DNA from: Minwuiaceae bacterium
GTDB lineage: Bacteria; Pseudomonadota; Alphaproteobacteria; Minwuiales; Minwuiaceae
Assembly (NCBI GenBank): GCA_028278525.1
Contig: JANQEE010000013.1
Location: 248,001 to 312,000, forward strand
Direction of reading: 5' to 3'
DNA length: 64,000 nt
How positions within the stretch are numbered: the stretch's first letter is position 1; each line of letters starts with the position of its first letter. The notes beneath the pieces are model-generated. The model saw only the letters and a program-made list of their open reading frames with translations, made no database searches and had not been told where the DNA came from. The translations under genes were made by a program, and so were the position numbers. Shown here piece by piece: positions 1 to 64,000 of this stretch.

Positions 1-104
1 CCAAGCCCGAAGACATCGCCGGCGAGGTCTTCCACACCGCGCACCAGCCACGCTCGACCCGCTCGTTCCTGGTCGAACTCCGCCCATTCGGCGAAAACTG
101 GTAG
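1..104 (+). CDS. Short-chain dehydrogenase/reductase, C-terminal fragment
   Basis: The reading frame enters from the left edge (codons begin at position 3) and stops at the TAG at 102-104. Only about 33 residues are visible. They contain a PEDIA motif followed by a conserved basic/Trp tail ending in LRPFGENW, which is typical of the extreme C-terminus of one SDR subfamily, where it follows the helix that closes the substrate pocket. The cofactor and catalytic regions lie outside the window, so the substrate cannot be judged. It runs in the same direction as the aminotransferase starting 26 bp downstream and may share its transcript. Confidence 0.6.
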   Translation, partial: KPEDIAGEVFHTAHQPRSTRSFLVELRPFGENW

Positions 105-130
105 GATTTGGGCTAACGGGGGAAACGCCG

Positions 131-1408
131 ATGACCGATATGCAACGCACCGCCGAAGAACAGGCGCTGATCGACACCGCCCAACGGGTCCTGCCCGCCG
201 GCAACTTCGGCAACCTGGCCGGCGACGTGGTGATCGCCCGTGGGCAAGGCGGCCGCGTCTGGGACGTAAGCGGCAACGAATATGTCGACTTCCTGCTCGG
301 CTCCGGCCCCATGCTGGTCGGCCACGCCCATCCGGAAGTAATGGCGGCCGTCCAGGAACAGATCCCGCTCGGCACCACCTATTTCGCCAACAACCAACAC
401 GGCATCCGCCTCGCCGCCGAGATCGTCGACGCCATGGCCTGCGCCGACAAGGTGCGGTTCGTCAGTTCAGGCTCGGAGGCCACGTTCTACGCCATGCGCG
501 CCGCCCGCGCCCACCGCAAGCGCGACAAGATCCTGAAGTTCGAGGGTGGATTCCACGGCATGAGCGACTATGCGCTGATGAGCATGGCCCCGGCGCAACC
601 CGGCAACTTCCCACAGGCGATCCCGGATTCCGCCGGCATCCCGCAGCGTGTGCGCGACGAAGTCCTGATCGCCCCGTTCAACGACGCCGAGACTTCGGCG
701 AGCCTGATCCGCGAACATGCCGACGACCTCGGCGGCGTCGTCGTCGAGCCGTTCCAGCGCCTGGTGCCGCCCAAGCCCGGCTTCCTGGAAACCCTGCGCG
801 CAGTCACCAAGGAGCACGGTATCCCGCTGATCTTCGACGAGGTCGTGACCGGCTTCCGCTTCGCCTACGGCGGCGCCCAGGCCTATTACGGCGTGGTGCC
901 GGACCTCTGCGCCCTCGGCAAGGTGGTCGGCGGCGGCTTCCCGCTGGCCGCGATCGCCGGCGGGGAGGAGATCATGGCTCATTTCGACAAGAGCACGGCG
1001 GGCGACAGCTTCCTGCCGCAGATCGGCACCCTAAGCGGCAATCCGGTCGCCGCCGCCGCGGGTCTTAAGACCCTGGAGATCCTGAAACGCCCCGGCGCCT
1101 ACGACCGCCTGTTCGCCACTGGTAAAACGCTGATGGAAGGCCTCGACCGCCTGCTCCGCGACGCCGGCATCCCGGCCCGGGTCGTCGGCGAGGCGCCCCT
1201 GTTCGATGTCGTCTTTACCGACGCGGACGTCACCGACTACCGCTCCACCATCCGCGGCGACGCCGACAAACTGAAACGCTTCAACGCGACGCTGCGCCAG
1301 CACGGCGTCTTCAAAGGCGACAGCAAGTACTACGTCTCTCTCGCCCACGACGAGGCCGACGTGGCCCAGACCCTCGACGCCTTCGCCGCCGCGGTCGCCA
1401 GTCTATGA
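131..1408 (+). CDS. Class III PLP-dependent aminotransferase (glutamate-1-semialdehyde aminomutase-like)
   Basis: A 425-residue fold-type I PLP enzyme. The phosphate-binding SGSEA motif is at about 113-117, the pyridine-binding Asp lies in FDEVVTGFR at about 235-243, and the Schiff-base Lys264 sits in LGKVVGGGFP. The GKxxGGG(F/Y)P signature and the length match GSA-aminomutase-like class III aminotransferases. The neighbourhood (SDR, racemase-like protein, GFA protein) points to catabolism of an amino compound rather than tetrapyrrole synthesis, so I do not call it hemL. The start is ATG 131 with a GGGG-containing ribosome site about 8 bases upstream. The substrate is unknown. Confidence 0.85.
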   Translation: MTDMQRTAEEQALIDTAQRVLPAGNFGNLAGDVVIARGQGGRVWDVSGNEYVDFLLGSGPMLVGHAHPEVMAAVQEQIPLGTTYFANNQHGIRLAAEIVDAMACADKVRFVSSGSEATFYAMRAARAHRKRDKILKFEGGFHGMSDYALMSMAPAQPGNFPQAIPDSAGIPQRVRDEVLIAPFNDAETSASLIREHADDLGGVVVEPFQRLVPPKPGFLETLRAVTKEHGIPLIFDEVVTGFRFAYGGAQAYYGVVPDLCALGKVVGGGFPLAAIAGGEEIMAHFDKSTAGDSFLPQIGTLSGNPVAAAAGLKTLEILKRPGAYDRLFATGKTLMEGLDRLLRDAGIPARVVGEAPLFDVVFTDADVTDYRSTIRGDADKLKRFNATLRQHGVFKGDSKYYVSLAHDEADVAQTLDAFAAAVASL

Positions 1409-1425
1409 GCCGATCCATCGCCCTC

Positions 1426-1510
1426 GTCATCGCGAGGCCCGAAAGGCCGCGGCGATCTGGAAAACACGGAGCACGGCCCCTCGAGATTGCGGCGCTCCGC
1501 TCGCAATGAC
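1426..1510 (+). repeat. Family A interspersed palindromic repeat, copy 1
   Basis: An ~85-bp element starting GTCATCGCGAGGCC and ending CTCGCAATGAC. Its two ends are imperfect inverted complements of each other, so it can fold into a long hairpin. Four further copies lie at 1907, 3167, 5873 and 10612. This copy separates two co-directional genes. Confidence 0.9.
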
Positions 1511-1551
1511 ATAGAAATTCAATACGAACTGCGTAACTTCAGGAGAACCGA

Positions 1552-1902
1552 ATGCCGATTGCTGGAAAATACCTGTTCATGGTCAGCATGGACGTCGCCC
1601 CCGACAAGGAAGACCTGTTCAACGAGGTCTACGACGAAGAGCATATCCCGAGTCTGCTGAAAGTGCCGGGCGTGCTGTCGGTCACCCGCCTCAAGACCGA
1701 GCCGGCCACGCTTTCCATCGGCGGCGAGCAGCGCCCGGTCACCGGTGAAGGCCTGCCGACCTACACCGCGCTCTACGAGATCGAGAGCCCCGACGTGCTC
1801 GCCAGCCCCGAATGGGGCGAGGCCGTCGAACTCGGCCGCTGGCCCTCGGAAGTCCGCCCCCACACCACCAACCGCCAGCACGTGCTGCGCAAGGTATTAT
1901 AA
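1552..1902 (+). CDS. Small protein, dimeric alpha/beta-barrel (EthD/DUF4286-like)
   Basis: A 116-residue soluble protein with no signal peptide. The N-terminal strand (KYLFMVSMDV), an acidic helix containing YDEEHIPSLLKVPGV and a later strand (YTALYEIESPDV) give the beta-alpha-beta pattern of ferredoxin-like dimeric barrels such as EthD or DUF4286 proteins. In these families an N-terminal strand is followed by an E/H-rich helix and a PGV turn. The start is ATG 1552, with an AGGAGAA ribosome site about 6 bases upstream. It lies between two family A repeats and upstream of the racemase-like gene. The function is unknown; a ligand-binding or auxiliary catabolic role is my inference. Confidence 0.65.
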   Translation: MPIAGKYLFMVSMDVAPDKEDLFNEVYDEEHIPSLLKVPGVLSVTRLKTEPATLSIGGEQRPVTGEGLPTYTALYEIESPDVLASPEWGEAVELGRWPSEVRPHTTNRQHVLRKVL

Positions 1903-1906
1903 GGCT

Positions 1907-1991
1907 GTCATCGCGAGGCCCGAAGGGCCGCGGCGATCTGGAAAACACGGAGCACGGCCTTTCGAGATTGCTTCGCTCCGCTCGCAATGAC
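1907..1991 (+). repeat. Family A interspersed palindromic repeat, copy 2
   Basis: Nearly identical to the copies at 1426 and 10612. It begins 4 bases after the stop of the upstream gene and occupies most of the gap to the racemase-like gene. Confidence 0.92.
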
Positions 1992-2051
1992 AGCCGGATT
2001 GGCGTCGTGAGATGTGCTAACCTTGCGCCGCACCTTGAGGGATCAACACCT

Positions 2052-2735
2052 ATGACCGACCGCATCCTGGTGATCAACCCGAACAGCACCCAGGCCGTCA
2101 CCGACAACATCTCGGCCGCGCTGGACGGCCTGCGTTTCGCGGGCGGTCCCCGCATCGACTGCGCGACGCTGGCGGAAGGTCCGCCCGGCGTCGAGAGCCA
2201 GCGCGACGCGGACGGCGTGATCGGCCCGCTCTGCAAGCTGATCGAGCGCGAGCCGGCGGCGGCTTACGTCATCGCCTGCTTCTCCGATCCCGGCCTCTAC
2301 AGCGCCCGCGAAATCACCGCATCGCCGGTCTTCGGCATCGCTCAGTCGGGATTCGCCACGGCGTTGACCGTCGGCGAACGGTTCGGCGTGATCTCGATCC
2401 TCTCCAAATCGGTCCCGCGCCACCTCCGCTACGTCGCCTCGCTCGGCCTCACCGCGCGGCTCGCCGGCGACAAAGCCATCGAGATGGGCGTCGTTGAGTT
2501 GCAGGAGGAAGACAAGGTGATGCAGCGCATGACGGAGGTCGGCAAGCAGCTTAAGCGCGACGACGGCGCCGACGTGCTGGTGCTCGGCTGCGCCGGCATG
2601 GCCCGCTACCGCGCCGACCTCCAGGACCGCCTGGGCGTACCTGTCATCGACCCGACCCAGGCCGCCGCCGGCCAGGCTCTGACCGCGCTCAGCATCGCCC
2701 GCAGCCGGACCGCACCGGCCCACGCCGCGGAGTAG
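2052..2735 (+). CDS. Asp/Glu/hydantoin racemase family protein
   Basis: A 227-residue protein opening with ILVINPNST, the N-terminal signature of the Asp/Glu/hydantoin racemase family. The two catalytic cysteines are present: Cys76 in VIACFSDPG and Cys180 in VLGCAGMA. They are symmetrically placed in the two half-domains, as expected for cofactor-independent two-base racemases. I chose ATG 2052 because translation from it begins directly with the family N-terminus; the open frame continues upstream through the family A repeat, which is not protein-like. The substrate may be a hydantoin, aspartate or glutamate derivative, or allantoin-like compound. It fits a catabolic set with the class III aminotransferase upstream. 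Confidence 0.85.
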   Translation: MTDRILVINPNSTQAVTDNISAALDGLRFAGGPRIDCATLAEGPPGVESQRDADGVIGPLCKLIEREPAAAYVIACFSDPGLYSAREITASPVFGIAQSGFATALTVGERFGVISILSKSVPRHLRYVASLGLTARLAGDKAIEMGVVELQEEDKVMQRMTEVGKQLKRDDGADVLVLGCAGMARYRADLQDRLGVPVIDPTQAAAGQALTALSIARSRTAPAHAAE

Positions 2736-2742
2736 GATCCAG

Positions 2743-3147
2743 GTGCGAACCGGCGGCTGCCAATGCGGCGCCGTACGCTACGAAAGCGGCGGCGAGCCGC
2801 TGGCGCTTTATGCCTGTCACTGCCTGGAATGCCGAAAGCAGTCGGCCTCCGCCTTCGGCCTGTCGCTTGCCGTCCCCCGCGCCGACTTTCGCGTAACGAA
2901 GGGCGAACCGCGCTTCTGGACCCGCCCGACCGACAGCGGCCGCCGCCTCCGCTGCGCCTTCTGCCCCGACTGCGGCAGCCGCCTCTGGCACGAGCCCGAC
3001 GGCCCGTCCGAGACCCTGACGGTCAAGGCCGGATCGCTCGACGACCCGGTCGACCTCACGGACGCGATCCATATCTGGACCGCGCGCAAGCTGCCCGGTG
3101 TGATCATCCCCGACAGGGCGGAGCATTGGCCGGAAGAACCGGATTGA
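2743..3147 (+). CDS. GFA family (CENP-V/GFA domain) zinc protein
   Basis: A 134-residue protein with the zinc-ligand pattern of the GFA (glutathione-dependent formaldehyde-activating enzyme-like) domain: Cys6 and Cys8 in GGCQCGAVRY, Cys25, Cys27 and Cys30 in ACHCLECRKQ, then a CAFCPDCGSRLW pair near residues 76-81. The start is GTG 2743, seven bases after the previous stop, with AGGATC upstream, so the gene is probably co-transcribed with the racemase-like gene. Family members bind glutathione adducts, but true formaldehyde-glutathione activity is not established for most, so I give no specific reaction. Confidence 0.85.
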   Translation: MRTGGCQCGAVRYESGGEPLALYACHCLECRKQSASAFGLSLAVPRADFRVTKGEPRFWTRPTDSGRRLRCAFCPDCGSRLWHEPDGPSETLTVKAGSLDDPVDLTDAIHIWTARKLPGVIIPDRAEHWPEEPD

Positions 3148-3166
3148 GAGAATTCAATGCTCAATC

Positions 3167-3251
3167 GTCATCGCGAGGCCCGCAGGGCCGCGGCGATCTG
3201 GAAAACACGGAGCCAAGCCGCCCGAGATTGCTTCGCTGCGCTCGCAATGAC
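3167..3251 (+). repeat. Family A interspersed palindromic repeat, copy 3
   Basis: Same element as at 1426 and 1907 with a few substitutions in the centre. It lies between the stop of the + strand GFA gene (3147) and the stop of the - strand carboxylase gene (3260), so it sits at a convergent junction. Confidence 0.9.
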
Positions 3252-3259
3252 AGCCCCGG

Positions 3260-4810
3260 CTAAGGCCGAACCCCAAACCGCGGTCGCCCCGGCGTCCTCA
3301 ACGGCGCCGCCAGGTTCGCGAACTCGCAGAGCAGCGGTCGCGTGTCACGCGGGTCGACGATCTCCTCAATCAGGTATTCCTCCGCGGTGCGGAAGGGAGA
3401 GCGGTACTGTTCCAGCCGCGCCTCGATCTCCGCCAGCTTCGCTTTCGGATCGTCCGCCGCTTCCAGTTCCGCCTTGTAGGCCGCCTCCAGCCCGCCGGCA
3501 ATCGGCAGCGAGCCCCAGTCGCCGGACGGCCAGGCGTAGCGCAGGTTGAATCGCGCCGCGTTCATATGCGCCGCGCCGGCGACGCCGTAGACCTTGCGCA
3601 CCAGCACCGCGCACCAGGGCACCGTCGCCTGGCAGACCGCGGACATCGCGCGCACGCCGTGGCGGATCGTCGCCGCCTCCTCCGCCTCGCGGCCGATCAG
3701 GAAGCCCGGAATGTCGACCAGATGCACCACCGGCAGGTGGAAGGTCTCGGCCAGATCGACGAAGCGCATGACCTTGTGCGCCGCATCCGCCGTCCAGGCG
3801 CCGCCATAGACATGCGGGTCGCTCGCCAGCACCGCGACCGGCCAGCCGTCCAATCGGGCAAGCCCGGTGATCACCGAGCGGCCCCATTTGCGTCCGATCT
3901 CGAAGAACGAGTCCCGGTCGACCACCGCCTCGACGATCGGCCGCATCTTGTAGACCTTGCGGGAATCCCGCGGGATGACGTTCAGCAGCCAGTCCTCCCG
4001 CCGCTCCGGGTCGTCGTCCGTGGCCCCACGCGGCGGCAGGTCGTAGACCGACGACGGCAGGTAGGAGAGGAAGCGCCGCGTCCGCTCGAACGCTTCCGCC
4101 TCGCTCGCCGCCTCGTCGTCGACCGCGCCGTTCCGCGTATGGATCTCGCTGCCGCCCAGCTCGTTCTTAGTGAGTTCGTCGCCGACCCGCGCCACCACCG
4201 GCGGCCCCGCCACGAACATCTGCGCCGTCTCGCGCACGATCACCGAATAGTGGCTGGCCGCGACCCGCGCCGCGCCGAGCCCGGCGACGGAGCCGAGCGC
4301 CAGCGCCACAACCGGCACCGTCGACATGTTGTCGACCACCGTGTCCCAGCCGCGCACCGCCGGCACGTAGGAGCGGCCGACCATCTCCAGCGTCTTGACC
4401 GAGCCGCCGCCGCCGGTGCCGTCGACCAGGCGGATCAGCGGCAGCCGCAGCTCGTTCGCCATCTTCTCGATATCGACCAGCTTCTGGCGGATGCCGGCGT
4501 CGTTGGCGCCGCCGCGCACCGTGAAGTCGTCGCCGGCGACGGCGACCGTGCGGCCGTCGATCCGCCCGCGCCCGGTCACCAGGTTGGCCGGCAGAAAGTC
4601 GGTCAGTTCGCTGTTGTCGTCGCCGTAGCTCGCCTTGCCGGCGATCGCCCCGGTCTCGTGGAAGGAGTCCCTGTCCAGCAGCATGTCGATCCGCTCGCGC
4701 ACCGTCAGCTTGCCGGCGTTGCGGTGGCGCGCCACCTTTTCCGGCCCGCCCATTTCCTTGGCCAGCCTCTCCCGGCGGCGCAGTTCGTCGATCTCAGGCT
4801 GCCAACTCAT
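3260..4810 (-). CDS. Acyl-CoA carboxylase, carboxyltransferase (beta) subunit
   Basis: A 516-residue protein of the acetyl/propionyl/methylcrotonyl-CoA carboxyltransferase family, which moves carboxyl from biotin to an acyl-CoA. The N-terminal half has KLTVRERIDMLLD (family start), a GTGGGGS loop and a SVAGLGAARVAAS oxyanion-hole segment. The C-terminal half has YGGAW...DAAHKVMRFVDLAE and VDIPGFLIG. Length matches PCC/MCC beta chains. I chose ATG 4810 because GGAGAGGGAAG precedes it; an upstream extension would be antisense to the pip gene. No biotin carboxylase or carrier subunit is in the window, so the substrate cannot be fixed. Confidence 0.9.
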   Translation of the reverse strand: MSWQPEIDELRRRERLAKEMGGPEKVARHRNAGKLTVRERIDMLLDRDSFHETGAIAGKASYGDDNSELTDFLPANLVTGRGRIDGRTVAVAGDDFTVRGGANDAGIRQKLVDIEKMANELRLPLIRLVDGTGGGGSVKTLEMVGRSYVPAVRGWDTVVDNMSTVPVVALALGSVAGLGAARVAASHYSVIVRETAQMFVAGPPVVARVGDELTKNELGGSEIHTRNGAVDDEAASEAEAFERTRRFLSYLPSSVYDLPPRGATDDDPERREDWLLNVIPRDSRKVYKMRPIVEAVVDRDSFFEIGRKWGRSVITGLARLDGWPVAVLASDPHVYGGAWTADAAHKVMRFVDLAETFHLPVVHLVDIPGFLIGREAEEAATIRHGVRAMSAVCQATVPWCAVLVRKVYGVAGAAHMNAARFNLRYAWPSGDWGSLPIAGGLEAAYKAELEAADDPKAKLAEIEARLEQYRSPFRTAEEYLIEEIVDPRDTRPLLCEFANLAAPLRTPGRPRFGVRP

Positions 4811-4897
4811 CCGTAACTTCCCTCTCCAAGCGACTTCGGCGATTATGCGGTCGTCCGACATTTGCGCAACCGCGCCGGAAACCCAGAGAAACCGCTT

Positions 4898-5857
4898 ATG
4901 ACCGACCGCCGCACGCTCTATCCCGAAATCGAGCCCTACCTGACCGGGCGACTGAAGGTGTCCGACCTGCACGAGATCCACTTCGAGGAAGCCGGCAACC
5001 CGAACGGCAAACCGGTGGTGCATGTGCATGGCGGGCCGGGCGGCGGCATCCAGCCGATCTACCGGCAGGCATTCGACCCGGAAGCCTATCGCATCGTCCT
5101 GTTCGATCAGCGCGGCTGCGGCCAAAGCACGCCGCACGCCGAATTGGAGGAGAACACCACCTGGGATCTGGTCGCGGATATGGAGAAGCTGCGCGCGGAA
5201 CTCGGCATCGATAAATGGCAGGTGTTCGGCGGCTCCTGGGGCAGCACGCTATCGCTGGCCTACGCGCAGAACCATCCCGACCGGGTCAGCGAACTGGTCT
5301 TACGCGGTATCTTCCTGTTGCGCGAGAAGGAACTCCGCTGGTTTTACCAGCACGGCGCCGAAGCGATTTACCCCGACGCCTGGGAAAGCTACATCGCCCC
5401 CATCCCGCGGGAAGAACGCGGCGACATGATCGCCGCCTACTACGAGCGCCTGACCAGCGACGACCGCGCCGTCCGTCTGGAAGCGGCCAAGGCCTGGAGC
5501 ACCTGGGAAGGCTCGACGCTCTCGCTCTGGCCCGACCCGGCCCGCGTCCACGATTTCGGCGGCGACGACTTCGCCACCGCCTTCGCCCGCATCGAATGCC
5601 ATTACTTCGTCAACAAGGGGTTCTTCCAGCGCGACGGCCAGTTGCTGGAGCAGGCCTCGATCGACCGCATCCGCCATACCCCGGCGGTGATCGTCCAGGG
5701 CCGCTACGACGTGGTGACGCCGATGATGACCGCCTGGGACCTGCACAAGGCCTGGCCGGAAGCCGACTTCCGCATTGTCCCCGACGCCGGCCACACGGTG
5801 ACCGAACCGGGCATCACCCACGAACTGGTCAGCGCAACGGACCGGTTTCGGGATTAA
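4898..5857 (+). CDS. pip: Proline iminopeptidase (prolyl aminopeptidase, S33)
   Basis: A 319-residue alpha/beta hydrolase that removes N-terminal proline from peptides. Diagnostic features are HGGPGGG at about 45-51 (oxyanion loop), FDQRGCGQS, the nucleophile elbow GGSWGS with Ser113, the acid Asp271 in GRYDVVTP and His299 in DAGHTVTEPG. Length matches the family (~315). Translation from ATG 4898 starts at the conserved LYPEIEPY segment. It is divergent from the carboxylase gene, with an 87-bp shared upstream region. Assignment to S33 prolyl aminopeptidases is firm; the physiological peptide source is unknown. Confidence 0.92.
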   Translation: MTDRRTLYPEIEPYLTGRLKVSDLHEIHFEEAGNPNGKPVVHVHGGPGGGIQPIYRQAFDPEAYRIVLFDQRGCGQSTPHAELEENTTWDLVADMEKLRAELGIDKWQVFGGSWGSTLSLAYAQNHPDRVSELVLRGIFLLREKELRWFYQHGAEAIYPDAWESYIAPIPREERGDMIAAYYERLTSDDRAVRLEAAKAWSTWEGSTLSLWPDPARVHDFGGDDFATAFARIECHYFVNKGFFQRDGQLLEQASIDRIRHTPAVIVQGRYDVVTPMMTAWDLHKAWPEADFRIVPDAGHTVTEPGITHELVSATDRFRD

Positions 5858-5872
5858 GAGGTTTCCTCACCA

Positions 5873-5954
5873 TCATTGCGAGCGCAGCGAAGCAATCTCG
5901 AGGGGCGGTGCTCGGTGTTTTCCAGATCGCCACGGCGCTACGCGCCTCGCGATG
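5873..5954 (-). repeat. Family A interspersed palindromic repeat, copy 4 (inverted)
   Basis: The only copy in reverse orientation. It lies between the convergent stops of pip (5857) and the M14 peptidase gene (5974). Confidence 0.9.
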
Positions 5955-5973
5955 ACGACTCGAACGCACCAGG

Positions 5974-7107
5974 TCACCGCAAGTCGTCCACCACCGCATA
6001 GAGCGCATCCAGCCCTGCCGCGCCGAGCTTGATGCAGCGTTCCGGCGACCAGCCGTAGAACGGGTTCGGCGCGTCGGCGTTGTCCTTGAATGGCTGCTCC
6101 AGGGTCATGGCCAGACAGCCGAATGTTTCCGCCACGTAGTTGGTGCACATCGCCAGGTTGGCCGTGCCCGGCTTGCTCTTCGGATAGCCGTGCTCGGTCT
6201 GGAAGTCCGGGTTGGCGTGGCGGAGCGCCGTTAAGTAGGCAGCCTGCAAAACGGTCTGCTTTTCGGTCAGCGACGGGATGCCCTCCGCGCCGGCGATGAA
6301 GTTGTAGGGCAGCGCCTCGTCGCCATGCACGTCCAGGCAGAAGTCGACGCCGGTCTCGTGCATCGCCGCGCGGACCAGATGCACCTCCGGGCTCTTCTCC
6401 GGGGTCGGCTCGGCCCATTCGCGGTTCAGGTTGGACCCGGCCGCGTTGGTTCGCAGGTGGCCGCGCCGGCTGCCGTCCGGGTTCATGTTCGGCACCACGT
6501 AGAACACCGCCTTGTCCAGCAGCGCCCGCGCCACCGGGTCGGCCTCGTCCAGCAGCCGGCCGATGAAGCCTTCCATCCACCACTCGGCCATACTCTCGCC
6601 CGGGTGCTGCCGCGCGATGGTCCAGCAGACGCGCTTTCCCTCGCGCAGCGTCCCGATCTGCAGCATGTCCAGGTCCTGGCCGTCCAGGGTCTCCCCCAGC
6701 ACCGTCAGCGCGGCGCGCGGCGAGGAGAGCGAGCGTGCGACAAGGTCGGCATGGCGTTCCATCGAGTAAGGCGCGAAGTAGCTGTAGTAAACCGAGTCAT
6801 GCTCGGGCCGGTGCCGGATGGTCAGCGTCTTGTCGTCGAAGTCCGTATCCACCCGGAACCAGCTCGCCCGGTCGTAGGTCGCGACCGCCCGGTAGTCGCG
6901 CCAGCCGCCTTTGTAGGACGCATCGCCGGCGTTGACGATCTTCAACAAACAGTCCCGCCCTTTGGCACCGGTCAGCCGAAAGTGGAACCACTGAAAAAAA
7001 TCCGAATGGGCGTCCTTGTTGATCTCAAGGCGGATATCGCCGGGGTCGGTGCAATCGACGCAGGTGATGTTGCCGCTGTCGAAATTGCTGCTGATCTTTA
7101 TCGCCAC
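5974..7107 (-). CDS. M14 family zinc carboxypeptidase (cytosolic carboxypeptidase-like)
   Basis: A 377-residue protein with an N-terminal beta-sandwich region (about 1-130, WFHFRLTGAKGRDC) preceding an M14 catalytic domain. This two-part layout is that of the cytosolic (Nna1/CCP-type) carboxypeptidases. Zinc ligands are in QHPGES (His and Glu, about 167-170) and CLDVHGDE (His about 258). The substrate Arg/Asn region is NMNPDGSRRGHLRTN. No signal peptide. The start is GTG 7107 with GGAGACAGG upstream. Bacterial CCP-like enzymes are poorly characterised; a C-terminal glutamate or amino-acid trimming role is known for eukaryotic relatives only. Confidence 0.85.
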   Translation of the reverse strand: MAIKISSNFDSGNITCVDCTDPGDIRLEINKDAHSDFFQWFHFRLTGAKGRDCLLKIVNAGDASYKGGWRDYRAVATYDRASWFRVDTDFDDKTLTIRHRPEHDSVYYSYFAPYSMERHADLVARSLSSPRAALTVLGETLDGQDLDMLQIGTLREGKRVCWTIARQHPGESMAEWWMEGFIGRLLDEADPVARALLDKAVFYVVPNMNPDGSRRGHLRTNAAGSNLNREWAEPTPEKSPEVHLVRAAMHETGVDFCLDVHGDEALPYNFIAGAEGIPSLTEKQTVLQAAYLTALRHANPDFQTEHGYPKSKPGTANLAMCTNYVAETFGCLAMTLEQPFKDNADAPNPFYGWSPERCIKLGAAGLDALYAVVDDLR

Positions 7108-7163
7108 GCTACCTGTCTCCGTTGTTCGCTTAGCCGCAGCCGAATTAGTCAGGTGGTAGCGGC

Positions 7164-8099
7164 TCAGCCGTAGTCAACGGGCGTGGCGTGCCAGCCCTGT
7201 TCGTGCCTGGTCCAATAGGCGTCCCGGATCCGGGCGGAAATCGGTCCCGGCCGGTCGTTGCCCATGATGTGACCGTCGACCCGGGAAACAGGCATTACGC
7301 CGCCCGCGGTTGTCGCGCAGAACACCTCGTCGGCGCTCAACAGTTCGTCCCGCGTGATCCGCCCGACTTTCGCCGGGATGCCAAGCTCGCCACAGAGCTC
7401 CAGCACCGACTGCCGGGTAATGCCCTCGAGTGCGCCGCGGTCTGGCGAAACCACCGTCCCGTCCAGCACCGCGAAGACGTTGAAGCCCGGCCCTTCCGTC
7501 ACGTACCCCTCGCCATCCAACAGCACTGCGTTGTCGGCGCCACGGTCGGTTGCTTCGAACTGCGCCCGCGTCAGATCGCCCCAGTGGTAGTTCTTGATCG
7601 TCGGGTCGACGGATTCCGGTGCGATGCGCGGCACGGAAGAGATCGCCAGATGCGCGCCGCGCTCCTGCATCTCCGGCGACATCACCCAGACCCAGGGAAT
7701 CGCATAAGCGACGAAGCGGTTCTCGCAGTTATCCGGGTGGCGCGGCAAACCGGGCTTCAGCATGCCGCGCGTCAGCACCATCGCTACGTAGGCGTCGCGC
7801 AGGCCGGTACGGCGGACGCATTGCGTCAGCACCTCCGCAAGCCCCGCGTCGTCGAACGGCAGCGTCATGCGCAATCCCGCGACCGACCGTTTGAACCGCT
7901 GGATATGATCGTCCAGCCGGAAGAAGCTGCCCTGCCAGACATGCACGACGTCGTAGGTCACGTCGGATTTGGTGAAGCCGAAATCGAGCACCGAGATTTT
8001 CGCCTCGGCGACCGGCACATAGTCGCCGTCTACGTAGGCCGCGCCCTCCGGCCAGATCGCCCGCGTATCGACCCGCTGATTGATTTCCGCAACCGACAT
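7164..8099 (-). CDS. Class IV PLP-dependent aminotransferase (D-amino acid/branched-chain type)
   Basis: A 311-residue fold-type IV PLP enzyme. The Schiff-base Lys169 is in TIKNYHW, the pyridine-N Glu is in YVTEGPGFN near 202, and the phosphate-binding TAGG sits in FCATTAGGVMPV. The start is ATG 8099 with a strong GGAGGAGAGG ribosome site. The family covers branched-chain, D-alanine and (R)-amine transaminases. The long N-terminal segment and KNYHW variant suggest a BCAT-like or (R)-selective amine transaminase, but the sequence alone does not decide. It is followed on the same strand by the M14 peptidase gene. Confidence 0.85.
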   Translation of the reverse strand: MSVAEINQRVDTRAIWPEGAAYVDGDYVPVAEAKISVLDFGFTKSDVTYDVVHVWQGSFFRLDDHIQRFKRSVAGLRMTLPFDDAGLAEVLTQCVRRTGLRDAYVAMVLTRGMLKPGLPRHPDNCENRFVAYAIPWVWVMSPEMQERGAHLAISSVPRIAPESVDPTIKNYHWGDLTRAQFEATDRGADNAVLLDGEGYVTEGPGFNVFAVLDGTVVSPDRGALEGITRQSVLELCGELGIPAKVGRITRDELLSADEVFCATTAGGVMPVSRVDGHIMGNDRPGPISARIRDAYWTRHEQGWHATPVDYG

Positions 8100-8171
8100 C
8101 CTCTCCTCCTCCGCCCCGTCGTCATGGACATAGCATAACCCGCTCCGCACGCCGGCCATAGCCGGCCGACG

Positions 8172-9863
8172 TCACCCGGTAAGCTCCGCCACCAGTCGCG
8201 GCTTCAGCACCTTGCCGTTGGCGTTGCGCGGCAGCGGAACGGTACGCACCTCGATGCGGACCGGCACCTTGTACGGCGCCAGTTTGGCCGCGGCGTGCGC
8301 GACCAGTGCCGCCTCGTCGACCGCCGCGCCCGGCAACGCCTGCACCACCGCCGCGACTTCCTCGCCCAGCACGCGGTGCGGCAAGCCGACCACCGCCGCA
8401 TCCATCACCGCGGCATGGGAATGCAGCGCCGCCTCGACCTCCATGCATTGAACGTTCTGGCCGCCGCGAATCACGATGTCCTTGATCCGGCCGAGCAGGT
8501 AGACGAACCCTTCGTCGTCGACCCGGCCCAGATCGCCGGTCCTGTGCCAGCCGTCGGTAAAAGCCTCCTCGGTTGCCGGCGAATTGTTCCAGTACCCCCC
8601 GACCACATTCGGCCCCCTGATCCAGATCTCCCCGGTCTCGCCCGCGGCCACCGTCTGCCCGGCTTCGTCGACGACCTTCAGGTCGCATACCGCAACCGGC
8701 TGGCCGACGCTGTCCGGCTTCCGGTCGTAGTCTCCGGCCATGTTCAATGTCGTCACCGACGACGTCTCGGTAAGGCCGTAGCCGTTGCCGGGTATTGCCG
8801 CCGGCAGTTTGTCCCGGATACGGGCGAGCAGTTCCGGCGGCGCCGGCGACCCGCCGTAGGCCACGCCTTCGACGCTGGAAAGGTCGCGTGTCCCAAAGCT
8901 CGGCGCTTCCATGACCTGCCAGAGAACCGTCGGCACGCCGCCGAAATGGGTGATCCGTTCGCGCTCGATCAGGGCCAGCGCGTCGTCCGGGTCCCACCCG
9001 TCCATCATCACCAGCTTGATGCCGAAGCAGGCACAGGTGATCAACACGGAGTGGCACCCCGTCGCATTGAACAGCGGTACGGCCAACAGGGACGCCCGCT
9101 GGTTCTGCGGTTCACCCGGCGCCGGCAGGCTTTGGCCGGCGCGCAGCAGGGCACGCGCCTGTCCGTAGGCGCGACTGATCGGCACGGTACAGATATTGCG
9201 ATGGGTGCCGAGCGCGCCTTTCGGCGGCCCCGTCGTGCCCGAAGTATAGAAAATCGTCGCCGGGTCATCCGGCGCAATGTCGACCGCCGGCAGCGTGACC
9301 GCGCCGACGGTTCCCTCGCAGAGATCCTCCATCTGCTCGAACGGCGGCGGCGCCTCGCCGCCAACCGCGATTGCGGTACGCACCGATGTTTCCGGCAGGT
9401 GCGGCGCGATCCTCTCCGCCATTCGGCCGTCGGCGATCAACAGGGCGGCGCCGGAATCGCGCAGCGCATAGGCAAGCTCGGGCCCCGTCCACCAGGTGTT
9501 CAACGGCGTCACGACCGCCCCGACGGCCGCGGCGGCGAAGAACGCAACGGACCAGTCCGGGCGGTTTTCCATGGCGATGGCGACACGCTCGCCTTTGCGG
9601 AGGCCATCGCGATCGATCAATAGCCGGGCGAAGCGCGCAACCGCCGCGTAGTGGGCCGCATGACTGATCCGTCTTGCCCCTTGCACCAGATACGGCGCGT
9701 CGCCGAACGTTCGGCTTCGTTCCAAAACCGCGCGCAGCGTGTCCGGGCCGTTCTTCCACACCCGCAGCCGGACGCCCTGCACCTCGACTTCCGTCATTTC
9801 GAACGCCGCGCCCGGCGCCGTCAGCGCGGCCTGAATTTCCGCGTCGGTCGGCAAATCTCTCAT
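8172..9863 (-). CDS. AMP-dependent acyl-CoA synthetase
   Basis: A 563-residue ANL-superfamily ligase that adenylates a carboxylic acid and transfers it to CoA. The P-loop YTSGTTGPPKG is at about 206-216, GYGLTET at about 359-365, the hinge RTGDLG at about 439 with LLGRIKDIVIRGG after it, and the C-terminal catalytic Lys in NANGKVLKPRL. Full length for a fatty/aromatic acyl-CoA synthetase. The start is ATG 9863; the ribosome site is weak (GCCGGG). It ends 72 bp from the aminotransferase gene on the same strand. The substrate (medium-chain or aryl acid) is not determinable. Confidence 0.9.
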   Translation of the reverse strand: MRDLPTDAEIQAALTAPGAAFEMTEVEVQGVRLRVWKNGPDTLRAVLERSRTFGDAPYLVQGARRISHAAHYAAVARFARLLIDRDGLRKGERVAIAMENRPDWSVAFFAAAAVGAVVTPLNTWWTGPELAYALRDSGAALLIADGRMAERIAPHLPETSVRTAIAVGGEAPPPFEQMEDLCEGTVGAVTLPAVDIAPDDPATIFYTSGTTGPPKGALGTHRNICTVPISRAYGQARALLRAGQSLPAPGEPQNQRASLLAVPLFNATGCHSVLITCACFGIKLVMMDGWDPDDALALIERERITHFGGVPTVLWQVMEAPSFGTRDLSSVEGVAYGGSPAPPELLARIRDKLPAAIPGNGYGLTETSSVTTLNMAGDYDRKPDSVGQPVAVCDLKVVDEAGQTVAAGETGEIWIRGPNVVGGYWNNSPATEEAFTDGWHRTGDLGRVDDEGFVYLLGRIKDIVIRGGQNVQCMEVEAALHSHAAVMDAAVVGLPHRVLGEEVAAVVQALPGAAVDEAALVAHAAAKLAPYKVPVRIEVRTVPLPRNANGKVLKPRLVAELTG

Positions 9864-9955
9864 CCCGGCAATGGCCCCCTATCCAGGACTCCGCTACGGT
9901 TCCGTAAACGATAGACGCTGAAACGGCCTTGATAAAGGCTGGGAGAAGGACACCG

Positions 9956-10600
9956 ATGACAAAGCTTGCCTCCGTTGCCGACCTCACCGATTACGGTCGC
10001 GTGCAACTCTCCGAGCATTTCTTCATGCGCGACATGCTGTACAGCGAGGTCGCCAATTTCCACGGCATGCCGAACATCCCGGAAGATCCCGACGCGGCGG
10101 TCGAGGCCGGCATTCAGCTCTGCACCCGATTACTGGAGCCGCTGCACCGCGCCTTCGGCGGCATCGCGGTACGCAGCGCCTACCGCTCGCCGACCGTGAA
10201 CGGCTTCTGCCACGAGATGCTGCTGAAGGGAGAGCAGGCCTACTATTGCGGCGACAATGATTACAGCGCCGGCCGGCACATCTGGGACCGGCACGACAAG
10301 GCCGGAAAGCTCGGCGCCACCGCCAGCGTGGTCGTCCCCTGGTACCTGCCGCGATTCCGCGAGACCGGCGACCCCAGGCCGCTCGCCTGGTGGATCAAGG
10401 ACCACGTGCCCGACTACGCGGAGCTGATGTTCTTCCCCTGGAACTGCGCCTTCAACATCCGCTGGTACGAGGGCGAGACGGCCAAGCCGATCCTGCTCGA
10501 CGACGGTGCGGAAACCACCACCCTGACGGAAATCGGCATGGCCAATTTCGACGAGGATCACAGCGCCCTATACGGCAACTTCCCATCGGCTAGAAGCTAG
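9956..10600 (+). CDS. Conserved protein of unknown function, weak M15-peptidase-like N-terminus
   Basis: A 214-residue soluble protein. The segment LSEHFFMRDMLYSEVANF, then LLEPLHRAFGGIAVRSAYRS, resembles the N-terminal half of M15A D,D-peptidases (an LSxHF helix and a SGYRS-like strand). The expected SxHxxGxAxD zinc site is not clearly present: a GRHIWD histidine exists, but the second half (MFFPWNCAFNIRWYEG) lacks the usual His. It may therefore be an inactive relative or an unrelated fold. The start is ATG 9956, with GGGAGAAGGA upstream. It is divergent from the acyl-CoA ligase. I do not assign a function. Confidence 0.7.
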   Translation: MTKLASVADLTDYGRVQLSEHFFMRDMLYSEVANFHGMPNIPEDPDAAVEAGIQLCTRLLEPLHRAFGGIAVRSAYRSPTVNGFCHEMLLKGEQAYYCGDNDYSAGRHIWDRHDKAGKLGATASVVVPWYLPRFRETGDPRPLAWWIKDHVPDYAELMFFPWNCAFNIRWYEGETAKPILLDDGAETTTLTEIGMANFDEDHSALYGNFPSARS

Positions 10601-10611
10601 CTACCCCCGCA

Positions 10612-10696
10612 GTCATCGCGAGGCCCGTAGGGCCGCGGCGATCTGGAAAACACGGAGCACGGCCTTTCGAGATTGCTTCGCTCCGCTCGCAATGAC
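10612..10696 (+). repeat. Family A interspersed palindromic repeat, copy 5
   Basis: Almost identical to copy 2 at 1907. It begins 12 bp after the stop of the upstream gene. This is the last copy in the window; none occurs in the remaining 53 kb. Confidence 0.92.
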
Positions 10697-10734
10697 CGCA
10701 ATATTCTGGCCGGGTGACGCAAGCCGCACCATGG

Positions 10735-10757
10735 ACCCTCGGATCAAGTCCGAGGGT
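10735..10757. repeat. Short palindrome ACCCTCGGA-N5-TCCGAGGGT
   Basis: A perfect 9-bp inverted repeat with a 5-base loop (TCAAG). It is related in layout to the palindrome at 10844. Such 'TCAAG/CTTGA-centred' palindromes are commonly scattered in alphaproteobacterial intergenic DNA. Confidence 0.8.
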
Positions 10758-10843
10758 GACGAACTTTGGGGGCTCCGAGGGTAACCGCTTGGGAGTCTGC
10801 GGGTGACGCGTTGGGGAACGTGCCGGATCAACCACCTACCGTC

Positions 10844-10866
10844 ATACTCGGGCTTGACCCGAGTAT
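10844..10866. repeat. Short palindrome ATACTCGGG-N5-CCCGAGTAT
   Basis: A perfect 9-bp inverted repeat with a CTTGA loop, the complement of the loop in the 10735 palindrome. The two are therefore oppositely oriented members of one small repeat family, about 110 bp apart. Confidence 0.8.
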
Positions 10867-10939
10867 CCATGGAACGGCGTCCGAAACCTTGGCAGGTAAC
10901 ACTCGATCCCCGAAGACCGGGTTGATGACGCCGCTTCTC

Positions 10940-12010
10940 TCACGCGATGGCGAACAACGGATTCGTTTCCGGGCACGGCGCTTCGGGGTCCTCATAGGTG
11001 ATTTCTTGCACCTGGTCCATGCCCTGGCGAAGATGGGTCATGATGAAGTCCGCCCGCCGGTAGGGCCCGCCCTGGTCGGGCGTCGGGAAGGCTTCGGACC
11101 AGGCGTTCATCTTCACGGTGATGGCGCAAAGGCCGCCGCCGATCTTGGTCTGGTAATTGATGATCACCTTCTCCATCGCGCGGAATCGCTCCGCGGAGAA
11201 GTCCTTCCACATGTCCTCGGTGTGGATCCGGAACATATCGATGATGCCGTAGATCTGCGTCGCGGTGTTGCGCAGCTTTTTCTCCATCATCGTGCAGGTC
11301 TGGATCAGACCGGTGTTTTCGCTCAACGCCCGGTTCTCGCGGATCTCCGGTAGCGATTCCAGGAACGAGGCGATCTTCGGCATATTGTTGTCCAGACAGT
11401 TCCGGTAGTAGGCGAGCGACATATAGACGTCGCCGTAATCCTCCAGGAACTTCGGCAGGTACTGCACCTCGATGCCGAGTTTTTTGGCCAGGTAAACGAG
11501 GTTCTTGCGCGCCTGCCCGGGCTTGGGGTTGCGGAACGCGCCCAGGATGTCGTCGAAGTTGTTGATATCGTCAAATCCGCCGTCGCCATAGATCGCCTGG
11601 ATCAAGGGCCTGGTGAAATCCTTCATGTATTTGACCAGTTCCCGGCTCTGCTCTTTCGAAAGCCTGAGGTCGGCGAAATTGTTCACGTTTATGCCCAGGT
11701 TCCGCAGTTCGATCCGCAGGCTGTAGACGTCGTAGCTGCTCAGCACGCTCAACTTCTTGATGATCTCGACGTCCTTATCCTGCTCGGGGTCGGCGGAACT
11801 GAAGATCTTGCGCAACTCCGACGGGGCGATCTGGCCGCTGCCGGCCGAGTCGTCGGTGAACAGTTCGACCATGCCCTCCAGGCGCACGTTCTTGACCAGA
11901 CGGGACCGGGTCAGCCCCGGCGTCTTCAGAGGGATGATCGAGAGCGGCAGGATATGCAACGCATCCTTGTCGGCACGATCGCTGTCACGGACCAGGCTCA
12001 TGCCCGACAT
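10940..12010 (-). CDS. Conserved protein of unknown function, helix-rich
   Basis: A 356-residue, highly charged, predominantly helical protein without signal peptide or membrane segment. Recognisable stretches (RKNLVYLAKKLGIEV, YMSLAYYRNCLDNNMP, TCTMMEKKLRNTATQIYGIIDMFR) do not match a family I know. The start could be ATG 12010 or ATG 12001; neither has a clear ribosome site, and the upstream DNA is unusually AT-rich with a small palindrome (12017-12030) directly before the start. It stands alone on its strand. A regulatory or scaffolding role would be guesswork. Confidence 0.7.
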   Translation of the reverse strand: MSGMSLVRDSDRADKDALHILPLSIIPLKTPGLTRSRLVKNVRLEGMVELFTDDSAGSGQIAPSELRKIFSSADPEQDKDVEIIKKLSVLSSYDVYSLRIELRNLGINVNNFADLRLSKEQSRELVKYMKDFTRPLIQAIYGDGGFDDINNFDDILGAFRNPKPGQARKNLVYLAKKLGIEVQYLPKFLEDYGDVYMSLAYYRNCLDNNMPKIASFLESLPEIRENRALSENTGLIQTCTMMEKKLRNTATQIYGIIDMFRIHTEDMWKDFSAERFRAMEKVIINYQTKIGGGLCAITVKMNAWSEAFPTPDQGGPYRRADFIMTHLRQGMDQVQEITYEDPEAPCPETNPLFAIA

Positions 12011-12056
12011 TAATGCTATACTAAAGTATATAATTACTTAAGATAGTACTCTAAAA

Positions 12057-12062
12057 ATTATA
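12057..12062 (-). promoter_or_regulatory. Candidate -10 element in AT-rich upstream region
   Basis: The minus strand reads TATAAT here, inside an AT-rich stretch (about 12010-12120) that contrasts with the GC-rich surroundings. It lies about 47 bp upstream of the start at 12010. No good -35 hexamer is visible at 17 bp, so it is only a tentative promoter for the 10940-12010 gene. Confidence 0.35.
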
Positions 12063-12235
12063 TCTCAACCTGCGATTTGCACTATCTCATTCCGCATATA
12101 AATAGCAGATAAATCGAGCTTTTCTGTACAGCCTGGCCGTGAATCCTCTTAACTTGCCCGCGGCTGTCGGCCGACCGGCATACCAAGCCGGACGGCACCC
12201 GATACGCGTGTACCGCGCGCCGCCCGGGCCCGCCC

Positions 12236-13270
12236 TCAGGCAGTCGGGTCCGGCGCCACCCGCACCAGCAGCTTGCCGAAGTTCCGTCCTTCCAGCAGGC
12301 CCTGAAACGCCGGCACGGCGTTTTCCAGCCCATCGACGATATCTTCCCGGTACTTGATCCGTCCGTCCTTTATCCAGCCCGGCATTTCGTTAATGAAATC
12401 CGGCATCCGCTCCAGGTGGTCGCTCTGGATAAAGCCGCGGATCGCGACCTTCCGGGTCAGCACCTGGCGCATCAGCATCGGCAGCATGTTCGGCCCGGGT
12501 GGCAGTTCCGTGGCGTTGTATTGCGAGATCAGGCCGCAGACCGGAATCCGCGAGAACGGATTGAGCAGCGGCAGCACCGCCTCGAACACCGCGCCGCCGA
12601 CATTCTCGAAGTAAACGTCGATGCCGTTCGGGCAGGCCGCCGCCAACGCTTCGGCCAGGTTGTCGTCGCGGTGGCTGACGCAGGCGTCGAAGCCGAGCTC
12701 CTCGGTGACGTAGGCGCATTTCTCCGGTGCGCCGGCGATGCCGACCGCGCGGCAGCCTTGTAACTTGGCGATCTGCCCGACGACGGCGCCGACCGCGCCG
12801 GACGCCGCGGACACCACCACCGTCTCGCCCGGTTTCGGCCGGCCGTGGTCCAGCAGGCCGACATAGGCAGTGAAGCCCGGCATGCCCAGCACCCCGACCC
12901 CCGTCGAGATCGGCGCTATGCCGGGGTCCAGCTTGCGCACGCCCTTGCCGTCGGACAAAGCGTATTCCTGCCAGCCGTTCCCGGTGACCGCGATATCGCC
13001 GGGCGAAAAACCGCCGATGTTGGATTCGACCACCTCGCTCACCGTTCCGCCGACCATCACCGATCCGATCTGGACCGGCGCGGCATAGGATTTCGCGTCG
13101 CTGATCCGCCCCCGCATATAGGGATCCAGTGAAAGATAGAGCGTCCGGCAAAGCATCTCGCCGTCGCCCGGCGTCGGCATGGCGCCCTCGACCATGTCGA
13201 AGTCGCTTTCCTTCGGTGCGCCGACCGGCCGCGCCGCCAGCACGATCTGGCGGTTGATGGTATTGGTCAC
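12236..13270 (-). CDS. NADPH-dependent MDR-family oxidoreductase (CurA/leukotriene B4 reductase-like)
   Basis: A 344-residue zinc-independent medium-chain reductase that reduces activated C=C bonds. The family signature SLDPYMRGRM-like (LSLDPYMRGRIS) is at about 45-56, the nucleotide-binding loop SAASGAVGAVVGQIAK at about 151-166, and the C-terminal GLENAVPAFQGLLEGRNFGK matches the PTGR/CurA subgroup. The absence of zinc-ligand cysteines fits. The start is ATG 13270, 3 bases from the end of the dioxygenase gene at 13274, so the two are co-transcribed with the reductase downstream. The natural enone substrate is unknown. Confidence 0.88.
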   Translation of the reverse strand: MTNTINRQIVLAARPVGAPKESDFDMVEGAMPTPGDGEMLCRTLYLSLDPYMRGRISDAKSYAAPVQIGSVMVGGTVSEVVESNIGGFSPGDIAVTGNGWQEYALSDGKGVRKLDPGIAPISTGVGVLGMPGFTAYVGLLDHGRPKPGETVVVSAASGAVGAVVGQIAKLQGCRAVGIAGAPEKCAYVTEELGFDACVSHRDDNLAEALAAACPNGIDVYFENVGGAVFEAVLPLLNPFSRIPVCGLISQYNATELPPGPNMLPMLMRQVLTRKVAIRGFIQSDHLERMPDFINEMPGWIKDGRIKYREDIVDGLENAVPAFQGLLEGRNFGKLLVRVAPDPTA

Positions 13271-13273
13271 TGT

Positions 13274-14095
13274 CTATTGCTCCTCATGTCCAACGCTGAA
13301 GTCATTCATTCCCGACCGGTCGATGCCGCGCAACAGCCAAAGCGGCCGGCGGACGAAATCCACCACGCCCGATCGGGCGGCCAGCGTCGCGCCGAGCCCG
13401 CGGTCGAAATGCGAGGTCGCCGGCATGAACCGCAGCACATAGCCGGCCCGGCGCCGGGTGGACCGGTTCGGCCGGGAGCCGTGGATCATATAGACGTCGT
13501 GGAACGACATCTGCCCGGCCTTCAACACCACGTCGCGCGCGCCGCCCTCGTCGAATTCGCCGGCCTCAAGTTCCTGGTTCAACACGATGCCGTCGCGCTC
13601 GGTCACCCGATGCCGCAGCAGCCGGCCCGCCGCATGCGAGCCCGGCACGTACCGCAGGCACCCGTTCTCGGCGTCGCAATCGTCCAAAGCGATCCAGACG
13701 GAGCAGGTGGCCAGCGGCCGGATCGGCCAGTATTCGCCGTCCTGATGCCACGGCACTTCCTTGCCATAACCGGCCGGCTTGCCGAACAGCGTCGTCCCCC
13801 ACAGCACGATATCCGGCCCGATCAACTGCTCCACCATGTCCAGCACCGCCGGCAGCCGCGCGAACTCCAGCCACTCCTCGGCGCCGCCCAGGCCCTGCAC
13901 CCCGCCGCTCCGGATATGCGGGCAGAACATGGAATCGCGGCTCACGTCGGGGTTGGCCGCGATCAACCGATCGAGCGCCGCGCGCATCCGCGCCAGCGTT
14001 TCCTCGGGCAGCCGGTAGTCCGGCACCACCAGCCCCTCGCGCCGATAGGTCGCGACTTCCGCCTCGCTCAACCGCGCACTTTTGTTCGTGCTCAT
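13274..14095 (-). CDS. Phytanoyl-CoA dioxygenase (PhyH) family Fe(II)/2-oxoglutarate oxygenase
   Basis: A 273-residue double-stranded beta-helix oxygenase. Iron ligands are His117 and Asp119 in WHQDGEYW and His205 in MIHGSRPNRS; the 2-oxoglutarate Arg is in RRRAGYVLR shortly after. CLRYVPGSH is typical of the family. I chose ATG 14095 with AGGATTGG upstream; a GTG at 14128 directly abuts the crotonase stop and is an alternative giving 11 more residues. It lies in a run crotonase-PhyH-MDR reductase with short gaps, which looks like an operon for modifying an acyl or isoprenoid substrate. The substrate is unassigned. Confidence 0.88.
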   Translation of the reverse strand: MSTNKSARLSEAEVATYRREGLVVPDYRLPEETLARMRAALDRLIAANPDVSRDSMFCPHIRSGGVQGLGGAEEWLEFARLPAVLDMVEQLIGPDIVLWGTTLFGKPAGYGKEVPWHQDGEYWPIRPLATCSVWIALDDCDAENGCLRYVPGSHAAGRLLRHRVTERDGIVLNQELEAGEFDEGGARDVVLKAGQMSFHDVYMIHGSRPNRSTRRRAGYVLRFMPATSHFDRGLGATLAARSGVVDFVRRPLWLLRGIDRSGMNDFSVGHEEQ

Positions 14096-14128
14096 CGGTC
14101 CAATCCTATCCGAAAGGCCGACGTTCAC

Positions 14129-14986
14129 CTATTTCGGCGCATTCATCGGCTTATTGGCGGTCCAGTCGAAGGTGCCGAGATCCCGCTCCCGCACGGCCTC
14201 CTTCCAGCCGACCGCTTCGGAGCGGTGCTTGAAGTTCATGCCTTCCGGCGAGTGCCGGGTGATGCCGTCGAAGACGGTCGCCAGCATCTGCGTGTTCTGC
14301 AAACCCATCGCGTCCAGCGCCTGGTTGACCACCAGCTTTTGCATCATCAGCTGGTTGACCGGCACGCCCGCGATCCGTTCCGCCAGCGCCTCGACTTCCG
14401 CGTCCAGTTGGTCGTCCGGCACCGCCTTATGGACGAGCCCGATCCGCTCCGCCTCGCGCCCGTCGATCTTGTCGCCGGTGAACAGCATGCGCTTGGCCCG
14501 CTCCGCGCCGACCCGGTAGATCCACATCATCGTCGTCGGGCAACCCCAGACCCGGGCCGGCATGTAGCCGATCTGCGCGGTCTCGCCCATGACGAGCAGG
14601 TCCGAACAAAGCGCGATATCGGACCCGCCCGCGACCGCATAGCCATGCACCTTGGCGATCACCGGCCGATGGCTCCGCCAGAGCGACATGAAATGCTCGG
14701 TATTGCGGCTCATGAAGGCGTAATCCTTCATCGGATCCCACGGCATCTCCTGGACGCCGGCGTTGGTCCCGGCCGCCTGGGCGTAGTAGGTGAGGTCGTA
14801 GCCGGCGCAGAACGCGTCGCCGGCGCCTGAGAGCACGATCACGTGCACGCCGTCGTCAGCATTGGCCCGCGCGACGCAGTCGGAAAGCTCGCCGGGCAAT
14901 TCGTCGTCGATCGCGTTGTAGACCTCCGGCCGGTTCAACGTGATGCGCCCGATGCGTCCGTCTTTCTCGTACAGAACCTTCGCCAT
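14129..14986 (-). CDS. Crotonase/enoyl-CoA hydratase family protein
   Basis: A 285-residue crotonase-fold protein. The CoA-binding oxyanion elements FCAGYDL (about 60) and AVAGGSDIALCSDL (about 115) are present. At the two positions that hold the catalytic glutamates in classical enoyl-CoA hydratase, the first is Asp (GGSDIAL) and the second falls in IGYMPARVWG with no acidic residue. A simple hydratase reaction is therefore doubtful; an isomerase, lyase or hydrolase within the superfamily is more likely. The start is ATG 14986 and the product is full length. It is first in the same-strand run with PhyH and the MDR reductase. Confidence 0.85.
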   Translation of the reverse strand: MAKVLYEKDGRIGRITLNRPEVYNAIDDELPGELSDCVARANADDGVHVIVLSGAGDAFCAGYDLTYYAQAAGTNAGVQEMPWDPMKDYAFMSRNTEHFMSLWRSHRPVIAKVHGYAVAGGSDIALCSDLLVMGETAQIGYMPARVWGCPTTMMWIYRVGAERAKRMLFTGDKIDGREAERIGLVHKAVPDDQLDAEVEALAERIAGVPVNQLMMQKLVVNQALDAMGLQNTQMLATVFDGITRHSPEGMNFKHRSEAVGWKEAVRERDLGTFDWTANKPMNAPK

Positions 14987-15045
14987 GTCGTCCCTCCCGC
15001 CGGTTGCTTTGGAGGAGCCTAGCCGGGCGGCGGGCTATGGCAAGG

Positions 15046-15127
15046 CCAGGCCGGCCCGCGCCCCCGTCCCAACCACCCATACAGGGTACCCTTGGGGTGG
15101 TTGGGACGGGGGCGCGGGCCGGCCTGG
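15046..15127. repeat. Family B GC-rich hairpin repeat, copy 1 (33-bp perfect arms)
   Basis: Arms 15046-15078 and 15095-15127 are perfect reverse complements over 33 bp, separated by 16 bases containing GGGTACC. Each arm carries CCCCGTCCCAACC / GGTTGGGACGGGG. Related elements lie at 29255 and 32546. This copy lies between divergent genes, so it is not a terminator for either. Confidence 0.92.
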
Positions 15128-15219
15128 CTGCACCAAAGGAATCCCCGCCGGGCACGCTTGTTCGGTACGGCCAGCCGGGCCACAATCCCCTCCAACATCA
15201 CATGGAGGGATCGAAAAGT

Positions 15220-16839
15220 ATGACGCGCATGTCGGGCGGCCAGGCCCTGGTCAAATCTGTACTGCAACACGGCGTGGACACGATCTTCGCGCTGCCGGGG
15301 GTGCAGGTCGACCACCTGTTCAATGCCCTGCACGACGAAGGCAACGCGATCCGGGTGATCCACACCCGGCACGAGCAGGGCGCCGCCTACATGGCCAACG
15401 GCTATGCGCAGTCGACCGGCAAGGTCGGCGTGTTCGCGGTGGTGCCCGGCCCGGGCCTGCTCAACACCACGGCGGCGCTGGCCACGGCCTATGGCTGCAA
15501 CGTCCCGGTACTGGCGATCTCCGGGCAGATCCCGTCCTACGCCATCGGCCGCGGCCTCGGCATGCTGCACGAGATACCGGACCAGTTGGCGATGATCCGG
15601 GGCGTCACCAAATGGGCGGAGCGGATCGAGCATCCGTCGCAGGCGCCGGCCCTGGTAAACGAGGCGTTCCGCCAGCTACAGACCGGCCGGCCCCGGCCGG
15701 TCGAGATCGAAATGGCGCTCGACGTGATGGCCGACCAGGCCGAGGTCGAACTGCTGGCGCCGGGCGAGATTCCGCCTGCCCCCGCGCCCGATCCGGAGGC
15801 AATCGCCTCGGCCGCGAAGAGCCTCGGCGAAGCGGAGAACCCGGTGATCGCGGTCGGCGGCGGCGTGTTCGGGGCCGAGGCGGAACTGCTCGAACTGGCG
15901 GAGATGCTGCAGGCCCCGGTGCTCGCCAACCGCATGGGCCGCGGCGCGCTCAGCGACCGCCACTACCTCGCCCAGACCAACCCAGCCGGCTTCGATCTCT
16001 GGCAGGATGCCGACGTGGTGCTCGGCGTCGGCACCCGCATGCAGACGCCGATGATGTTCTGGGGGCCGAAGGGCAAGAAGATCCTGCGCATCGACATCGA
16101 TCCCATCGAAATCGGTCGCCACGGCAAGCCGGCGCTCGGCATCGTCGCCGACGCCAGGGCCGCCCTGGCCGCGCTGATCCCCGAGGTCGCCAAGCACAAC
16201 AAGCAGCGCGCCTCGCGGGAAGCGGAACTGAACGCGCTGAAACAGGCCAAGATCGCCGAGTTCGAGGAGAAGCTGGCGCCCCAGATGGCCTACCTGAAGG
16301 TCCTCCGCGACGCCCTGCCGGACGACGGCATCCTGGTCGACGAACTGACCCAGGTCGGCTACATGGCCCGCATCGCCTTTCCGGTCTACCACCCGCGCAC
16401 CCTGATCGGCAGCGGCTACCAGGGCACGCTCGGCTCGGGCTACGCAACCGCGCTCGGCGTCAAGGTGGCCAACCCGAACCGGCCGGTGCTGTCGGTCAAC
16501 GGCGACGGCGGCTTCATGTACAACGTGCAGGAAATCTCGACCGCCGTGCAGCAGAACATCGCGCTGCCGGCGATCGTGTTCGAAGACGGCGCCTTCGGCA
16601 ACGTGCAGCGCATGCAGCGCGAGCTGCATGACGGCCGCGTCATCGCCACCGACCTGCAAAATCCTGACTTCGTCGCCTTGGCGGAAAGCTTCGGCGCCGC
16701 CGCCTTCCGCGCCGACTCGCCGGACCAGCTCGCCAAGGTCCTGCCGGAAGCCCTCGCGCTGAATGGCCCCAGCATTATCGCCGTCAAGGTCGGCCGCATG
16801 CCAGACCCCTGGACGACGATCATGCCCCGGCGGAGTTAG
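15220..16839 (+). CDS. Thiamine-diphosphate-dependent enzyme, acetolactate synthase large-subunit-like
   Basis: A 539-residue protein with the three-domain ThDP layout: PYR (about 1-170, catalytic Glu52 in RHEQGAAY), central domain (about 190-330) and PP domain (about 370-539). The cofactor metal motif begins GDG at 428-430; about 26 residues on, where acetolactate synthases have NN, this protein has Glu455-Asp456. The FAD-contact residues of true AHAS are not evident, so it may be an oxalyl-CoA decarboxylase- or sulfoacetaldehyde-type relative. I chose ATG 15220 with GGAGGGA 9 bases upstream; ATG 15202 is a poorer in-frame alternative. It is monocistronic. Confidence 0.85.
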   Translation: MTRMSGGQALVKSVLQHGVDTIFALPGVQVDHLFNALHDEGNAIRVIHTRHEQGAAYMANGYAQSTGKVGVFAVVPGPGLLNTTAALATAYGCNVPVLAISGQIPSYAIGRGLGMLHEIPDQLAMIRGVTKWAERIEHPSQAPALVNEAFRQLQTGRPRPVEIEMALDVMADQAEVELLAPGEIPPAPAPDPEAIASAAKSLGEAENPVIAVGGGVFGAEAELLELAEMLQAPVLANRMGRGALSDRHYLAQTNPAGFDLWQDADVVLGVGTRMQTPMMFWGPKGKKILRIDIDPIEIGRHGKPALGIVADARAALAALIPEVAKHNKQRASREAELNALKQAKIAEFEEKLAPQMAYLKVLRDALPDDGILVDELTQVGYMARIAFPVYHPRTLIGSGYQGTLGSGYATALGVKVANPNRPVLSVNGDGGFMYNVQEISTAVQQNIALPAIVFEDGAFGNVQRMQRELHDGRVIATDLQNPDFVALAESFGAAAFRADSPDQLAKVLPEALALNGPSIIAVKVGRMPDPWTTIMPRRS

Positions 16840-16861
16840 GCGATCCCATAGCGACACACGT

Positions 16862-16962
16862 CCCTCTCCCCACGCTTGCGGGGGGAGAGGTTAGGTGAGG
16901 GGGGTATCGATGCCGGTCACCCCCTCACCCAACCCTCTCCCCCTCAAGGGGGCGAGGGCTTT
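16862..16962. repeat. Family C repeat, probable bidirectional terminator
   Basis: A GC-rich block with repeated CCCTCTCCCC and GGGGGAGAGG segments that can fold into hairpins. It lies between the converging stops at 16839 (+) and 16993 (-). Its right part (about 16934-16962) closely matches 53743-53772, which also sits at a convergent junction. Termination in both directions is inferred from position and structure. Confidence 0.6.
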
Positions 16963-16992
16963 CCGAACAGTCGATTGCCGTCCCAAACCCCG

Positions 16993-17805
16993 TTAGATAA
17001 TCGCGTGCCGCACCTTGGCGGAAACCCACTCGCTGACCACCACGGTTGCCAGAATCACCACAAAGATCAGCGTCACCTGCGGCCAGGCCAGCACGTTGAG
17101 CGACGCCTGCAATTGCAGGCCGATGCCGCCGGCGCCGACCAGGCCCAGGATGGTCGACTCGCGGATGTTGATGTCCCAACGGAACACCGAGATGCCGAAG
17201 AAGGCCGGCAGCACCTGCGGCACGATGGCGTAATCGACCACCTGCGCGGCGCCCGCGCCGGTCGCGGTGACGGCCTCCACCTGGGTCTCGTCGATCTCCT
17301 CGATCGCCTCGTACAGCAGCTTGGCGATGAAACCGATCGACCGCAGCCCGATGGCGACGATCCCGGCCAGCACGCCCGGCCCGATGATGGAGACCAGCAG
17401 CAGCGCCCAGATCAGCGAGTTGATCGAGCGCGACGCGACGATGATGAACAAAGCCACGGGGCGCACGAACATCACGCTCGGCGTGGTGTTGCGCGCCGCC
17501 ATGAATGCGACCGGCAACGCGAACAGGATGCCGAGCAGGGTGCCGAGCGTCGCAATGTTGATGGTGTCCCAAAGCGGCAGCCAAAGCTCGTTGATATAGC
17601 CCCACCGCGGCGGGAACATGCGGCTGCCGATGTCGGCCGCCTGGCGCGGCGCGTCGGCGACGAAGGCCCAGATCGTGTCCGCCGTCATCACCTGCCAGCA
17701 ATAAACGAACAGCGCCACAAGGCAGAGCCAGCCGGCCCAGAGCGTGAGCTGCGCCCGGGTCGTCCGATGCCGCCAGACCGGTTTTTCTTCCGCCGCCGTC
17801 GCCAT
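16993..17805 (-). CDS. phnE: Phosphonate/phosphite ABC transporter permease, second PhnE
   Basis: A 270-residue inner-membrane permease. The six-helix core carries the cytoplasmic coupling motif EAIEEIDETQVEAVTATGA (about 155-175) and the conserved FRWDINIRESTILGLVGAGGIG (about 205-226), both diagnostic of PhnE. The N-terminus (about 1-25) is cytoplasmic and basic before the first membrane segment. The start ATG 17805 overlaps the TGA of the upstream phnE by one base (TGATG), implying translational coupling. It is the last gene of the phnD-phnC-phnE-phnE operon. Confidence 0.92.
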   Translation of the reverse strand: MATAAEEKPVWRHRTTRAQLTLWAGWLCLVALFVYCWQVMTADTIWAFVADAPRQAADIGSRMFPPRWGYINELWLPLWDTINIATLGTLLGILFALPVAFMAARNTTPSVMFVRPVALFIIVASRSINSLIWALLLVSIIGPGVLAGIVAIGLRSIGFIAKLLYEAIEEIDETQVEAVTATGAGAAQVVDYAIVPQVLPAFFGISVFRWDINIRESTILGLVGAGGIGLQLQASLNVLAWPQVTLIFVVILATVVVSEWVSAKVRHAII

Positions 17806-18611
17806 CACTGCACCCACTTGCGGACGTAGCTGGAGGAATATTCCGCCACCATGACGATGGCGATGATGATCAGCAGAATCGCGCCGGCCGAGTCGAACTC
17901 GTACCGGTCGATGGCCGTGTTCAGCGTCGCGCCGATGCCACCGGCGCCGACGATGCCGATCACCGCCGACTCGCGGAAATTGATGTCCAACCGATAAAGC
18001 GACAGGCCGATCAGCCGCGGCATCACCTGCGGCTGGATCGCATAGTTGACCAGCTGCCACCAGGAGGCGCCGGTCGCCCGCACCGCCTCGGCCTGCGCCT
18101 CGTCGATATCCTCGATGTCCTCGGCCAGCAGTTTCGCCAGGAAGCCGATGGTCGCGAACGACAGGGTCAGGAAGCCGGCGAACGGCCCGAAGCCGAACAT
18201 CGCGACGAACAGGATGGCGATGATGATTTCCTGCAGGGCGCGGGAGACGGCGATGATGCTGCGGCAGACCAGATAGACGGCGCGCGGCGCTATGTTCCGC
18301 GCCGCGCCGATGCCGATCGGCACCGAGATCAGCACGCCGACCACCGTCGAAGTCACGGTCATGGTCAGGCTCTCGACCAGGCCCTGGGAAATGTCGGTCC
18401 AGCGGGTGGTGAAGTCCGGCGCCAGGAATCCCTGGATGAACCGCCAGCCGCGCTCCAGCCCCTCCAGCACCCGGACCCAGTTGACCTCCAACGAGCCGAC
18501 CGCCGCGATCAGGTAGACCAGCGCCCCGCCGTAGATGGCGTAGCGCCAGCGGCGGTCGCGGATCAGCACCGGCGGGCGGCGCCAGACCCGCGGATGCGCG
18601 GTGTCGCTCAT
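17805..18611 (-). CDS. phnE: Phosphonate/phosphite ABC transporter permease, first PhnE
   Basis: A 268-residue permease homologous to its downstream neighbour. EDIEDIDEAQAEAVRATGA and LYRLDINFRESAVIGIVGAGGIG are the paired PhnE signatures. About six hydrophobic segments. Two different PhnE proteins commonly form a heterodimeric channel with PhnC and PhnD. The start ATG 18611 lies 2 bases from the phnC stop at 18614, a tight operon join. The substrate could be phosphonate, phosphite or phosphate esters; no C-P lyase or phosphite dehydrogenase is in the window to narrow it. Confidence 0.92.
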   Translation of the reverse strand: MSDTAHPRVWRRPPVLIRDRRWRYAIYGGALVYLIAAVGSLEVNWVRVLEGLERGWRFIQGFLAPDFTTRWTDISQGLVESLTMTVTSTVVGVLISVPIGIGAARNIAPRAVYLVCRSIIAVSRALQEIIIAILFVAMFGFGPFAGFLTLSFATIGFLAKLLAEDIEDIDEAQAEAVRATGASWWQLVNYAIQPQVMPRLIGLSLYRLDINFRESAVIGIVGAGGIGATLNTAIDRYEFDSAGAILLIIIAIVMVAEYSSSYVRKWVQ

Positions 18612-18613
18612 GC

Positions 18614-19441
18614 TCAGACCAGGCCGGCGAGGCGTTCCTCGCGCTCGCGCTCGTCCTCGTCGTCTTCGCCGTCCTCGCCGTCGCGGCGGCGGATCGCGGT
18701 CCAGTCCTCCTCGCCGTAGATCCGGGTCAGCACCGTCTCGTCCAGCGCCTCCGGGCTGCCGTCGAACACCACGCTGCCCGCCTGCAGGCCGATGATGCGC
18801 TTGGTGAACTGCCGCGCCAGCACCACGTCGTGGATGTTGATGATCGCCGGCAGCGCCCGCTCCTGGCAGATCTCGACGACCAGCCGCATGATCTGGCGCG
18901 ACGTCTTGGGGTCCAGCGACGCGGTCGGCTCGTCGATCAGCAAGAGCTCCGGGTCCTGTTCCAGCGCCCGGGCGATACCGACCCGCTGCCGCTGCCCGCC
19001 GGACAGCGCGTCGGCCCGCTTGTCCGCATGCTGAATCAGGCCGACCCGGTCGAGCAGGGCAAAGCCCTTCTCCACGTCGCCGGGCGGATACCGCCGGGTA
19101 AAACTCCGCCAGAACGGCACATAGCCGAGGCGGCCGGACAGCACGTTCTCCATCACCGTTAGCCGCTCGACCAGGGCGTATTCCTGGAAGATCATGCCGA
19201 TCCGCCGACGGGCCCGGCGCAGCTCTCGCCGCGAGAGCGCGGTGATCTCCAGGTCGCCCAGATGCACCTGGCCGGCGGTCGGCTCGACCAGCCGGTTGAC
19301 GCAGCGGATCAGGGTCGATTTACCGGCGCCGGAGGGGCCGATCAAGCCGACCACCTGCCCCTCCGGCACCTCGAACGAGACGTCGGCAAGCGCCTTGTCG
19401 CCGGTCGCGTAGGTCTTCGTCAGACCGGTTACCCGCAGCAC
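18614..19441 (-). CDS. phnC: Phosphonate/phosphite ABC transporter ATPase PhnC
   Basis: A 275-residue ABC ATPase powering import through the two PhnE subunits. Walker [10 protein letters not shown] is at 35-43, the Q-loop in [20 protein letters not shown] (typical PhnC), the signature LSGGQRQR and Walker [14 protein letters not shown]. The last ~30 residues form an unusual, strongly charged tail rich in Asp, Glu and Arg beyond the normal PhnC end. The start is GTG 19441 with GGGGGGA upstream. It lies 33 bp downstream of phnD. Confidence 0.93.
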
Positions 19442-19474
19442 GCTTGTCCCCCCGACGTCAGTTTTCTGCCTTGC

Positions 19475-20422
19475 CTACTGGCAAGAATAGGAGACGCCGT
19501 TGGCTTCGTCGATCTTGCGGATCACCGCCCAGTGCTCCTTGAAGGTGATCGGCACGAACTGCGCCTCGCCGGACTTCGAGAACTCCGCCTCCAGCGAGCT
19601 GCCCGCCCATTCGAACGAGAAGAAGGCTTCCTTGATCTTGTCCTGCAGGTCCGGCTTCAGGTTGTGGGCGATGCCGTAGCCGGTGGTCGGAAAGGTCTGC
19701 GACTTGAAGATCGACACCACCTGGTCGGACTTGATGACGTCGCGGCTGACCATCCGCCGCAGCACCGAGTTGGCGATGGCCGCCGCGGGATAGTCCTTGT
19801 TGGCGACGCCCAGGATCGAGTTGTCGTGCTTGCCGGAGAACACCGGTTCGAAGTCCTCGCCGGCCACCATGCCGTAGTCGGCCTTCAAAATCGCCGACGG
19901 CGCCTTGAAGCCGGAATTCGAGGTCTGCGAGGTGAACGCCATCTTCTTGCCCTTGATGGCCTCGACCTTGTCGATGCCCGAACCCGGATAGGTCAGGATT
20001 TCCATCTCATAGCCGAACGAGCCGTCGGCGGATGCCATCATGGTGAACGGCCGGAAACCGGCGCAGGCGACGGCCAGCGGGTTGGAACCGGTGTTGAAGC
20101 CGGCGATATGCAGCCGGCCGGCGCGCATCGCCTCGATCTGCGCGGCATTCGACTGGACCGGGAAGAACTGCACTTTCTTGCCGGTCAGCTTCTCCATATG
20201 GGCCAGGAAATCGGACCAGACCTCGGCGTAAACCGCCGGATCCTCGACCGGCGTATAGGCGAAAATCAGTGTCGACGGATCGACCTGATCCGCCGCATTC
20301 GCCGGGATATCGGCGATCAGGTCGCCGTCGGTGTCTTTGTAGCGGCTGTCGAGCGTGAATGCCGCGACGGCCGGACTGGCGAACAAAACAACGGCGGCAA
20401 GCGCCGAAACAAGCTTCTTCAT
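19475..20422 (-). CDS. phnD: Phosphonate/phosphite ABC transporter substrate-binding protein PhnD
   Basis: A 315-residue periplasmic binding protein. A signal peptide covers about residues 1-20 (MKKLVSALAAVVLFASPAVA). The mature part has the PhnD-type motifs IFAYTPVEDPA, TGKKVQFFPVQSNAAQIEAM and FTSQTSNSGFKAP, the last being the ligand-binding Ser/Thr loop. ATG 20422 is preferred over ATG 20425 because GGGAGG sits 6 rather than 3 bases upstream. It is first in the operon, with a Pho box about 75 bp upstream, indicating induction by phosphate starvation. Confidence 0.92.
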   Translation of the reverse strand: MKKLVSALAAVVLFASPAVAAFTLDSRYKDTDGDLIADIPANAADQVDPSTLIFAYTPVEDPAVYAEVWSDFLAHMEKLTGKKVQFFPVQSNAAQIEAMRAGRLHIAGFNTGSNPLAVACAGFRPFTMMASADGSFGYEMEILTYPGSGIDKVEAIKGKKMAFTSQTSNSGFKAPSAILKADYGMVAGEDFEPVFSGKHDNSILGVANKDYPAAAIANSVLRRMVSRDVIKSDQVVSIFKSQTFPTTGYGIAHNLKPDLQDKIKEAFFSFEWAGSSLEAEFSKSGEAQFVPITFKEHWAVIRKIDEANGVSYSCQ

Positions 20423-20497
20423 CATTTGCCTCCCGATTGAGAACTCGGCGCCGAAACGCCCGTTTTGCCTTCTGCTATACACCGATAAAGGGGTTCA

Positions 20498-20526
20498 ATG
20501 ACAGTTTCATTACAGTTCAATTACAG
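20498..20526 (-). promoter_or_regulatory. Pho box (three PhoB half-sites) upstream of phnD
   Basis: Read on the minus strand: CTGTAAT (20526-20520), TGAA, CTGTAAT (20515-20509), GAAA, CTGTCAT (20504-20498). These are three 7-bp units with exact 11-bp periodicity and AT-rich 4-bp spacers. This matches the known PhoB site (two CTGTCAT units 11 bp apart) with one extra unit. It is correctly oriented about 75 bp upstream of phnD. Confidence 0.88.
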
Positions 20527-20656
20527 ATCTTTTCCGAAAGGAAAGCCGCTGTCGAGCGCGACGTTTCCGGCGGCAAGTCCCCTCGATCAGCCGGCAAAAC
20601 CGATGTATCGGCGCGTTGCGGCGGGTCAAGCATCGTGGATGGAAAAACGCCGGCGG

Positions 20657-22711
20657 TCAGTCCGCCGCTCGATACAGGTGCCACAGATCGGCGACGCCGT
20701 TCAGCCGATGCTTGCCGGCGTTCTCGAGTTCGATGCCCGAACCGGCGATCAGATCCCTGACGGTACGGGAGATGACGACCTCGCCGGGACCGGCGAAGCG
20801 CGCAACGCCGGCGGCGATGTCGGCCGCCACGCCGTCGACCTGGCCGTCCTGCATATCCACCTCGCCGGTATGGACACCAATCCGAACCGTGACACCCTGC
20901 AACCGCAGCAGCCCGGCTATCGACAGCGCGCAGTGGATCGCTCGCGCCGGGCCGTCGAACGTGGCCCGGAACCTGCCCACCGGCGAGGCGGTCGCCTTGC
21001 CGCGAAAACGGGCGAGTTCGCTCGCCAAGGCGTCGTGCGCGGGGCGGAACCGATTTCCGTGTCCTCCCTCGATCTCGGCATGCACAATCGTCGCCAACAC
21101 CCGGTTCGACAGGCCGGCGGGTTCGGCTTCTGCGATAAACGAGCCGATCAGGTCGATGATCTTTCCCGTATTGTCGCCTACGAAGAACAGATGATCGTCG
21201 CCGGGCAGCTCGACATAGCGCGCGCCGGGGATCTGCTCACCCAGAAAGCGGCCGTCCTCGACGTCGATGGTCACGTCCCCGGTCCGGTGGATCACGATGG
21301 TCGGGACACGGATGGTTGGCAGGATGTCGCTGATATCGATCTCACTGTTCATTTTCATCAGCGCCGCCGCGGCGCCGGGATTGGCCCCCAACCGTTCAAA
21401 CTTGCCCCACCAGTGCTGGAAGTCGGCATTGCCGGCCATCGACGGTGCGAAGTTCGCCAGGGTCTTGCCGGTGCCCCAATCCTCGTCGATATAACGGAAC
21501 AGCTCGCGCAGCGATTCCGCCGTCGGGAACCAAGATGTGAACCGCGCGAAAGCGCCATACAGGATCAGAGACCGGCAGCGATCTGGATGGCTGGCTGCGA
21601 ACATGGCGGATAACGAGCCGCCCTCCGATATCCCCATGATCGCGGCCGTCTCCAGCCCGACCGCGTCCATCACGGCGCGGATATCGTCCATGCGTTCGTC
21701 CAGGCCCGGCAGGTCGCCGACCTGATCGGACAGTCCGGTGCCGCGCTTGTCGAACATGGTCACCCGCGCGACCGTACCGAGACGTCTGAGCGCCCGCGCG
21801 AAGCCCGGCTCGTCCCAGTAGTTTTCGATATGGGAAACGAAACCGGGTGTCAGCACCAGGTCTACGGGACCGTCCCCGAAGACCTGGTAGGCAACGTGCA
21901 CCCCGCCGCTCTTGGCGTAGTGGGTCGCCGGTTTGTCCGATATCGGAAGGTTCAGGGCGGGCGTCGGCAGGGGCGGAACGGGACGGCTGCATGCGGAACC
22001 GTCAACGGCACCGCGCACCTTTTCCAACGCGGCACTCGGCTTTATCCCCGCGTCGGCAAGCAGGCGGTTTGCCGTGGCTAGCTGTTGCTCCGCCTGCGTT
22101 CGGTAGCCGGCTCTCGCCAGCATCGAACAAAGGTCAGCGTGCGCCGCTTCGTCCAGCGGGTCGACTTGCACAAGCGACCGCGCATAACGCAACGCCGCGC
22201 AGGGCTCCGCCGACAGCCGGCTTATCAGGGCCCGAAGAATTTCGCCGTGAAGGGCGCGTGCATCCTCGCGTTCGGCAATGCACCAGGATTGAAAACCATC
22301 GCATCTCGGCAGGAAAAGCCCGTCCAGAAAGGCGCCTTGCAGCACCTGGGCAAAATCTTGCAGCTCCGATGTTTCGATCGCCGCCAGTCCGGCGGCGCAT
22401 CGTCGACGAACGGCAAGCACGTCGACATGGACGCCGGCGGGATCGAAACGCACCGTGTCCCGGTCGGCGACGATGCGCGCCGTCTCCGGATCGTTGACCA
22501 GCGGCCGCAGCCGGCTGAGGCTCCAGCGCAACGCGCCGCGCGGATCGTCGGGCAGATCCCAGAACATAGCGCATAGATGATCGCGCCGGTGTGCCCTGCC
22601 GGTCATTGCCAGATATGCCAGCAGTGCGCGGGTTTTCTTTGATCGCGGCAGCGCCACCGGCTCGCCGTCGCGCGCAACTTCGACGCCTCCCATCAAGCGA
22701 AGAGTCAGCAT
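20657..22711 (-). CDS. SARP/BTAD regulator fused to alpha/beta hydrolase and degenerate class III cyclase domain
   Basis: A 684-residue multidomain protein. Residues 1-90 form an OmpR-like winged helix (KTRALLAYLAMTG, GALRWSLSRLR); about 95-245 is a BTAD helical domain (LVQVDPLDEAAHADLCSML); about 265-520 is an alpha/beta hydrolase with FDKRGTGLSD, Ser362 in GISEGGS and His507 in GDDHLFF; about 530-684 is a cyclase homology domain with RIGVHTGEVDM and GPGEVVISRTVRDL. In the cyclase part the metal-binding FTDIVGST is replaced by VHAEIEGG and the GDGF loop by VGRF, so cyclase activity is unlikely. The start is ATG 22711 with GGGGTGG upstream. Confidence 0.85.
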   Translation of the reverse strand: MLTLRLMGGVEVARDGEPVALPRSKKTRALLAYLAMTGRAHRRDHLCAMFWDLPDDPRGALRWSLSRLRPLVNDPETARIVADRDTVRFDPAGVHVDVLAVRRRCAAGLAAIETSELQDFAQVLQGAFLDGLFLPRCDGFQSWCIAEREDARALHGEILRALISRLSAEPCAALRYARSLVQVDPLDEAAHADLCSMLARAGYRTQAEQQLATANRLLADAGIKPSAALEKVRGAVDGSACSRPVPPLPTPALNLPISDKPATHYAKSGGVHVAYQVFGDGPVDLVLTPGFVSHIENYWDEPGFARALRRLGTVARVTMFDKRGTGLSDQVGDLPGLDERMDDIRAVMDAVGLETAAIMGISEGGSLSAMFAASHPDRCRSLILYGAFARFTSWFPTAESLRELFRYIDEDWGTGKTLANFAPSMAGNADFQHWWGKFERLGANPGAAAALMKMNSEIDISDILPTIRVPTIVIHRTGDVTIDVEDGRFLGEQIPGARYVELPGDDHLFFVGDNTGKIIDLIGSFIAEAEPAGLSNRVLATIVHAEIEGGHGNRFRPAHDALASELARFRGKATASPVGRFRATFDGPARAIHCALSIAGLLRLQGVTVRIGVHTGEVDMQDGQVDGVAADIAAGVARFAGPGEVVISRTVRDLIAGSGIELENAGKHRLNGVADLWHLYRAAD

Positions 22712-22880
22712 CGTGCGTTTCCACCCCTGAAAAACGGCAGGCAGCCGCCACCTCTTGCCATTCCCGACCGGCAAAAGACAACGCCCACCGCACCGATTTG
22801 GCGCAACATCGCATGCGCCAGTCTACTTACCAGTGAGTATTGTCACAAACCCATACAGATGGCTGAGGCGGATACGCCGC

Positions 22881-23909
22881 CTAGACTGTCACAGTGTCGG
22901 TCCCGGCCGAAAACCGGGGCACACGGAACTTGCGCCGGTAGGCGCCTGGCGAAATGCCGGTAATCCGCTTGAACAGGCGGCGGAAAGACGCGGAATCCTC
23001 GTAGCCGACGCGCCATCCGATTTCGTCGACGGGGACGTCGCTGCCCTCCAACCGTCGCTTGGCGTCTTCGATCCTTAGTTTCTGTACGTAGGCAATAGGC
23101 GCATGGCCGGTCGCCTTGGTGAATCGTCGCTTGAAAGTTCGCTCGGCCAGTCCGGACCGGCGCACCATTTCGTCGACCGGCGCCGCCACTGAAAAATGTG
23201 TCGACAGCCAGTCCTGCGCGTCGCGGACGACAGCGTCGTCGTGATCCGTCGATCCTTGAAACACGATGTAGGGGCTAAGGCCATGCTCGTGCCATTGCAG
23301 GGCATAGAACTTGGTCGCAGCGTGCGCCGCCGTCGGGCCGACGTGCCGCGCGATCAGATACAGCACCAGGTCGTGCCAGGAGTTGGATGCGCCGGACGAC
23401 ACGAACTGTTCGCGGTCGCCGGATGCCACCAGGGCCTTCTCCGGCAATAGGCGGACGGCGGGAAACGTCTTGCGAAACGTCTGCTCGTAGCCCCAGTGGA
23501 TGGTCGCGTCCTGACCGTCGAACAGGCCGGTTTCGGCCAGCAGGAACACTCCGGAACAGGCGGAGCAGAGCGTCGCGCCCCGTTCGTGCATCGCCGCCAG
23601 CCACGAGACCAGGGCCGGATACCGCCCGCATTGCCAAGCCGGCCCGGAGACGACCACCGACGGCACGATGACAATGTCGGTCGCATCGACCTCCTCGATC
23701 CCGCGATGCGCGGCGATTGACAGGCCACTCGCCAACGGCACGTCGCCGCGTCGCTCGCCGACGATCTCCATATCGAACGGGTCCCGGTCGGGCAGTGCGT
23801 AACCGGCCCCCGCCAGCATCTCGAACGAATTCATCACATCGTAAATGCCGCTCAGCGTCGAGATGACCGCGTCGGGTATGGCGACCAGGCTGATATGCAA
23901 TCTATCCAT
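22881..23909 (-). CDS. GlxA family transcriptional regulator (DJ-1/PfpI plus AraC domains)
   Basis: A 342-residue regulator. Residues about 1-185 form a DJ-1/PfpI-type amidotransferase-like sensor, with the nucleophile-elbow region LCSACSGVFLLAETG. About 235-335 is an AraC-type double HTH: DEMVRRSGLAERTFKRRF and a second helix pair ending VGYEDSASFRRLFKRITG. I chose ATG 23909, which begins the DJ-1 strand MDRLHISLVAIP; its ribosome site is weak and a longer N-terminus is possible. It is divergent from the DUF1127 gene across a 302-bp region carrying a direct-repeat operator candidate. The ligand is unknown. Confidence 0.88.
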   Translation of the reverse strand: MDRLHISLVAIPDAVISTLSGIYDVMNSFEMLAGAGYALPDRDPFDMEIVGERRGDVPLASGLSIAAHRGIEEVDATDIVIVPSVVVSGPAWQCGRYPALVSWLAAMHERGATLCSACSGVFLLAETGLFDGQDATIHWGYEQTFRKTFPAVRLLPEKALVASGDREQFVSSGASNSWHDLVLYLIARHVGPTAAHAATKFYALQWHEHGLSPYIVFQGSTDHDDAVVRDAQDWLSTHFSVAAPVDEMVRRSGLAERTFKRRFTKATGHAPIAYVQKLRIEDAKRRLEGSDVPVDEIGWRVGYEDSASFRRLFKRITGISPGAYRRKFRVPRFSAGTDTVTV

Positions 23910-24211
23910 CGTCGGTTGCGGTGCCCCCCAATGGCACGTTCGGACCGGTACTGGCCAGTTTGGCTCTGATGCCCCCGCCATTCAAACGCCATCTTTCCGG
24001 CACCGGCGCGCCGCTTCGGTGCGTTCGGCAATCTTGATGGCGACCGAAGCATGCTTTCGACCGGCGAAAAAACAACGGCAAACATCGGGAAGCGCGGCAA
24101 TTTCCACGCGCCGCGCCGCAATTTCCACGCTGGTTCACACGGGGCTTCACATGTCTCGACCTCATGTATCCGTCGCTATCGAGAAGAAACCGCACGACGG
24201 GAGACAGCGAG
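23910..24211. other. Divergent intergenic region between glxA-type regulator and DUF1127 gene
   Basis: A 302-bp region without a convincing gene. Its one notable structure is a 13-bp direct repeat with 21-bp periodicity (24097-24109 and 24118-24130), described separately. Promoters for both flanking genes must lie here, but I see no strong -35/-10 pair. Confidence 0.6.
24097..24130. promoter_or_regulatory. Candidate operator: two 13-bp direct repeats, 21 bp apart
   Basis: GCAATTTCCACGC occurs at 24097-24109 and again at 24118-24130. Exact two-turn spacing on one DNA face is the usual geometry of AraC-family half-sites. It lies about 80 bp upstream of the DUF1127 start and about 190 bp upstream of the GlxA-type regulator, so autoregulation or control of the downstream cluster is plausible but unproven. 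Confidence 0.45.
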
Positions 24212-24478
24212 ATGACCGGGCCGACGGAAAGTTCCAAACCCAAGACAGATCCAGAAGGTCATGAAGCGTGGGAATCGCGCGACGGCCTGACCGGCATGGT
24301 TCAGCGTCTTGTCCGCGTCGCGGCCGTATCGGCTGCGCGCCGGCAACGCTGGCGGGAAGTCGCCCAGATGCGCTCGCTCAGCGACGCGTATCTCCGTGAC
24401 ATCGGCATGAGCCGGTTCGGCGTCGCCTGGAGCGTCCCGCATGGCACGGCGCGGCCCGCGCTACGCCGGACCTCCTGA
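24212..24478 (+). CDS. DUF1127 family small protein
   Basis: An 88-residue basic protein. The C-terminal part RQRWREVAQMRSLSDAYLRDIGMSR is the YjiS-like DUF1127 motif (an arginine-rich helix followed by LxDxxLRDIGxxR). The N-terminal ~35 residues are hydrophilic and variable. Small alphaproteobacterial DUF1127 proteins are linked to RNA turnover and phosphate or carbon metabolism in a few species; which applies here is unknown. The start is ATG 24212 with GGGAGA upstream. It begins the run of + strand genes to 30196. Confidence 0.8.
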   Translation: MTGPTESSKPKTDPEGHEAWESRDGLTGMVQRLVRVAAVSAARRQRWREVAQMRSLSDAYLRDIGMSRFGVAWSVPHGTARPALRRTS

Positions 24479-24529
24479 ACGCCGGCAGCGGTTTTGTCCC
24501 CCTCAATCCAAAAAATCTAGGAGAAGACC

Positions 24530-25588
24530 ATGACCATGGACCAAGCCAAGCTGGAAGCCTTCGCCGGCCAACTCGTCGGCGACCTCGCCGCCGCCTATTC
24601 CGGCGTAATGGCCAACCTCGGCCACAAGCTCGGCCTCTACAAGGCGCTTGCCGGCGCCGGCGGCTTGACCTCCGACGCATTGGCGAAAAAGACCGGCACG
24701 CACGAACGCTACGTCCGCGAATGGCTGAACAACCAGGCCGCCGGCGGCTACGTCACCTACGATCCGGCCACCCAAACCTACGCCCTGCCGGACGAGCACG
24801 CGATGCTCCTGGCGGACAGCGACAGCGCCATGTTCGTCGCCCCGGCCTTCGACGTCGTGTCGTCGATCTGGCATGACGAAGACATGGTCGCCGACGCTTT
24901 CCGTACCGGCAACGGCATCGGCTGGCACGAGCACGACTGCCGCCTGTTCCACGGCGTCGAGGCGTTCTTCCGGCCTGGCTACAAGGCCAATCTGGCGACC
25001 GCGTGGATTCCGGCTTTGGAAGGCGTCGACGAACGTCTTAAGCAGGGCGGTAAGGTCGCCGATGTCGGCTGTGGCCACGGCGCATCCACCGTCATCATGG
25101 CGGAAGCCTATCCCAACGCCCGCTTCCACGGCTTCGATTACCACAAGGCCTCCATCGAGACGGCGCGCAGCCGCGCCAAGGACGCCGGCGTGGAAGACCG
25201 CGTCCGGTTCGACGTGGCCAGCGCCAAGTCATACGGCGGCAAGGGTTACGACCTCATCTGCTTCATGGACTGCTTCCACGACCTCGGCGACCCGCTCGGC
25301 GCGGCCCAGCACGCCCGCGAGGCCCTGGCGCCCGGCGGCACGGTGCTGATGGTCGAGCCGTTCGCCAACGACCGTGTCGAGGACAACCTGAACCCGGTCG
25401 GCCGGCTCTACTACGCCGCGTCGACCTGCCTCTGCACGCCGAATTCGCTGTCCCAGGAAGTCGGGCTCGGCCTTGGCGCCCAGGCCGGCCAGGCACGCCT
25501 CGCCGAAATCCTGAACGAGGCCGGCTTCAGCCATGTCCGCCGCGCCGACGAAACCCCCTTCAACATCGTTCTCGAAGCCCGGCTCTAG
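24530..25588 (+). CDS. Class I SAM-dependent methyltransferase with N-terminal winged helix
   Basis: A 352-residue methyltransferase. An N-terminal winged-helix dimerisation domain (about 20-95, HERYVREWLNNQAAGGYV) precedes a Rossmann-type domain whose motif I, VADVGCGHGAST, is at about 176-187, with GFDYHKASIETAR after it and FMDCFHDLGDP as motif IV-like. The layout resembles O-methyltransferases acting on small molecules. It is paralogous to the gene at 30833-31912 (same HTH and motif order). The start is ATG 24530 with AGGAGAAG upstream; ATG 24536 is also possible. The substrate is unknown. Confidence 0.85.
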   Translation: MTMDQAKLEAFAGQLVGDLAAAYSGVMANLGHKLGLYKALAGAGGLTSDALAKKTGTHERYVREWLNNQAAGGYVTYDPATQTYALPDEHAMLLADSDSAMFVAPAFDVVSSIWHDEDMVADAFRTGNGIGWHEHDCRLFHGVEAFFRPGYKANLATAWIPALEGVDERLKQGGKVADVGCGHGASTVIMAEAYPNARFHGFDYHKASIETARSRAKDAGVEDRVRFDVASAKSYGGKGYDLICFMDCFHDLGDPLGAAQHAREALAPGGTVLMVEPFANDRVEDNLNPVGRLYYAASTCLCTPNSLSQEVGLGLGAQAGQARLAEILNEAGFSHVRRADETPFNIVLEARL

Positions 25589-25618
25589 GCACGGCGAATA
25601 CCGATAAGGAACTTAGAT

Positions 25619-26275
25619 ATGAAAGCAAAAGCCTCCATACCGGCGATATTCGCCGCTGCGCTGTTACTCGCCTTGCCGGGCGAAGCCAGGGCCGTCGTCT
25701 TCACCGACGGCAATCTCAGTGTAGTCAACCCTGTATTTCCCGGACCTTCGACGACAACGATCATGGCCGACGGCAAAGACAACCCGAATACGCCTTTCAT
25801 CACATTCGGAACCATAGGCGGCGGATCGGGCTTCGTCAGAATCCGGCAGTCGTTCGACCCCTCGGAACATCTCGGCGCCCACGATCTGCGGCTCTTCTTC
25901 GGGCCGGTGGAAAAGGGCGTCGGCCTCACCCTGAAAACCGCCAGGTTCTTCCAGGACGTGTCCGATGTGAACGACCCTGCCGCCACAGGTCCAATCGTTC
26001 TCGACCTCGATGTGTCAACGGGCGGCACTCGAACCGTCGACCTCGATCCCGCGTCGATCCCGCCGTTCGACTTCAACACCTACAACGGCGTAGAGATCAG
26101 GATCGACTACGAGAACCCGCAAGGCGACCCGAACGACTTTGCACTCGCGGTGTTCAATGCGTTCGGCGTAACGAAGGTGGAACAGCCCGCCGATGTCGCC
26201 GAACCCGGGTCCTTTGCGCTGCTAGGCCTCGGCATCGCCGGGCTGCTGGGCACGCGCCGACGCCGGCCCGCCTGA
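25619..26275 (+). CDS. Exported protein with PEP-CTERM sorting signal
   Basis: A 218-residue protein. A signal peptide covers about residues 1-25 (AAALLLALPGEARA). The body is beta-rich and acidic. The last 26 residues show the PEP-CTERM tripartite signal: VAEPGSFALL (EPGS at 195-198), a hydrophobic GLGIAGLLG helix and the basic tail TRRRR. Such proteins are processed by an exosortase/EpsH system and sent to the cell surface or matrix. No exosortase gene is in this window. The start is ATG 25619 with AAGGAAC upstream, 30 bp after the methyltransferase. Confidence 0.88.
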   Translation: MKAKASIPAIFAAALLLALPGEARAVVFTDGNLSVVNPVFPGPSTTTIMADGKDNPNTPFITFGTIGGGSGFVRIRQSFDPSEHLGAHDLRLFFGPVEKGVGLTLKTARFFQDVSDVNDPAATGPIVLDLDVSTGGTRTVDLDPASIPPFDFNTYNGVEIRIDYENPQGDPNDFALAVFNAFGVTKVEQPADVAEPGSFALLGLGIAGLLGTRRRRPA

Positions 26276-26303
26276 CAACCTTCGATAACCAACCGATATC
26301 CCA

Positions 26304-26320
26304 CCCGGCGCTTTGCCGGG
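26304..26320. other. GC hairpin between PEP-CTERM gene and hydrolase gene
   Basis: CCCGGC (26304-26309), a 5-base loop and GCCGGG (26315-26320) form a perfect 6-bp stem, extendable by two more pairs past one mismatch. No T-run follows, so termination would at best be partial. It lies just upstream of the next gene's ribosome site. Confidence 0.4.
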
Positions 26321-26339
26321 CGGGCCGGGAGGACGCTCC

Positions 26340-27191
26340 ATGCCGACCTTGCAGATTGACGACACAACCCTGGCCTATACCGACAAGGGCGTCGGAGAAC
26401 CGGTCATTATGGTCCATTGCAGCGGTGGCTCGCGCCGGCAATGGCGGGGCTTGACCGACCGGCTGGCGGCCCGCTACCGCGTGCTGGCGCCCGACCTCTA
26501 CGGCTACGGCGAAACCTCGCCCTGGCCGGCCGACCGGTCGTTCAGCGTCGCCGACGAATGCGCCCTGATCCGGGCGTTGATCGACGAAGCCGGTGAACCC
26601 GTCCATCTGGTCGGCCACTCCTACGGCGGCGCCCTCTGCCTCGACGTGGCCCTGGAACTGAGCGGCAAAATCAAGAGTCTCGCGCTCTACGAGCCGGTCG
26701 CCTTCCATCTTCTCCGCCTGCACGGCGACGCCGCCGGCTGGGCCGAAATCGGTCAGCTCGCGCTACGTCACATCGACCTGGTCCGCGACGGCGAATTGGA
26801 GAGCTGCGCTGAGGCCTTCATGGATTACTGGATCGGCGGCGCGGCCTGGCAAGGCATGCCGGCGGAGGCGCGCGCCGCCGTCACCGCGACAATGCCGAAG
26901 ATCGCCCTGGAATTTCGGAACTGCTTCGAGTCCGCCCTCCGGCTTGACGACTACGGTCAGATCGCTGCGCCCACATTGCTGCTGCGCGGCTCCGACACCA
27001 CGCTCGCCGCCCGGCGCGTCACCGAACTGCTGTCCGACGGCCTCCCAAACCGCGCCGTCGTCTGCGTCGAAGGCGCCGGCCATATGGGGCCGGTCACCCA
27101 TGCCGGCCTCGTCAACGACGCAATCGCCGATCATCTGGAGAGTCACGCCGGGCCGCCCGCCTACGCGGCCACGAAAGGGGTGGCCGTCTGA
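26340..27191 (+). CDS. Alpha/beta-fold hydrolase
   Basis: A 283-residue hydrolase with the canonical features: an oxyanion region at MVHCSGGSRRQW (HCSGG instead of the usual HGxG), DLYGYGETS, the nucleophile elbow GHSYGG with Ser94, and His248 in EGAGHMGPV. An acid is expected in LLRGSDT. The start is ATG 26340 with GGGAGGA upstream. Its TGA overlaps the ATG of the cupin gene by one base, so the two are translationally coupled. The substrate (ester, lactone or epoxide) cannot be told from sequence. Confidence 0.85.
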   Translation: MPTLQIDDTTLAYTDKGVGEPVIMVHCSGGSRRQWRGLTDRLAARYRVLAPDLYGYGETSPWPADRSFSVADECALIRALIDEAGEPVHLVGHSYGGALCLDVALELSGKIKSLALYEPVAFHLLRLHGDAAGWAEIGQLALRHIDLVRDGELESCAEAFMDYWIGGAAWQGMPAEARAAVTATMPKIALEFRNCFESALRLDDYGQIAAPTLLLRGSDTTLAARRVTELLSDGLPNRAVVCVEGAGHMGPVTHAGLVNDAIADHLESHAGPPAYAATKGVAV

Positions 27192-27751
27192 TGATTTGCA
27201 AAGACCGTTTCATCGAAGACTGCAAACGCGCCGTCTGCGACGGTCAGAAAGCTCTGCGCGAGTTGGTGCGCGAGGCAGTGACGGATCCCGCCGGTATCGT
27301 CGCCGAGCTCGGCGAGCCGACATCGGCAGGCATCGCGCCGCTCTACCGCGGCCCCGGTCTGACCGTCATCAATTTCGTCTGGGCGCCCTACATGACGCTC
27401 TTGCCGCACAACCACAACATGCCCGCTATCATCGGCATCTACGGCGGGCGCGAGGACAACATGTTCTGGCGCCGCGTCCCGCACGCCGACTACGCACCGG
27501 GTATCGAGGCGGCGGGCGCCAAGTCCCTCGGCCCCGGCGACGTCGCGAGCCTCGGCCCGGACATCATCCACTCGGTCGCGAACCCCATCGCCAAGTTCAC
27601 CGCCGCCATCCATGTCTATGCCGGCGACTTCTTCGATCCGCCCGCGCCGCGCAGCCAGTGGGATCACGAAAGCCTGGTCGAACAGCCCTGGGACATGGAC
27701 CACACCCGCGCCGTTTTCCGCGCGGCCGAAGCCCGCTGTCGCGCGGGCTGA
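27191..27751 (+). CDS. Cupin metalloprotein, cysteine-dioxygenase-like
   Basis: A 186-residue cupin. Metal ligands are His73 and His75 in LPHNHNMPA, Glu88 in YGGRED and His127 in DIIHSVANP, the standard 3-His/1-Glu cupin set. The overall pattern (RGPGLTVINFVWAP before the HxH, then an IHVYAGDFF strand) resembles the cysteine/thiol dioxygenase branch, where iron activates O2 to oxidise a thiol, but the substrate residues of known thiol dioxygenases are not clear. It is coupled to the upstream hydrolase by a TGATG overlap. It precedes the peroxidase gene by 21 bp. Confidence 0.75.
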   Translation: MICKDRFIEDCKRAVCDGQKALRELVREAVTDPAGIVAELGEPTSAGIAPLYRGPGLTVINFVWAPYMTLLPHNHNMPAIIGIYGGREDNMFWRRVPHADYAPGIEAAGAKSLGPGDVASLGPDIIHSVANPIAKFTAAIHVYAGDFFDPPAPRSQWDHESLVEQPWDMDHTRAVFRAAEARCRAG

Positions 27752-27772
27752 CTTAACGGGAGGCAGCAACAG

Positions 27773-29239
27773 ATGCTGAGATACTGGCTTATCGGACTAA
27801 CCCTGGTCGTGACGGCATCGACGATCTCGATCGCGCTTTACGACCCGACCGACGGCATCCGGCCGGTCGAGGATGCCGACTTCTACAAAAACGGCCGCTA
27901 TCCGGAAGCCCAGGTGCGGCTCGGCAACCTGCTGTTTTTCGACAAAATCCTCTCCGGCAATAAGAACATCGCCTGCGTCACCTGCCATCAGCCGACGCTC
28001 GGCACCTCGGACGCCTTGGCCCTGCCCCTCGGCGAAGGCGCCGCAGGTCTGGGGCGGGAGCGGCGCGTTGTCGCCGACACGCCGCTACTCGGCCGGGTGC
28101 CGCGCAACTCGCAGGCGCTCTATTTCCTGGGCGCGCGCGAGTTCTCCAGCCTGTTCCACGACGGTCGCGTCGAGGTCGATCCCAACGGCAACTGGGAAAG
28201 CGGCTTTTGGTCGCCCGCCCGCGAGCAACTGCCCGCCGGCCTCGACAACGTGCTCGCAGTACAGGCCATGTTCCCGGTGCTCTCGGACATCGAAATGGTC
28301 GGCCACAAGGGGGAGAATCCGGTGGCCACCGCGGTCGCCCTCGACAAACTCGCCGGACCGGACGGCGCCTGGGCGCTGCTGGCGCGGCGGCTGCAGGCGA
28401 TCCCCGACTATGTCGACCTGTTCCAGGCAGCCTATCCCGATATCGCCAACCCGGAAGACATCACCTTCGTGCACGCCGCGAATGCCATCGCCGCGTTCGA
28501 AGCCACCGCCTTCCGCGCGGACGGCAGCCCGTTCGACCGCTACCTGAAGACCCGCGATCCCGGTCACCTGACCCGGGCCGCGCGGCGCGGCATGGCTTTG
28601 TTCTACGGCCCGGCCGGCTGTTCCGACTGCCATAGCGGCAAGTTCCAGACCGATCAGAAATTCCATGCCATCGCCATGCCGCAGATCGGCCCCGGCAAGA
28701 ACGACGGCTGGGACCGCTCCTATTGGCGGGCCACCGGCTTCGCCGGTCGGCTGGAAGACCACGGCCGCGGCCGCGTAACCGGACGGGCGGAGGACAATCT
28801 CCGCTTCCGCACCCCGTCGCTGCGCAACGTCGAACTGACCGGTCCCTGGGGCCATGCCGGCGCCTACGCGACCTTGGAGGACACGGTGCGCCACCACCTC
28901 GACCCGGTCGGCGCGCTGGATCGGTATGACCCGGCACGGCTCGAACTCGCGGCCCTCGGCACGGTGATCGAGCAGACCGCGATGGGCTCGCGGCTGGAAC
29001 ACCGCCCAGTCAACCCGGCCCGCATCGCCGATTACGAGAAGCGCGACCGCTGGGTGCAGCAGTCTCCTGCGTTGCGCCAGACCATCGCTGCGGCCAACCA
29101 GCTCGACCCGGTGCGCTTAACCGACGACCAGGTCGACGACCTCGTCGCGTTCCTGAAAGCGCTGACCGATCCCCGTAGCCGGGATCAGAGCAACCTTATT
29201 CCGTCCCGCGTCCCCAGCGGTCTCCCAGTCGCGGATTGA
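27773..29239 (+). CDS. Di-haem cytochrome c peroxidase / MauG family protein
   Basis: A 488-residue exported protein. The N-terminal hydrophobic segment (about 4-22) is a signal anchor or signal peptide. Two c-type haem sites are visible: CVTCH (Cys68-His72) and CSDCH (Cys283-His287). FDKILSGN, FHDGR and the C-terminal TPSLRNVELTGPWGHAGAY are CCP/MauG hallmarks. In this family two haems reduce H2O2 or catalyse oxidation of a protein partner. The length exceeds classical CcpA (~330), as in MauG-like sub-families. It sits with a cupin upstream and a secreted protein downstream, which could be its partner (inference). Confidence 0.88.
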   Translation: MLRYWLIGLTLVVTASTISIALYDPTDGIRPVEDADFYKNGRYPEAQVRLGNLLFFDKILSGNKNIACVTCHQPTLGTSDALALPLGEGAAGLGRERRVVADTPLLGRVPRNSQALYFLGAREFSSLFHDGRVEVDPNGNWESGFWSPAREQLPAGLDNVLAVQAMFPVLSDIEMVGHKGENPVATAVALDKLAGPDGAWALLARRLQAIPDYVDLFQAAYPDIANPEDITFVHAANAIAAFEATAFRADGSPFDRYLKTRDPGHLTRAARRGMALFYGPAGCSDCHSGKFQTDQKFHAIAMPQIGPGKNDGWDRSYWRATGFAGRLEDHGRGRVTGRAEDNLRFRTPSLRNVELTGPWGHAGAYATLEDTVRHHLDPVGALDRYDPARLELAALGTVIEQTAMGSRLEHRPVNPARIADYEKRDRWVQQSPALRQTIAAANQLDPVRLTDDQVDDLVAFLKALTDPRSRDQSNLIPSRVPSGLPVAD

Positions 29240-29254
29240 CGCGGACAGCGGAAA

Positions 29255-29332
29255 CCCGGCCGGCCCGCGTCGCCGTCCCGATCGCCAAAGCTGGCACTTT
29301 GGGGTGGTTGGGGCGGGGGCCGGCCGGCCGGG
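29255..29332. repeat. Family B GC-rich hairpin repeat, copy 2 (imperfect)
   Basis: It shares the outer CCCGGCCGGCCCGCG arm and the inner GGGGTGGTTGGGGCGGGGG arm with the copy at 15046. Pairing between the arms is interrupted, so this is a degraded member. It lies between two co-directional + genes. Confidence 0.75.
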
Positions 29333-29386
29333 CCACCAAAACGAAAACAAGGGCATCGCATCAACCGGAGAAAGAAGGAGACGTAC

Positions 29387-30196
29387 ATGAGCATCAGAGA
29401 GACAGTCACATCGGTGGCGCTGGTCTGCGCCTTCGGCATCGGCACGGGCATCGCCTGGGACCAGGCGATGCGGATCGGCAGCGCCAACGCCAATGCCGGC
29501 GGCATCGCCGCCACGGCTGGGAAGCAGGAGGCCACGGCCGCGGCGGGCGCCACCCAAGCCTACGACGCGCCGGTCGAACTGGACATCAATTTCGTATTCC
29601 ATATCGACGACAACCTGCCCGAACAGGACGTGTTCATCGAGCGCGAGCCCGGTTCCGGCAAGGTCTACCGCGCGACCAAGGGCGACCAGAACCTGAAAGC
29701 GCCGCTCTATGCCGCGGCCAAGCCGCTGAAGCATGCGCCGTTCGACGCCGCCGCCGTCGGTCCCTGGCCGAAGGGCCGCGGCCTCGGCCTGACGCTCGGC
29801 GAATGGTTCGAGGCGGAAGGCAAGGGCAAGTACCGCTGCACGGACGGCCAGGGCCACATCGCGCTCGAATTCAACGGCCTGGTGCCGAACGGCGTTTACA
29901 CCATGTGGCACTACTTCATGGCCTGGCCGCCGACCGAGCCGTTCATCGGCACCTACGACCTGCCGCTCGGCAGCCGCGACGGCGCTCAGTCGGTGTTCAC
30001 CGCCGACGCCAAGGGCAAGGCCCGCTTCGAACGGAGCTTCAAGCCCTGCCTGCAACTGACCGGCGAGCACCTGGCCGCGGGCCTCGCCGTCGCCTGGCAC
30101 AGCGACGGCAAGACCTACGGCGTCGAGCCCGGATCGTTTGCCACCAACGCGCACATCCAGCTCTACACCGGCCTGCCGAAACGCAGTGGTATCTAG
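29387..30196 (+). CDS. Secreted protein of unknown function
   Basis: A 269-residue protein with an N-terminal hydrophobic segment (about 8-24, ALVCAFGIGTGIAW) fitting a signal peptide or anchor, followed by a low-complexity Ala/Gly-rich linker (about 30-58) and a beta-rich domain (about 60-265). Conserved-looking stretches are VELDINFVFHIDDN, GVYTMWHYFMAWPPTEPF and LAVAWHSDGKTYG. I do not recognise the family. It follows the MauG-type peroxidase after a family B repeat, and an intrinsic terminator closes it at 30219. The start is ATG 29387 with AAGGAG upstream. Confidence 0.75.
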   Translation: MSIRETVTSVALVCAFGIGTGIAWDQAMRIGSANANAGGIAATAGKQEATAAAGATQAYDAPVELDINFVFHIDDNLPEQDVFIEREPGSGKVYRATKGDQNLKAPLYAAAKPLKHAPFDAAAVGPWPKGRGLGLTLGEWFEAEGKGKYRCTDGQGHIALEFNGLVPNGVYTMWHYFMAWPPTEPFIGTYDLPLGSRDGAQSVFTADAKGKARFERSFKPCLQLTGEHLAAGLAVAWHSDGKTYGVEPGSFATNAHIQLYTGLPKRSGI

Positions 30197-30218
30197 GGGG
30201 ACCGTTTCGGCAAAGCGC

Positions 30219-30252
30219 GGGCGCTCGTCGTTATCGACGGGCGCCCCTTTCT
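30219..30252 (+). terminator. Intrinsic terminator after the secreted-protein gene
   Basis: The arms 30219-30230 and 30235-30246 pair over 12 bp with one G-T type mismatch around a TTAT loop, followed by a T-rich CCTTTCTT tract. It begins 22 bp after the stop at 30196 and overlaps the stop codon of the convergent GNAT gene. Confidence 0.75.
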
Positions 30253-30830
30253 TCCCGGATCATCGGATAGAGCGTCGGCGACGCCCCGGCCTGGATCTTG
30301 CCGACAACCTCAAACCCATGCCGTTCGTACAACGAGATATTGCGCGCGTTGGTCGTTTCCAGATAAGCGATCGCACCGTCTTCGTCGCAGCGTCGGAGCG
30401 CCTGTTTCATCAGCGCCGTGCCAAGGCCTCTGTTCATGTAGGCCGGGTCCGCCGCGATCAGCGCCAGATGCCAGCACCGCCGGTCTCTCGGATGACAGGC
30501 ATCCATCTGCGCGAACACCGATCCCACGTCGTCCAGAATGTCCGGTGGCGAGGTCGCGGCGAACAATGCCTCGATCCTATCGCCTTCCGGATCGACGCCC
30601 GGCGGCAGCCACAACGCCGCCGCCCGGCCGTCGTCGGCGATGTAGGCCGAGCTGTGCTCGAACGCCTTGCCGCCGAACGCCGCGGCGAACATCGGCATCG
30701 CCGCCAGATGCGTCGTTGCATCCGGCCAGGTCCAGCGGCACATCGGATCGGCCAGGAAGCCCAGCGCGATGGTCTGCAAGGCGCGGTCGCGGTCGGCGGC
30801 CGACGCGGTCTTCACTTTCGGCGTTTCCAT
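30231..30830 (-). CDS. GNAT family N-acetyltransferase
   Basis: A 199-residue GNAT protein that would acetylate an amine from acetyl-CoA. The core is LALIAADPAYMNRGLGTALM (acetyl-CoA-binding R/Q-x-x-G-x-G/A region) at about 125-144, and the C-terminal NISLYERHGFEVVG strand-helix is diagnostic. I chose ATG 30830, with AAAGGA 6 bases upstream; ATG 30836 overlaps the upstream methyltransferase stop as ATGA and would add two residues. Either way it is translationally coupled to that gene. The substrate is unknown. Confidence 0.85.
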   Translation of the reverse strand: METPKVKTASAADRDRALQTIALGFLADPMCRWTWPDATTHLAAMPMFAAAFGGKAFEHSSAYIADDGRAAALWLPPGVDPEGDRIEALFAATSPPDILDDVGSVFAQMDACHPRDRRCWHLALIAADPAYMNRGLGTALMKQALRRCDEDGAIAYLETTNARNISLYERHGFEVVGKIQAGASPTLYPMIREERGARR

Positions 30831-30832
30831 TC

Positions 30833-31912
30833 TCATTCCTTTCGCGAAACGAACCAGACGTTCATCGGATCGTGCTCCAGCACGGTCCGCTCCGGCGCGT
30901 CGAAGCCTGCCGCCTTCAGCATCGCCTCCGCCGTCTCCCAGCCCCACATGGTGCCGAGCCCGGCGCCGCCCTGGCCGAGCGAGACCGGCATGCAATGCAG
31001 GCAGGACGCCGTATAGAGGAGCGGCGCGAACGGGAAGTCGAGGTTGTTGGCAAGATCCGCCGAGCCGCCGACATCCTGCATCAGGTGGATACCCCTCGAC
31101 CGGAGCGCCCGCCAGATCCGGGCCAGCACGCCCGCCGGGTCCTTCTGATCATGAATTGCGTCGAACGAGGTGATCAGGTCGTAACGCTCGACCTCGTCGA
31201 AACCGGTCAGGTCCAGCGTCTCGAACCGAATGTTGTCGAGACCCGCCGCCGCCTGTTTGGCCCGGTCGATCGCATCCCGTTCCAGGTCGTAGCCGGTGAA
31301 TCGGCTGTTCGCATACCGCTTCGCCATCGCGGCCAGCGCCCGGCCGGACCCGCAGCCGGCATCCAGCACATCGATCCCGGCTTCCAGCCGCCCGGGCAGT
31401 TCCGGCGCCAGCGGCAGCACCGTGTCGAACAGTTGCGCCACCACGGTCTGCCCGCTGTCCTCGGCCATGATCGCGTGGAAATGCGGATACTCGCCGTATT
31501 GAAGGCCGCCGCCGTCCCGGAACCCGTCCAGGATCCGATCCTGCACCGCGCCGCCCATGCCGATCAGTTGCGCATAGACGGCCATGTTGCCGAGCGGCGC
31601 GCCCTTCGTCAGGCAGGCGGCATGTTCCGCCGGCAGCCGATAGGTCTTGGTCGCGCCGTCGTAGGCGACGATACCGCCTGTCACCATCACGGCCAGCCAT
31701 TCCCGGACATAACGTTCGTTCAGGCCGGCGGCGTCGGCGATCGCCTGCGACGTACTCGACGGCAGGCCGTTCATAACGTCGAACAGGCCGGTGCGGTGCC
31801 CGATCGAAAGCATCAGCGCGACGGCCCCGCCATTCAGCATCCCGCCGACCTTGTCGGCGAACAGTTCGGCGGCGGCCTGGTCCATGGGCGGCGTCGTCTG
31901 GGCTTCAGTCAT
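30833..31912 (-). CDS. Class I SAM-dependent methyltransferase with winged helix (paralogue of 24530-25588)
   Basis: A 359-residue methyltransferase with the same architecture as the gene at 24530: a winged helix (NERYVREWLAVMVTGGIV, about 65-85), then motif I VLDAGCGSGRAL (about 185-196), GYDLERDAIDRAK, and SFDAIHDQKDPAGVLA. The C-terminus keeps LLYTASCLHCMPVSL in place of the paralogue's YYAASTCLCTPNSL. The start is ATG 31912 with GGAGTGAAGG upstream. It is coupled downstream to the GNAT gene. It may act on the same substrate class as its paralogue (inference). Confidence 0.85.
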   Translation of the reverse strand: MTEAQTTPPMDQAAAELFADKVGGMLNGGAVALMLSIGHRTGLFDVMNGLPSSTSQAIADAAGLNERYVREWLAVMVTGGIVAYDGATKTYRLPAEHAACLTKGAPLGNMAVYAQLIGMGGAVQDRILDGFRDGGGLQYGEYPHFHAIMAEDSGQTVVAQLFDTVLPLAPELPGRLEAGIDVLDAGCGSGRALAAMAKRYANSRFTGYDLERDAIDRAKQAAAGLDNIRFETLDLTGFDEVERYDLITSFDAIHDQKDPAGVLARIWRALRSRGIHLMQDVGGSADLANNLDFPFAPLLYTASCLHCMPVSLGQGGAGLGTMWGWETAEAMLKAAGFDAPERTVLEHDPMNVWFVSRKE

Positions 31913-32063
31913 CCTTCACTCCGGTTATGACCAGCCCAATTCCCTCAATCGGCGGCAGAACCTATCCGCACGATCCGCCCGGGCAGTATGACAACGGACA
32001 CGTTTTTTCGGACAAATCGGTATCGCCCGTATACAGCAGCACCGTCCTTTCACCGTCCCCAAC

Positions 32064-32089
32064 CCTCCTGACAGAATGCTGTCAGGAGG
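32064..32089. promoter_or_regulatory. Candidate operator: 11-bp perfect inverted repeat
   Basis: CCTCCTGACAG (32064-32074), a 4-base centre and CTGTCAGGAGG (32079-32089). It lies between divergently transcribed genes (starts at 31912 and 32137), so a terminator role is unlikely and a dimeric repressor site is the better reading. The cognate regulator is unknown. Confidence 0.45.
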
Positions 32090-32136
32090 CCTGTGCGACG
32101 ATAGCTCATCGCAACCCAATGCATGGAGACGTAACG

Positions 32137-32508
32137 ATGAGCTTCACCCCGGAACACTTCACCGTTTGGACCGAAATCCCGGCCGCCGACCTGGACAGGG
32201 CAATTGCCTTCTACAGCGCGGTTTTCGATACTGAGCTAAACAAGGACGAGACCGGACCGAACCCCTTTGCCATGTTCCCGACCTCCACACCGGGTGGCGT
32301 CGCAGGCCACCTCTATCCTGGCAAGCCCGCCGCCGACGGCGCCGGACCGACCGTGCACCTCGCCTGCCCCGACACGCTGGAAAAGACGCTCGAACGCGTG
32401 AAGAAAGCCGGCGGCCAGGTGATCTCCGACGTCCAAACCATCCCCGCCGGGCGCTTCGCCTATTGCCTCGACACCGAAGGCAATTCGCTCGGCGTATTCT
32501 CGCGCTAG
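32137..32508 (+). CDS. VOC (glyoxalase/bleomycin-resistance fold) family protein
   Basis: A 123-residue single-module vicinal-oxygen-chelate protein: the beta-alpha-beta-beta-beta pattern starts FTVWTEIPAADLDRAIAFYSAVF and ends FAYCLDTEGNSLGVFSR, the characteristic C-terminal DxEGNxxGxF motif. It resembles the YdcR/PhnB-adjacent family that often pairs with a YafY-type regulator, as happens here 145 bp downstream. The start is ATG 32137 with GGAGAC upstream. The metal and substrate are unknown. Confidence 0.88.
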   Translation: MSFTPEHFTVWTEIPAADLDRAIAFYSAVFDTELNKDETGPNPFAMFPTSTPGGVAGHLYPGKPAADGAGPTVHLACPDTLEKTLERVKKAGGQVISDVQTIPAGRFAYCLDTEGNSLGVFSR

Positions 32509-32531
32509 GCTTCGCACGCTAGGCTTCGCAC
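32504..32531. repeat. 14-bp tandem duplication at the VOC gene stop
   Basis: GCTAGGCTTCGCAC occurs twice in direct tandem (32504-32517 and 32518-32531). The first copy contains the TAG stop at 32506, so the duplication supplies a second in-register TAG-containing unit without altering the protein. Confidence 0.85.
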
Positions 32532-32545
32532 GCGATGCTTTCGGA

Positions 32546-32627
32546 CCCGGCCACCCGGGCCCCCGTCCCAACCCCCCAAACAAGGTACCCTCGGGGTGGT
32601 TGGGACGGGGGGGCGGGTGGCCGGGCG
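32546..32627. repeat. Family B GC-rich hairpin repeat, copy 3
   Basis: The arms carry CCCCCGTCCCAACCCCC and GGGGTGGTTGGGACGGGG and outer GGCCACCCGGG/CGGGTGGCC segments. The pairing is nearly perfect and the centre contains GGTACC, as in the copy at 15046. It lies between the VOC gene and the YafY-type regulator, both on the + strand. Confidence 0.88.
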
Positions 32628-32653
32628 CTTCGCCGAAGGCGGACAGACTAGCC

Positions 32654-33337
32654 ATGCGACGCGCCGACCGCCTGTTTCAGATCGTCCAGTACTTGAGGGG
32701 CGGTCGGCTCGTCACCGCGGCGACCCTCGCCGAACGCCTGGAGGTGTCGGAGCGCACCATCTACCGCGACATCGCCGATTTGCAGGCGTCCGGCGTGCCG
32801 ATCGATGGCGAGGCCGGCATCGGCTACATCATGCGCGACGGTTACGACCTGCCGCCCTTGATGTTCACCCGCGACGAGATCGTCGCCCTGGTCGCCGGCG
32901 CCCGCCTGATCCGCGCCTGGGGCGGCGCGGCCATGGCCCGCGCGGCGGAGGAGGCCCTGGTCAAAATCGAATCCGTCCTGCCGGACGCCGAACGCCGCCG
33001 CGCCAACCAGGTCGAGATCCACGCCATGGCCTGGGAGATGACCCCGGCCGTCCGCGCCCGCATCGACGAGATCGAAGCGGCGGTGGAGGCCCGCCGCCGC
33101 CTGACCCTCGCCTACAGAGACGCCGAGGAGCGGAAGACCGAACGCACCGTGCGCCCGCTCGGCCTCTGGTTCTGGGGCAAGGTCTGGACGCTGGTCGCCT
33201 GGTGCGAACTTCGCGACGACTTCCGCATGTTCCGCCTCGACCGCATCGCCGCCATGAACGACGCCGGCGGCCCGTTCCGGCCGGAACGCGGCAAAACGCT
33301 CACCGACTTCTACCGCGCCATGGAGGAAGAGTGCTGA
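32654..33337 (+). CDS. YafY-type transcriptional regulator (HTH_11 plus WYL domains)
   Basis: A 227-residue regulator. An N-terminal HTH (about 5-60, VTAATLAERLEVSERTIYRDI) is followed by a linker and a WYL domain (about 135-220) carrying RRRLTLAYRDAEERKTERTVRPLGLWFWGKVWTLVAW-type strands. WYL domains sense nucleic-acid or small-molecule ligands. Its location beside the VOC gene matches the frequent YafY-VOC pairing. I chose ATG 32654 because upstream codons lie in the family B repeat. Its last codons and stop lie in a 26-bp sequence that recurs at 35918-35943. Confidence 0.85.
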   Translation: MRRADRLFQIVQYLRGGRLVTAATLAERLEVSERTIYRDIADLQASGVPIDGEAGIGYIMRDGYDLPPLMFTRDEIVALVAGARLIRAWGGAAMARAAEEALVKIESVLPDAERRRANQVEIHAMAWEMTPAVRARIDEIEAAVEARRRLTLAYRDAEERKTERTVRPLGLWFWGKVWTLVAWCELRDDFRMFRLDRIAAMNDAGGPFRPERGKTLTDFYRAMEEEC

Positions 33338-33338
33338 G
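33313..33338 (+). repeat. 26-bp direct repeat, copy 1 (end of YafY-type gene)
   Basis: An exact 26-bp match to 35918-35943. Here it encodes the C-terminal codons and TGA stop of the YafY-type regulator. Confidence 0.95.
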
Positions 33339-33394
33339 AGGTCGATCCATCGCCGTCCGGCCGCAAGCCCGGGCGGCGATGGGCCGCGGCCGAG

Positions 33395-33619
33395 CTATTC
33401 CCGCCAATGCACGATTGCGAAGTGGACTATGAAATCATCGTTTCCGATCCGATCGATGCGGAGCGTGTTCGTACCTGCGTTCAGCTGCCTTTAGCTGTTG
33501 TCTGCGGGAGCCTGCATGATATCGAAACCGGGTAATTGATTGTTGTTGATGTAGATTTGGTGATGGCTCGCACCCACAAAAGACATCTGAATTAGCAGGT
33601 AACCGTCATCCGCCAAACC
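33395..33619 (-). pseudogene. Truncated copy of the ~116-residue beta-rich protein family
   Basis: Translated on the minus strand in one frame, 33619-33395 reads GLADDGYLLIQMSFVG, then IYINNNQLPGFDI, an in-frame TAA at 33493-33491, then LNAGTNTLRIDRIGNDDF and HWRE before the stop. This aligns in order with the intact genes at 35994-36344 and 36577-36927. The copy lacks the first ~35 codons, carries one nonsense codon and has a ~10-codon internal deletion. Its left-out N-terminus coincides with the 3' end of the SARP/BTAD gene, whose stop is 16 bp away. Confidence 0.85.
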
Positions 33620-33635
33620 CGTCCCGCCACCGGGA

Positions 33636-35648
33636 TCAGTCGATCCCGATCTCCGACAGCGCCGACCGGAACATCTTCTCCACGTCCGGCGTCAGGTTCG
33701 TATAGCCGGTGATGAAATGGTCCCATCGGTAACCTGGCAGAATCCGGTGAATATGGCCAAGCGCCGTGTCGCGGTCTTCCATCCGGCCGGCCCGGTGGCA
33801 GGCTATGGCGGCAATCGCCTGTGTCTGAACATAGTCGGGGTGCAGCCGGGAGGCCTGCATGGCCAGGTCGGCGGCGGGCTCGAAATCGCTCAGCCTAAAC
33901 AGCGAAATCGCCTGCGTCGCCAGCATGGCGAACCGCGTCGGGTCGATCGGGCTTAGTCCTTTGGCCAGTTCGGTGTGGTCGATCGATTCCTGCGGGTCGC
34001 CGAACTGGCACTTGGCGAAGCCGAGCGAATAGTGCCCCGGTGCGAAATTCGGATCGATCTGCACGCTGTGTTCGATCGAGGCGACGGCGCCCGCCGTCTC
34101 CCCGCCCAGTAGCAGCGCGCGGCCGAACACATAATGGCCGACCGGATCGCTGGCATTGAGCCGCAGGCTCTGGCGCGCCGTTGCCAGCGCCTGCTCCGCC
34201 TCTTCGGCCGGCCGGTCGCTGTAACGTGCGAACACCCGCTGGAAGTGCGTGATGGAGAGGCCCGCATAACCGCGCGCAAAGCTCGGGTCCAGTGCGACCG
34301 ACCGGGCGAACAGTCCGTGCGCGATGTCGTTGTCCTCGCGGTTGGCGCGATAGGCGTGCCACAGGCCGCGGTGAAACGCCGTCCAGGCGTCCATCTCGGC
34401 CGGATCGAATTTCAGCGCGCGCCGGATCTCGGCGGCCAGGACTTCAATGCCGACCGCGACCGCCACGTTGCGGGCGATGTGGTCGCGCGCCTCGAAGATG
34501 TCGTCGGCAACGCAATCGATCTTGTCCGACCAGCAAATGGTTCCCGTTGGAACGTCGCTAAGCTCGACGGTCACCCGCAGCCTGGTGCCGTCCCGTTCGA
34601 CGGCTCCGGACAGGGCATAGCGCGCGCTCAGTCGTGTTTCCACCGCCCCGACGTCGGCCTCCCGCCCGCGCAACTGGAACGTGGAACCGCGCGCGATGAC
34701 GAACAGCGAACGCGAAAGCGAGAGCTGCGTGATTATGTCCTGCGCGATGGCGTCGCCGACCGCGCCGTCGGCCGACGCCTCGTCGCGGCAAAAGAACGGC
34801 AGCACCGCGACGGACGGCCTGGGATCGATAACCCGCGCCTCGGGCGTCTCGGGCTTTACGGTCTCCGGCGCGGCCGGTGCGTCCGTCGCCATGGCCGGCA
34901 TGCCGACGGGCCGCCCGATCTCCCCGGCAACCTTGTCAACCGCGGCGGTCGGAACGGCCTCCGCCTTGAACAGCGCCCGGGCCAGCTCGATCTGGCGCGC
35001 CGCTTCGTCTGCGCGGCCGGACCGGTACAGCAGCCGCACAAAACCCGCGCGGTCGTCGCCGTCCAACGGATTTACATCGCACAACGCGCGCGCCGTCTGA
35101 ACGGCTTTGTCCGGGTCGCCTCCCTGCGCCGACACAAGATGCCTTAAGACCGAAACCCGCGCCTCGCGAACTGTCTGGCGTTCGGCGGCCAGCCACGCTT
35201 CGAAATCGTGACAGTCCGGCAACGTCAGTCCGTCCAGCAAACCGCCCGCCGTGGCCAGCGCCATCCGCTCGTCTTCCGGCACAGCGTCCGGATCGCGCAC
35301 CGCCTGCTGCAGCCGGTGGACATCCAGCGCGTCGGCCGAGGCTTCCAGGCCCACCGTTTGCCGGTCCGTTATCAGCCGAACGTCCGCCGCATCGCCGACA
35401 ACGGCGCGCAGCCGCGACAGGCTCCAGCGCAACGCGGCCCGCGGATCGTCGGGGACTTCCCACAGCAGCGCGCACAGGCGCTGCCGGGTACTGGGTCGGC
35501 CGTTCAGCGCGAGATAGGCGAGCAGCGCTCGGGTCTTGCGCGATCGTGGCAGATCCAGCGGCACGCCGCCCCGCTCCACGGCCACCCCACCCAGCAGCCT
35601 GATCGTCAGGCCGCCGCCATTGCCCGGCATCGCATCCGATCGCTGCAT
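33636..35648 (-). CDS. SARP/BTAD regulator with TolB-like and TPR regions
   Basis: A 670-residue protein. About 14-105 is a winged helix (KTRALLAYLALNG, AALRWSLSRLRAV), 110-250 a BTAD domain, 290-410 a TolB-like/cyclase-associated beta domain (SVAVLPFFC, DIITQLSLSRSLFVIARGS) and 420-660 a run of TPR-like repeats (ALDPSFARGYAGLSITH, QIDPNFAPGHYSLGFAK). No cyclase domain. The N-terminal third is clearly paralogous to the protein at 20657-22711. I chose ATG 35648, since translation before it is not family-like. It is probably a transcription regulator with a C-terminal sensing scaffold; targets are unknown. Confidence 0.82.
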   Translation of the reverse strand: MQRSDAMPGNGGGLTIRLLGGVAVERGGVPLDLPRSRKTRALLAYLALNGRPSTRQRLCALLWEVPDDPRAALRWSLSRLRAVVGDAADVRLITDRQTVGLEASADALDVHRLQQAVRDPDAVPEDERMALATAGGLLDGLTLPDCHDFEAWLAAERQTVREARVSVLRHLVSAQGGDPDKAVQTARALCDVNPLDGDDRAGFVRLLYRSGRADEAARQIELARALFKAEAVPTAAVDKVAGEIGRPVGMPAMATDAPAAPETVKPETPEARVIDPRPSVAVLPFFCRDEASADGAVGDAIAQDIITQLSLSRSLFVIARGSTFQLRGREADVGAVETRLSARYALSGAVERDGTRLRVTVELSDVPTGTICWSDKIDCVADDIFEARDHIARNVAVAVGIEVLAAEIRRALKFDPAEMDAWTAFHRGLWHAYRANREDNDIAHGLFARSVALDPSFARGYAGLSITHFQRVFARYSDRPAEEAEQALATARQSLRLNASDPVGHYVFGRALLLGGETAGAVASIEHSVQIDPNFAPGHYSLGFAKCQFGDPQESIDHTELAKGLSPIDPTRFAMLATQAISLFRLSDFEPAADLAMQASRLHPDYVQTQAIAAIACHRAGRMEDRDTALGHIHRILPGYRWDHFITGYTNLTPDVEKMFRSALSEIGID

Positions 35649-35993
35649 TCGAATTTCACCACCGGTTTCCGACCGGGAAACCTCAATCCCGGCCGGTTTG
35701 CACGATAACCCCGGCGTCAACGCCCCGCAAACGCCATATCGCCGCCCTTTCCCCACTATTGCGGGGGGCTTGAACGTATCGGTTCAAGGGCAGGGCTAAG
35801 GAAAAACCAAGCGTGAAAACGCCGAAAGAGGCGCGAGCGGATCGATGAATGCGACGGGCGGTACCGGCCGCCGCGTCCGTGTCGCAAACCGAACCGTCAG
35901 GCGGTCTTGCGACGACGCCGCGCCATGGAGGAAGAGTGCTGAGGCATTCGCCCACCCATGGCGCACAAGGCGCCGGGAGGCCGAACGGCGGCG
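35649..35993. other. Intergenic region with duplicated gene-end remnant and a palindrome
   Basis: This 345-bp stretch has no convincing gene. It holds an exact 7-bp inverted repeat CTTGAAC-N6-GTTCAAG at 35769-35788, upstream of the SARP/BTAD gene, and the second copy of the 26-bp repeat (35918-35943) that derives from the end of a YafY-type gene. The rest shows no recognised structure. Confidence 0.65.
35918..35943 (+). repeat. 26-bp direct repeat, copy 2 (orphan remnant)
   Basis: Identical to 33313-33338, but here it has no YafY-type gene upstream. It is followed 51 bp later by the stop end of an intact small beta-rich gene, mirroring the layout around copy 1. Confidence 0.95.
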
Positions 35994-36344
35994 CTATTCC
36001 CGCCAATAGATAACCGTGTTGTAGACAACGAAGTCGTCTTGGTCCCCTCTTTCAATTCTGAACGTGTTGTCCCCCTTTTTGAGGAAGCCCTCCGGAATGG
36101 ATTCCATCATCAATTGCGCCGCCTGTGACGCCCCGGGCGCTGGGGACAAAAACCAATTCGGCATTTGTTCGTTGTTGATAAAGGCTTTATGCGACAACGA
36201 GTTCACGCCCGCGACCTGGAGCAACAGCAATGCTGGACCCACGGGCTCAAGATCCCCCTCTATGCCAAACACCGTCTCAACGACGGGATTTGCTTCGGTA
36301 AATGTATGGTTGATGGGAATCCAGTTAAAATCCGATTGGGTCAT
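35994..36344 (-). CDS. Small beta-rich protein of unknown function, family copy A
   Basis: A 116-residue acidic protein with no signal peptide. The order of strands SDFNWIPINHTFTE, LLLLQVAGVNSL, KAFINNEQMPNWFL, GDNTFRIERG and VVYNTVIYWRE suggests a compact beta-sandwich. Copy B (36577-36927) aligns end to end with identical length; the pseudogene at 33395 is a third member. I do not recognise the family. The start is ATG 36344 with GAGGAAC upstream. Base composition is lower in G+C than the chromosomal average of the window. Confidence 0.75.
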   Translation of the reverse strand: MTQSDFNWIPINHTFTEANPVVETVFGIEGDLEPVGPALLLLQVAGVNSLSHKAFINNEQMPNWFLSPAPGASQAAQLMMESIPEGFLKKGDNTFRIERGDQDDFVVYNTVIYWRE

Positions 36345-36576
36345 GATTGTTCCTCGATTCACGTGATGAAAACGATGACCGACGGTCGCCATGCGTTACG
36401 GTGCCCCATCGGGCAATCTCCACTGGGACGACATCGGACACAGTAAGATCGTCGCCGATTTCCATCCGGCCATGCAGGATCGGTATTGTGGCGAATACGC
36501 TCCCCTACAGCGGCCGTGGACCGACAAACTTTGGGCAGCAAACGTGCTCGCGCCCGAGCCTGTTCCCGACCCAAGC

Positions 36577-36927
36577 CTATTCGCGCCAGTGAATGGCCAC
36601 GCCATGGACGGTGAAATCGTCGGCTGCTCCTCTGTCGATCCTGATTGTGTTCGTTCCCTTCTTGAGATAGCCGTCCGGAATATGGTCCATCCACAACTGC
36701 GACGCGCCTGACCCTCCGGGGGCCACGGGCAAGTCCCAGCCCGGCAGGGGTTCGTTGTTGATAAAGATTTTGTGGGCGTACGACCCCACGCCGGAAAACT
36801 GGATAAGCAGGAAAGCGTCATCCAGCGGATTCAGGTTTCCTTCGATGGGGAACTCCATCGTTTTCGAAGGCTCTGGTTCCGTGAACGTGTGAAAGATGGG
36901 AACCCAGTTAAAGTCGGATCGGGCCAT
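36577..36927 (-). CDS. Small beta-rich protein of unknown function, family copy B
   Basis: A 116-residue paralogue of copy A. Shared anchors are SDFNWVPIFHTFTE at the N-terminus, FLLIQFSGVGS, HKIFINNEPLPGW, LKKGTNTIRIDRG and a C-terminal HWRE. The INNE-LPGW loop and the terminal WRE are the most conserved parts. The start is ATG 36927 with GGAGAC upstream. Copy A lies 232 bp downstream, so the two may share a transcript or have separate promoters. It is likely cytoplasmic, since no export signal is visible. Function unknown. Confidence 0.75.
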   Translation of the reverse strand: MARSDFNWVPIFHTFTEPEPSKTMEFPIEGNLNPLDDAFLLIQFSGVGSYAHKIFINNEPLPGWDLPVAPGGSGASQLWMDHIPDGYLKKGTNTIRIDRGAADDFTVHGVAIHWRE

Positions 36928-37152
36928 GACTACGTCTCCAGTGCGATTGATAACACGCGCCAATCAACGATGTGTATGCGTTACGCTTCTACTAAGCATT
37001 CAGATTGCCTAGCAGTACGTCATTCGTATGTTTGATTAAGTAAAGCCAGGATTAACGAACGTGAACCCGAGAAACCGCACAAGGAAAATGCAGCTTTGCA
37101 GTGTACGCGGAGGGGATCTATGAAAACGAAACGCGAGGGCCGGGCCGAAGTC

Positions 37153-38052
37153 TCACCCGGCCTCGTAAAACGCCCGAATGAACTTCCAGGCTTCTTCCGC
37201 GCTCTCGACGAACCGAAAGATCTCCAGATCCCCCGGCTCGATCGCGCCCTCCTCGACCAGCGCCTCGAAATTGACGATCCTCCGCCAATAGGCCTCGCCG
37301 AACAGCAGCACCGGGATCGGCTTGATCTTGCCGGTCTGGATCAGGGTCAGCGCCTCGAACAGTTCGTCCATGGTGCCGAACCCGCCGGGAAAGATCACCA
37401 ACGCCCGGGAGCGCAGCAGGAAATGCATCTTACGCAGCGCGAAATAGTGGAACTGTAAACTGAGCGCCGGCGAGACGTACGGGTTCGGCGCCTGCTCGTG
37501 CGGCAGCACGATGTTGAGGCCGATGCTGAGTTCGCCCGCGTCGGCGGCGCCGCGGTTCGCCGCCTCCATGATGCCCGGCCCGCCGCCGGTGATGATCACG
37601 TAGTCGCGCTTGTCCGGCGTCTCCGCCGCGGCCGCCGCCGAGGCCAGCCGCGCGAATTCGCGCGCCTCGTCGTAATAGCCGACCTTGTCCAGAACCCGTT
37701 GCGCCCGATCGACGCGCCGGCGCGCCTCGGCGTCGTCCGGCGCCTTGGCCAAGGCCGCTTCCGCCGCCGCCAGCCGCGCCTCGGCGCCGACCCTATCGGG
37801 AATCCGCGCGCTGCCGAACACCACGATGGTCGATTCCACCGCGTGGTCCTGCAGGATCAGGTCGGTCTTCAGGAACTCCACCTCCAGCCGCACCGCGCGC
37901 AGCTCGTCGCGCAGCATCAGCTCGGTGTCGGCATAGGCCAGCCGATGGCTCGGCGACCGCGTCTGCGGTGTATCCAGCGCGCGATGCGCCGCCTCGGCAT
38001 CCTCCTCCGCGCTCGGAAACGCCGCCGACCGCCTGTCGTCGTCCTTCGCCAT
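37153..38052 (-). CDS. LOG family protein (TIGR00730-type nucleotide phosphoribohydrolase)
   Basis: A 299-residue Rossmann-like protein. After a charged N-terminal extension (about 1-70), VVFGSARIPD begins the fold. IITGGGPGIMEAANRGA (about 155-171) and FPGGFGTMDELFE (about 222-234) are the two signature motifs; the Arg and Glu of the PGGxGTxxE motif are catalytic in LOG enzymes, which release bases from nucleoside 5'-monophosphates. The long form with an internal helical insertion is common in alphaproteobacteria. It lies 6 bp downstream of a 40-residue membrane protein gene. Cytokinin production cannot be inferred. Confidence 0.88.
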   Translation of the reverse strand: MAKDDDRRSAAFPSAEEDAEAAHRALDTPQTRSPSHRLAYADTELMLRDELRAVRLEVEFLKTDLILQDHAVESTIVVFGSARIPDRVGAEARLAAAEAALAKAPDDAEARRRVDRAQRVLDKVGYYDEAREFARLASAAAAAETPDKRDYVIITGGGPGIMEAANRGAADAGELSIGLNIVLPHEQAPNPYVSPALSLQFHYFALRKMHFLLRSRALVIFPGGFGTMDELFEALTLIQTGKIKPIPVLLFGEAYWRRIVNFEALVEEGAIEPGDLEIFRFVESAEEAWKFIRAFYEAG

Positions 38053-38058
38053 CCTCGC

Positions 38059-38181
38059 TCACGCCGTCTGCTCAGGCCAGAACAACAGCGCCAGTACGAC
38101 CGCCCAGACAACGATCCAGAAGATCCAGGTCGCGTTGGGATGCGCCGCCTGCCATTCCAGAATACGCTTGTGGATCGTCAT
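38059..38181 (-). CDS. Small single-pass membrane protein (40 residues)
   Basis: A short open frame with ATG 38181, preceded by a strong GGGAGG site 10 bases upstream, and TGA at 38061-38059. It encodes a basic N-terminus (MTIHKRILEWQAAHPN), one hydrophobic helix (TWIFWIVVWAVVLALLFW) and a short PEQTA tail. Six bases separate it from the LOG gene start, which suggests an operon. The codon-usage and ribosome-site context support a real gene. Function unknown. Confidence 0.7.
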   Translation of the reverse strand: MTIHKRILEWQAAHPNATWIFWIVVWAVVLALLFWPEQTA

Positions 38182-38365
38182 CGCCCAATCGCCTCCCTAG
38201 CCCAACGCCTGCGAGGACCGGCCGCCGCGGCGCGGAGCGACATCGCCTTGACCCCGCCCATGCAGAGGACGATCTTCCGAACAACCGTCCGCCCGCATTG
38301 ATCTCACTCAAGCGCGACGCCCCGGCGCCATCCGGCTCGATGCGCAACAAGGAAAGGAGCGTCAG

Positions 38366-38764
38366 GTGAGTCTACCGGCAATCGCCGCTGCGCTGATCTT
38401 CACAACCCTCGGCAGCCTGCACGCCGTCTACACACTGTACGACATCGTCAAGCAACCCCGCTATTTCCGCCCGAAGGACCGGACCCTCATCGAAGCCATG
38501 CAGGCGACAAAAATGGCCCTCGCCCCGCAGGGCCACGACTTCTGGTCCGCCCTCCTCGGCTTCCACTTGAGCCACAGCCTCGGCATTATGCTTTTCGCCC
38601 TGCTGATCGCCGTCGCCGACACCTACGCCATCGACTGGCTGATGCCCGTGCTCTCCGCCGTCGGCGCCCTGCTCACCCTCATCGCTTGGCGCTGCTGGTT
38701 TCATGTGCCCATGATCGGTTGCCTGGTCGGCACCGTGCTAATTGCGGTAGCGTGGGTTTTCTAG
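38366..38764 (+). CDS. Integral membrane protein of unknown function
   Basis: A 132-residue hydrophobic protein with about four membrane segments: about 4-26, 62-84, 88-108 and 112-131. The loop between the first two contains KQPRYFRPKDRTLIEAMQ, positively charged, and a GFHLSHSLGIM motif starts the second helix. The start is GTG 38366 with AAGGAGCG upstream. It is divergent from the LOG operon. I know no function for the LSHSLG-type small membrane proteins. Confidence 0.78.
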   Translation: MSLPAIAAALIFTTLGSLHAVYTLYDIVKQPRYFRPKDRTLIEAMQATKMALAPQGHDFWSALLGFHLSHSLGIMLFALLIAVADTYAIDWLMPVLSAVGALLTLIAWRCWFHVPMIGCLVGTVLIAVAWVF

Positions 38765-39092
38765 ATCACTTAGCTCATTCTGACCCGTATTGTCTTGGCT
38801 TCGAAAACTTCACACAGTGAGTAGCCAATGAGTTCCAGCCTGGAACTATTGTATACCGCAATCAGTATTAAAGCGCCGGCAGTCACATGCGCCCTACAAT
38901 TTAGAACTTGTGACATTTACAAGGGCGGCAATCTCTTCAAACCTACACAAGGCAAATAGACTACGTCTGAATACCAAACGCACTTTACTCGTTTGAGATT
39001 CTGTGTACAGTTTATCGCCCTGCGTGCAAGTCAGAATGCGCAATATAACAATACCTCGCCACTCTTGAGGACGAGGAATTAGGGGAAACACC
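38765..39092. other. AT-richer intergenic region at the left edge of the low-GC island
   Basis: A 328-bp stretch with no convincing gene; a 66-codon minus-strand frame at 38894 lacks any ribosome site or recognisable content. Base composition falls from GC-rich to AT-rich near 38780. It contains the left member (38865-38882) of an imperfect 18-bp repeat also found at 41918-41935. Confidence 0.65.
38865..38882 (+). repeat. Imperfect 18-bp direct repeat, left copy (island boundary candidate)
   Basis: GTATTA followed by a GCGCCGGC-containing half; it matches 41918-41935 at 15 of 18 positions in the same orientation. The pair brackets the AT-rich three-gene island. Confidence 0.4.
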
Positions 39093-40082
39093 ATGCGTCA
39101 GCTAGTCCTGATTCTCGCCCTTATGATGTCTAGCTGCGCCCCGGCGGTATTCAATACTGAAGTAACCGAGTTTCGAACAGCTGTGGACCAAACCGTTGAT
39201 GTTGTGGCGCAGTATAGTGTTGCAGAAAAAGATGGTAGGCTAGCCGGTCTAGCAGCAGAAATTTCTAGAAAAGAACAACTGGTTCGATTCTCATTAGAAT
39301 GCCACTTGGAGAAAAAAGACCATCCAACCAGAGTACAATTTGACTCCCAAGACTGCCAACTTACAAGACAGAGCATCGATAGCAACCAGGTAGTTGATCA
39401 ACGCATCGAAATCCCTGTGATTGAACGTGGAGATGTTAGCAAACTAGTTTCGGCAATCGCATCATATGCGAAAGGACTAAACGATATTACGAGAACAACT
39501 GATAGCGTTTCGATCCTGGAAAACTTGGATAGCCTTCGCACTGGCATAAGAGACCTTGCACATGAGGTTGAAGAACCGGTTCCGGAATCTGCCCTCCGCT
39601 TCCCTAATGTATTAGTTGTATTGTTTCAAAAAATACTTCAATTGCACTTCAGCCAATTGCGCTATGACTATCTTTCAGAGGCCGTGAAGATTGCTGATCC
39701 TTGGATCACAAAAAACTTGAGTGCCCGTGCTTCCCAGCTAGATCAACTACACAATCGTGCGACCCGGCTGAGGTTCGATCAACTCGAGCTTCTATTGAAC
39801 GGCCTGAACGAAGAGCCGATTGAGTATCGCCGAGTAGAACTGTTGACCAGAGTGCTAAACGAAAAAGCAGCACTGGATAAATTGCTTCGGGGTGACCCGC
39901 CAAGCCTACTAATCAATGGATTGATAGAAGCTCATAACCGCCTTGCCAAAAGCATTGATGATCCAAGCAGCAGTGATCCCGGAAGTGACATCAGTAACAA
40001 AATAGCCTCATTCCAGGCGATAAGAAACTTTGCCAACGAGGTTAGAGAAATTCAATCTGCGTTGGCGGCGCTAAACAAATGA
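39093..40082 (+). CDS. Putative lipoprotein of unknown function, helix-rich (island gene 1)
   Basis: A 329-residue protein. The N-terminus MRQLVLILALMMSSC is a short lipoprotein signal with Cys15 as the acylation site; the -1 to -3 residues are acceptable though not ideal. The mature protein is mostly helical and charged, with coiled-coil-like stretches (about 195-250, NLSARASQLDQLHNRATRLR). No family recognised. G+C is low: 25 of 60 bases in the line at 39661. The start is ATG 39093 with AGGGGAAA upstream. Its TGA overlaps the next gene's ATG as ATGA, so translation is coupled. Confidence 0.75.
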   Translation: MRQLVLILALMMSSCAPAVFNTEVTEFRTAVDQTVDVVAQYSVAEKDGRLAGLAAEISRKEQLVRFSLECHLEKKDHPTRVQFDSQDCQLTRQSIDSNQVVDQRIEIPVIERGDVSKLVSAIASYAKGLNDITRTTDSVSILENLDSLRTGIRDLAHEVEEPVPESALRFPNVLVVLFQKILQLHFSQLRYDYLSEAVKIADPWITKNLSARASQLDQLHNRATRLRFDQLELLLNGLNEEPIEYRRVELLTRVLNEKAALDKLLRGDPPSLLINGLIEAHNRLAKSIDDPSSSDPGSDISNKIASFQAIRNFANEVREIQSALAALNK

Positions 40083-40747
40083 CCACAATTCTTGACCAAA
40101 AAAAGCAAATCGCCGAAATACAATCGATTGAAGTACAAACCTCGAATGCACAAGGAGCTGCTGCTATAGAGGTGTCAAAACTTCGGATAGAGAAAGCAAA
40201 AATTGTCGCAACGTTAGCCGGGATTCTACTCAGTTTCGCAATTGGGTTAGCCACATGGCATGTGGAGCAAGAGAAGCAACGAAAATTTGAGGTGAACAGC
40301 GCGCTAGTCAAGCTTCTTGAAAAACTCTCAAGGACCGAGACCCCAAATGAGCAACAAATAGCCGCAGCAGCGATGCCTCTCTACGGCCAACAGTCAACAA
40401 ATATTTTGATCGCAAGTTTGAGGATAGTAGATGAGGCTGAGGTACTTAGGGAAGTACAGTGGTCGTTAGGCGTCGTTTCCAAGGAGTCAGAGCAAAGTCG
40501 AACAAGCGTATTGAGACAACTCCTGTTTGCAGCGAAAGAAATTGTAAAGCTTCCATCAACTTCTCAACATAAAGGTATGACGGCTCATTTAAATGCCTAT
40601 CTCGATACAATCGAACTTGTTTACGCAGTATGGAACCCAAACTGGCGAGAAGAAGAGATCTTGGACCGTCCCGTCGGCCGAGAACTTAGCAGGTTATGCG
40701 AGGTGCTTGGTAGCGAGAATAGTAGAGAGAGTCTTTGTGGCGCATAG
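40079..40747 (+). CDS. Membrane-anchored coiled-coil protein of unknown function (island gene 2)
   Basis: A 222-residue protein. About 1-41 is an N-terminal amphipathic/coiled-coil segment, 42-60 one hydrophobic helix (IVATLAGILLSFAIGLATW), and 62-222 a helical domain rich in Leu, Gln and Glu with no signature I know. Topology is likely N-in with the large domain outside, or the reverse. ATG 40079 overlaps the lipoprotein stop by four bases. It is followed by the secreted-protein gene after 2 bases. The tight packing marks the three as one transcription unit. Confidence 0.75.
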   Translation: MTTILDQKKQIAEIQSIEVQTSNAQGAAAIEVSKLRIEKAKIVATLAGILLSFAIGLATWHVEQEKQRKFEVNSALVKLLEKLSRTETPNEQQIAAAAMPLYGQQSTNILIASLRIVDEAEVLREVQWSLGVVSKESEQSRTSVLRQLLFAAKEIVKLPSTSQHKGMTAHLNAYLDTIELVYAVWNPNWREEEILDRPVGRELSRLCEVLGSENSRESLCGA

Positions 40748-40749
40748 AT

Positions 40750-41790
40750 ATGATTTTTCGCGGAATTTTCTGCCCGATCACTGTGGCACTAAGCTTGACG
40801 CTTTCCTTTTCCCCTGTTTGTTGGGCAAAAGACGATACAGCAGTAGTCGATCCTGGTTTCGAGAGCGAGCACATAAACGTAGGCGGAGCGCTGACCAAGG
40901 CTATCACATTCACAGATAAGTTCGTTGACACGCTCGACAACGTATCTCAATCAAGCATGGCAATTGTTTATGAAAACAGAGAAGCAATAAAGCACCAGAT
41001 AAAAACAAAAATAGATATCGATGACGATAAAGAGGCAAAAAGACTCTTAGAAAATGGCATCTCTATTGTTGCAAAGATTGAGACCTTTTGGGAGGATATC
41101 GATGAACCAAAAATTACAGCAAATATTTATGATCTAAAATCTCAATCTTACAAGAAAATCCTCACATGGGATAAGCGTTTTGAGAGAGGAAATTCAACCA
41201 TCCTCAAAAAGCGTGCGGAAAATCTTGCTCATTGGATTGGTTCCTTGCTACCTCACACGAAATATGAGCGCAGGATGAGGGTATGCATTAATATGATAGG
41301 GTCGCCGCCGGATGGATTTCTAACGAAGAATAAAGACAGAATATTGGAGTCCTTTTTTAGTGAATTTGGTGATTTTTGGGAAAAAATTGAGCCAGAAAAA
41401 GAAGGTTTAACAGTGTTAATCCCCAACAAAGAAGAAGTTGAAAAATGCAGCAGAAAATCATTTGATCGCGATAAAGTAGAATATTTGACAAGCATTAACC
41501 TCCATGAATTAAGGGGAAGTCGCGTACAATTGACAATAACTGTTACAAAAAGGGGAAGATACTTCGTAGGGTTCGGAAAACCAGCAGAAAAAGTAGTCTT
41601 TCCGAAAGTGCGAATAGCTGATGGGAAGTGGAAATCAGACGCGGGTCTCAAAAATCTCATTCGCTGGATTGCCAAGTGTTTTCATGCCGGTTTTCAAGAA
41701 AACGTGGTTCGAGTAGGGGTTGGCAATTTCGCTGAAGTGGCTAGGTCCATAGCGGAATATGGCGGTGTTTGCAGTGTAAGCTCCGCCTAA
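40750..41790 (+). CDS. Secreted protein of unknown function (island gene 3)
   Basis: A 346-residue protein. A signal peptide covers about 1-27 (GIFCPITVALSLTLSFSPVCWA). The mature part has an N-terminal helical, charged region (about 45-160) and a C-terminal part with predicted strands around GSRVQLTITVTKRGRYFVGFG and four cysteines. No family recognised. I chose ATG 40750, two bases after the upstream stop; a TTG at 40735 inside the upstream gene is unlikely. The line at 41041 has only 23 of 60 G+C. All three island proteins appear to face the envelope. Confidence 0.75.
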   Translation: MIFRGIFCPITVALSLTLSFSPVCWAKDDTAVVDPGFESEHINVGGALTKAITFTDKFVDTLDNVSQSSMAIVYENREAIKHQIKTKIDIDDDKEAKRLLENGISIVAKIETFWEDIDEPKITANIYDLKSQSYKKILTWDKRFERGNSTILKKRAENLAHWIGSLLPHTKYERRMRVCINMIGSPPDGFLTKNKDRILESFFSEFGDFWEKIEPEKEGLTVLIPNKEEVEKCSRKSFDRDKVEYLTSINLHELRGSRVQLTITVTKRGRYFVGFGKPAEKVVFPKVRIADGKWKSDAGLKNLIRWIAKCFHAGFQENVVRVGVGNFAEVARSIAEYGGVCSVSSA

Positions 41791-41917
41791 AGAGTTTGCC
41801 GTTGGGATGTAGTTGCCCTGCCGCAGCTTTTGTGGGGGCAAGCGCCACTATATCTAGGTTGGAGGGTTTAGGCTGCGTGGTCACGCTCGCTCTCCTCAGT
41901 CCTTTCTTACACTATCT

Positions 41918-41935
41918 GTATTAGTGCGCCGGCGG
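41918..41935 (+). repeat. Imperfect 18-bp direct repeat, right copy (island boundary candidate)
   Basis: Matches 38865-38882 at 15 of 18 positions. GC-rich DNA resumes directly after it. Confidence 0.4.
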
Positions 41936-42001
41936 TTGTCTTGGCCTACGCCTATGAATTTTGCTCAACACTACCGCTTTCGCCCGCCGGTCCGACGACG
42001 C

Positions 42002-42772
42002 TTAGTTCGGCCCGATGGTCACCCCGCCGTCGACCACGATGGTCTGCCCGGTGATCCACGACCCGGCGCGCGAGGCCAGCATCACCGCCGCGCCGGCCAG
42101 ATCCTCCGGCTCGCCCAGCCGGCGGAGCGGGGTGGACGCCTTGCGCCGCTCGGCCCGTTCCTGGTCTTCCCACAGCGCCCGGGCGAAGTCGGTCTTCACT
42201 AGGCCCGGCGCGATGCAGTTGACCCGGATGTTGTCCGGCCCGAACTCGACCGCCAGGTTGCGGGCGATCTGCATGTCGGCGGCCTTGGAGATGGCGTAGG
42301 CGCCGAGGTCGGCGCTGCCCTTCAGTCCGCCGATGGAGGAAACGATGATGATCGCGCCGTCTTTGCGCTCGCGCATCTCGGGGATCACCATCTGCGCCGC
42401 CCAGGAATTGGACTGGATGTTGCAGGTCATCACCTTCTCGAACGCCGAGTCCGGGATCTCCAGGCTGGAGCCGAAATGCGGGTTGACGGCGGCGTTGCAG
42501 ACCAGCACGTCGATCCGGCCCCATTCCGCCCGCGTCCGGTCCATCAGGTTTTGAAGCTGCTCCTTATAGGAGATGTTGCAGGCGACCGGGATCGCCTCGC
42601 CGCCGGCCGCGACGATGGCGCCCGCAACTTCGGCGCAGGCGTCTTCCTTGCGGCTGGAGACCACCACCTTGGCGCCGTGCGCCGCATAGGCCTCGGCGAT
42701 CGCCTTGCCGATGCCCTTGGTCGCGCCGGTGATTACCGCGACCTTGCCGGTCAGATCGAACAGGTTCTGCAT
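42002..42772 (-). CDS. Short-chain dehydrogenase/reductase (classical SDR)
   Basis: A 256-residue classical SDR. The cofactor loop TGATKGIGKA is at about 15-24, NAAVNP follows the NNAG position with an altered second residue (CNAAV), and the catalytic Ser (VSSIGG), Tyr and Lys (YAISK, about 155-159) are in place. The C-terminus APGLVKTDF...DLAGAAVMLAS...GQTIVVDGG is typical of ketoacyl reductase-like SDRs. The start is ATG 42772 with GGAGAG upstream. It lies 32 bp downstream of the APH-like gene on the same strand. Confidence 0.9.
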   Translation of the reverse strand: MQNLFDLTGKVAVITGATKGIGKAIAEAYAAHGAKVVVSSRKEDACAEVAGAIVAAGGEAIPVACNISYKEQLQNLMDRTRAEWGRIDVLVCNAAVNPHFGSSLEIPDSAFEKVMTCNIQSNSWAAQMVIPEMRERKDGAIIIVSSIGGLKGSADLGAYAISKAADMQIARNLAVEFGPDNIRVNCIAPGLVKTDFARALWEDQERAERRKASTPLRRLGEPEDLAGAAVMLASRAGSWITGQTIVVDGGVTIGPN

Positions 42773-42804
42773 TGAACTCTCCGTTGTGTCGGTAATGGTG
42801 TCTC

Positions 42805-43848
42805 TCAGCGGTCGACCAGCGCCCAGGCCCAGCCGGCGCGGGCGCGGCAGAAGCCCTCGAACTGTTTCGACCGGTCGGAACTGGCGTTGCCGTCCAGCCC
42901 GCGCTTGTAGACGCCCTGCACGATGGCGGCGGAGCGGAACAGCGAGAACACCAGGTAGAAGTTCCAGTTCTCGATGCCGTCCCGGCCGCTCAACGCGCAA
43001 TAGCGGTCGAGGAACTGCTGCTCGCTCGGCAGGCCCATCGCCGCCAGGTCCTGGCCGCGGAAGCTGTCGCCGGTGCCGGTCGCCGAGTGGTAGCCCATGC
43101 AGCAATAGGCGACGTCGGCCAGCGGATGGCCGAGGGTCGAAAGCTCCCAGTCCAGCACCGCGGCGATGCGCGGCTCGGTCGGGTGCAACACGCAATTGCC
43201 GATCCGGTAGTCGCCGTGCACGACAGTGGTCTGGTCGGAATCCGGGATGTTGGCCGGCAGCCATTCCATCAGCGCCTCCATCTCCGGGATGTCCTCGGTC
43301 TGGGAGGCAACGTACTGCTTGGTCCAGCGGCCGATCTGGCGGGTGTAGTAGTTACCGGCCCGGCCGAAGTCGCCAAGGCCCACGGCTTCGTAGTCGACGC
43401 CGTGCAGCTTGGCCAGCACCTCGATGAAATGGTCGTAGAGCGCACGCCGCTCGTCGGCCGAGAACGACGGCAACAGCGGGTCGATCAGCACCCGGCCCTC
43501 GACCATCTCCATCACGTAGAAGGCGGTGCCGATCACGCCGTCGTCCTGACACAGGATGTGGGTGCGCGGCACCGGCACGCCGCTCTCCGCCAGCGCGGTC
43601 ATCACCCGGTATTCGCGGTCGACCTGGTGCGCCGACGGCAGCAGGTCGCCCGGCGGCTTCTTGCGCAGCACATAGCGCCGGCCGTTCGATGTCAGGTGGA
43701 AGGTCGGGTTCGATTGGCCGCCCTCGAACTGGCCGACCTGCAACGTGCCCTCGAAGCCGTCGAGGTTCGCCGCGAGGTAGCGCGCCAACGCCGCCTCGTC
43801 GAAGCGGTGCGCCTCCCGAACCGCTGTGATCTCCACGTCGCTTGTCAT
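42805..43848 (-). CDS. APH-fold phosphotransferase (ACAD10/11 N-domain-like)
   Basis: A 347-residue aminoglycoside-phosphotransferase-fold kinase. GGQSNPTFHL forms the glycine loop (about 42-51), YVLRKKPPG the ATP-binding Lys strand, and VVHGDYRIGNCVLHP the Brenner catalytic loop with the essential Asp (about 216), followed by AVLDWELSTLGHPLAD. This is the subgroup found as the N-domain of ACAD10/11, thought to phosphorylate hydroxyacyl-CoA for dehydration by a partner. Here no ACAD domain is fused; the SDR downstream and the acyl-CoA genes nearby fit hydroxyacyl metabolism. Confidence 0.88.
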   Translation of the reverse strand: MTSDVEITAVREAHRFDEAALARYLAANLDGFEGTLQVGQFEGGQSNPTFHLTSNGRRYVLRKKPPGDLLPSAHQVDREYRVMTALAESGVPVPRTHILCQDDGVIGTAFYVMEMVEGRVLIDPLLPSFSADERRALYDHFIEVLAKLHGVDYEAVGLGDFGRAGNYYTRQIGRWTKQYVASQTEDIPEMEALMEWLPANIPDSDQTTVVHGDYRIGNCVLHPTEPRIAAVLDWELSTLGHPLADVAYCCMGYHSATGTGDSFRGQDLAAMGLPSEQQFLDRYCALSGRDGIENWNFYLVFSLFRSAAIVQGVYKRGLDGNASSDRSKQFEGFCRARAGWAWALVDR

Positions 43849-43949
43849 CCCTCCCCCTTACCGTTTCGTCCCGTTGCGGGCATCATAGCTGTCGTGCCGC
43901 CGTCTGCGCTATCATGCCCCCAACGACACGCTGGAGCGAGTAGCCGACC

Positions 43950-45089
43950 ATGACTTTTCCCCTGCCATCCGCCGACCCCGTCGACCTGGGCCTGAGCCCG
44001 GCGGCGATCGACCGACTGACCGGCCTGATCGGCCGACACATTGCCGACGGCCGCTATCCCGGCGCGCAGGTGGCGATCGCCCGACACGGCAAGCTCGCGT
44101 TCAACGCGACCTTCGGCGACGCCCGTTTGGAACCGTCGCCCGCACCTGCCGGCGACGACACACTCTGGCTGCTCTACTCGAATACCAAGGTGATCACCGC
44201 CGCCGCGATCTGGATCCTGGTCGAGCAGGGCGCGCTCGGCTACACCGACCGCATCGCCGACCACGTGCCGGGCTTCGAAAAGAACGGCAAGGGCGAGATC
44301 ACCCTGTTCCAGCTTCTCACCCACCAGGCCGGCTTCCCCGAGGCCAATATCCCCATGGCCGCCTGGGAAGACCACGGCCTGCTGCGCGAGGTGGTCTGCA
44401 AGTTCTCGCTGCATTGGGAGCCGGGCAGCCGCATCGCCTACCACGCGCTTTCGGCCCATTGGGCCGCCGCGGTGCTGATCGAGGCGATTACCGGCGAAGA
44501 CTTCCGTGACTTCATCCGCCGCGCGGTGATCGAGCCGCTCGGCCTCGGCAACGAAATGTTCGTCGGCCTGCCGGCGGAGCGGCACGACCGCGCCGTCGAC
44601 ATGCACGAACCGGCGGAGGACGGCAGCAGCCAGGTGCGGATGGAATTGAACAACACCGCCGGGTTCCGCGCGGCCGGCATGCCGGGCGGCGGCGGGTACG
44701 CGACCGCTCGGGCGATGGCGGCGCTGTATCAGATGATGCTGGCGGGCGGCACGCTGAACGGCACCCGCCTGGTCTCGCCCCGCACCATCGCCTACGTCAC
44801 CCGCAACCATACCGGCGATCGGGTCGACGAGGTGATGGGCATGCCGATGCATCGCGGCATCGGCCCGCATGTGCGCGGTTTCACGCCGAACATCCGCGGC
44901 CTCGGCGCGCTGGCCTCGCCCACGACCTACGGCCACGGCGGCGTCGGCTCGTCCTATTGCTGGGCCGATCCGGACTCCGGCGTCTCGTTCGCCTACATCA
45001 CCAACAGCAAGCAGCCGGAACCCTGGCACAGCCAGCGCATGGACGCGGTCAGCAACTGCGTCCACGCCGCCATCGACGCTGTCGACTAG
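43950..45089 (+). CDS. Serine hydrolase of the beta-lactamase/EstB family
   Basis: A 379-residue penicillin-binding-protein-fold hydrolase without signal peptide. The SxxK motif is Ser77-Asn-Thr-Lys80 in LYSNTKV, the Y-x-x element is Tyr164 in AYHALS, and a GHGGVGS stretch near 328 replaces the third KTG-type motif. This combination is that of class VIII-like esterases (EstB), which cleave small esters rather than beta-lactams. The start is ATG 43950. Its TAG overlaps the stop of the convergent aminotransferase gene by four bases (CTAG). Confidence 0.85.
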   Translation: MTFPLPSADPVDLGLSPAAIDRLTGLIGRHIADGRYPGAQVAIARHGKLAFNATFGDARLEPSPAPAGDDTLWLLYSNTKVITAAAIWILVEQGALGYTDRIADHVPGFEKNGKGEITLFQLLTHQAGFPEANIPMAAWEDHGLLREVVCKFSLHWEPGSRIAYHALSAHWAAAVLIEAITGEDFRDFIRRAVIEPLGLGNEMFVGLPAERHDRAVDMHEPAEDGSSQVRMELNNTAGFRAAGMPGGGGYATARAMAALYQMMLAGGTLNGTRLVSPRTIAYVTRNHTGDRVDEVMGMPMHRGIGPHVRGFTPNIRGLGALASPTTYGHGGVGSSYCWADPDSGVSFAYITNSKQPEPWHSQRMDAVSNCVHAAIDAVD

Positions 45090-46324
45090 GCGGCGTCTTT
45101 CCGCGCGGCAGCCAATTCCAAAGAGGCGCAGAACACGTCCATCGCGTACTCGATCTCGTCGACCGACGGCATGGTCGGCGCCAGCCGGATGTTTCGGTCG
45201 CGCGGGTCGCGGCCGTAGGGGAACGTCGCCCCGGCCGGCGTCAGCTTCACCCCGGCCTCGCCGGCCAGCCGCACCGTCTCGGCGGCGCAGCCGTCGACCA
45301 CGTCGACGCTGACGAAATAGCCGCCTTTCGGTTTGGTCCAGGTCGCCAGGTCCTTGCCGGCCAGATTGCGGGTCAGCGCCGCGTCGACCGCCGCGAATTT
45401 CGGCGCGATGATCGCCGCCTGCCGGTCCATCTGCGCCCTCAGGCCGTCCAGGTCACGGAAATAGCGGACATGGCGAAGCTGGTTGATCTTGTCCGGCCCG
45501 ATGGTGGCGATCGCCATCTTGCGCGTCGCGTCCGCGATGGTCTCGGCTGAGCCCGCCAGCACCGCGACGCCCGATCCGGCGAAAGTGACCTTCGAGGTGG
45601 AGCCGAACAGGATCGGCCGGTCCGGGCAGCCGGCCGCCTTGCAGGTCTCCAGGACATTCTTCACCGTCGCCGGTCCGTCGCCCAGGTGGTGGAAGGCATA
45701 GGCGTTGTCCCAGAAGATCCGAAAATCCGGCGCCGCCGGCCGCATCGCCGCCAACCGGTCGACAACCTCATCCGAATAAACGATGCCCGTCGGGTTGGAA
45801 TATTTCGGCACGCACCAGATGCCTTTGACGGCCGGGTCGTCCGCGACCAGCGCTTCCACGGCCGCCATGTCCGGCCCGTCGTCCTGCATCTCGACCGCGA
45901 TCATCTCGATCCCCAGCCGTTCGCAGACGGCAAAATGGCGGTCGTAGCCGGGCACCGGGCAGAGGAACTTGACCGTGCCCTGATCTTTCCACGGCCCCTC
46001 GCCGCCCGGCAGGCCGAACAACACCGCGCCGACCACGGCGTCGTACATCAGGTTCAGGCTGGAATTGCCGCCGACGACGATCTCTTCCGGCTTGACCTCC
46101 ATGAACGCGGCGAAGAAGTCCTTCGCCTCCGGAATGCCGGTGCCCAGGCCGTAGTTGCGGTAGTCGGTGCCGTCCGCCCCGGCGCACTCTCCGGGACCGA
46201 CAACGGTCAGCATCGCATCGCTCAGGTCGAGCTGTTCCGGGGCGGGCTTGCCCCGGGTCATGTCGATCTGCCGATTGCGGCGCTTCAGATCGTCGAAGCG
46301 GGTTTCCAGCTTCTGCCTGTCCAT
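45086..46324 (-). CDS. Aspartate aminotransferase, class Ic (PF12897-type)
   Basis: A 412-residue fold-type I aminotransferase. MTRGKPAPEQLDLS near residue 22, DYRNYGLGTGIPEAK and the Schiff-base Lys (about 244) in GSTSKVTFAGSG are hallmarks of the aspartate aminotransferase subgroup Ic described from Corynebacterium, which is only distantly related to AspC. WDNAYAFHHL holds the pyridine-N Asp. It is convergent and overlapping with the upstream EstB-like gene and lies 21 bp from the crotonase gene start-side on the same strand. Aspartate or kynurenine as donor is possible. Confidence 0.85.
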   Translation of the reverse strand: MDRQKLETRFDDLKRRNRQIDMTRGKPAPEQLDLSDAMLTVVGPGECAGADGTDYRNYGLGTGIPEAKDFFAAFMEVKPEEIVVGGNSSLNLMYDAVVGAVLFGLPGGEGPWKDQGTVKFLCPVPGYDRHFAVCERLGIEMIAVEMQDDGPDMAAVEALVADDPAVKGIWCVPKYSNPTGIVYSDEVVDRLAAMRPAAPDFRIFWDNAYAFHHLGDGPATVKNVLETCKAAGCPDRPILFGSTSKVTFAGSGVAVLAGSAETIADATRKMAIATIGPDKINQLRHVRYFRDLDGLRAQMDRQAAIIAPKFAAVDAALTRNLAGKDLATWTKPKGGYFVSVDVVDGCAAETVRLAGEAGVKLTPAGATFPYGRDPRDRNIRLAPTMPSVDEIEYAMDVFCASLELAAARKDAA

Positions 46325-46345
46325 TCCCGGCCTCCTTTCCGCGGA

Positions 46346-47146
46346 TCAGCGCCCCTTGAATTCCGGGGTGCGCTTCTCGAAGAACGCCGCCATCGCCTCG
46401 GCGTGGTCCTCGGTCTGGTGCGCCATCGCCTGGAACGCCGCCGACATCTGCAACAGCGTGTCGAGGCGGACATGCTGGCCCTCGCGCAGCAGCCGCTTGC
46501 CGAGGCGGAGCGAGTGCGGCGGGTTGGCGGCGATACGCTCGGCCAGCGCCATGGCTTCGGGCAGCAACTGATCGGCGGATACGACCTTCGACACCAGGCC
46601 GCAGGCCAGCGCCTCCTCGGCCCCGATCACATCGCCGGTGAAGGTCATTTCCGCCGCCTTCGACATGCCGACCACGCGCGGCAGCAGCCAGGCGCCGCCG
46701 TCGCCGGGAATGATGCCGAGCCGGGCGAAGCTCTCGGCGAACTTGGCATGCTCCGAGGCGATGCGGATGTCGCACATGCAGGTCAGGTCGCAGCCGGCGC
46801 CGATGGCCGCGCCGTTGACCGCGGCGATGGTCGGCACTTCCAGGTCGTAAAGCGCCATCGGAATCCGCTGGATGCCGTTCAGGTAGCGCCCGCGCACGTC
46901 CATCAGGCTGCCTTCCGCGATGCCGGTCCGCTCGCGCATATGCTTGACGTTGCCGCCGGCGCAGAACGACTTGCCGGCGCCAGTCAGGACGACGGCCCTG
47001 ACACTCATGTCGGCGTTGATCCGCGCGCAGACGTCGACGAATTCCTGGAACTGCTCGTTAAACGACAGCGCGTTGCGGTCGTCCGGCCGATTCATGGTCA
47101 CGGTCACCACGTGGCCGGTCTGTTCGTACAAAAGAAAGTCACTCAT
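46346..47146 (-). CDS. Crotonase family protein (PaaG-like isomerase/hydratase)
   Basis: A 266-residue crotonase. FCAGGNVKHM and AAIGAGCDLTCMCDIRIA form the CoA/oxyanion region. Where enoyl-CoA hydratase has two catalytic glutamates, this protein has Asp (AGCDL) and a Phe-type residue in FAESFARLGIIPGDGGAWLLPR. That segment resembles the PaaG subgroup (FxxxFxxxGLxPDxGGSWLLPR), which shifts double bonds or ring-opens epoxides. The start is ATG 47146. It shares direction with the aminotransferase gene and is divergent from the CoA-transferase gene. Confidence 0.85.
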   Translation of the reverse strand: MSDFLLYEQTGHVVTVTMNRPDDRNALSFNEQFQEFVDVCARINADMSVRAVVLTGAGKSFCAGGNVKHMRERTGIAEGSLMDVRGRYLNGIQRIPMALYDLEVPTIAAVNGAAIGAGCDLTCMCDIRIASEHAKFAESFARLGIIPGDGGAWLLPRVVGMSKAAEMTFTGDVIGAEEALACGLVSKVVSADQLLPEAMALAERIAANPPHSLRLGKRLLREGQHVRLDTLLQMSAAFQAMAHQTEDHAEAMAAFFEKRTPEFKGR

Positions 47147-47248
47147 GTTCGGATTCCTCCCGCGCGCAGCATACCGCCGAGGGCCCGGCGACTTCCACGC
47201 CGCTATCGGGTATTTTTAATCAGAGTAGTACGCAGGGAGGAATCAACA

Positions 47249-48376
47249 ATGCTGCCGCTGGAAGGCATCAAGGTCGTCGAGATCGCCCAGAACCTGGCCG
47301 GGCCGTTCACCGGCAACATCCTCGGCCACCTGGGCGCCGACGTAATCAAGGTGGAACGGCCGGAAGGCGACGACGCGCGCGGCTGGGGCCCGCCGTTCAT
47401 CGACGACGCCGCGGCTTCCTTTCATGCGGTCAACCTGAACAAACGCTCGATCACCCTGGACCTGAAGGACCCGGACGCGATTGCCTGGCTGAAGGATCTG
47501 GTCCGCGACGCCGACGTGGTGGTGCAGAACATGCGGCCCGGCGCGATGGAGAAGCTCGGGCTCGGCGGCGAGGACCTGCTCGCAATCAACCCGCGGCTGG
47601 TTTACTGCTCGCTCTGGGCATTCGGCGCCCAGGGGCCGATGCGGCTGAACCCTGGCTACGAGCCGATGGTGCAGGCGTTTTCCGGCCTGATGCTGCTGAG
47701 CGGCGAGGAAGGCGGCCCGCCGGTCCGCATGGGCACCCAGGTGCTGGACCACGGCACCGCGATGTGGGCGGCGCTCGGCATCACCGCGGCGTTGTTCCGG
47801 CGCGACCGGACCGGCAAGGGCGCTATCGTCGACACCTCCCTGTTCGAAACCGCGCTCGGCTGGATGACGATCCATTTTTCCCGCTTCGGCGTGATGGGCA
47901 CGGTGCCGGAGCGGCACCCGACCGGCAACGCCCTGGTCGTCGTGTTCCAGGGCTTCGAGACCAAAAACGGGCCGGTCATCGTCGCCGCCGCCAACGATCG
48001 CCTGTTTGCGAAACTCGCCGCCGAACTCGGCCATCCGGAATGGGCCGACGACCCGCGCTTCAAGGACAACGCCGCCCGCGTCGCCAACAAGGCCGAGCTG
48101 ATCCCCCAGATCGAGGCGATCATGCTGACCCGTACCAAGGGCGAATGGATCGACCGGCTGACCGCCGTCGGCGTCCCCTGCGCGCCGGTCAATTCCATGG
48201 CCGACGTGATGGACCTGCCCCAGACCCAGGCGACCGGCATGATCCAAACCGTGCCCGGCCTGGATCACCGGGTCATGGGCCTGCCGATCATGTTCGATGG
48301 GAAGCGGCCGCGGATCCGAAGCCGGGCGCCGAAACTGGGCGAACACGACGCGGAAAAAGCCGGCGGCGACGACTAG
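47249..48376 (+). CDS. CaiB/BaiF family (class III) CoA-transferase
   Basis: A 375-residue family III CoA-transferase. LPLEGIKVVEIAQNLAGPFTG and LGADVIKVERPEGDDAR at the N-terminus and VVVQNMRPGAMEKLGLG are diagnostic. The catalytic Asp195 in GAIVDTSLFET forms the acyl-CoA anhydride intermediate in formyl-CoA transferase-like enzymes. The C-terminal half has GVPCAPVNSMADVMDLPQ. The start is ATG 47249 with GGGAGGA upstream. It is divergent from the crotonase gene; together they suggest activation of an acid to its CoA ester followed by isomerisation. Confidence 0.9.
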   Translation: MLPLEGIKVVEIAQNLAGPFTGNILGHLGADVIKVERPEGDDARGWGPPFIDDAAASFHAVNLNKRSITLDLKDPDAIAWLKDLVRDADVVVQNMRPGAMEKLGLGGEDLLAINPRLVYCSLWAFGAQGPMRLNPGYEPMVQAFSGLMLLSGEEGGPPVRMGTQVLDHGTAMWAALGITAALFRRDRTGKGAIVDTSLFETALGWMTIHFSRFGVMGTVPERHPTGNALVVVFQGFETKNGPVIVAAANDRLFAKLAAELGHPEWADDPRFKDNAARVANKAELIPQIEAIMLTRTKGEWIDRLTAVGVPCAPVNSMADVMDLPQTQATGMIQTVPGLDHRVMGLPIMFDGKRPRIRSRAPKLGEHDAEKAGGDD

Positions 48377-48444
48377 CCCCTGCCCAAAAACCCCAGGGGA
48401 AACTCAGCAAAAAGTGCATCGGCCCAAGAAAACGCGACCGTCGT

Positions 48445-48473
48445 TTGCATTGGCTATCGCCAAATAATATAAT
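48445..48473 (+). promoter_or_regulatory. Sigma-70-type promoter for the lipoprotein-protease gene
   Basis: TTGCAT (48445-48450), 17 bp, then TATAAT (48468-48473). The -10 is a perfect match and the -35 a 4/6 match with ideal spacing, inside an AT-rich patch of an otherwise GC-rich region. The start codon is 100 bp downstream. Confidence 0.65.
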
Positions 48474-48572
48474 TATACGAAACAAATATTAACCAAACCA
48501 GAGAGTGGGTTGTCCGTTCGTTCCCAGCGAAAACCTGCATGTTCCGAACGGCTGCAAAAGGAGGCAGGCAGC

Positions 48573-50837
48573 ATGGGCGCCGTTTTTTCATCGACCAAAG
48601 CCATTGTCCTGATCCTCGCCGTGGCGCTTGCTGGCTGCCAGTCTTCCTCCGGCGGCATGAACTGGAGCGGCAATGAGGCGGGCGACGGCGGCCACTACAC
48701 GCTTGCGTCCTTTAACCGCCTCGTATCGGACGGCAAGTTTATCGAAGCGTCGGAACTCTATAACCGCGATACAACCCCGTTCTATCGCGACTTCAAAAGC
48801 AACCGGCCCAGCCTGAAACAGGTGGCGAAGGGCGTGAAAGCCGCGTTCACGCCCAAGCTCCGATCGGCGGAACAGGCGCTTGCCCAGGTGGATTGGCCGG
48901 CCCCGAAAGAACAGTGGCCGTCCGTGGGCGATGCTCTGGCCCAAGCTAAATCCGTCCTGGCCGACTACAAGTCGCATAAGGTGCTGGTGCTGGCCAAGAA
49001 GGATTTCCCACCTGCGGACGATCTGACTCAACGGATTCAGGGCTTGGAATACGCTCTCTACATGGGCGCGGAAGCCGCCTACGCGGCGTACGACGAAAAG
49101 TCGGGGCGGGGTTTCTTTGTCGACTATCCGGCCGACTTCGACATTGACGACCGCCGACGGATCGAGGTCGGCGAGTGGGGCAACTACCTCGCCACGGTCG
49201 CGACGACCGGCAAAGCGTCGTGGATGCCCGATGACAAGCGCAAAGAGTTTTCAGAAGTCCGGTACAAGGAACGCCTGGCGGCGGCCAAAGCAGCGGGGCT
49301 GGACGACTTCGCGGCGACGCTGCGCGCGATTGACGAGATGCGGAAAGACGGCTTCGGGATCGCCGATTACGTCGACGCACGGATCCGCTTGATCGACATC
49401 ACCAGCGAAGCGCTACTGGAGGCCAACCACATCGACTTCACGGTCGGCGTCAATCCGTCGGGCCTCGCGCTCGATGCGGAAGCCGGTAGCCTGGACGAGG
49501 CGCTTTCCGGTCCGCTCGCCGAGGATCTGGATATCGTCGTGATTTACGGCGTGTCCCAGGCCAAGGCGAACCGCCGCATCACGCGCAGCGACAAGGTCTC
49601 GTCGGAATACGAGGCGCAAAAGATGCAAGAGCCGAACCCGGCCTTCGAGTTGGCTAAATTCGAACTCGAACAAGCGCTCAGAGAAGAACGGATCAGAAAG
49701 TTGGAAAACAGTCTGTATTCGTCCAGCGGCTACGGCGGGTCCGATGCCGCCGCACTCGGCGGATTGCTCGGCGGCGCCATCGTCGGCCTGTTCGGCGGGA
49801 AATCGAAGATAGACAAAGCCAAGGAGAAACTGGCCAGCACGCCGCCCTACATCTACCGCTCGATCTACGACCAGTACGAGCTTACCAAAACCACGGTTAC
49901 CTCTCGGAAACAGGCGCAAGGCATCTATTACATCGTTGATCGGCGAACCGATAGCTACGTCCGCGATACGCTCGACATCCGCGCCGAGTCTTCGTTCACC
50001 GTCGTCAAGGGCCTACACCCGAAGGATCGCTACAAATTCAGGCACCGCAGCGGCACCGTCACCGACGACGACATCGCCGCCTTCGAGGAAAGCCCCGCGC
50101 AGGTCGAGCTGACAAAACTGCTCGAGGACGTTGTCGCCGGCAAGGCGAAGCCGAAACCCACCGGCGGACGGACCGCCCTTTTGCAGACGATCGGTGAGGA
50201 AAAACGCCAGGTCGCGGCCGCCTACCGAGCGCAAGGGCGACGCCCCAGCGCCGACCTATACGATGCGCAGCCGATCAATGACGATCGGATCGAGAGCGTC
50301 GTTTACGTCTTGAATCCCGGCATCAGCCGAGGCACCGGCTTTTTCATCCGCGAAGATTTGGTTCTGACCAACCAGCATGTGATCGAAGGCAGCCGCTTTG
50401 TCGAAGTCATCACCCATGGCGGGCAGGAAAGCTTCGGCAAGGTGATCGCTGCTGACGAGAGACTGGACCTTGCTTTGGTCAAGATCGCAGGAAGAGGCAA
50501 ACCGGCAAAGCTGTTCAGGGGCCGCACACTGCCTTTGGGCGAAGAAGTACTGGCAATCGGCCATCCACTCGGCCTGGACTTCACGTTCACCCGGGGGATT
50601 CTAAGCTCGGTCCGGACGATGGAGAGCCTTTCCAAGCCCGACGCCGAAAAGGTGCGGTTCGTTCAGACCGATGCCGCGATCAATTCGGGCAACTCAGGCG
50701 GACCATTGTTCCTGGACGAGTGGGTAATCGGCGTCAACACCTGGTCGTACAATGCAGACGTCGCCGACAATTTGGCGTTCGCGGTTCACTACGCCGAAGT
50801 ACGCAACTTCCTGGCCAGGCACGGCGTGACCGATTAA
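48573..50837 (+). CDS. Lipoprotein with C-terminal trypsin-like serine protease domain
   Basis: A 754-residue protein. The lipoprotein signal ends AVALAGC with Cys22. Residues about 40-390 are a helix-rich domain of unknown type; about 390-430 a linker with a glycine-zipper-like hydrophobic stretch (LGGLLGGAIVGLFGG); about 440-560 another uncharacterised region (YRSIYDQYELTKTTV); about 585-754 an S1C/trypsin-like domain with the triad His602 (TNQHVIEG), Asp632 (RLDLALVKI) and Ser708 (NSGNSGGPLF). No PDZ domain follows, unlike DegP. The start is ATG 48573 with AAGGAGG upstream. Confidence 0.85.
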   Translation: MGAVFSSTKAIVLILAVALAGCQSSSGGMNWSGNEAGDGGHYTLASFNRLVSDGKFIEASELYNRDTTPFYRDFKSNRPSLKQVAKGVKAAFTPKLRSAEQALAQVDWPAPKEQWPSVGDALAQAKSVLADYKSHKVLVLAKKDFPPADDLTQRIQGLEYALYMGAEAAYAAYDEKSGRGFFVDYPADFDIDDRRRIEVGEWGNYLATVATTGKASWMPDDKRKEFSEVRYKERLAAAKAAGLDDFAATLRAIDEMRKDGFGIADYVDARIRLIDITSEALLEANHIDFTVGVNPSGLALDAEAGSLDEALSGPLAEDLDIVVIYGVSQAKANRRITRSDKVSSEYEAQKMQEPNPAFELAKFELEQALREERIRKLENSLYSSSGYGGSDAAALGGLLGGAIVGLFGGKSKIDKAKEKLASTPPYIYRSIYDQYELTKTTVTSRKQAQGIYYIVDRRTDSYVRDTLDIRAESSFTVVKGLHPKDRYKFRHRSGTVTDDDIAAFEESPAQVELTKLLEDVVAGKAKPKPTGGRTALLQTIGEEKRQVAAAYRAQGRRPSADLYDAQPINDDRIESVVYVLNPGISRGTGFFIREDLVLTNQHVIEGSRFVEVITHGGQESFGKVIAADERLDLALVKIAGRGKPAKLFRGRTLPLGEEVLAIGHPLGLDFTFTRGILSSVRTMESLSKPDAEKVRFVQTDAAINSGNSGGPLFLDEWVIGVNTWSYNADVADNLAFAVHYAEVRNFLARHGVTD

Positions 50838-50843
50838 AAGCCG

Positions 50844-51299
50844 TCACACCAAAGTCGGTTCCTCGGCGATGTCGCGGCGTTCTTCCAGGTCGAAACGCTC
50901 GGCGTAGATCGGTCGCGCCCCGGTGTTGGGGCCCGGATACTGGGCGAAGAACATGGTCACGCCCTTTTCGGTGCGGAGTTCCAGTTCCACATGCGGGTCC
51001 GGGTGAAAGACCATGGTGCCGGGGCCGTACGTCTTGCCCGCGCATTCGCATTCGCCCTCGATGACGTACCAGACCTGGGCAAAATCGTGCGCGTGGGTCG
51101 GAAAGTGCCCGCCCGGCTCGAAATAGGTGATGCCGCAGAGCGGCTCCGTCGGGCTCTTTTCGCTGGGGTGGAAGGCGATCTTGCCCCACTCTCCAGGCCA
51201 GCGGATCTTCTTCCATTGCAGATCGTCCACATGAACGGCGCGCGCCGGCTCCCGCTCTTCAATTAGCTGTTCGATATGCTTACGCTGTCGCTCTGACAT
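50844..51299 (-). CDS. Cupin domain protein
   Basis: A 151-residue single-cupin protein. FEPGGHFPTHAHDFAQVWYVIEGECEC carries the first cupin motif (HxH with Glu), and GTMVFHPDPHVELEL the second, with His. N-terminal ~30 residues are charged and helical. ATG 51299 is preferred because GGAGC lies 9 bases upstream; ATG 51305 is too close. It converges on the protease gene with only 6 bp between stops. The substrate is unknown; such cupins often sense or bind small acids or metal-chelating compounds. Confidence 0.82.
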   Translation of the reverse strand: MSERQRKHIEQLIEEREPARAVHVDDLQWKKIRWPGEWGKIAFHPSEKSPTEPLCGITYFEPGGHFPTHAHDFAQVWYVIEGECECAGKTYGPGTMVFHPDPHVELELRTEKGVTMFFAQYPGPNTGARPIYAERFDLEERRDIAEEPTLV

Positions 51300-51429
51300 C
51301 GTCATTCGCTCCGAAAACACAGTCCGAACCCCTGAACCGGCTCCATCTTTCCACAAGTGGATGATAGCATTCAAGTAGACGATGTCGACTCGCTACTGAC
51401 TAACCTCCTGATTCACAAGGATAAATAGA

Positions 51430-52212
51430 ATGGATTTGAACCTAATCGGGCATAAGGTGTTGATCACCGGCGCGTCCCAGGGCATCGGCCGGGCAGTCGC
51501 CAAGCAGTTGGCTGCCGAGGGCTGCGACCTCTGCCTGGTCGCCCGCTCGGAGGCCGATCTCGCGACCCTTCAGCGCGAAATCGGAGACGCGCATAACGTC
51601 GCGGTCCACTGCCTGCCGACCGATTTGAGCGTAAGCGCCAACCAGCAGGCGGTGGCGGACCGGTGGCCGGACGTCGATATCCTGGTCAATAACGCGGGCG
51701 CCATTCCCGGCGGTCGGATCGACGAGGTCGACGAAGCGACATGGCGCGCTGCCTGGGACCTGAAGGTGTTCGGCTATATCAACATGACCCGCCACTACTA
51801 CGCGCTGATGAAGGCGCGCGGCAAAGGCGTGATCCTGAACATCATCGGCGCCGGCGGCGAACGCCCCGCGGCGAACTACATCGCCGGCGCGACGGCGAAC
51901 GCCGGGCTGATGGCCTTCACCCGCGCGCTCGGCGGCGACAGCGCATCGGACGGCATCCGCGTCGTCGGGCTCAACCCAGGCCCGGTCGCGACCGACCGGC
52001 TGGTCCGTTTGATGCGCACGCTGGCCGAGGAGAAGTTCGGCGACGCGGAACGGTGGGAGGAAATCGTCACGCCTCTGCCCTTCGGGCGCGCCGCCACGTC
52101 GGAAGAGATCGCCAACATGACGGCGTTTCTGGTGTCCGAGCTTTCGGCTTATACATCCGGCACCATCGTCACCATCGATGGCGGCCATTCCAACCGCGGC
52201 TCGCTGATGTAG
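51430..52212 (+). CDS. SDR family protein lacking the catalytic lysine
   Basis: A 260-residue SDR. TGASQGIGRA (about 14-23) and NNAGAIPGG are intact. The active-site Tyr150 is present (ANYIAGATANAG), but the Lys expected four residues later is Ala154, and the usual catalytic Ser lies in a glycine-rich IIGAGGERP segment. Reduced or altered catalysis is therefore likely; the Y-x-x-G-A/S variant recurs in a subgroup of uncharacterised SDRs. The start is ATG 51430, with AAGGATAAATAG upstream. It is divergent from the cupin gene. Confidence 0.85.
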   Translation: MDLNLIGHKVLITGASQGIGRAVAKQLAAEGCDLCLVARSEADLATLQREIGDAHNVAVHCLPTDLSVSANQQAVADRWPDVDILVNNAGAIPGGRIDEVDEATWRAAWDLKVFGYINMTRHYYALMKARGKGVILNIIGAGGERPAANYIAGATANAGLMAFTRALGGDSASDGIRVVGLNPGPVATDRLVRLMRTLAEEKFGDAERWEEIVTPLPFGRAATSEEIANMTAFLVSELSAYTSGTIVTIDGGHSNRGSLM

Positions 52213-52251
52213 CTCTAGGCGGCGGCTGGCCCCGCCGCTAGCATTGCGGAC

Positions 52252-53055
52252 ATGCGAATCCTTCGTCTTCTCGCACTCCTGGCTTTGGCGTGGCCCGCAG
52301 GTCCGGCGACGGCCGCGGACGCCGCGTTCGACATGGTCGAAATCCTCGGCGGCGATTTCACGATGGGCGACCCGGCCGGCGAACCGGACGAAAAGCCGCG
52401 CCCGGTTACGGTTGCGCCATACCGCATGATGCGCCACGAGGTCACCAACCGTCAGTTCGCCCGCTTCGTGGCGGAGAGCGGCCATCGGACCGACCCGGAG
52501 AAGTCCGGCAAAGGGTATGTGTGGACGTCCCGGTGGCAACTGGTTGACGGGGCCGACTGGCGGCGGCCGCATGGGCCGGGCGACAATGCCGCCGACCGCG
52601 ACGACCACCCGGTGCTGCAGGTATCGGCCCGGGACGCGGCCGCTTTCTGTGCGCATTACGGCATGCGCCTGCCGACCGATCCGGAATGGGAATTCGCGGC
52701 GCGCGGAACCGACGGTCGGCGCTTTCCCTGGGGCGACTTGGCCCCGGCGCAGGACGGATCGGGCCTGGCCAATTTCGGCACCGTGCCCTGCTGCGCGCCG
52801 GACGGAACGGACGGCTACCGTACGACCGCGCCGGTCGGCAGTTTTCCCGCCGGCATGTCGCCCTTCGGCCTGTTGGACATGGCCGGCAACGTTTGGGAAT
52901 GGACGTCGAGCTTCCATCCCGGCGAACCGGGCAAGATTTCGCTGCGCGGCGGCGGCTGGGGCAACAACCCCTACTGCCTGCGCGTTTCCTACCGGCACAG
53001 TAACCCGCCGGATATCGGCTTGAACATGGTCGGATTTCGCTGCGCCGCCGGCTGA
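52252..53055 (+). CDS. Exported formylglycine-generating-enzyme-like (SUMF1/FGE-sulfatase domain) protein
   Basis: A 267-residue protein with a signal peptide (about 1-22, LLALLALAWPAGPATA) and one FGE-sulfatase domain: MVEILGGDFTMGD, PVTVAPYRMMRHEVTNRQFARF, RLPTDPEWEFAARG, SPFGLLDMAGNVWEWTSS and a C-terminal GFRCAAG. In aerobic FGE two cysteines act together; here only one (Cys242 in NPYCLRVSY) is present and the partner position is Gly/Asn. It is more likely a carbohydrate- or metal-binding member or a different oxygenase than a sulfatase-activating enzyme. No sulfatase is nearby. The start is ATG 52252. Confidence 0.82.
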   Translation: MRILRLLALLALAWPAGPATAADAAFDMVEILGGDFTMGDPAGEPDEKPRPVTVAPYRMMRHEVTNRQFARFVAESGHRTDPEKSGKGYVWTSRWQLVDGADWRRPHGPGDNAADRDDHPVLQVSARDAAAFCAHYGMRLPTDPEWEFAARGTDGRRFPWGDLAPAQDGSGLANFGTVPCCAPDGTDGYRTTAPVGSFPAGMSPFGLLDMAGNVWEWTSSFHPGEPGKISLRGGGWGNNPYCLRVSYRHSNPPDIGLNMVGFRCAAG

Positions 53056-53076
53056 TATTTTATACTGGAGTCGACG

Positions 53077-53700
53077 ATGCATGAACCGACTTGGCTGACA
53101 TGGGCCCGGGAACTTCAGGCGATTGCCCAGACCGGCCTGACCTACGCCAAGGATAAATTCGACATCGAACGCTACGAGGCCGTTCGCGACCTGGCGTCGC
53201 GGATGATGGCGGCGGGCTCCGACACGGATGCGCAGAAGATCGCCGCGTTGTTCGAACAGGAAGCCGGCTACGCGACACCGAAAATAGACGTGCGCGCGGC
53301 GGTGTTCCGCGACGACGAAATCCTGCTGGTGAAGGAGGAAACCGACGGCAAATGGGCGCTGCCGGGCGGATGGGGCGACGTCAACCAGTCGGCGAGCGAC
53401 TGCGTCGTGCGCGAGGTGGAGGAGGAATCCGGCTTCCGGGTGCGGGCCACGAAGCTCGCCGCCGTCTACGACCGCGCCAAACACCCGCACCTGCCGCCGA
53501 TGCCGTTCTATTGCTACAAGATGTTCTTTCTGTGCGATCTGATCGGCGGCGAAGCGAGAACCAGCATCGAGACCACCGACGTCGGCTTCTTCGCCGCCGA
53601 CGCGCTGCCGGAGTTATCGGTCGGCCGCGTGCTCGACTATCAGATCGCCCGCATGTTCGAGCACAGGCGGCACCCGGAGATGCCGACGGATTTCGACTAA
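53077..53700 (+). CDS. NUDIX hydrolase with N-terminal helical domain
   Basis: A 207-residue protein. About 1-60 forms the NUDIX_N helical extension (TWLTWARELQAIAQTGLTYA). The Nudix box runs PGGWGDVNQSA to RESVEEESG-like REVEEESG at about 97-119; the first Glu position of the GX5E part is Gln104, while the REUXEE catalytic core is intact. This two-part type hydrolyses ADP-ribose or similar nucleoside diphosphate derivatives in known members. It follows the FGE-like gene by 21 bp on the same strand. Confidence 0.88.
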   Translation: MHEPTWLTWARELQAIAQTGLTYAKDKFDIERYEAVRDLASRMMAAGSDTDAQKIAALFEQEAGYATPKIDVRAAVFRDDEILLVKEETDGKWALPGGWGDVNQSASDCVVREVEEESGFRVRATKLAAVYDRAKHPHLPPMPFYCYKMFFLCDLIGGEARTSIETTDVGFFAADALPELSVGRVLDYQIARMFEHRRHPEMPTDFD

Positions 53701-53742
53701 CAGGCTGCTATCGGGCTAAGGCGATCAAGCGCCCTCTAAAGC

Positions 53743-53772
53743 CCCTCTCCCCCTCAAGAGGGCGAGGGCTAT
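53743..53772. terminator. Family C element at a convergent junction
   Basis: The block CCCTCTCCCC...GAGGGCGAGGG can pair into a short hairpin and matches the right part of the element at 16862-16962. It lies between the converging stops at 53700 (+) and 53783 (-). Confidence 0.55.
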
Positions 53773-53782
53773 AGTCCGCCCG

Positions 53783-56700
53783 CTACGCCGCCTTCTGCGG
53801 CGACGGCACCCGGAACAGAATCGTATACAGCACCGGCACCACGACCATCGTCAGCAGGGTGCCGAAGCTCAACCCCGCCATGATCGTGACCGCCAGGCCG
53901 ATCCAGAAGACGTCCTGCAACAGGGGAATGACGCCCAGCACCGTCGTCGCCGCCGCCAGCGCGACCGGCCTGAGGCGGGATACCGCCGCCTCCACCACGG
54001 CATCGTAGCGGCTCTTGCCCTCGGCAAGCTCCAGATTGACCTGGTCCAGCAAAACGATGGCGTTCTTGATCATCATGCCGGCGAGGCTCATGCCCCCAAG
54101 CAGGGCGACGAAACCGAACGGCGTGCCGGTAAACAGCAGGCCCGCGGTTATGCCGATTATTGCGAAGGGTATCGTCAGGAAGATGATGATCGGCGGCCGG
54201 AACGCGTTGAACAGCCCGACGATGATCAGCGCCATCAGGACGACGGCGGGCACGATCCCGGGTATCAGAGATTGCTGGGCATCCCGCGACCCTTCGTATT
54301 CCCCGCCCCATTCCAGGGTATAGCCGGGCGGCAGCTCGATCTCGGCGATCCGGCCGACCACGTCGGCGCGCAAGGTCGGGAAGGTTTCCCCGACGATGGG
54401 ATTGGCCTGCACCTTGATGGTGCGGCGGCGGTCCCGGCGCCAGATCAGCGGATCCTCCCAGCTTGTACCGACGCCGTCCGTCACTTGGGAAAGCGGCACC
54501 GTCCGGGTCGCCTGGGCCGGCTGGACCTGCAGCACATCCAGGCCGCCGACATTCTGGCGTTCCTGCTCCACCTGCCGCAGCACGATCGGGATCAGATCGT
54601 CCGCTTCCCGATACAGGCCGATGGTGCGGCCGTCGAAGGCGCGTTTCGTCGTCTTGGCGATATCGTCCCGGGTCACCGACGCCCAGCGCGCCCGCTCCTG
54701 GTTATAGACCGGCACCACCTTCTGAACCCGTTGGCGCCAGTCCGTCCTGGTGTAAGCCGTGTAGGGGCTCTCTTCCAGAATCGCGATCACGTCGTCGGCC
54801 AGTCCGCGCAGAACGTTCGGATCCGCCACGGCAGGGCCGCTGATGCGGGTTTCCAGTTTGAACGTGTTGGATGGGCCGACGCCGAACAGCCGGAGCGGTA
54901 TCAGCGCCTGCGGCTGGTTCTCGCTCAACCACGGATCCAGCTCCGTGACCAACGGCGCGATGTCGTCGAGTTCATGCATGTTGACGACCAGTTGAGCGTA
55001 GGACTGATAAGGATTCTCCGGCTCCACCGGCAGATAGAAGCGCGGCGGCCCGGCGCCGATGAAGGTCGCGACGCTCGCCACCCGCTCGTCGCCGAGCAGT
55101 TTTTGCTCGATCGCCTCCAGATCGGCCTCGACCTGCTCGATGCGGGTCCCTTCCGGCGCCCAATAATCGACCATGAATTTGGTCATCGACGAATCCGGGA
55201 AGAACAGTTGCTTCACGCCGCCGAACCCGACAATCGAGGCGCCCAACAGCAACACCATGCCGCCCATGGTGAACCAGCGACGCCGGATCGCCGTTCCCAG
55301 AACACCGCGGAAAAGCGCATAGAACCGTCCGCCGTAGGGATCGGCGGCCCCCTCCCCCGACTTCGGCGGCGGCAGCATGTCGAGGCACTGCAGCGGCGTG
55401 ACCGTGACGGACACCACCCAGCTTACCAGCAGCGAGATCGCGACCACGGTGAACAGGGTGCGGCAGTATTCGCCGGCGTCTTCGGTCGAGGCGAAGATCG
55501 GATAGAAGGCCATCACCGCGACGACCGTCGCGCCAAGCAGCGGCCAGGACGGTTGCGATGCGGCTTCGATAGCCGCCTGCACCCGGTTCATGCCGCGTTG
55601 GACGCGTACGACGAATCCGTCCGCTACGACGATGGCATTGTCGACCATCATGCCGAGCGCGATGACCAGCGCGCCAAGCGACATCCGCTGCAGGTCGATG
55701 CCGAACGCCGCCATCAGCATGAAGCTGCCGAGGATCGTCACGACCAGCGCCGTGCCGATGATCAGGCCGAGGCGCCAGCCCATGAAAATCGCCAGCACCA
55801 CGAGCACGATGCCGACCGCCTCGGCGAAGCTGATCAGGAAATTGTTCACCGCCTCGTCGACAATGTCCGATTGCCAGTGGACCCGCTGGACCTCGATCCC
55901 AAGCGGCAACAACTGGGTAAGCTCGTCCAGCCGGCTGTCGATCCGCCGCCCGACATCGACGATATTCACGCCGGACGCATTGGTGATCGATATGCCGAGG
56001 GCCGGCAGGCCGTTGAACCGCATCAGCGTGAAGGGCGGGTCGAGATACCCCGGCCGCACGTCGCCGATATCGCGGATGCGGATGAGTTCCGCCGCGCGGC
56101 GCAACCCGCCGTCGGCGGCGGGATTCTGCAGACTGTCGGTCAGGGACGGCCGAAGCGTCAGCTGGCCGATATCCTGCGGCGATTCGAACTGCCCGGTGGG
56201 CGCGATGCGCAGCCGTTGATCCTGGACATTCAGGTTGCCGGCGTCGACGACGACGTTCTGCTGCTGCAGCGTCTGTTCCAGGCTGGTGTCGCTGAATCCG
56301 AGTTGGGTCAATTGGGTCTGCGAGACGTCCAGGTAGATTACCTTCTGCTGCACGCCCCACAGATCCACCCTGGCGACGCCGTCGACCAGGCTGAGGTCCT
56401 TTTTCAGGTCCTTCGCGTACTGCTCCAGTTCGGAATAGCTGAAGCCGTCGCCGGTGATTGCAAGCTGGAAGCCGAACACGTCGCCGAAATCGTCGCCGAC
56501 ATCCGGCCGGCCGGCGCCGGGCGGCAGCGTTTCCTCCACATCGCGTACCTTGCGGCGCACGGTATCCCAGATCTGCGGCAGTTGGTCGGACCAGTATTCC
56601 GACTTGATGTTGACCTTGATCAACGAGAAGCCGGCGCGCGAGTAGGATTCCAGGTAATCGAGTTCGGGCAGTTCCTGTAACGCCAGTTCGATCCGGTCGG

Positions 56701-56890
56701 TGACCTCCAGCTCGACTTCCTCGGGACTGGCGCCCGGATAGGTCGTCGTGACGACAGCGGTCTTGATCGAGAATTCGGGGTCTTCCAACTGCCCGAGACT
56801 GAAGAAAGCCGCGATGCCGCCAAGGATAATCAGGAAGGTGGCGAAGTAGGTGACGACCTTCTTTTCGATCGCGATTGCGGCAAGGGTCAT
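53783..56890 (-). CDS. RND family efflux transporter permease (AcrB/HAE1-like)
   Basis: A 1035-residue inner-membrane RND pump. There are twelve predicted helices, with two large periplasmic loops (about 30-335 and 565-860). The N-terminal helix VVTYFATFLIILGGIAAFF and the loop signature PGASPEEVELEVTDRIE are standard. The fourth-helix proton-relay region is LGMMVDNAIVVADG, having one Asp where AcrB has two. Start ATG 56890; the adaptor gene ends 12 bp upstream of it. No outer-membrane TolC-like gene or regulator is adjacent. Substrates cannot be told. Confidence 0.92.
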   Translation of the reverse strand: MTLAAIAIEKKVVTYFATFLIILGGIAAFFSLGQLEDPEFSIKTAVVTTTYPGASPEEVELEVTDRIELALQELPELDYLESYSRAGFSLIKVNIKSEYWSDQLPQIWDTVRRKVRDVEETLPPGAGRPDVGDDFGDVFGFQLAITGDGFSYSELEQYAKDLKKDLSLVDGVARVDLWGVQQKVIYLDVSQTQLTQLGFSDTSLEQTLQQQNVVVDAGNLNVQDQRLRIAPTGQFESPQDIGQLTLRPSLTDSLQNPAADGGLRRAAELIRIRDIGDVRPGYLDPPFTLMRFNGLPALGISITNASGVNIVDVGRRIDSRLDELTQLLPLGIEVQRVHWQSDIVDEAVNNFLISFAEAVGIVLVVLAIFMGWRLGLIIGTALVVTILGSFMLMAAFGIDLQRMSLGALVIALGMMVDNAIVVADGFVVRVQRGMNRVQAAIEAASQPSWPLLGATVVAVMAFYPIFASTEDAGEYCRTLFTVVAISLLVSWVVSVTVTPLQCLDMLPPPKSGEGAADPYGGRFYALFRGVLGTAIRRRWFTMGGMVLLLGASIVGFGGVKQLFFPDSSMTKFMVDYWAPEGTRIEQVEADLEAIEQKLLGDERVASVATFIGAGPPRFYLPVEPENPYQSYAQLVVNMHELDDIAPLVTELDPWLSENQPQALIPLRLFGVGPSNTFKLETRISGPAVADPNVLRGLADDVIAILEESPYTAYTRTDWRQRVQKVVPVYNQERARWASVTRDDIAKTTKRAFDGRTIGLYREADDLIPIVLRQVEQERQNVGGLDVLQVQPAQATRTVPLSQVTDGVGTSWEDPLIWRRDRRRTIKVQANPIVGETFPTLRADVVGRIAEIELPPGYTLEWGGEYEGSRDAQQSLIPGIVPAVVLMALIIVGLFNAFRPPIIIFLTIPFAIIGITAGLLFTGTPFGFVALLGGMSLAGMMIKNAIVLLDQVNLELAEGKSRYDAVVEAAVSRLRPVALAAATTVLGVIPLLQDVFWIGLAVTIMAGLSFGTLLTMVVVPVLYTILFRVPSPQKAA

Positions 56891-56902
56891 CGCGTTACGC
56901 TC

Positions 56903-58021
56903 CTACTGGCCTAGAATCCGAACCTGCTGACCTTCCTTTATCGAATTTACGCCGGCAACCACAATCCACTCGCCGGGCTTGAGTCCGTCGGTAATCTCGA
57001 TGCCGTGGTCCGTCAGTTGCCCGGTCCGCACGTCGCGGCGCGACACCTGCTTGCTGGCATCGTCGATCACCCAGACGGCGGTGGCGTCGGACCCACCGGC
57101 GTTGAACGTCGCCGCAACCGGAATCTCGACCGTCGCGATACCCTGGGCCTCCAGGACTTGCCTTGCATTGCCGGTCGCCTTTCCGGCCATCCCCGGCAGC
57201 ACCGTGACGCCCTGCGGCTGATCCATGATCAGGGTGACGGGAAATGTTCGGGTCGTTTCCGACGCCTCGGTGCCGATTTCTTTGATCTCCGCCGGAACCG
57301 TCATATCGGGGAACGCATCGAACACGACTCGGATGTCTTCGACGTTCGGCGTGAAGGAAATCAGATTCTCCGGGATATCGATCGTCATCTCGATGCGCGA
57401 GGTGTCGACGACACGCAGGATCTGCTGCTGGGCGCGCACGTCTTCGAAATTGTCGACGTATGTGGCAACGACGCGCCCACTGAACGGCGCCAGCAGTTTG
57501 GTGTAGTCGAGATCGAGTTCGGACCGCGCGAGTTGCGCCCGATAGGCGGCGAGATCGGCCCGCGCCTTTTTCAGTTCGGCCGTCCGGATGTCCAACCGCG
57601 CGCCGCTCACATGACCTTGCTTGAACAAAGTCTCGTCCCGTTTGTACTGCTGTTCCGCGTTGGCCAACGTCGCTTCGCCGCGCGAGACATTGGCGGCGAT
57701 GCGATCGGCCTCGGACTTGTAGGGGGCGGCGTCCAGCTCGGCGACGACATCGCCTTCCTTGACCTCGTCGCCGACAACCACGGGAAACGACAGCAATTGG
57801 CCGGACACGCGGAATGAAAGCGACACTTCCTGCGTCGCTTTCGCGCGACCGGCGAACCACCGATTGCCGAGTTCCCCGATATCGCTGACCCGCACCGCCT
57901 TGACCGGGCGCGGCTGATCGGCGGATTTGGTTGCTTCCGATTCCTGACAGGCTGTTAGAAAAAATGCCGACAACAAGATTGCCGAACATGCTGGATAGGA
58001 AAGCCTCGACCTGTTTGCCAT
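56903..58021 (-). CDS. RND efflux periplasmic adaptor (membrane fusion) lipoprotein
   Basis: A 372-residue membrane-fusion protein. The lipobox FFLTAC places Cys25 as the lipid-modified residue. FRVSGQLLSFPVVVGDEVKEGDVVAELD is the first half of the lipoyl domain, about 100-165 forms the alpha-hairpin, and LDYTKLLAPFSGRVV the second lipoyl half; the beta-barrel and membrane-proximal domains follow. It is first in the two-gene operon with the RND permease. An upstream AT-rich region (58022-58188) contains an 8-bp ATTCGAAT palindrome (58146-58153) that could be an operator. Confidence 0.9.
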   Translation of the reverse strand: MANRSRLSYPACSAILLSAFFLTACQESEATKSADQPRPVKAVRVSDIGELGNRWFAGRAKATQEVSLSFRVSGQLLSFPVVVGDEVKEGDVVAELDAAPYKSEADRIAANVSRGEATLANAEQQYKRDETLFKQGHVSGARLDIRTAELKKARADLAAYRAQLARSELDLDYTKLLAPFSGRVVATYVDNFEDVRAQQQILRVVDTSRIEMTIDIPENLISFTPNVEDIRVVFDAFPDMTVPAEIKEIGTEASETTRTFPVTLIMDQPQGVTVLPGMAGKATGNARQVLEAQGIATVEIPVAATFNAGGSDATAVWVIDDASKQVSRRDVRTGQLTDHGIEITDGLKPGEWIVVAGVNSIKEGQQVRILGQ

Positions 58022-58188
58022 TTTGCGGACTCTTTCTTTTTCGAGCGCATTAACGCGACTTTAGTTCGAAAAGATAGATCCGCTAAGCGTTTTAGCAATA
58101 AATCGCGCACGCTCGACGCGTATACCGCCGAAGTTGATTATTCGTATTCGAATTTAGATCTTGGGTCGAAAAAGCGTAACTCGGACGC

Positions 58189-58560
58189 CTAATGAATGGT
58201 GGTCGGTTGAACCGTCTTTTCGACCACGGCCCATTCGACCGGATGATCGTCCAGCCAGGCCAGGCCCATTTCGCGATGATCGTCGCGGGCCGAGAACAGC
58301 AGGTGCAGGGCGCACCAGCCGTCGTCGCATTGGTGCACGTCCAACTGCTCCAACGCGGCCGCAACCGTTACCGAGAGCACTTCGTTCGCCTGCAGCTCCG
58401 CCTCGTCCGGCTCTGCTTCATTGAGCAGCCGGGCCAACAGGCGTTCGGCAAAGGACATGAACAAGGCGTGACGCTGGCGCCAATTCAGGCTTCGGCAACT
58501 CCCGATCAAGCCATCGACCACCGCCCGCTCCGCAGCGCTCAATTGCTCGTAAATCTGCAT
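58189..58560 (-). CDS. Small soluble protein of unknown function
   Basis: A 123-residue acidic, helical protein rich in Ala, Glu and Leu. The N-terminus MQIYEQLSAAERAVVDGLIG and the HQCDDGWCALHLLFSARDD segment (two cysteines four apart) have no family I recognise. I chose ATG 58560 with AGAGGAGCC upstream over an alternative at 58596. It lies 168 bp upstream of the RND operon start and downstream of the MFS gene on the same strand, with the AT-rich region between. No export signal. Confidence 0.65.
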   Translation of the reverse strand: MQIYEQLSAAERAVVDGLIGSCRSLNWRQRHALFMSFAERLLARLLNEAEPDEAELQANEVLSVTVAAALEQLDVHQCDDGWCALHLLFSARDDHREMGLAWLDDHPVEWAVVEKTVQPTTIH

Positions 58561-58633
58561 CTGCGGCTCCTCTTGCGTTGGATGCAGGAGCAGCATGGCC
58601 GAGAGAAATTCCGAAAGAGTTAATAGGACTGGA

Positions 58634-59836
58634 TTAGCGGCGGGGCAGGAAATACCAGATTAACGCGAGGATCTGTAAGCCCAGAAAAGTGCCGAAAGCG
58701 ACCTGGTATCCCCGGGTGTCGTAGCCGCCGCCGGCCGTCCCGGGCCACAGGTCGATGATCGCCCCGCTGACATATTGGCAGCCGAAGGCGGTGCCGAAGA
58801 TCAGCAGGTTCATCGCCGTATTGGCGCGCCCCGACAGGGCCGCCCCGAAGTGCTGCGACAGGCGGGGATAGGCGAGGATGCCGATCTGCCCGGTCATGCC
58901 GAAAACGAACCAGGCGACCGGGCTGAACGCCAGCAGCTCCAGCACGATGGCGGCCTCCGCCAGGAGATAGAGCAGTAATCCGCCCAGCATAACGGTCAAC
59001 AGATCGACCCCGATGCGGCCCAGCAGGTCGGCGACGATTCCGGCAAGCAGGGTCCCGACCAGGAAAGCGATCGCAACGATCAGCAGGGAGTCCGCGACGC
59101 CGTCCCTGGGCAGGCCGGCGACGTCGCGGAACCACGGACCCGCCCACAATGTCTGAATGGCGATATGGCTGCCGGCGGTCAGCGTGATCAGCGGCGCCAT
59201 GCGCCAGAAGAAGCGGTCGCGAAAAACTTTTCTGACGCCGTCCAGTTGCTGGGCCACGCTGTCCACCGCCCCGGTGCCGGGCCGTTCCGGCACTACGGTG
59301 AATATCAACATGGCGACGCCCACGGTGACAGCGGCGATGATGACGAACATCGTGCGCCAGCCGACCGCCTGCACAAGCATGTCCGTCGGCTGCGTCGCGA
59401 CGACAAGGCCAAGCGCGCCGAACGACATGACGCAGGCATTGGCCAGCGCCATCCGCTCTTTCGGCAGCCACAGCACGACGGCCTTGAAGCCGGCCATCAG
59501 CCCGCCGGCAAACCCCAAGCCGATCAACGCGCGCGCCAGGGTCAACGTCACGACATGGTCCGCAATTGAAAACAACAGCCCCCCGGCCGCGGCACAGCAC
59601 AGCAGCGCCGTCTGCACCCGGCGCGGTCCGAACCGGTCGAGCAACATGCCAAGCGGCAGTTGGAACAGCGCGAACGCGATCAGATAGGCGGCGGTGAGCA
59701 AGCCGAGCTGGCTGGCCGACAGGCCGATATCGCGGACCAGGTCCGGCGCGACGACCGCATTTACCGCCCGGAACAGATAGGACAGGAAGTAGCCGCAGGC
59801 GAACGGCGCCAGGACTGTTACGGCAAGCCGGGCCAT
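58634..59836 (-). CDS. Major facilitator superfamily transporter
   Basis: A 400-residue MFS protein with twelve predicted helices. The first loop has the A-motif-like GMLLDRFGPRRVQ (between helices 2 and 3), and helix 4 has ARALIGLGFAGGLMAGFKA. The C-half begins WRMAPLITLTAGSHIAIQ. I chose ATG 59836 because translation before it is not membrane-like; the ribosome site there is weak (CTGGGG). The AlkyL/nitrate-nitrite-like or Bcr/CflA-like substrate class cannot be resolved. It converges with nothing and is followed by the 58189 gene. Confidence 0.85.
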   Translation of the reverse strand: MARLAVTVLAPFACGYFLSYLFRAVNAVVAPDLVRDIGLSASQLGLLTAAYLIAFALFQLPLGMLLDRFGPRRVQTALLCCAAAGGLLFSIADHVVTLTLARALIGLGFAGGLMAGFKAVVLWLPKERMALANACVMSFGALGLVVATQPTDMLVQAVGWRTMFVIIAAVTVGVAMLIFTVVPERPGTGAVDSVAQQLDGVRKVFRDRFFWRMAPLITLTAGSHIAIQTLWAGPWFRDVAGLPRDGVADSLLIVAIAFLVGTLLAGIVADLLGRIGVDLLTVMLGGLLLYLLAEAAIVLELLAFSPVAWFVFGMTGQIGILAYPRLSQHFGAALSGRANTAMNLLIFGTAFGCQYVSGAIIDLWPGTAGGGYDTRGYQVAFGTFLGLQILALIWYFLPRR

Positions 59837-60009
59837 CCCCAGTCGGGGCCCCTGATCGACGGTTTCTGTCTGCAAAGGACGCTGCTCCGGCTTTCCCCAA
59901 CGTTCGAACCACCGCAAAGGGCGGGAGCCATTCGTTCTTCGTTCTGCTGTCAGGCCCGCCCACAGCCTAGCACCGACCCCCACATCGACATCAAGCCGGG
60001 GGCCCCAAG

Positions 60010-60516
60010 TTATTGCGCAACCGGTTCGGGAGCGCTGAGCATTCGATCGATGGATTCGACGGTATGGCGATGGATCGACATCTCGTCCCGCAGGCCGGCG
60101 ATCGCCCGTTCGGCGCGCTCGATCTCGCCCAGGTAATCCAGCCGCATCGCTTCCAGTTGACCCAACTCGTGTTGCTGGTCGTCGATACTCTTGTTTGCCT
60201 GCCGCCGCTTTCGGATTTCTTCCGACAGACTGTCGGCGCGAAACTCCAATCGGGAAATGTTGCGCAGCAGATTGCCGATGCCCCATTCGAAGTGACGGAT
60301 GTGGTGTTCGGTCGCCGCCATCTGCGCGACGGCGCCGGTCTTCGCCGCCAGCAAGGCATCCAGTTCGGGCGCTACGGCTTGGAACGGTACGGATTTAGCC
60401 CGGATCGGATCGGCGCCCGGGTTGATGGCGACCAGGACGAGGACGCCGCCCGCGGCCAATGCTGTGGCCAAAACCGCGGCTAGCTCACGCCGGCGTCTGC
60501 CGAAACCTCCGCGCAT
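60010..60516 (-). CDS. Membrane-anchored coiled-coil protein
   Basis: A 168-residue protein. A basic N-terminus (MRGGFGRRRREL) precedes one hydrophobic helix (about 12-31, AAVLATALAAGGVLVLVAI). About 50-160 is a long heptad-like coiled coil (LEFRADSLSEEIRKRR, LGEIERAERAIAGLRDEM). It resembles bacterial single-pass coiled-coil proteins with a periplasmic coil, but I recognise no family. The start is ATG 60516 with GAGAGGAT upstream. It is divergent from the Fe-S protein gene. Confidence 0.7.
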   Translation of the reverse strand: MRGGFGRRRRELAAVLATALAAGGVLVLVAINPGADPIRAKSVPFQAVAPELDALLAAKTGAVAQMAATEHHIRHFEWGIGNLLRNISRLEFRADSLSEEIRKRRQANKSIDDQQHELGQLEAMRLDYLGEIERAERAIAGLRDEMSIHRHTVESIDRMLSAPEPVAQ

Positions 60517-60638
60517 CGCAGAAATCCTCTCAGCCCGAACAGTCTAGACCGTATGGGCCGATTGAGCCATCGCGCCGGGTTCTTGTTAGACTGCCTCGCA
60601 AGGCTCCAATCGAGACGAGCTTTAGCGGGAGGTTCCAG

Positions 60639-61550
60639 ATGCGAAACAAGCCGGACATCGATCCGGAACAGGCCAAACAGACCATCCTCGACTATTGCCG
60701 GCGGAAAGGCGCGCTGGCCGCCGGTGTGGCCGATCTGGACGCGCTGGAACGGATCGCGCCGGCCGGCCACCGGCCAAGCGACATCATGCCGCGCGTGAAA
60801 TCCGTGATCGCGCTCGGCGTCGGCGGCCAGACTCAGGGCGCCTGGACGGTGCCGGCCAAGGCGCTGGGCTATTTCGGCAGTACGGAAACCCGCGCCTACA
60901 CGATCTCCTACGGACTGGCGTTCTTTATCGAGAGCAAGTTCGGCGTCCGGTCGATCTATTGCCCGCCGGACATGGACAACGAGGCAGGGCCGCGCGTGCC
61001 CTTGCAAAGCCTGAAGCTGCACGCGGAACTCGCCGGCATCGGCGCCCGGTCGCTCGCCGGCGACATTCTGCTGCACCCGGAATTCGGCTACATGTATTTC
61101 GCGTCCGTTTTCACGGAACTGGAGCTGCCGCCCGACGAACCGATGGCGGACAACCCCTGCCCCGCGCCATCCTGCGTCGACATGTACCGCAAGGTCGGCC
61201 AGACGCCGTGCATGAAGTTCTGCCCGGTGCAGTGCCTGAGCGGCACCATCGACGCGGACGGCAAGCAGGCGGAGATGAATTACGATATGGCCGCCTGCGC
61301 GGAGATGACTCAGCAATACGAAACGGTCCCGGCCGCGATCGCCAACGCGCTGAACGCAGACACGCCCGAGGCGCGCGAGGATGCGCTGTTCGATCCGGAC
61401 AACAAGATGCTCTGGTACAAGATGTCTGTCGGCTCCGGCGGATTGCTGGCGCAATGCTTCGAATGCATGCGCGTCTGCCCGATCGCGACCAAGGCACCGC
61501 TGGCCGACCCGATCCTGCGCCACCGGGCCGCCCAGGCGGAAGAGGCCTGA
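60639..61550 (+). CDS. 4Fe-4S cluster protein related to epoxyqueuosine reductase (QueG) / reductive dehalogenase fold
   Basis: A 303-residue protein. The N-terminal ~165 residues resemble the QueG cobalamin-binding region (ALGVGGQ...GAW). Two cysteine clusters follow: Cys174, Cys179, Cys191, Cys195 and Cys199 in the span CPAPSC...CMKFCPVQC, and Cys273, Cys276 and Cys280 in CFECMRVCP, giving two [4Fe-4S] clusters. It is shorter than QueG (~370) and lacks its C-terminal HEAT-like part. The start is ATG 60639 with GGGAGG upstream. The downstream ligase begins 4 bp after its stop. It may use corrinoid chemistry or be an electron carrier (inference). Confidence 0.78.
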   Translation: MRNKPDIDPEQAKQTILDYCRRKGALAAGVADLDALERIAPAGHRPSDIMPRVKSVIALGVGGQTQGAWTVPAKALGYFGSTETRAYTISYGLAFFIESKFGVRSIYCPPDMDNEAGPRVPLQSLKLHAELAGIGARSLAGDILLHPEFGYMYFASVFTELELPPDEPMADNPCPAPSCVDMYRKVGQTPCMKFCPVQCLSGTIDADGKQAEMNYDMAACAEMTQQYETVPAAIANALNADTPEAREDALFDPDNKMLWYKMSVGSGGLLAQCFECMRVCPIATKAPLADPILRHRAAQAEEA

Positions 61551-61554
61551 GGCG

Positions 61555-63486
61555 ATGGCGCGGGGTTTGAGCCGGGACCAGATCGGCGTCACCGACAGCA
61601 TGGTGGAAACCTTCGGCGAGATCATCTTCCACCTCAGCCACAACATCCAAAAGCGCCGCGGCGACCCGATCCGCGAACGCGACTTCGAAGCGGTCGAAGC
61701 GCAGCGCGCGGAACTCGGCCTGACCGACGCCGAAATCGCGGCGCGCATCGGCCTGACCGAAACCCAGGTTCTGTACATCCGCAACCGAGAGGAGCGGCGG
61801 CGTTTCCGGACCGGTCACTACCATCGTCTGAACGAGTTGGGCGGCGGCAGGCGGTTCCGGGCCGACCGATTTACCCCGCACATGGACCACTTCAAATTCA
61901 GCGACGATGCCCTGGAACTGCGGGCGGCAATGACGTTCGAGCCGGAGCGGGTGCGGCACTATGTCGAAGCCGGCTTCTGGCGCGACGATACGCTGAGCGG
62001 CTGGCTCGACCGCCACGCCGATGCAGCGCCGGACAGTCCTGCGATCCGCACCGCCGACACAACCATCGCCTTCGGCGCATTGGCCGAGCAGGTGGCGCGG
62101 CTGGCGGGGGGCTTAAGCCGGGCGGGCGTCCGGCGCGGCGACGTGGTCGGCGTGCAACTGCCGAACATCCCGGAATATCTGATCGCCTATCTGGCGATCG
62201 TCCGGCTGGGCGGCGTGATGACGACCGTCTACATGCCGTACCGGGCAGCGGAGATGGAAACCCTGCTCGGCCACAGCCGCGCCCGCGCCTTCATCTGCAT
62301 GACCGACGCGGGCGGCTTCGCGGCGGCCGAAGCGGCCCTGTCGCTGAAGTCCGCTTTGCCGGCACTTGAAGCGGTGATCGCGCTGGGCCAGCCGGTTCCG
62401 GGCGCCCAGTCCCTGGCCGACCTGATGGCTAGCGAACCGGCGCAGCCGGCCGACATGCCTGTCGCCTCCGATCCGTTCCTGCTGCTCTACACATCGGGCA
62501 CGACCGACCGGCCGAAGGCGGTGCCGCTCAGCTACCACAACATGCTGGGCAATGCCCGGTTCGGGCTGGCGGAGCACCGCATCGGCGCCGACGACCTGCT
62601 GCTCTCGGCCGCGCCGTTCGGCCACCTGTTCGGGCTCTACAGCGTTCACCTGGCGCTTGCCGCCGGCGCCTGCTCCCTGCTGCTGCCGATGTTCAGTCCG
62701 CCCGCCCTGGCTGGGCTGATCGAAACGGCGCGGCCGACGGTGCTGTTCACCGCGCCGGCCCACATCGCCGCCTGCTTGGCCGGTGGCCTGTTCGACGCCC
62801 ATGACATCGCCTCGCTCCGCCTGACCATCATGTCGGGCAGCGCCGTCCCTGCCGACCTGGCCCGCGCCTTCGCCGCCAGGCTCGGCGACGGCCGTGTCAG
62901 CCAGCTTTGGGGCATGACCGAAACCCAGGCCGGGCTTTACACCCGTCCCGACGATCCGATCGAGATCGCCGCGGCCAGTGCCGGCCGGCCGAGCCCGGGG
63001 ACCGAGGTGAGGATCGCCGAAGAAGACGAGCTGCAGGTCCGCGGCCCGCTGCTGTTCCCCGGCTATTTCAAGAACCCCGAAGCCAATCGGTCGGCCTTCA
63101 GCGAAGACGGCTGGTTCCGAACCGGCGACACCGCTTCGATCGACGAACAGGGCAATGTCACCATCACCGGACGCCTGAAGGACATCATCAACCGCGGCGG
63201 GGTGAAATATAACCCGCGCGATATCGAGGAACTGCTGGACCGGCACCCGAAGATCCTGCAATCGGCGATCGTGCCGGTGCCCGACCCGGTGCTGGGCGAG
63301 AAGGCCTGCTGCTTTGCGGTGGCGACCGAGGGTGCGACGCCGACGCTGGAGGAACTATGCGCCTACCTGGCCGAGCACGACATCGCCAAGCACAAGCTGC
63401 CGGAGCGGCTGGAACTGGTCGCCGACATGCCGATGACGGCGACGCGCAAGATCATCAAGGCACGGTTGAAACCCGCCGGCCCATGA
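61555..63486 (+). CDS. AMP-dependent acyl-CoA ligase with N-terminal HTH-like extension
   Basis: A 643-residue protein. About 136-643 is an ANL adenylate-forming domain: YTSGTTDRPKA (312-322, P-loop), GMTETQ, RTGDTASIDEQGNVTITGR and the C-terminal catalytic Lys in ATRKIIKARL. Residues 1-135 are an added segment containing a helix-turn-helix-like LTDAEIAARIGLTETQVLYI (about 57-76) followed by an Arg-rich stretch, absent from ordinary acyl-CoA synthetases. The start is ATG 61555, 4 bases after the Fe-S protein stop (GAGGCG between), so the two are co-translated. The substrate is unknown. Confidence 0.82.
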   Translation: MARGLSRDQIGVTDSMVETFGEIIFHLSHNIQKRRGDPIRERDFEAVEAQRAELGLTDAEIAARIGLTETQVLYIRNREERRRFRTGHYHRLNELGGGRRFRADRFTPHMDHFKFSDDALELRAAMTFEPERVRHYVEAGFWRDDTLSGWLDRHADAAPDSPAIRTADTTIAFGALAEQVARLAGGLSRAGVRRGDVVGVQLPNIPEYLIAYLAIVRLGGVMTTVYMPYRAAEMETLLGHSRARAFICMTDAGGFAAAEAALSLKSALPALEAVIALGQPVPGAQSLADLMASEPAQPADMPVASDPFLLLYTSGTTDRPKAVPLSYHNMLGNARFGLAEHRIGADDLLLSAAPFGHLFGLYSVHLALAAGACSLLLPMFSPPALAGLIETARPTVLFTAPAHIAACLAGGLFDAHDIASLRLTIMSGSAVPADLARAFAARLGDGRVSQLWGMTETQAGLYTRPDDPIEIAAASAGRPSPGTEVRIAEEDELQVRGPLLFPGYFKNPEANRSAFSEDGWFRTGDTASIDEQGNVTITGRLKDIINRGGVKYNPRDIEELLDRHPKILQSAIVPVPDPVLGEKACCFAVATEGATPTLEELCAYLAEHDIAKHKLPERLELVADMPMTATRKIIKARLKPAGP

Positions 63487-63523
63487 CATGCGGGCCGGCG
63501 GTTCGCCTTAAACCGGGAATGGC

Positions 63524-64000
63524 CTAGGCCGCGTTGACGCCGGTCAGGAACTTCTTGACCTCGGCACGCAGCGCTTCCGATTGCTGCGACAGCTTGCCGG
63601 CCACGTTCAGCACGTCGGCCGCTTCGCCCTTGGCGCCTTCGGCCGACTGGGTCACGGCGGTGACGTTCGACGAGACTTCCTGGGTACCGGTGGCCGCTTC
63701 CTGCACGTTGCGGGCAATCTCCCGGGTCGAGCTCTCCTGCTCCTCCACCGCCGAAGCGATGCCGGTCGCCACCTGCTGGATGCGGTTGATCGCCGAGGCC
63801 ACGCCTTCGATGGACTGAACCGTCTCTTTGGTGACCTGCTGCATGTTCTCGATCTGGGCGGAGATCTCGTCGGTCGCCTTCGACGTCTGGTTGGCCAGCG
63901 CCTTGACTTCCGACGCGACCACCGCGAAGCCCTTGCCCGCGTCGCCGGCGCGCGCCGCTTCGATGGTCGCATTCAGCGCCAGCAGGTTGGTCTGCTCGGC
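63524..64000 (-). CDS. Methyl-accepting chemotaxis protein, C-terminal part (5' end beyond window)
   Basis: The frame runs from the right edge to a stop at 63524 and encodes the last 158 residues of a chemoreceptor. [29 protein letters not shown], visible from 63975 downward, is the highly conserved hairpin tip that contacts CheA and CheW; the rest is the descending signalling helix with QEVSSNV and EVKKFL near the end. No pentapeptide (NWETF-like) tail is present. It converges with the ligase gene. Sensor domain and start are outside the window. Confidence 0.92.

Follow-up and report, generated by a model that had tools for sequence, protein, structure and literature searches.

A SARP/BTAD-type regulator joined to a LipJ-type hydrolase with an intact triad and to a cyclase fold without catalytic residues

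The 64,000-nucleotide stretch of a Minwuiaceae bacterium analysed here (the window) encodes a protein in which a predicted winged helix, a BTAD domain, an alpha/beta hydrolase and a class III cyclase homology domain are joined in one chain; the hydrolase has kept its site and the cyclase has lost its own. Our analysis favours, at a probability of about 0.6, a one-component transcription factor in which a LipJ-type hydrolase would be the sensor, the cyclase output having been replaced by DNA binding and a non-catalytic cyclase fold left in place. Its domain make-up, the loss of cyclase residues, the retention of the hydrolase triad, its nesting in a clade of stand-alone proteins and the recurrence of this state in other fusions are directly supported. 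The protein (the query) is one case of a recurrent pattern and not a lone oddity.

Domain make-up and genomic setting

The gene (20657..22711; all coordinates are on the minus strand of the window) has an ATG start and encodes 684 amino acids plus a stop codon. A 705-residue form starting at TTG is also listed by the ORF finder; the ATG form is the likelier, because homologues align from its residues 1-4. As the original prediction had it, one chain carries all four parts, the winged helix by prediction only. This putative OmpR/SARP-type module (residues 1-96, 22424..22711) was delimited on AlphaFold secondary structure, and its predicted strand-helix order fits an OmpR-type winged helix; Pfam gave no Trans_reg_C match in the query and scored this domain in some relatives (for example L033, E 2e-6), and residues 1-240 had no match to PDB sequences at E 0.01. 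The VIA-align rows spanned about residues 258-536 only. The BTAD domain (PF03704; residues 97-235, 22007..22423) was found by Pfam with a score of 30.1 bits (cut-off 22.1; E 7.1e-7), and residues 2-233 are 56% identical to L003, a BTAD-AAA paralogue from the same genome. At E 1, Pfam matched neither an AAA nor a LuxR domain in the query. The full-length AlphaFold model has a pLDDT of 88.7 and a pTM of 0.66.

The hydrolase domain (residues 259-530, 21122..21937) was delimited with Pfam and VIA-align; Abhydrolase_1 matches residues 285-423 (E 3.4e-16), and the NCBIfam LipJ model NF058673 spans residues 258-680 (E 1.9e-90, 303.8 bits against an equivalog cut-off of 800). Motif and alignment place the nucleophile at Ser362 (GISEGG; 21626..21628) and the base at His507 (21191..21193), both intact as first read, and Asp479 (21275..21277) supplies the acid that completes a Ser-Asp-His triad. 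In VIA-align the best structural matches over about residues 262-530 are esterases and lactonases; with the full model, 8v16_B gave Z 31.7, rmsd 2.4 and 266 aligned residues. The signalling hydrolases DWARF14 (5dj5_B; Z 28.8, rmsd 2.5, 252 aligned) and RsbQ (1wom_B; Z 28.4, rmsd 2.6, 255 aligned) also match, although a fold common to them and the query says nothing on function by itself.

The C-terminal class III cyclase homology domain (residues 535-684, 20660..21109) was identified by phmmer, Foldseek and alignment. Guanylate_cyc is sub-threshold in Pfam (E 0.22); phmmer matches this part to 1ybt (Rv1900c) at E 1.5e-20 with the whole protein and 1.4e-21 with the domain alone. The best solved match of the modelled fold is 1ybu_B (Foldseek E 7.2e-17, TM 0.85, rmsd 1.5), and a model of the cyclase domain (pLDDT 87.9, pTM 0.83, 29 sequences) predicts a complete cyclase fold. 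Thirteen columns are invariant across 29 aligned cyclase domains, intact and degenerate.

The motif changes first noted in this domain hold: FTDIVGST is VHAEIEGG, GDGF is VGRF, and HTGEV is still present. Alignment with active class III cyclases puts the two metal-binding aspartate positions at Glu546 (21074..21076; FTDI to HAEI) and Gly579 (20975..20977; GDGF to VGRF). The base-specifying positions are Ala575 and Gln624, both changed relative to active class III cyclases, the transition-state arginine position is Gly635, and about 11 residues are missing after beta-1. Base-specifying and transition-state positions were transferred by motif and alignment from Ma1120, on which they are defined (PMC4215837). 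With these residues and the metal ligands all gone, nucleotide binding by the query's cyclase fold, as once proposed for it, is disfavoured.

The upstream neighbour of the regulator is an AraC-type regulator with a DJ-1/PfpI domain. After the regulator gene, on the same strand, come the binding protein, ATPase and two permeases of a phosphonate-type ABC transporter. Three CTGTMAT heptamers with an 11-bp period lie upstream of the phnD-like binding-protein gene; the pattern, written after the site had been seen, has one match in the window against none expected, and we take the triple repeat to fit the PhoB Pho-box. A terminator-like hairpin, detected by a consensus scan only, lies at the end of the regulator gene (20651..20667). 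Since the repeat resembles a Pho-box and the hairpin ends the regulator gene, separate units are suggested for regulator and transporter, and the adjoining operon was rejected as a regulator target with its own SARP operator; judged from sequence, the transporter is more likely controlled by PhoB. No target of the regulator was found in the neighbourhood.

Loss of the cyclase site and retention of the hydrolase site among relatives

Relatives were searched with the query, and matches of any architecture were counted per genome. At E 1e-60, 12 of the 385 class genomes had matches, up to three candidates per genome being scored; at 1e-70 matches occurred in 15 of 398 genomes of the phylum, in 128 of 146 genomes of one genus (inferred to be Mesorhizobium) and in 12/295, 23/248 and 5/149 genomes of three families, and at 1e-90 in 14 of 347 genomes of one order. 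Plasmids gave 37 records with a match at E 1e-30; one of these, from Sinorhizobium terangae, aligns with 99% of the query (35% identity). The E 1e-60 matches in the 385 class genomes include no other three-domain protein, and in the query's family the single genome with a match at 1e-60 among nine is the query's own, with no other three-domain protein. Alignments at nine loci in contigs of named genomes begin at residue 257 or later, again with no other three-domain protein, and the query's own genome has no second place that aligns across the hydrolase together with the full cyclase part.

The 154 loci yielded 139 open frames for sorting, each with a hydrolase domain that is nearly complete; the counts are of loci fetched, not of all matches (the genus search gave 30 loci out of a far larger number of matches). 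Among the loci are 20 regions chosen by hand, some for odd lengths or spans and others as additional stand-alone and LuxR-type examples. Seven loci with BTAD had no hydrolase domain (L003-L007, L009 and L010), and L008 is absent from the sorted rows. Eleven partial frames of L013, L030, L031, L032, L112, L117 and L140 were dropped before counting; these loci look like stand-alone genes broken by a stop or frame change, and their pieces retain FTDI and GDG, except that L140 retains FTDI with the rest unreadable. One interrupted gene is common to contig G780:C21 and Mesorhizobium muleiense NZ_FNEE01000029.1.

BTAD, GerE and Trans_reg_C labels were assigned by blastp against seven representative segments (E 1e-3). 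A Pfam re-scan of 20 of the 139 rows confirmed 16 labels (BTAD 8, GerE 3, Trans_reg_C 5); the BTAD label of L092 was not confirmed by Pfam, and, in line with expectation, no DNA-binding domain came up in L021, L035 and L089. The TolB-like or transmembrane character of L020, which is cut by a contig end, and of L021, for which Pfam gave only FlgO (E 0.043), was judged by eye.

Stand-alone hydrolase-cyclase proteins of the LipJ type have both metal aspartates in 51/51 rows (49 distinct sequences). In the fusions the picture is reversed: of 32 BTAD-hydrolase-cyclase rows, the query included, L088 alone has both, and they are never found together in the 25 rows with a C-terminal LuxR-type GerE domain, the three with an N-terminal OmpR-type Trans_reg_C and a cyclase domain, the two with a TolB-like N-terminus and no recognised DNA-binding domain, or L092, a long BTAD-labelled row with an AAA part. 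Among the rows that combine a cyclase domain with an added regulatory part, 62/63 have lost at least one metal aspartate, and so have 60/61 of those in which a DNA-binding domain is present; several fused rows retain one of the two. Fisher's p for the contrast is 6e-32, a value inflated by relatedness. The cyclase domain is absent altogether from 25 rows (23 BTAD-hydrolase and two Trans_reg_C-hydrolase). The Ser-Asp-His triad is complete in 87/88 fused and 50/51 stand-alone rows; the LuxR-type fusion L090 lacks the hydrolase serine. These counts support the part of the original prediction that saw a non-catalytic cyclase fold in a regulator whose hydrolase acts as enzyme or sensor.

Other features of the degenerate domains vary. 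The spacing between the two aspartate positions is 44 residues in 51/51 stand-alone rows and in Rv1900c, and 23-44 in fused rows. Within the 32 three-domain BTAD rows the base-specifying aspartate is found in 25, arginine or lysine at the other base position in 26 and the transition-state arginine in 28. Fusion to BTAD alone does not inactivate a cyclase, because L005, a BTAD-cyclase-AAA protein of the query's own genome whose cyclase belongs to a different class (Pfam E 1.8e-21), keeps both aspartates by eye. A general rule by which joining to a DNA-binding domain inactivates every cyclase is ruled out by L005 and by mycobacterial Rv0386 (PMC4452763).

Several known or newly sorted architectures resemble the query in part. 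LipJ (Rv1900c of Mycobacterium tuberculosis; 1ybt, 1ybu) has the same hydrolase-to-cyclase order and retains FTDI and GDGF, unlike the query, which is without the catalytic residues; Rv1900c presumably has no DNA-binding domain. The query's three-domain make-up recurs in proteins of a Mesorhizobium type (L043, L061-L079, L081-L086, L088 and others) and in L033 of Sinorhizobium terangae, all of which except L088 have lost at least one cyclase aspartate, as has the query; these proteins are nevertheless of separate origin, with 45% hydrolase-domain identity (L043) and a BTAD of another subfamily. A degenerate cyclase like that of the query follows the hydrolase in L041, L054 and L116, where an OmpR-type winged helix takes the place of SARP/BTAD, and the same pair of hydrolase and degenerate cyclase is found in L045, L090, L091 and others with GerE at the C-terminus. 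RsbQ and DWARF14/KAI2 have the alpha/beta hydrolase fold in common with the query and are not fused to a DNA-binding domain; these signal-receiving hydrolases are separate proteins that act through partners.

The mycobacterial Mclx proteins (Rv0386, Rv1358 and Rv2488c; CHD-AAA-LuxR) join a DNA-binding domain to a class III cyclase domain, as the query does; in the published description, two of the three lack catalytic cyclase residues, Rv0386 has cyclase activity and, unlike in the query, a hydrolase domain is not mentioned (PMC4452763). The literature searched yielded no description of hydrolase-pseudocyclase transcription factors, part of which may be covered by a 2004 survey whose full text contains the words BTAD and 'inactive cyclase domain' (PMC2447327).

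Independent fusions and selection

Thinning at 80% identity within classes left 77 rows, from which a tree of the hydrolase domain was built. The query falls in a 15-row clade that includes 11 stand-alone rows (support 100/97); its sister group there is the Trans_reg_C fusions (99/83), and the BTAD fusions of the Mesorhizobium type fall elsewhere, adjoining the stand-alone L034 (100/99). A single origin of the BTAD-hydrolase-cyclase proteins (five rows kept) was rejected (p-AU 4.09e-05), and the BTAD tree agrees. Five independent pairs of fused and stand-alone lineages were found on starred branches, with loss on the fused side in 5/5; the sign test gives 0.0625, the lowest value that five pairs allow, and one of the fused lineages is the long branch L020, whose position is unsure.

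A quick BTAD tree of 37 rows, with only seven other BTAD-hydrolase-cyclase rows (all of the Mesorhizobium type), sets the query apart from those seven (SH-aLRT 99) and near L003 of its own genome and L016 (56% and 54% identity). Because of this placement, the query looks like a chimera of its own genome's kind of BTAD and a LipJ-type pair. The DNA-binding part was perhaps swapped within the lineage common to the query and the Trans_reg_C fusions.

Selection was estimated on relatives, as the query has no close orthologue from which a value for its own cyclase fold could be drawn. The 27 three-domain genes of the Mesorhizobium type (329 usable pairs of 351) have a median dN/dS of 0.135 in the hydrolase, 0.222 in the DNA-binding part and 0.342 in the cyclase fold; the latter is relaxed yet constrained. 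Stand-alone proteins, with 9 usable pairs of 171, gave 0.148 for the hydrolase and 0.202 for the cyclase. In LuxR-type rows the segment that follows the hydrolase, a mix of cyclase fold and GerE, gave 0.147, and an open frame upstream of the LuxR-type genes, probably non-coding and used as a control, gave 1.15 (10 pairs). Cyclase values in the Trans_reg_C rows range from 0.17 to 0.92 (three pairs only).

Proposed mechanism, alternatives and significance

We infer for the query DNA binding, a target, a ligand, its hydrolysis and dimerisation, in the following scheme. The protein would be cytoplasmic, its N-terminal SARP/BTAD module binding DNA, and the LipJ-type hydrolase, with its full triad, would act as sensor, probably by binding a small ester- or lactone-like ligand and hydrolysing it slowly. 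The hydrolase is favoured in this role because its triad site is kept while the cyclase site is lost once a DNA-binding domain is attached. The ancestor may have been a stand-alone LipJ-type hydrolase-cyclase whose cyclic-nucleotide output was swapped for a DNA-binding one; the cyclase site would then no longer have been needed and would have been lost, with the hydrolase site still constrained. The C-terminal cyclase fold would make no cyclic nucleotide and may be structural, possibly dimerising, and couple the state of the hydrolase to DNA binding. Class III cyclases are typically dimeric, with active sites formed at dimer interfaces, and this habit, together with the retained core of 13 invariant columns, suggests a role in coupling or dimerisation; a dimerising role for the query's fold is plausible.

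It is also conceivable, if rather improbable, that the cyclase domain has no role left and is decaying towards loss. Among the domains of the Mesorhizobium-type genes it is the one with the highest dN/dS, and it reaches 0.92 among the three OmpR-type pairs, varies in length and is absent from many fused relatives; however, 0.34 in the Mesorhizobium type is far under 1 and under the 1.15 of the probably non-coding control, and the query's own domain is confidently predicted as a complete fold (pLDDT 87.9) and shares the invariant core. A cyclase fold that binds a nucleotide such as ATP or cAMP, leaves it unconverted and signals to the DNA-binding part, the hydrolase being a second input, seems a less promising explanation still. 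The base-specifying and transition-state residues are mostly kept in the 32 three-domain BTAD rows, and for the mycobacterial CHD-LuxR proteins Mclx2 and Mclx3 one report suggests that ATP or cAMP acts allosterically (PMC4452763), but Ala575, Gln624, Gly635 and the gap after beta-1 speak against such sensing in the query, as does the complete absence of the domain from 25 fused relatives; to judge by these residues, nucleotide sensing is possible in the Mesorhizobium type and unlikely in the query.

We see little to recommend a hydrolase that is simply a metabolic enzyme tethered to a regulator, in the manner of a trigger enzyme, and no ligand sensor: esterases and lactonases are its best structural matches and the triad is kept, yet repeated coupling to differing regulatory parts fits signalling better, and RsbQ and DWARF14 have the same fold, with the proviso on fold and function given above. 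A cyclase still active through Glu546, or as a heterodimer with another chain supplying residues, is scarcely credible. An acid persists at the first metal position, class III sites form at dimer interfaces, and one article mentions glutamate in place of aspartate, with the aspartate unspecified, for proposed cyclase-like proteins (PMC4886424). The second metal position has no acid, however, the transition-state arginine and base residues are lost, and the query's genome offered no second locus aligned over hydrolase and whole cyclase part.

A transcription factor with a LipJ-type hydrolase sensor and a disused cyclase site thus remains our preferred reading of the query. More tentatively, bacteria may have repeatedly made LipJ-type pairs into transcription factors of SARP/BTAD, OmpR and LuxR type with the cyclase switched off, so that an enzymatic hydrolase receptor, akin in its logic to plant DWARF14/KAI2, would directly control DNA binding within one polypeptide; we hold this wider view as a conjecture on which the odds are against rather than for. 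Almost whenever a regulatory part is attached in the relatives studied here, one and the same polypeptide retains its hydrolase site and lacks that of the cyclase. A cyclase annotation on such fusions need not imply cyclase activity, and the pattern makes testable the idea that hydrolysing alpha/beta hydrolases serve as ligand receptors of bacterial transcription factors.

The phnD-like gene and base composition of the window

Upstream of the phnD-like gene, which encodes the binding protein of a phosphonate-type ABC transporter and lies 3′ of the query gene on the same strand, the heptamer CTGTMAT occurs three times with an 11-bp period (CTGTAATTGAACTGTAATGAAACTGTCAT; window 20498-20526, minus strand), an arrangement that we take to resemble the Pho box of PhoB. 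A pattern scan for this triple gave a single match in the window against an expectation of 0, the pattern having been drawn from this very site. Elsewhere in the window, G+C falls through consecutive 2-kb steps from 0.60 to 0.53 and 0.44 (36001-42000; surroundings approximately 0.65), and this low-G+C segment is a possible foreign stretch.

Relatives lacking a hydrolase domain, a cyclase domain or an intact frame

The window encodes a further BTAD protein (L004; 34836-35609, minus strand; 715-aa open frame), with 43% identity to the query across query residues 2-266; after the BTAD part, an apparent TolB-like and repeat region, recognized by eye, replaces the hydrolase. Another protein of the same genome (L002, contig C11) shares 38% identity with the query; it combines BTAD and hydrolase parts and has no cyclase domain. 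Two Trans_reg_C-hydrolase relatives (L080 and L087) also lack this domain; the hydrolase domain of L080 is 61% identical to that of the query. The reading frame is apparently interrupted in stand-alone relatives (L013, L030/L112, L031, L032, L117, and L140) and in two three-domain relatives (L094 and L096), where the BTAD part is divided between two frames.

Relatives retaining cyclase residues

The BTAD-hydrolase-cyclase protein L088 (genome G838) retains both metal-binding Asp residues and the transition-state Arg, and its base-specifying positions still hold Arg and Asp; judged from these residues, this protein is possibly a still active regulator-cyclase. The query's own genome also encodes a BTAD-class III cyclase-AAA protein (L005, contig C70), the cyclase domain of which scores above the Pfam cut-off. 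Because both of its metal Asp residues are apparently intact, L005 is a counter-example to a general rule by which fusion to a DNA-binding domain would inactivate any cyclase.

Follow-up and report, generated by a model that had tools for sequence, protein, structure and literature searches.

A three-gene operon, probably acquired horizontally, with a divergent lipoprotein of an undescribed proteobacterial family

What do three closely packed genes in a sharply low-G+C tract of a Minwuiaceae genome encode, and do they form a unit that is kept together elsewhere? The tract lies in the window, by which we mean the whole stretch of 64,000 nucleotides that was analysed (positions 248,001 to 312,000 of contig JANQEE010000013.1, assembly GCA_028278525.1).

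The low-G+C operon and its surroundings

In window coordinates, the locus has the following features:

About 38760 to about 41900 (both edges approximate), no strand: low-G+C tract with the operon, from 100-base and 2.7-kb G+C scans (z = -9.5)
39081 to 39085, + strand: AGGGG, read from the sequence as the likely Shine-Dalgarno site of gene 1
39093 to 40082, + strand: gene 1, encoding the predicted 329-aa lipoprotein P0001, from its lipobox, conserved residues and a leave-one-out profile
40079 to 40747, + strand: gene 2, encoding P0002, a predicted 222-aa single-pass membrane protein with a charged helical N-terminus, from hydropathy
40750 to 41790, + strand: gene 3, encoding P0003, 346 aa, with a signal-like N-terminus and presumed to be exported, from hydropathy

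The open reading frames given by an earlier sequence-only reading, which had described three tightly packed genes on the plus strand, are exact. Genes 1 and 2 share a 4-bp ATGA overlap and genes 2 and 3 are separated by 2 bp, an arrangement that implies translational coupling. The abrupt drop in G+C described in the same reading is borne out by counting: the trio has a G+C content of 44.0% (gene 1, 46.0%; gene 2, 45.6%; gene 3, 41.2%), compared with 65.3% in the rest of the window. The z-score is set against the 555 other overlapping 2.7-kb stretches of the window (mean 65.3%, sd 2.2%), the lowest of which has a G+C content of 59.9%. Likewise, GC3 is 0.40-0.43 in the trio genes and approximately 0.75-0.90 in most neighbouring genes.

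The genes on either side are ordinary chromosome genes. Upstream are a lysine-decarboxylase/SLOG-like protein and a small membrane protein, the gene for which sits in other surroundings in genomes of the same order; downstream are an SDR, an APH-type phosphotransferase, and a beta-lactamase-fold protein. No tRNA was found within the window, in agreement with the earlier reading, and no Rfam match was found around the trio. No flanking repeats of note were seen at the trio, where the repeats are short and chance-like. Two further observations concern the region upstream. Approximately 2 kb from the trio are two tandem paralogous DUF7383 genes (35994-36392 and 36577-36963, both on the minus strand), where the local G+C is lowered (55%). 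Beyond these, at 33636-35756 on the minus strand, is a gene for a SARP/AfsR-like regulator of 706 aa, in which, as judged by eye, the middle is TolB-like and the C-terminus TPR-like.

Gene 1 and its lipoprotein family

None of the three products has a significant family match in Pfam, NCBIfam, PHROG, or PADLOC, and the known anti-phage defence models of PADLOC give no family for any of them at E ≤ 1. The earlier statement that the cassette has no recognisable family thus stands for these collections; it does not hold for gene 1, which belongs to an unnamed family of its own. P0001 has a signal sequence with the lipobox LMMSSC (Cys15) and further cysteines at positions 70 and 88. The first search, with the single P0001 sequence against 385 genomes of the class, returned three weak matches (E of about 4e-5 per genome), in open reading frames that are of similar size or are cut by a contig end, and profiles built from these three led to further relatives. 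Searches for P0001 relatives in plasmids, phages, and viral contigs gave none; tblastn with the family member at locus L053 led to a relative in Photobacterium sp. GJ3, on a plasmid record of 1.69 Mb (NZ_CP073579.1; locus L055). In all, 16 relatives from Alpha- and Gammaproteobacteria were kept. Two lipoprotein matches, in genomes G244 (locus L040) and G700 (locus L052), covered only about 70 and about 45 N-terminal positions of the profile, respectively, and were not counted.

Identity to P0001 is 13-20% (13 relatives measured). Nevertheless, a profile made without P0001 scores P0001 over the whole protein at E = 3.6e-26 (89 bits), in a search that included 1,970 decoy ORFs, the best of which reached 2.8e-6. 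When the other members were left out one at a time, every one was recovered at E ≤ 4.9e-14. Across the 17 proteins, and in P0001 numbering, Tyr125 and Leu129 are invariant (17/17 each), Cys15 and His281 are present in 16, Leu284 in 15, Cys88 in 14, and Cys70 in 13. P0001 itself keeps all family features, namely the lipobox Cys15, the Cys70/Cys88 pair, Tyr125, Leu129, and His281. These data show that gene 1, as judged from its sequence, encodes a divergent member of an undescribed family of predicted proteobacterial lipoproteins. The Cys70/Cys88 pair of the family could form a disulfide, and hence the domain that carries it would be periplasmic. The family has no match by sequence among solved structures, and the single-sequence AlphaFold model of P0001 is poor (pLDDT 37.2), giving a hint that the protein may be helical. 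In PADLOC, neither the family lipoproteins nor their partners (see below) matched at a credible score.

The family is rare. Matches were found in 12 of the 385 class genomes, including the genome studied here, and one of the 12 (G244) was rejected on inspection. Two bacterial families have it in 4/17 and 1/14 of their genomes, and outside the class two convincing matches were found in a phylum sample of 398. The genes that flank the family loci vary. This rare and patchy occurrence, together with the varying flanks, indicates that the family behaves like accessory cassettes. Several relatives are not distinct in composition from their surroundings, suggesting that the family has not always been recently acquired. 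For the operon in the window, composition, sporadic distribution, and variable flanks support the earlier proposal that it was acquired horizontally.

The conserved pair and the different genes behind gene 1 in the window

Directly downstream of 15 of the 16 relatives, and on the same strand, lies a gene for a small coiled-coil-like protein, helical and 102-140 aa long; the distance from the lipoprotein gene to this partner gene ranges from -11 to +59. All 15 partners are devoid of cysteine, and hydropathy gives no clear signal sequence or membrane segment in any of them. Leave-one-out profiles recovered 12 of the 15 partners at E < 1e-3; those at L016, L038, and L054 were not recovered in this way and are assigned by position and type. 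The one relative that has no partner (L035) has a kinase-TPR gene upstream. The conserved unit is, therefore, a pair consisting of a lipoprotein and a small, soluble, cysteine-free coiled-coil protein. Literature searches found no description of such a pair. This unannotated family of lipoproteins keeps a near-constant partner in two classes of Proteobacteria, which makes the pair testable as one unit.

In the window, the slot behind gene 1 is filled by P0002 rather than by the family partner. P0002 contains two cysteines and one hydrophobic stretch (residues ~42-60), which follows its charged N-terminus. The idea that P0002 is the usual partner in diverged form was rejected, as the partner profile misses it and the alignment has no conserved columns. 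P0003 begins with a signal-like hydrophobic segment. The envelope direction that the sequence-only reading had assigned to all three products is thus backed by sequence signals.

Relatives of P0002 or P0003 were found neither in the 385 class genomes, nor in plasmids or viral contigs, nor among the neighbourhood ORFs beside any member of the lipoprotein family; a search of phages, made with P0003, also gave none. Peptide-pattern scans of the genome collection, a method that reaches close relatives only, gave nothing. Apparent relatives of P0003 at L007 and L017 (within a TruB-like gene) and at L008 (a 93-aa frame) were taken as chance. P0003 has no match by sequence to solved structures, and its single-sequence AlphaFold model is poor (pLDDT 34.5); it hints at a helical N-terminal half and an alpha/beta C-terminal half. 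The strand-helix order of the latter recalls TolB N-terminal-like domains, which is only a lead, and searches of Pfam and PDB at relaxed thresholds did not back it.

The trio was expected to be a conserved unit of three co-evolved parts. This was not found: the check for co-occurrence in other genomes was negative, with homologues of gene 1 standing without genes 2 and 3 at 16/16 loci, and it is the pair that is conserved, not the trio. To date, the trio has been seen only in the genome studied here, and the window carries a variant of the pair with a different, membrane-anchored coiled-coil protein and an added third gene. The window copy suggests that the partner slot is open to another protein, as in a modular accessory complex.

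Possible roles and the closest known systems

The neighbours of the relatives offer a weak hint of a role for the family in conflict. At L015, a class-3 lipase gene (Lipase_3) lies beside the pair on the opposite strand, approximately 160 bp away. A class-3 lipase gene at L034 (8448-9548) lies 9 bp downstream of the partner and is split by an in-frame TAA; its longer, unbroken relative is the one at L015. At L054 (3289-6456), the family lipoprotein stands beside a Pepco-domain protein, a patatin that PADLOC scores as a phospholipase effector, a multi-pass membrane protein, and a coiled-coil protein, a run that is perhaps a conflict operon yet to be described. A lipase or patatin is thus close by at 3/16 loci, an association that was noticed after the fact, and a lipase of this kind is absent from 7 of the 12 genomes checked. 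The genome studied here has a related lipase on another contig, far from the trio and without the pair; no lipase or other effector gene adjoins the trio itself. Glycosyltransferase-8-like genes lie beside the pair at L018 (6435-7319), L019 (6722-7564), and L039 (8411-9292), with a Pfam match for L039 only. No secretion-system genes were recognised in the locus stretches read.

Our best explanation as a whole, which is tentative, is that the trio is an accessory operon, gained by horizontal transfer, for an envelope complex built around a lipoprotein, perhaps one engaged in conflict with phages or competitors. The products of the three coupled genes would meet in the envelope, their locations being suggested by sequence signals and their physical interaction by the coupling of the genes. 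Lipoprotein 1 would be lipid-anchored in the periplasm, protein 2 would have its anchor in the inner membrane, a short coiled coil in the cytoplasm, and a larger domain in the periplasm, and protein 3 would be exported to join them. With less confidence, the family may take part in envelope-centred conflict, either phage defence or competition between bacteria. More speculatively, the lipoprotein could act as a sensor or guard that the coiled-coil protein links to an effector, which in a few relatives might be the nearby lipase or patatin; the trio of the window has no adjoining effector. Several points count against this explanation. Genes 2 and 3 come from one genome, so that a shared function is beyond co-occurrence testing, and the usual partner has no signal while the lipoprotein would be periplasmic, so that direct contact between them is not obvious. 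The infrequent association with lipases, noticed after the fact, and the lack of credible PADLOC matches among the family lipoproteins and partners weigh against it as well. A more specific version, which we consider unlikely, is that of a mobile envelope conflict system of an undescribed class, in which a periplasmic lipoprotein is combined with interchangeable coiled-coil links (mostly soluble, membrane-anchored here) and optional lipid-degrading effectors. If the phospholipase link is true, a membrane-attacking system would have a periplasmic lipoprotein as its sensor or guard.

The envelope signals in all of the trio products would also suit an operon for ordinary envelope maintenance or a surface structure (adhesion, envelope stress, or polymer export), carried as niche cargo with no role in conflict, and the glycosyltransferase-like gene beside three relatives is in keeping with this. 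However, the family is rare and patchy, and none of the three proteins falls in a recognised family for export, adhesion, or stress response, which makes this explanation somewhat doubtful. It is distinctly improbable that the trio is unrelated cargo that landed together by chance, with gene 1 a degenerate member that has lost its partner. The ATGA overlap and 2-bp gap imply coupling, the composition of the trio is uniform, all three products bear envelope signals, and gene 1 retains the conserved residues of its family, against which stand the lack of relatives for genes 2 and 3 and the single occurrence of the trio.

An immunity or self-protection cassette would make the lipoproteins periplasmic guards against lipid-degrading effectors, present in most genomes as orphan immunity. 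Such a role leaves the near-constant coiled-coil partner unexplained and is at odds with a pair that mostly occurs without a lipase, as well as with the lack of recognised secretion-system genes; it draws on the Lipase_3 or patatin genes beside 3/16 relatives, the cysteine pair of the lipoprotein, and the patchy distribution of the family. We regard it, too, as distinctly improbable. The tentative explanation by an accessory envelope complex is the one that we prefer.

Type VI phospholipases are countered by lipoprotein immunity partners. The family resembles such effector and immunity pairs in that a lipoprotein lies near a class-3 lipase or patatin in 3/16 relatives; it differs in that its loci have no recognised secretion genes, its coiled-coil partner is constant, and there is no lipase by the window copy. 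Small domains that co-occur with hydrolase effectors have been described in conflict systems (Kaur et al., 2020; PMC7159879), in a text that does not name Pepco. The relative at L054, whose run includes Pepco-domain and patatin genes, is similar to these systems, whereas no NTPase, peptidase, or Trypco domain was recognised in or beside the trio. A further comparison is with the pair of lipoprotein and small coiled-coil protein found at the 16 loci, for instance at L055. On the one hand, the window differs from it by an unrelated, membrane-anchored second gene, an added third gene, and a strongly foreign composition; on the other hand, it shares with it a homologous gene 1 and a tightly coupled second gene.
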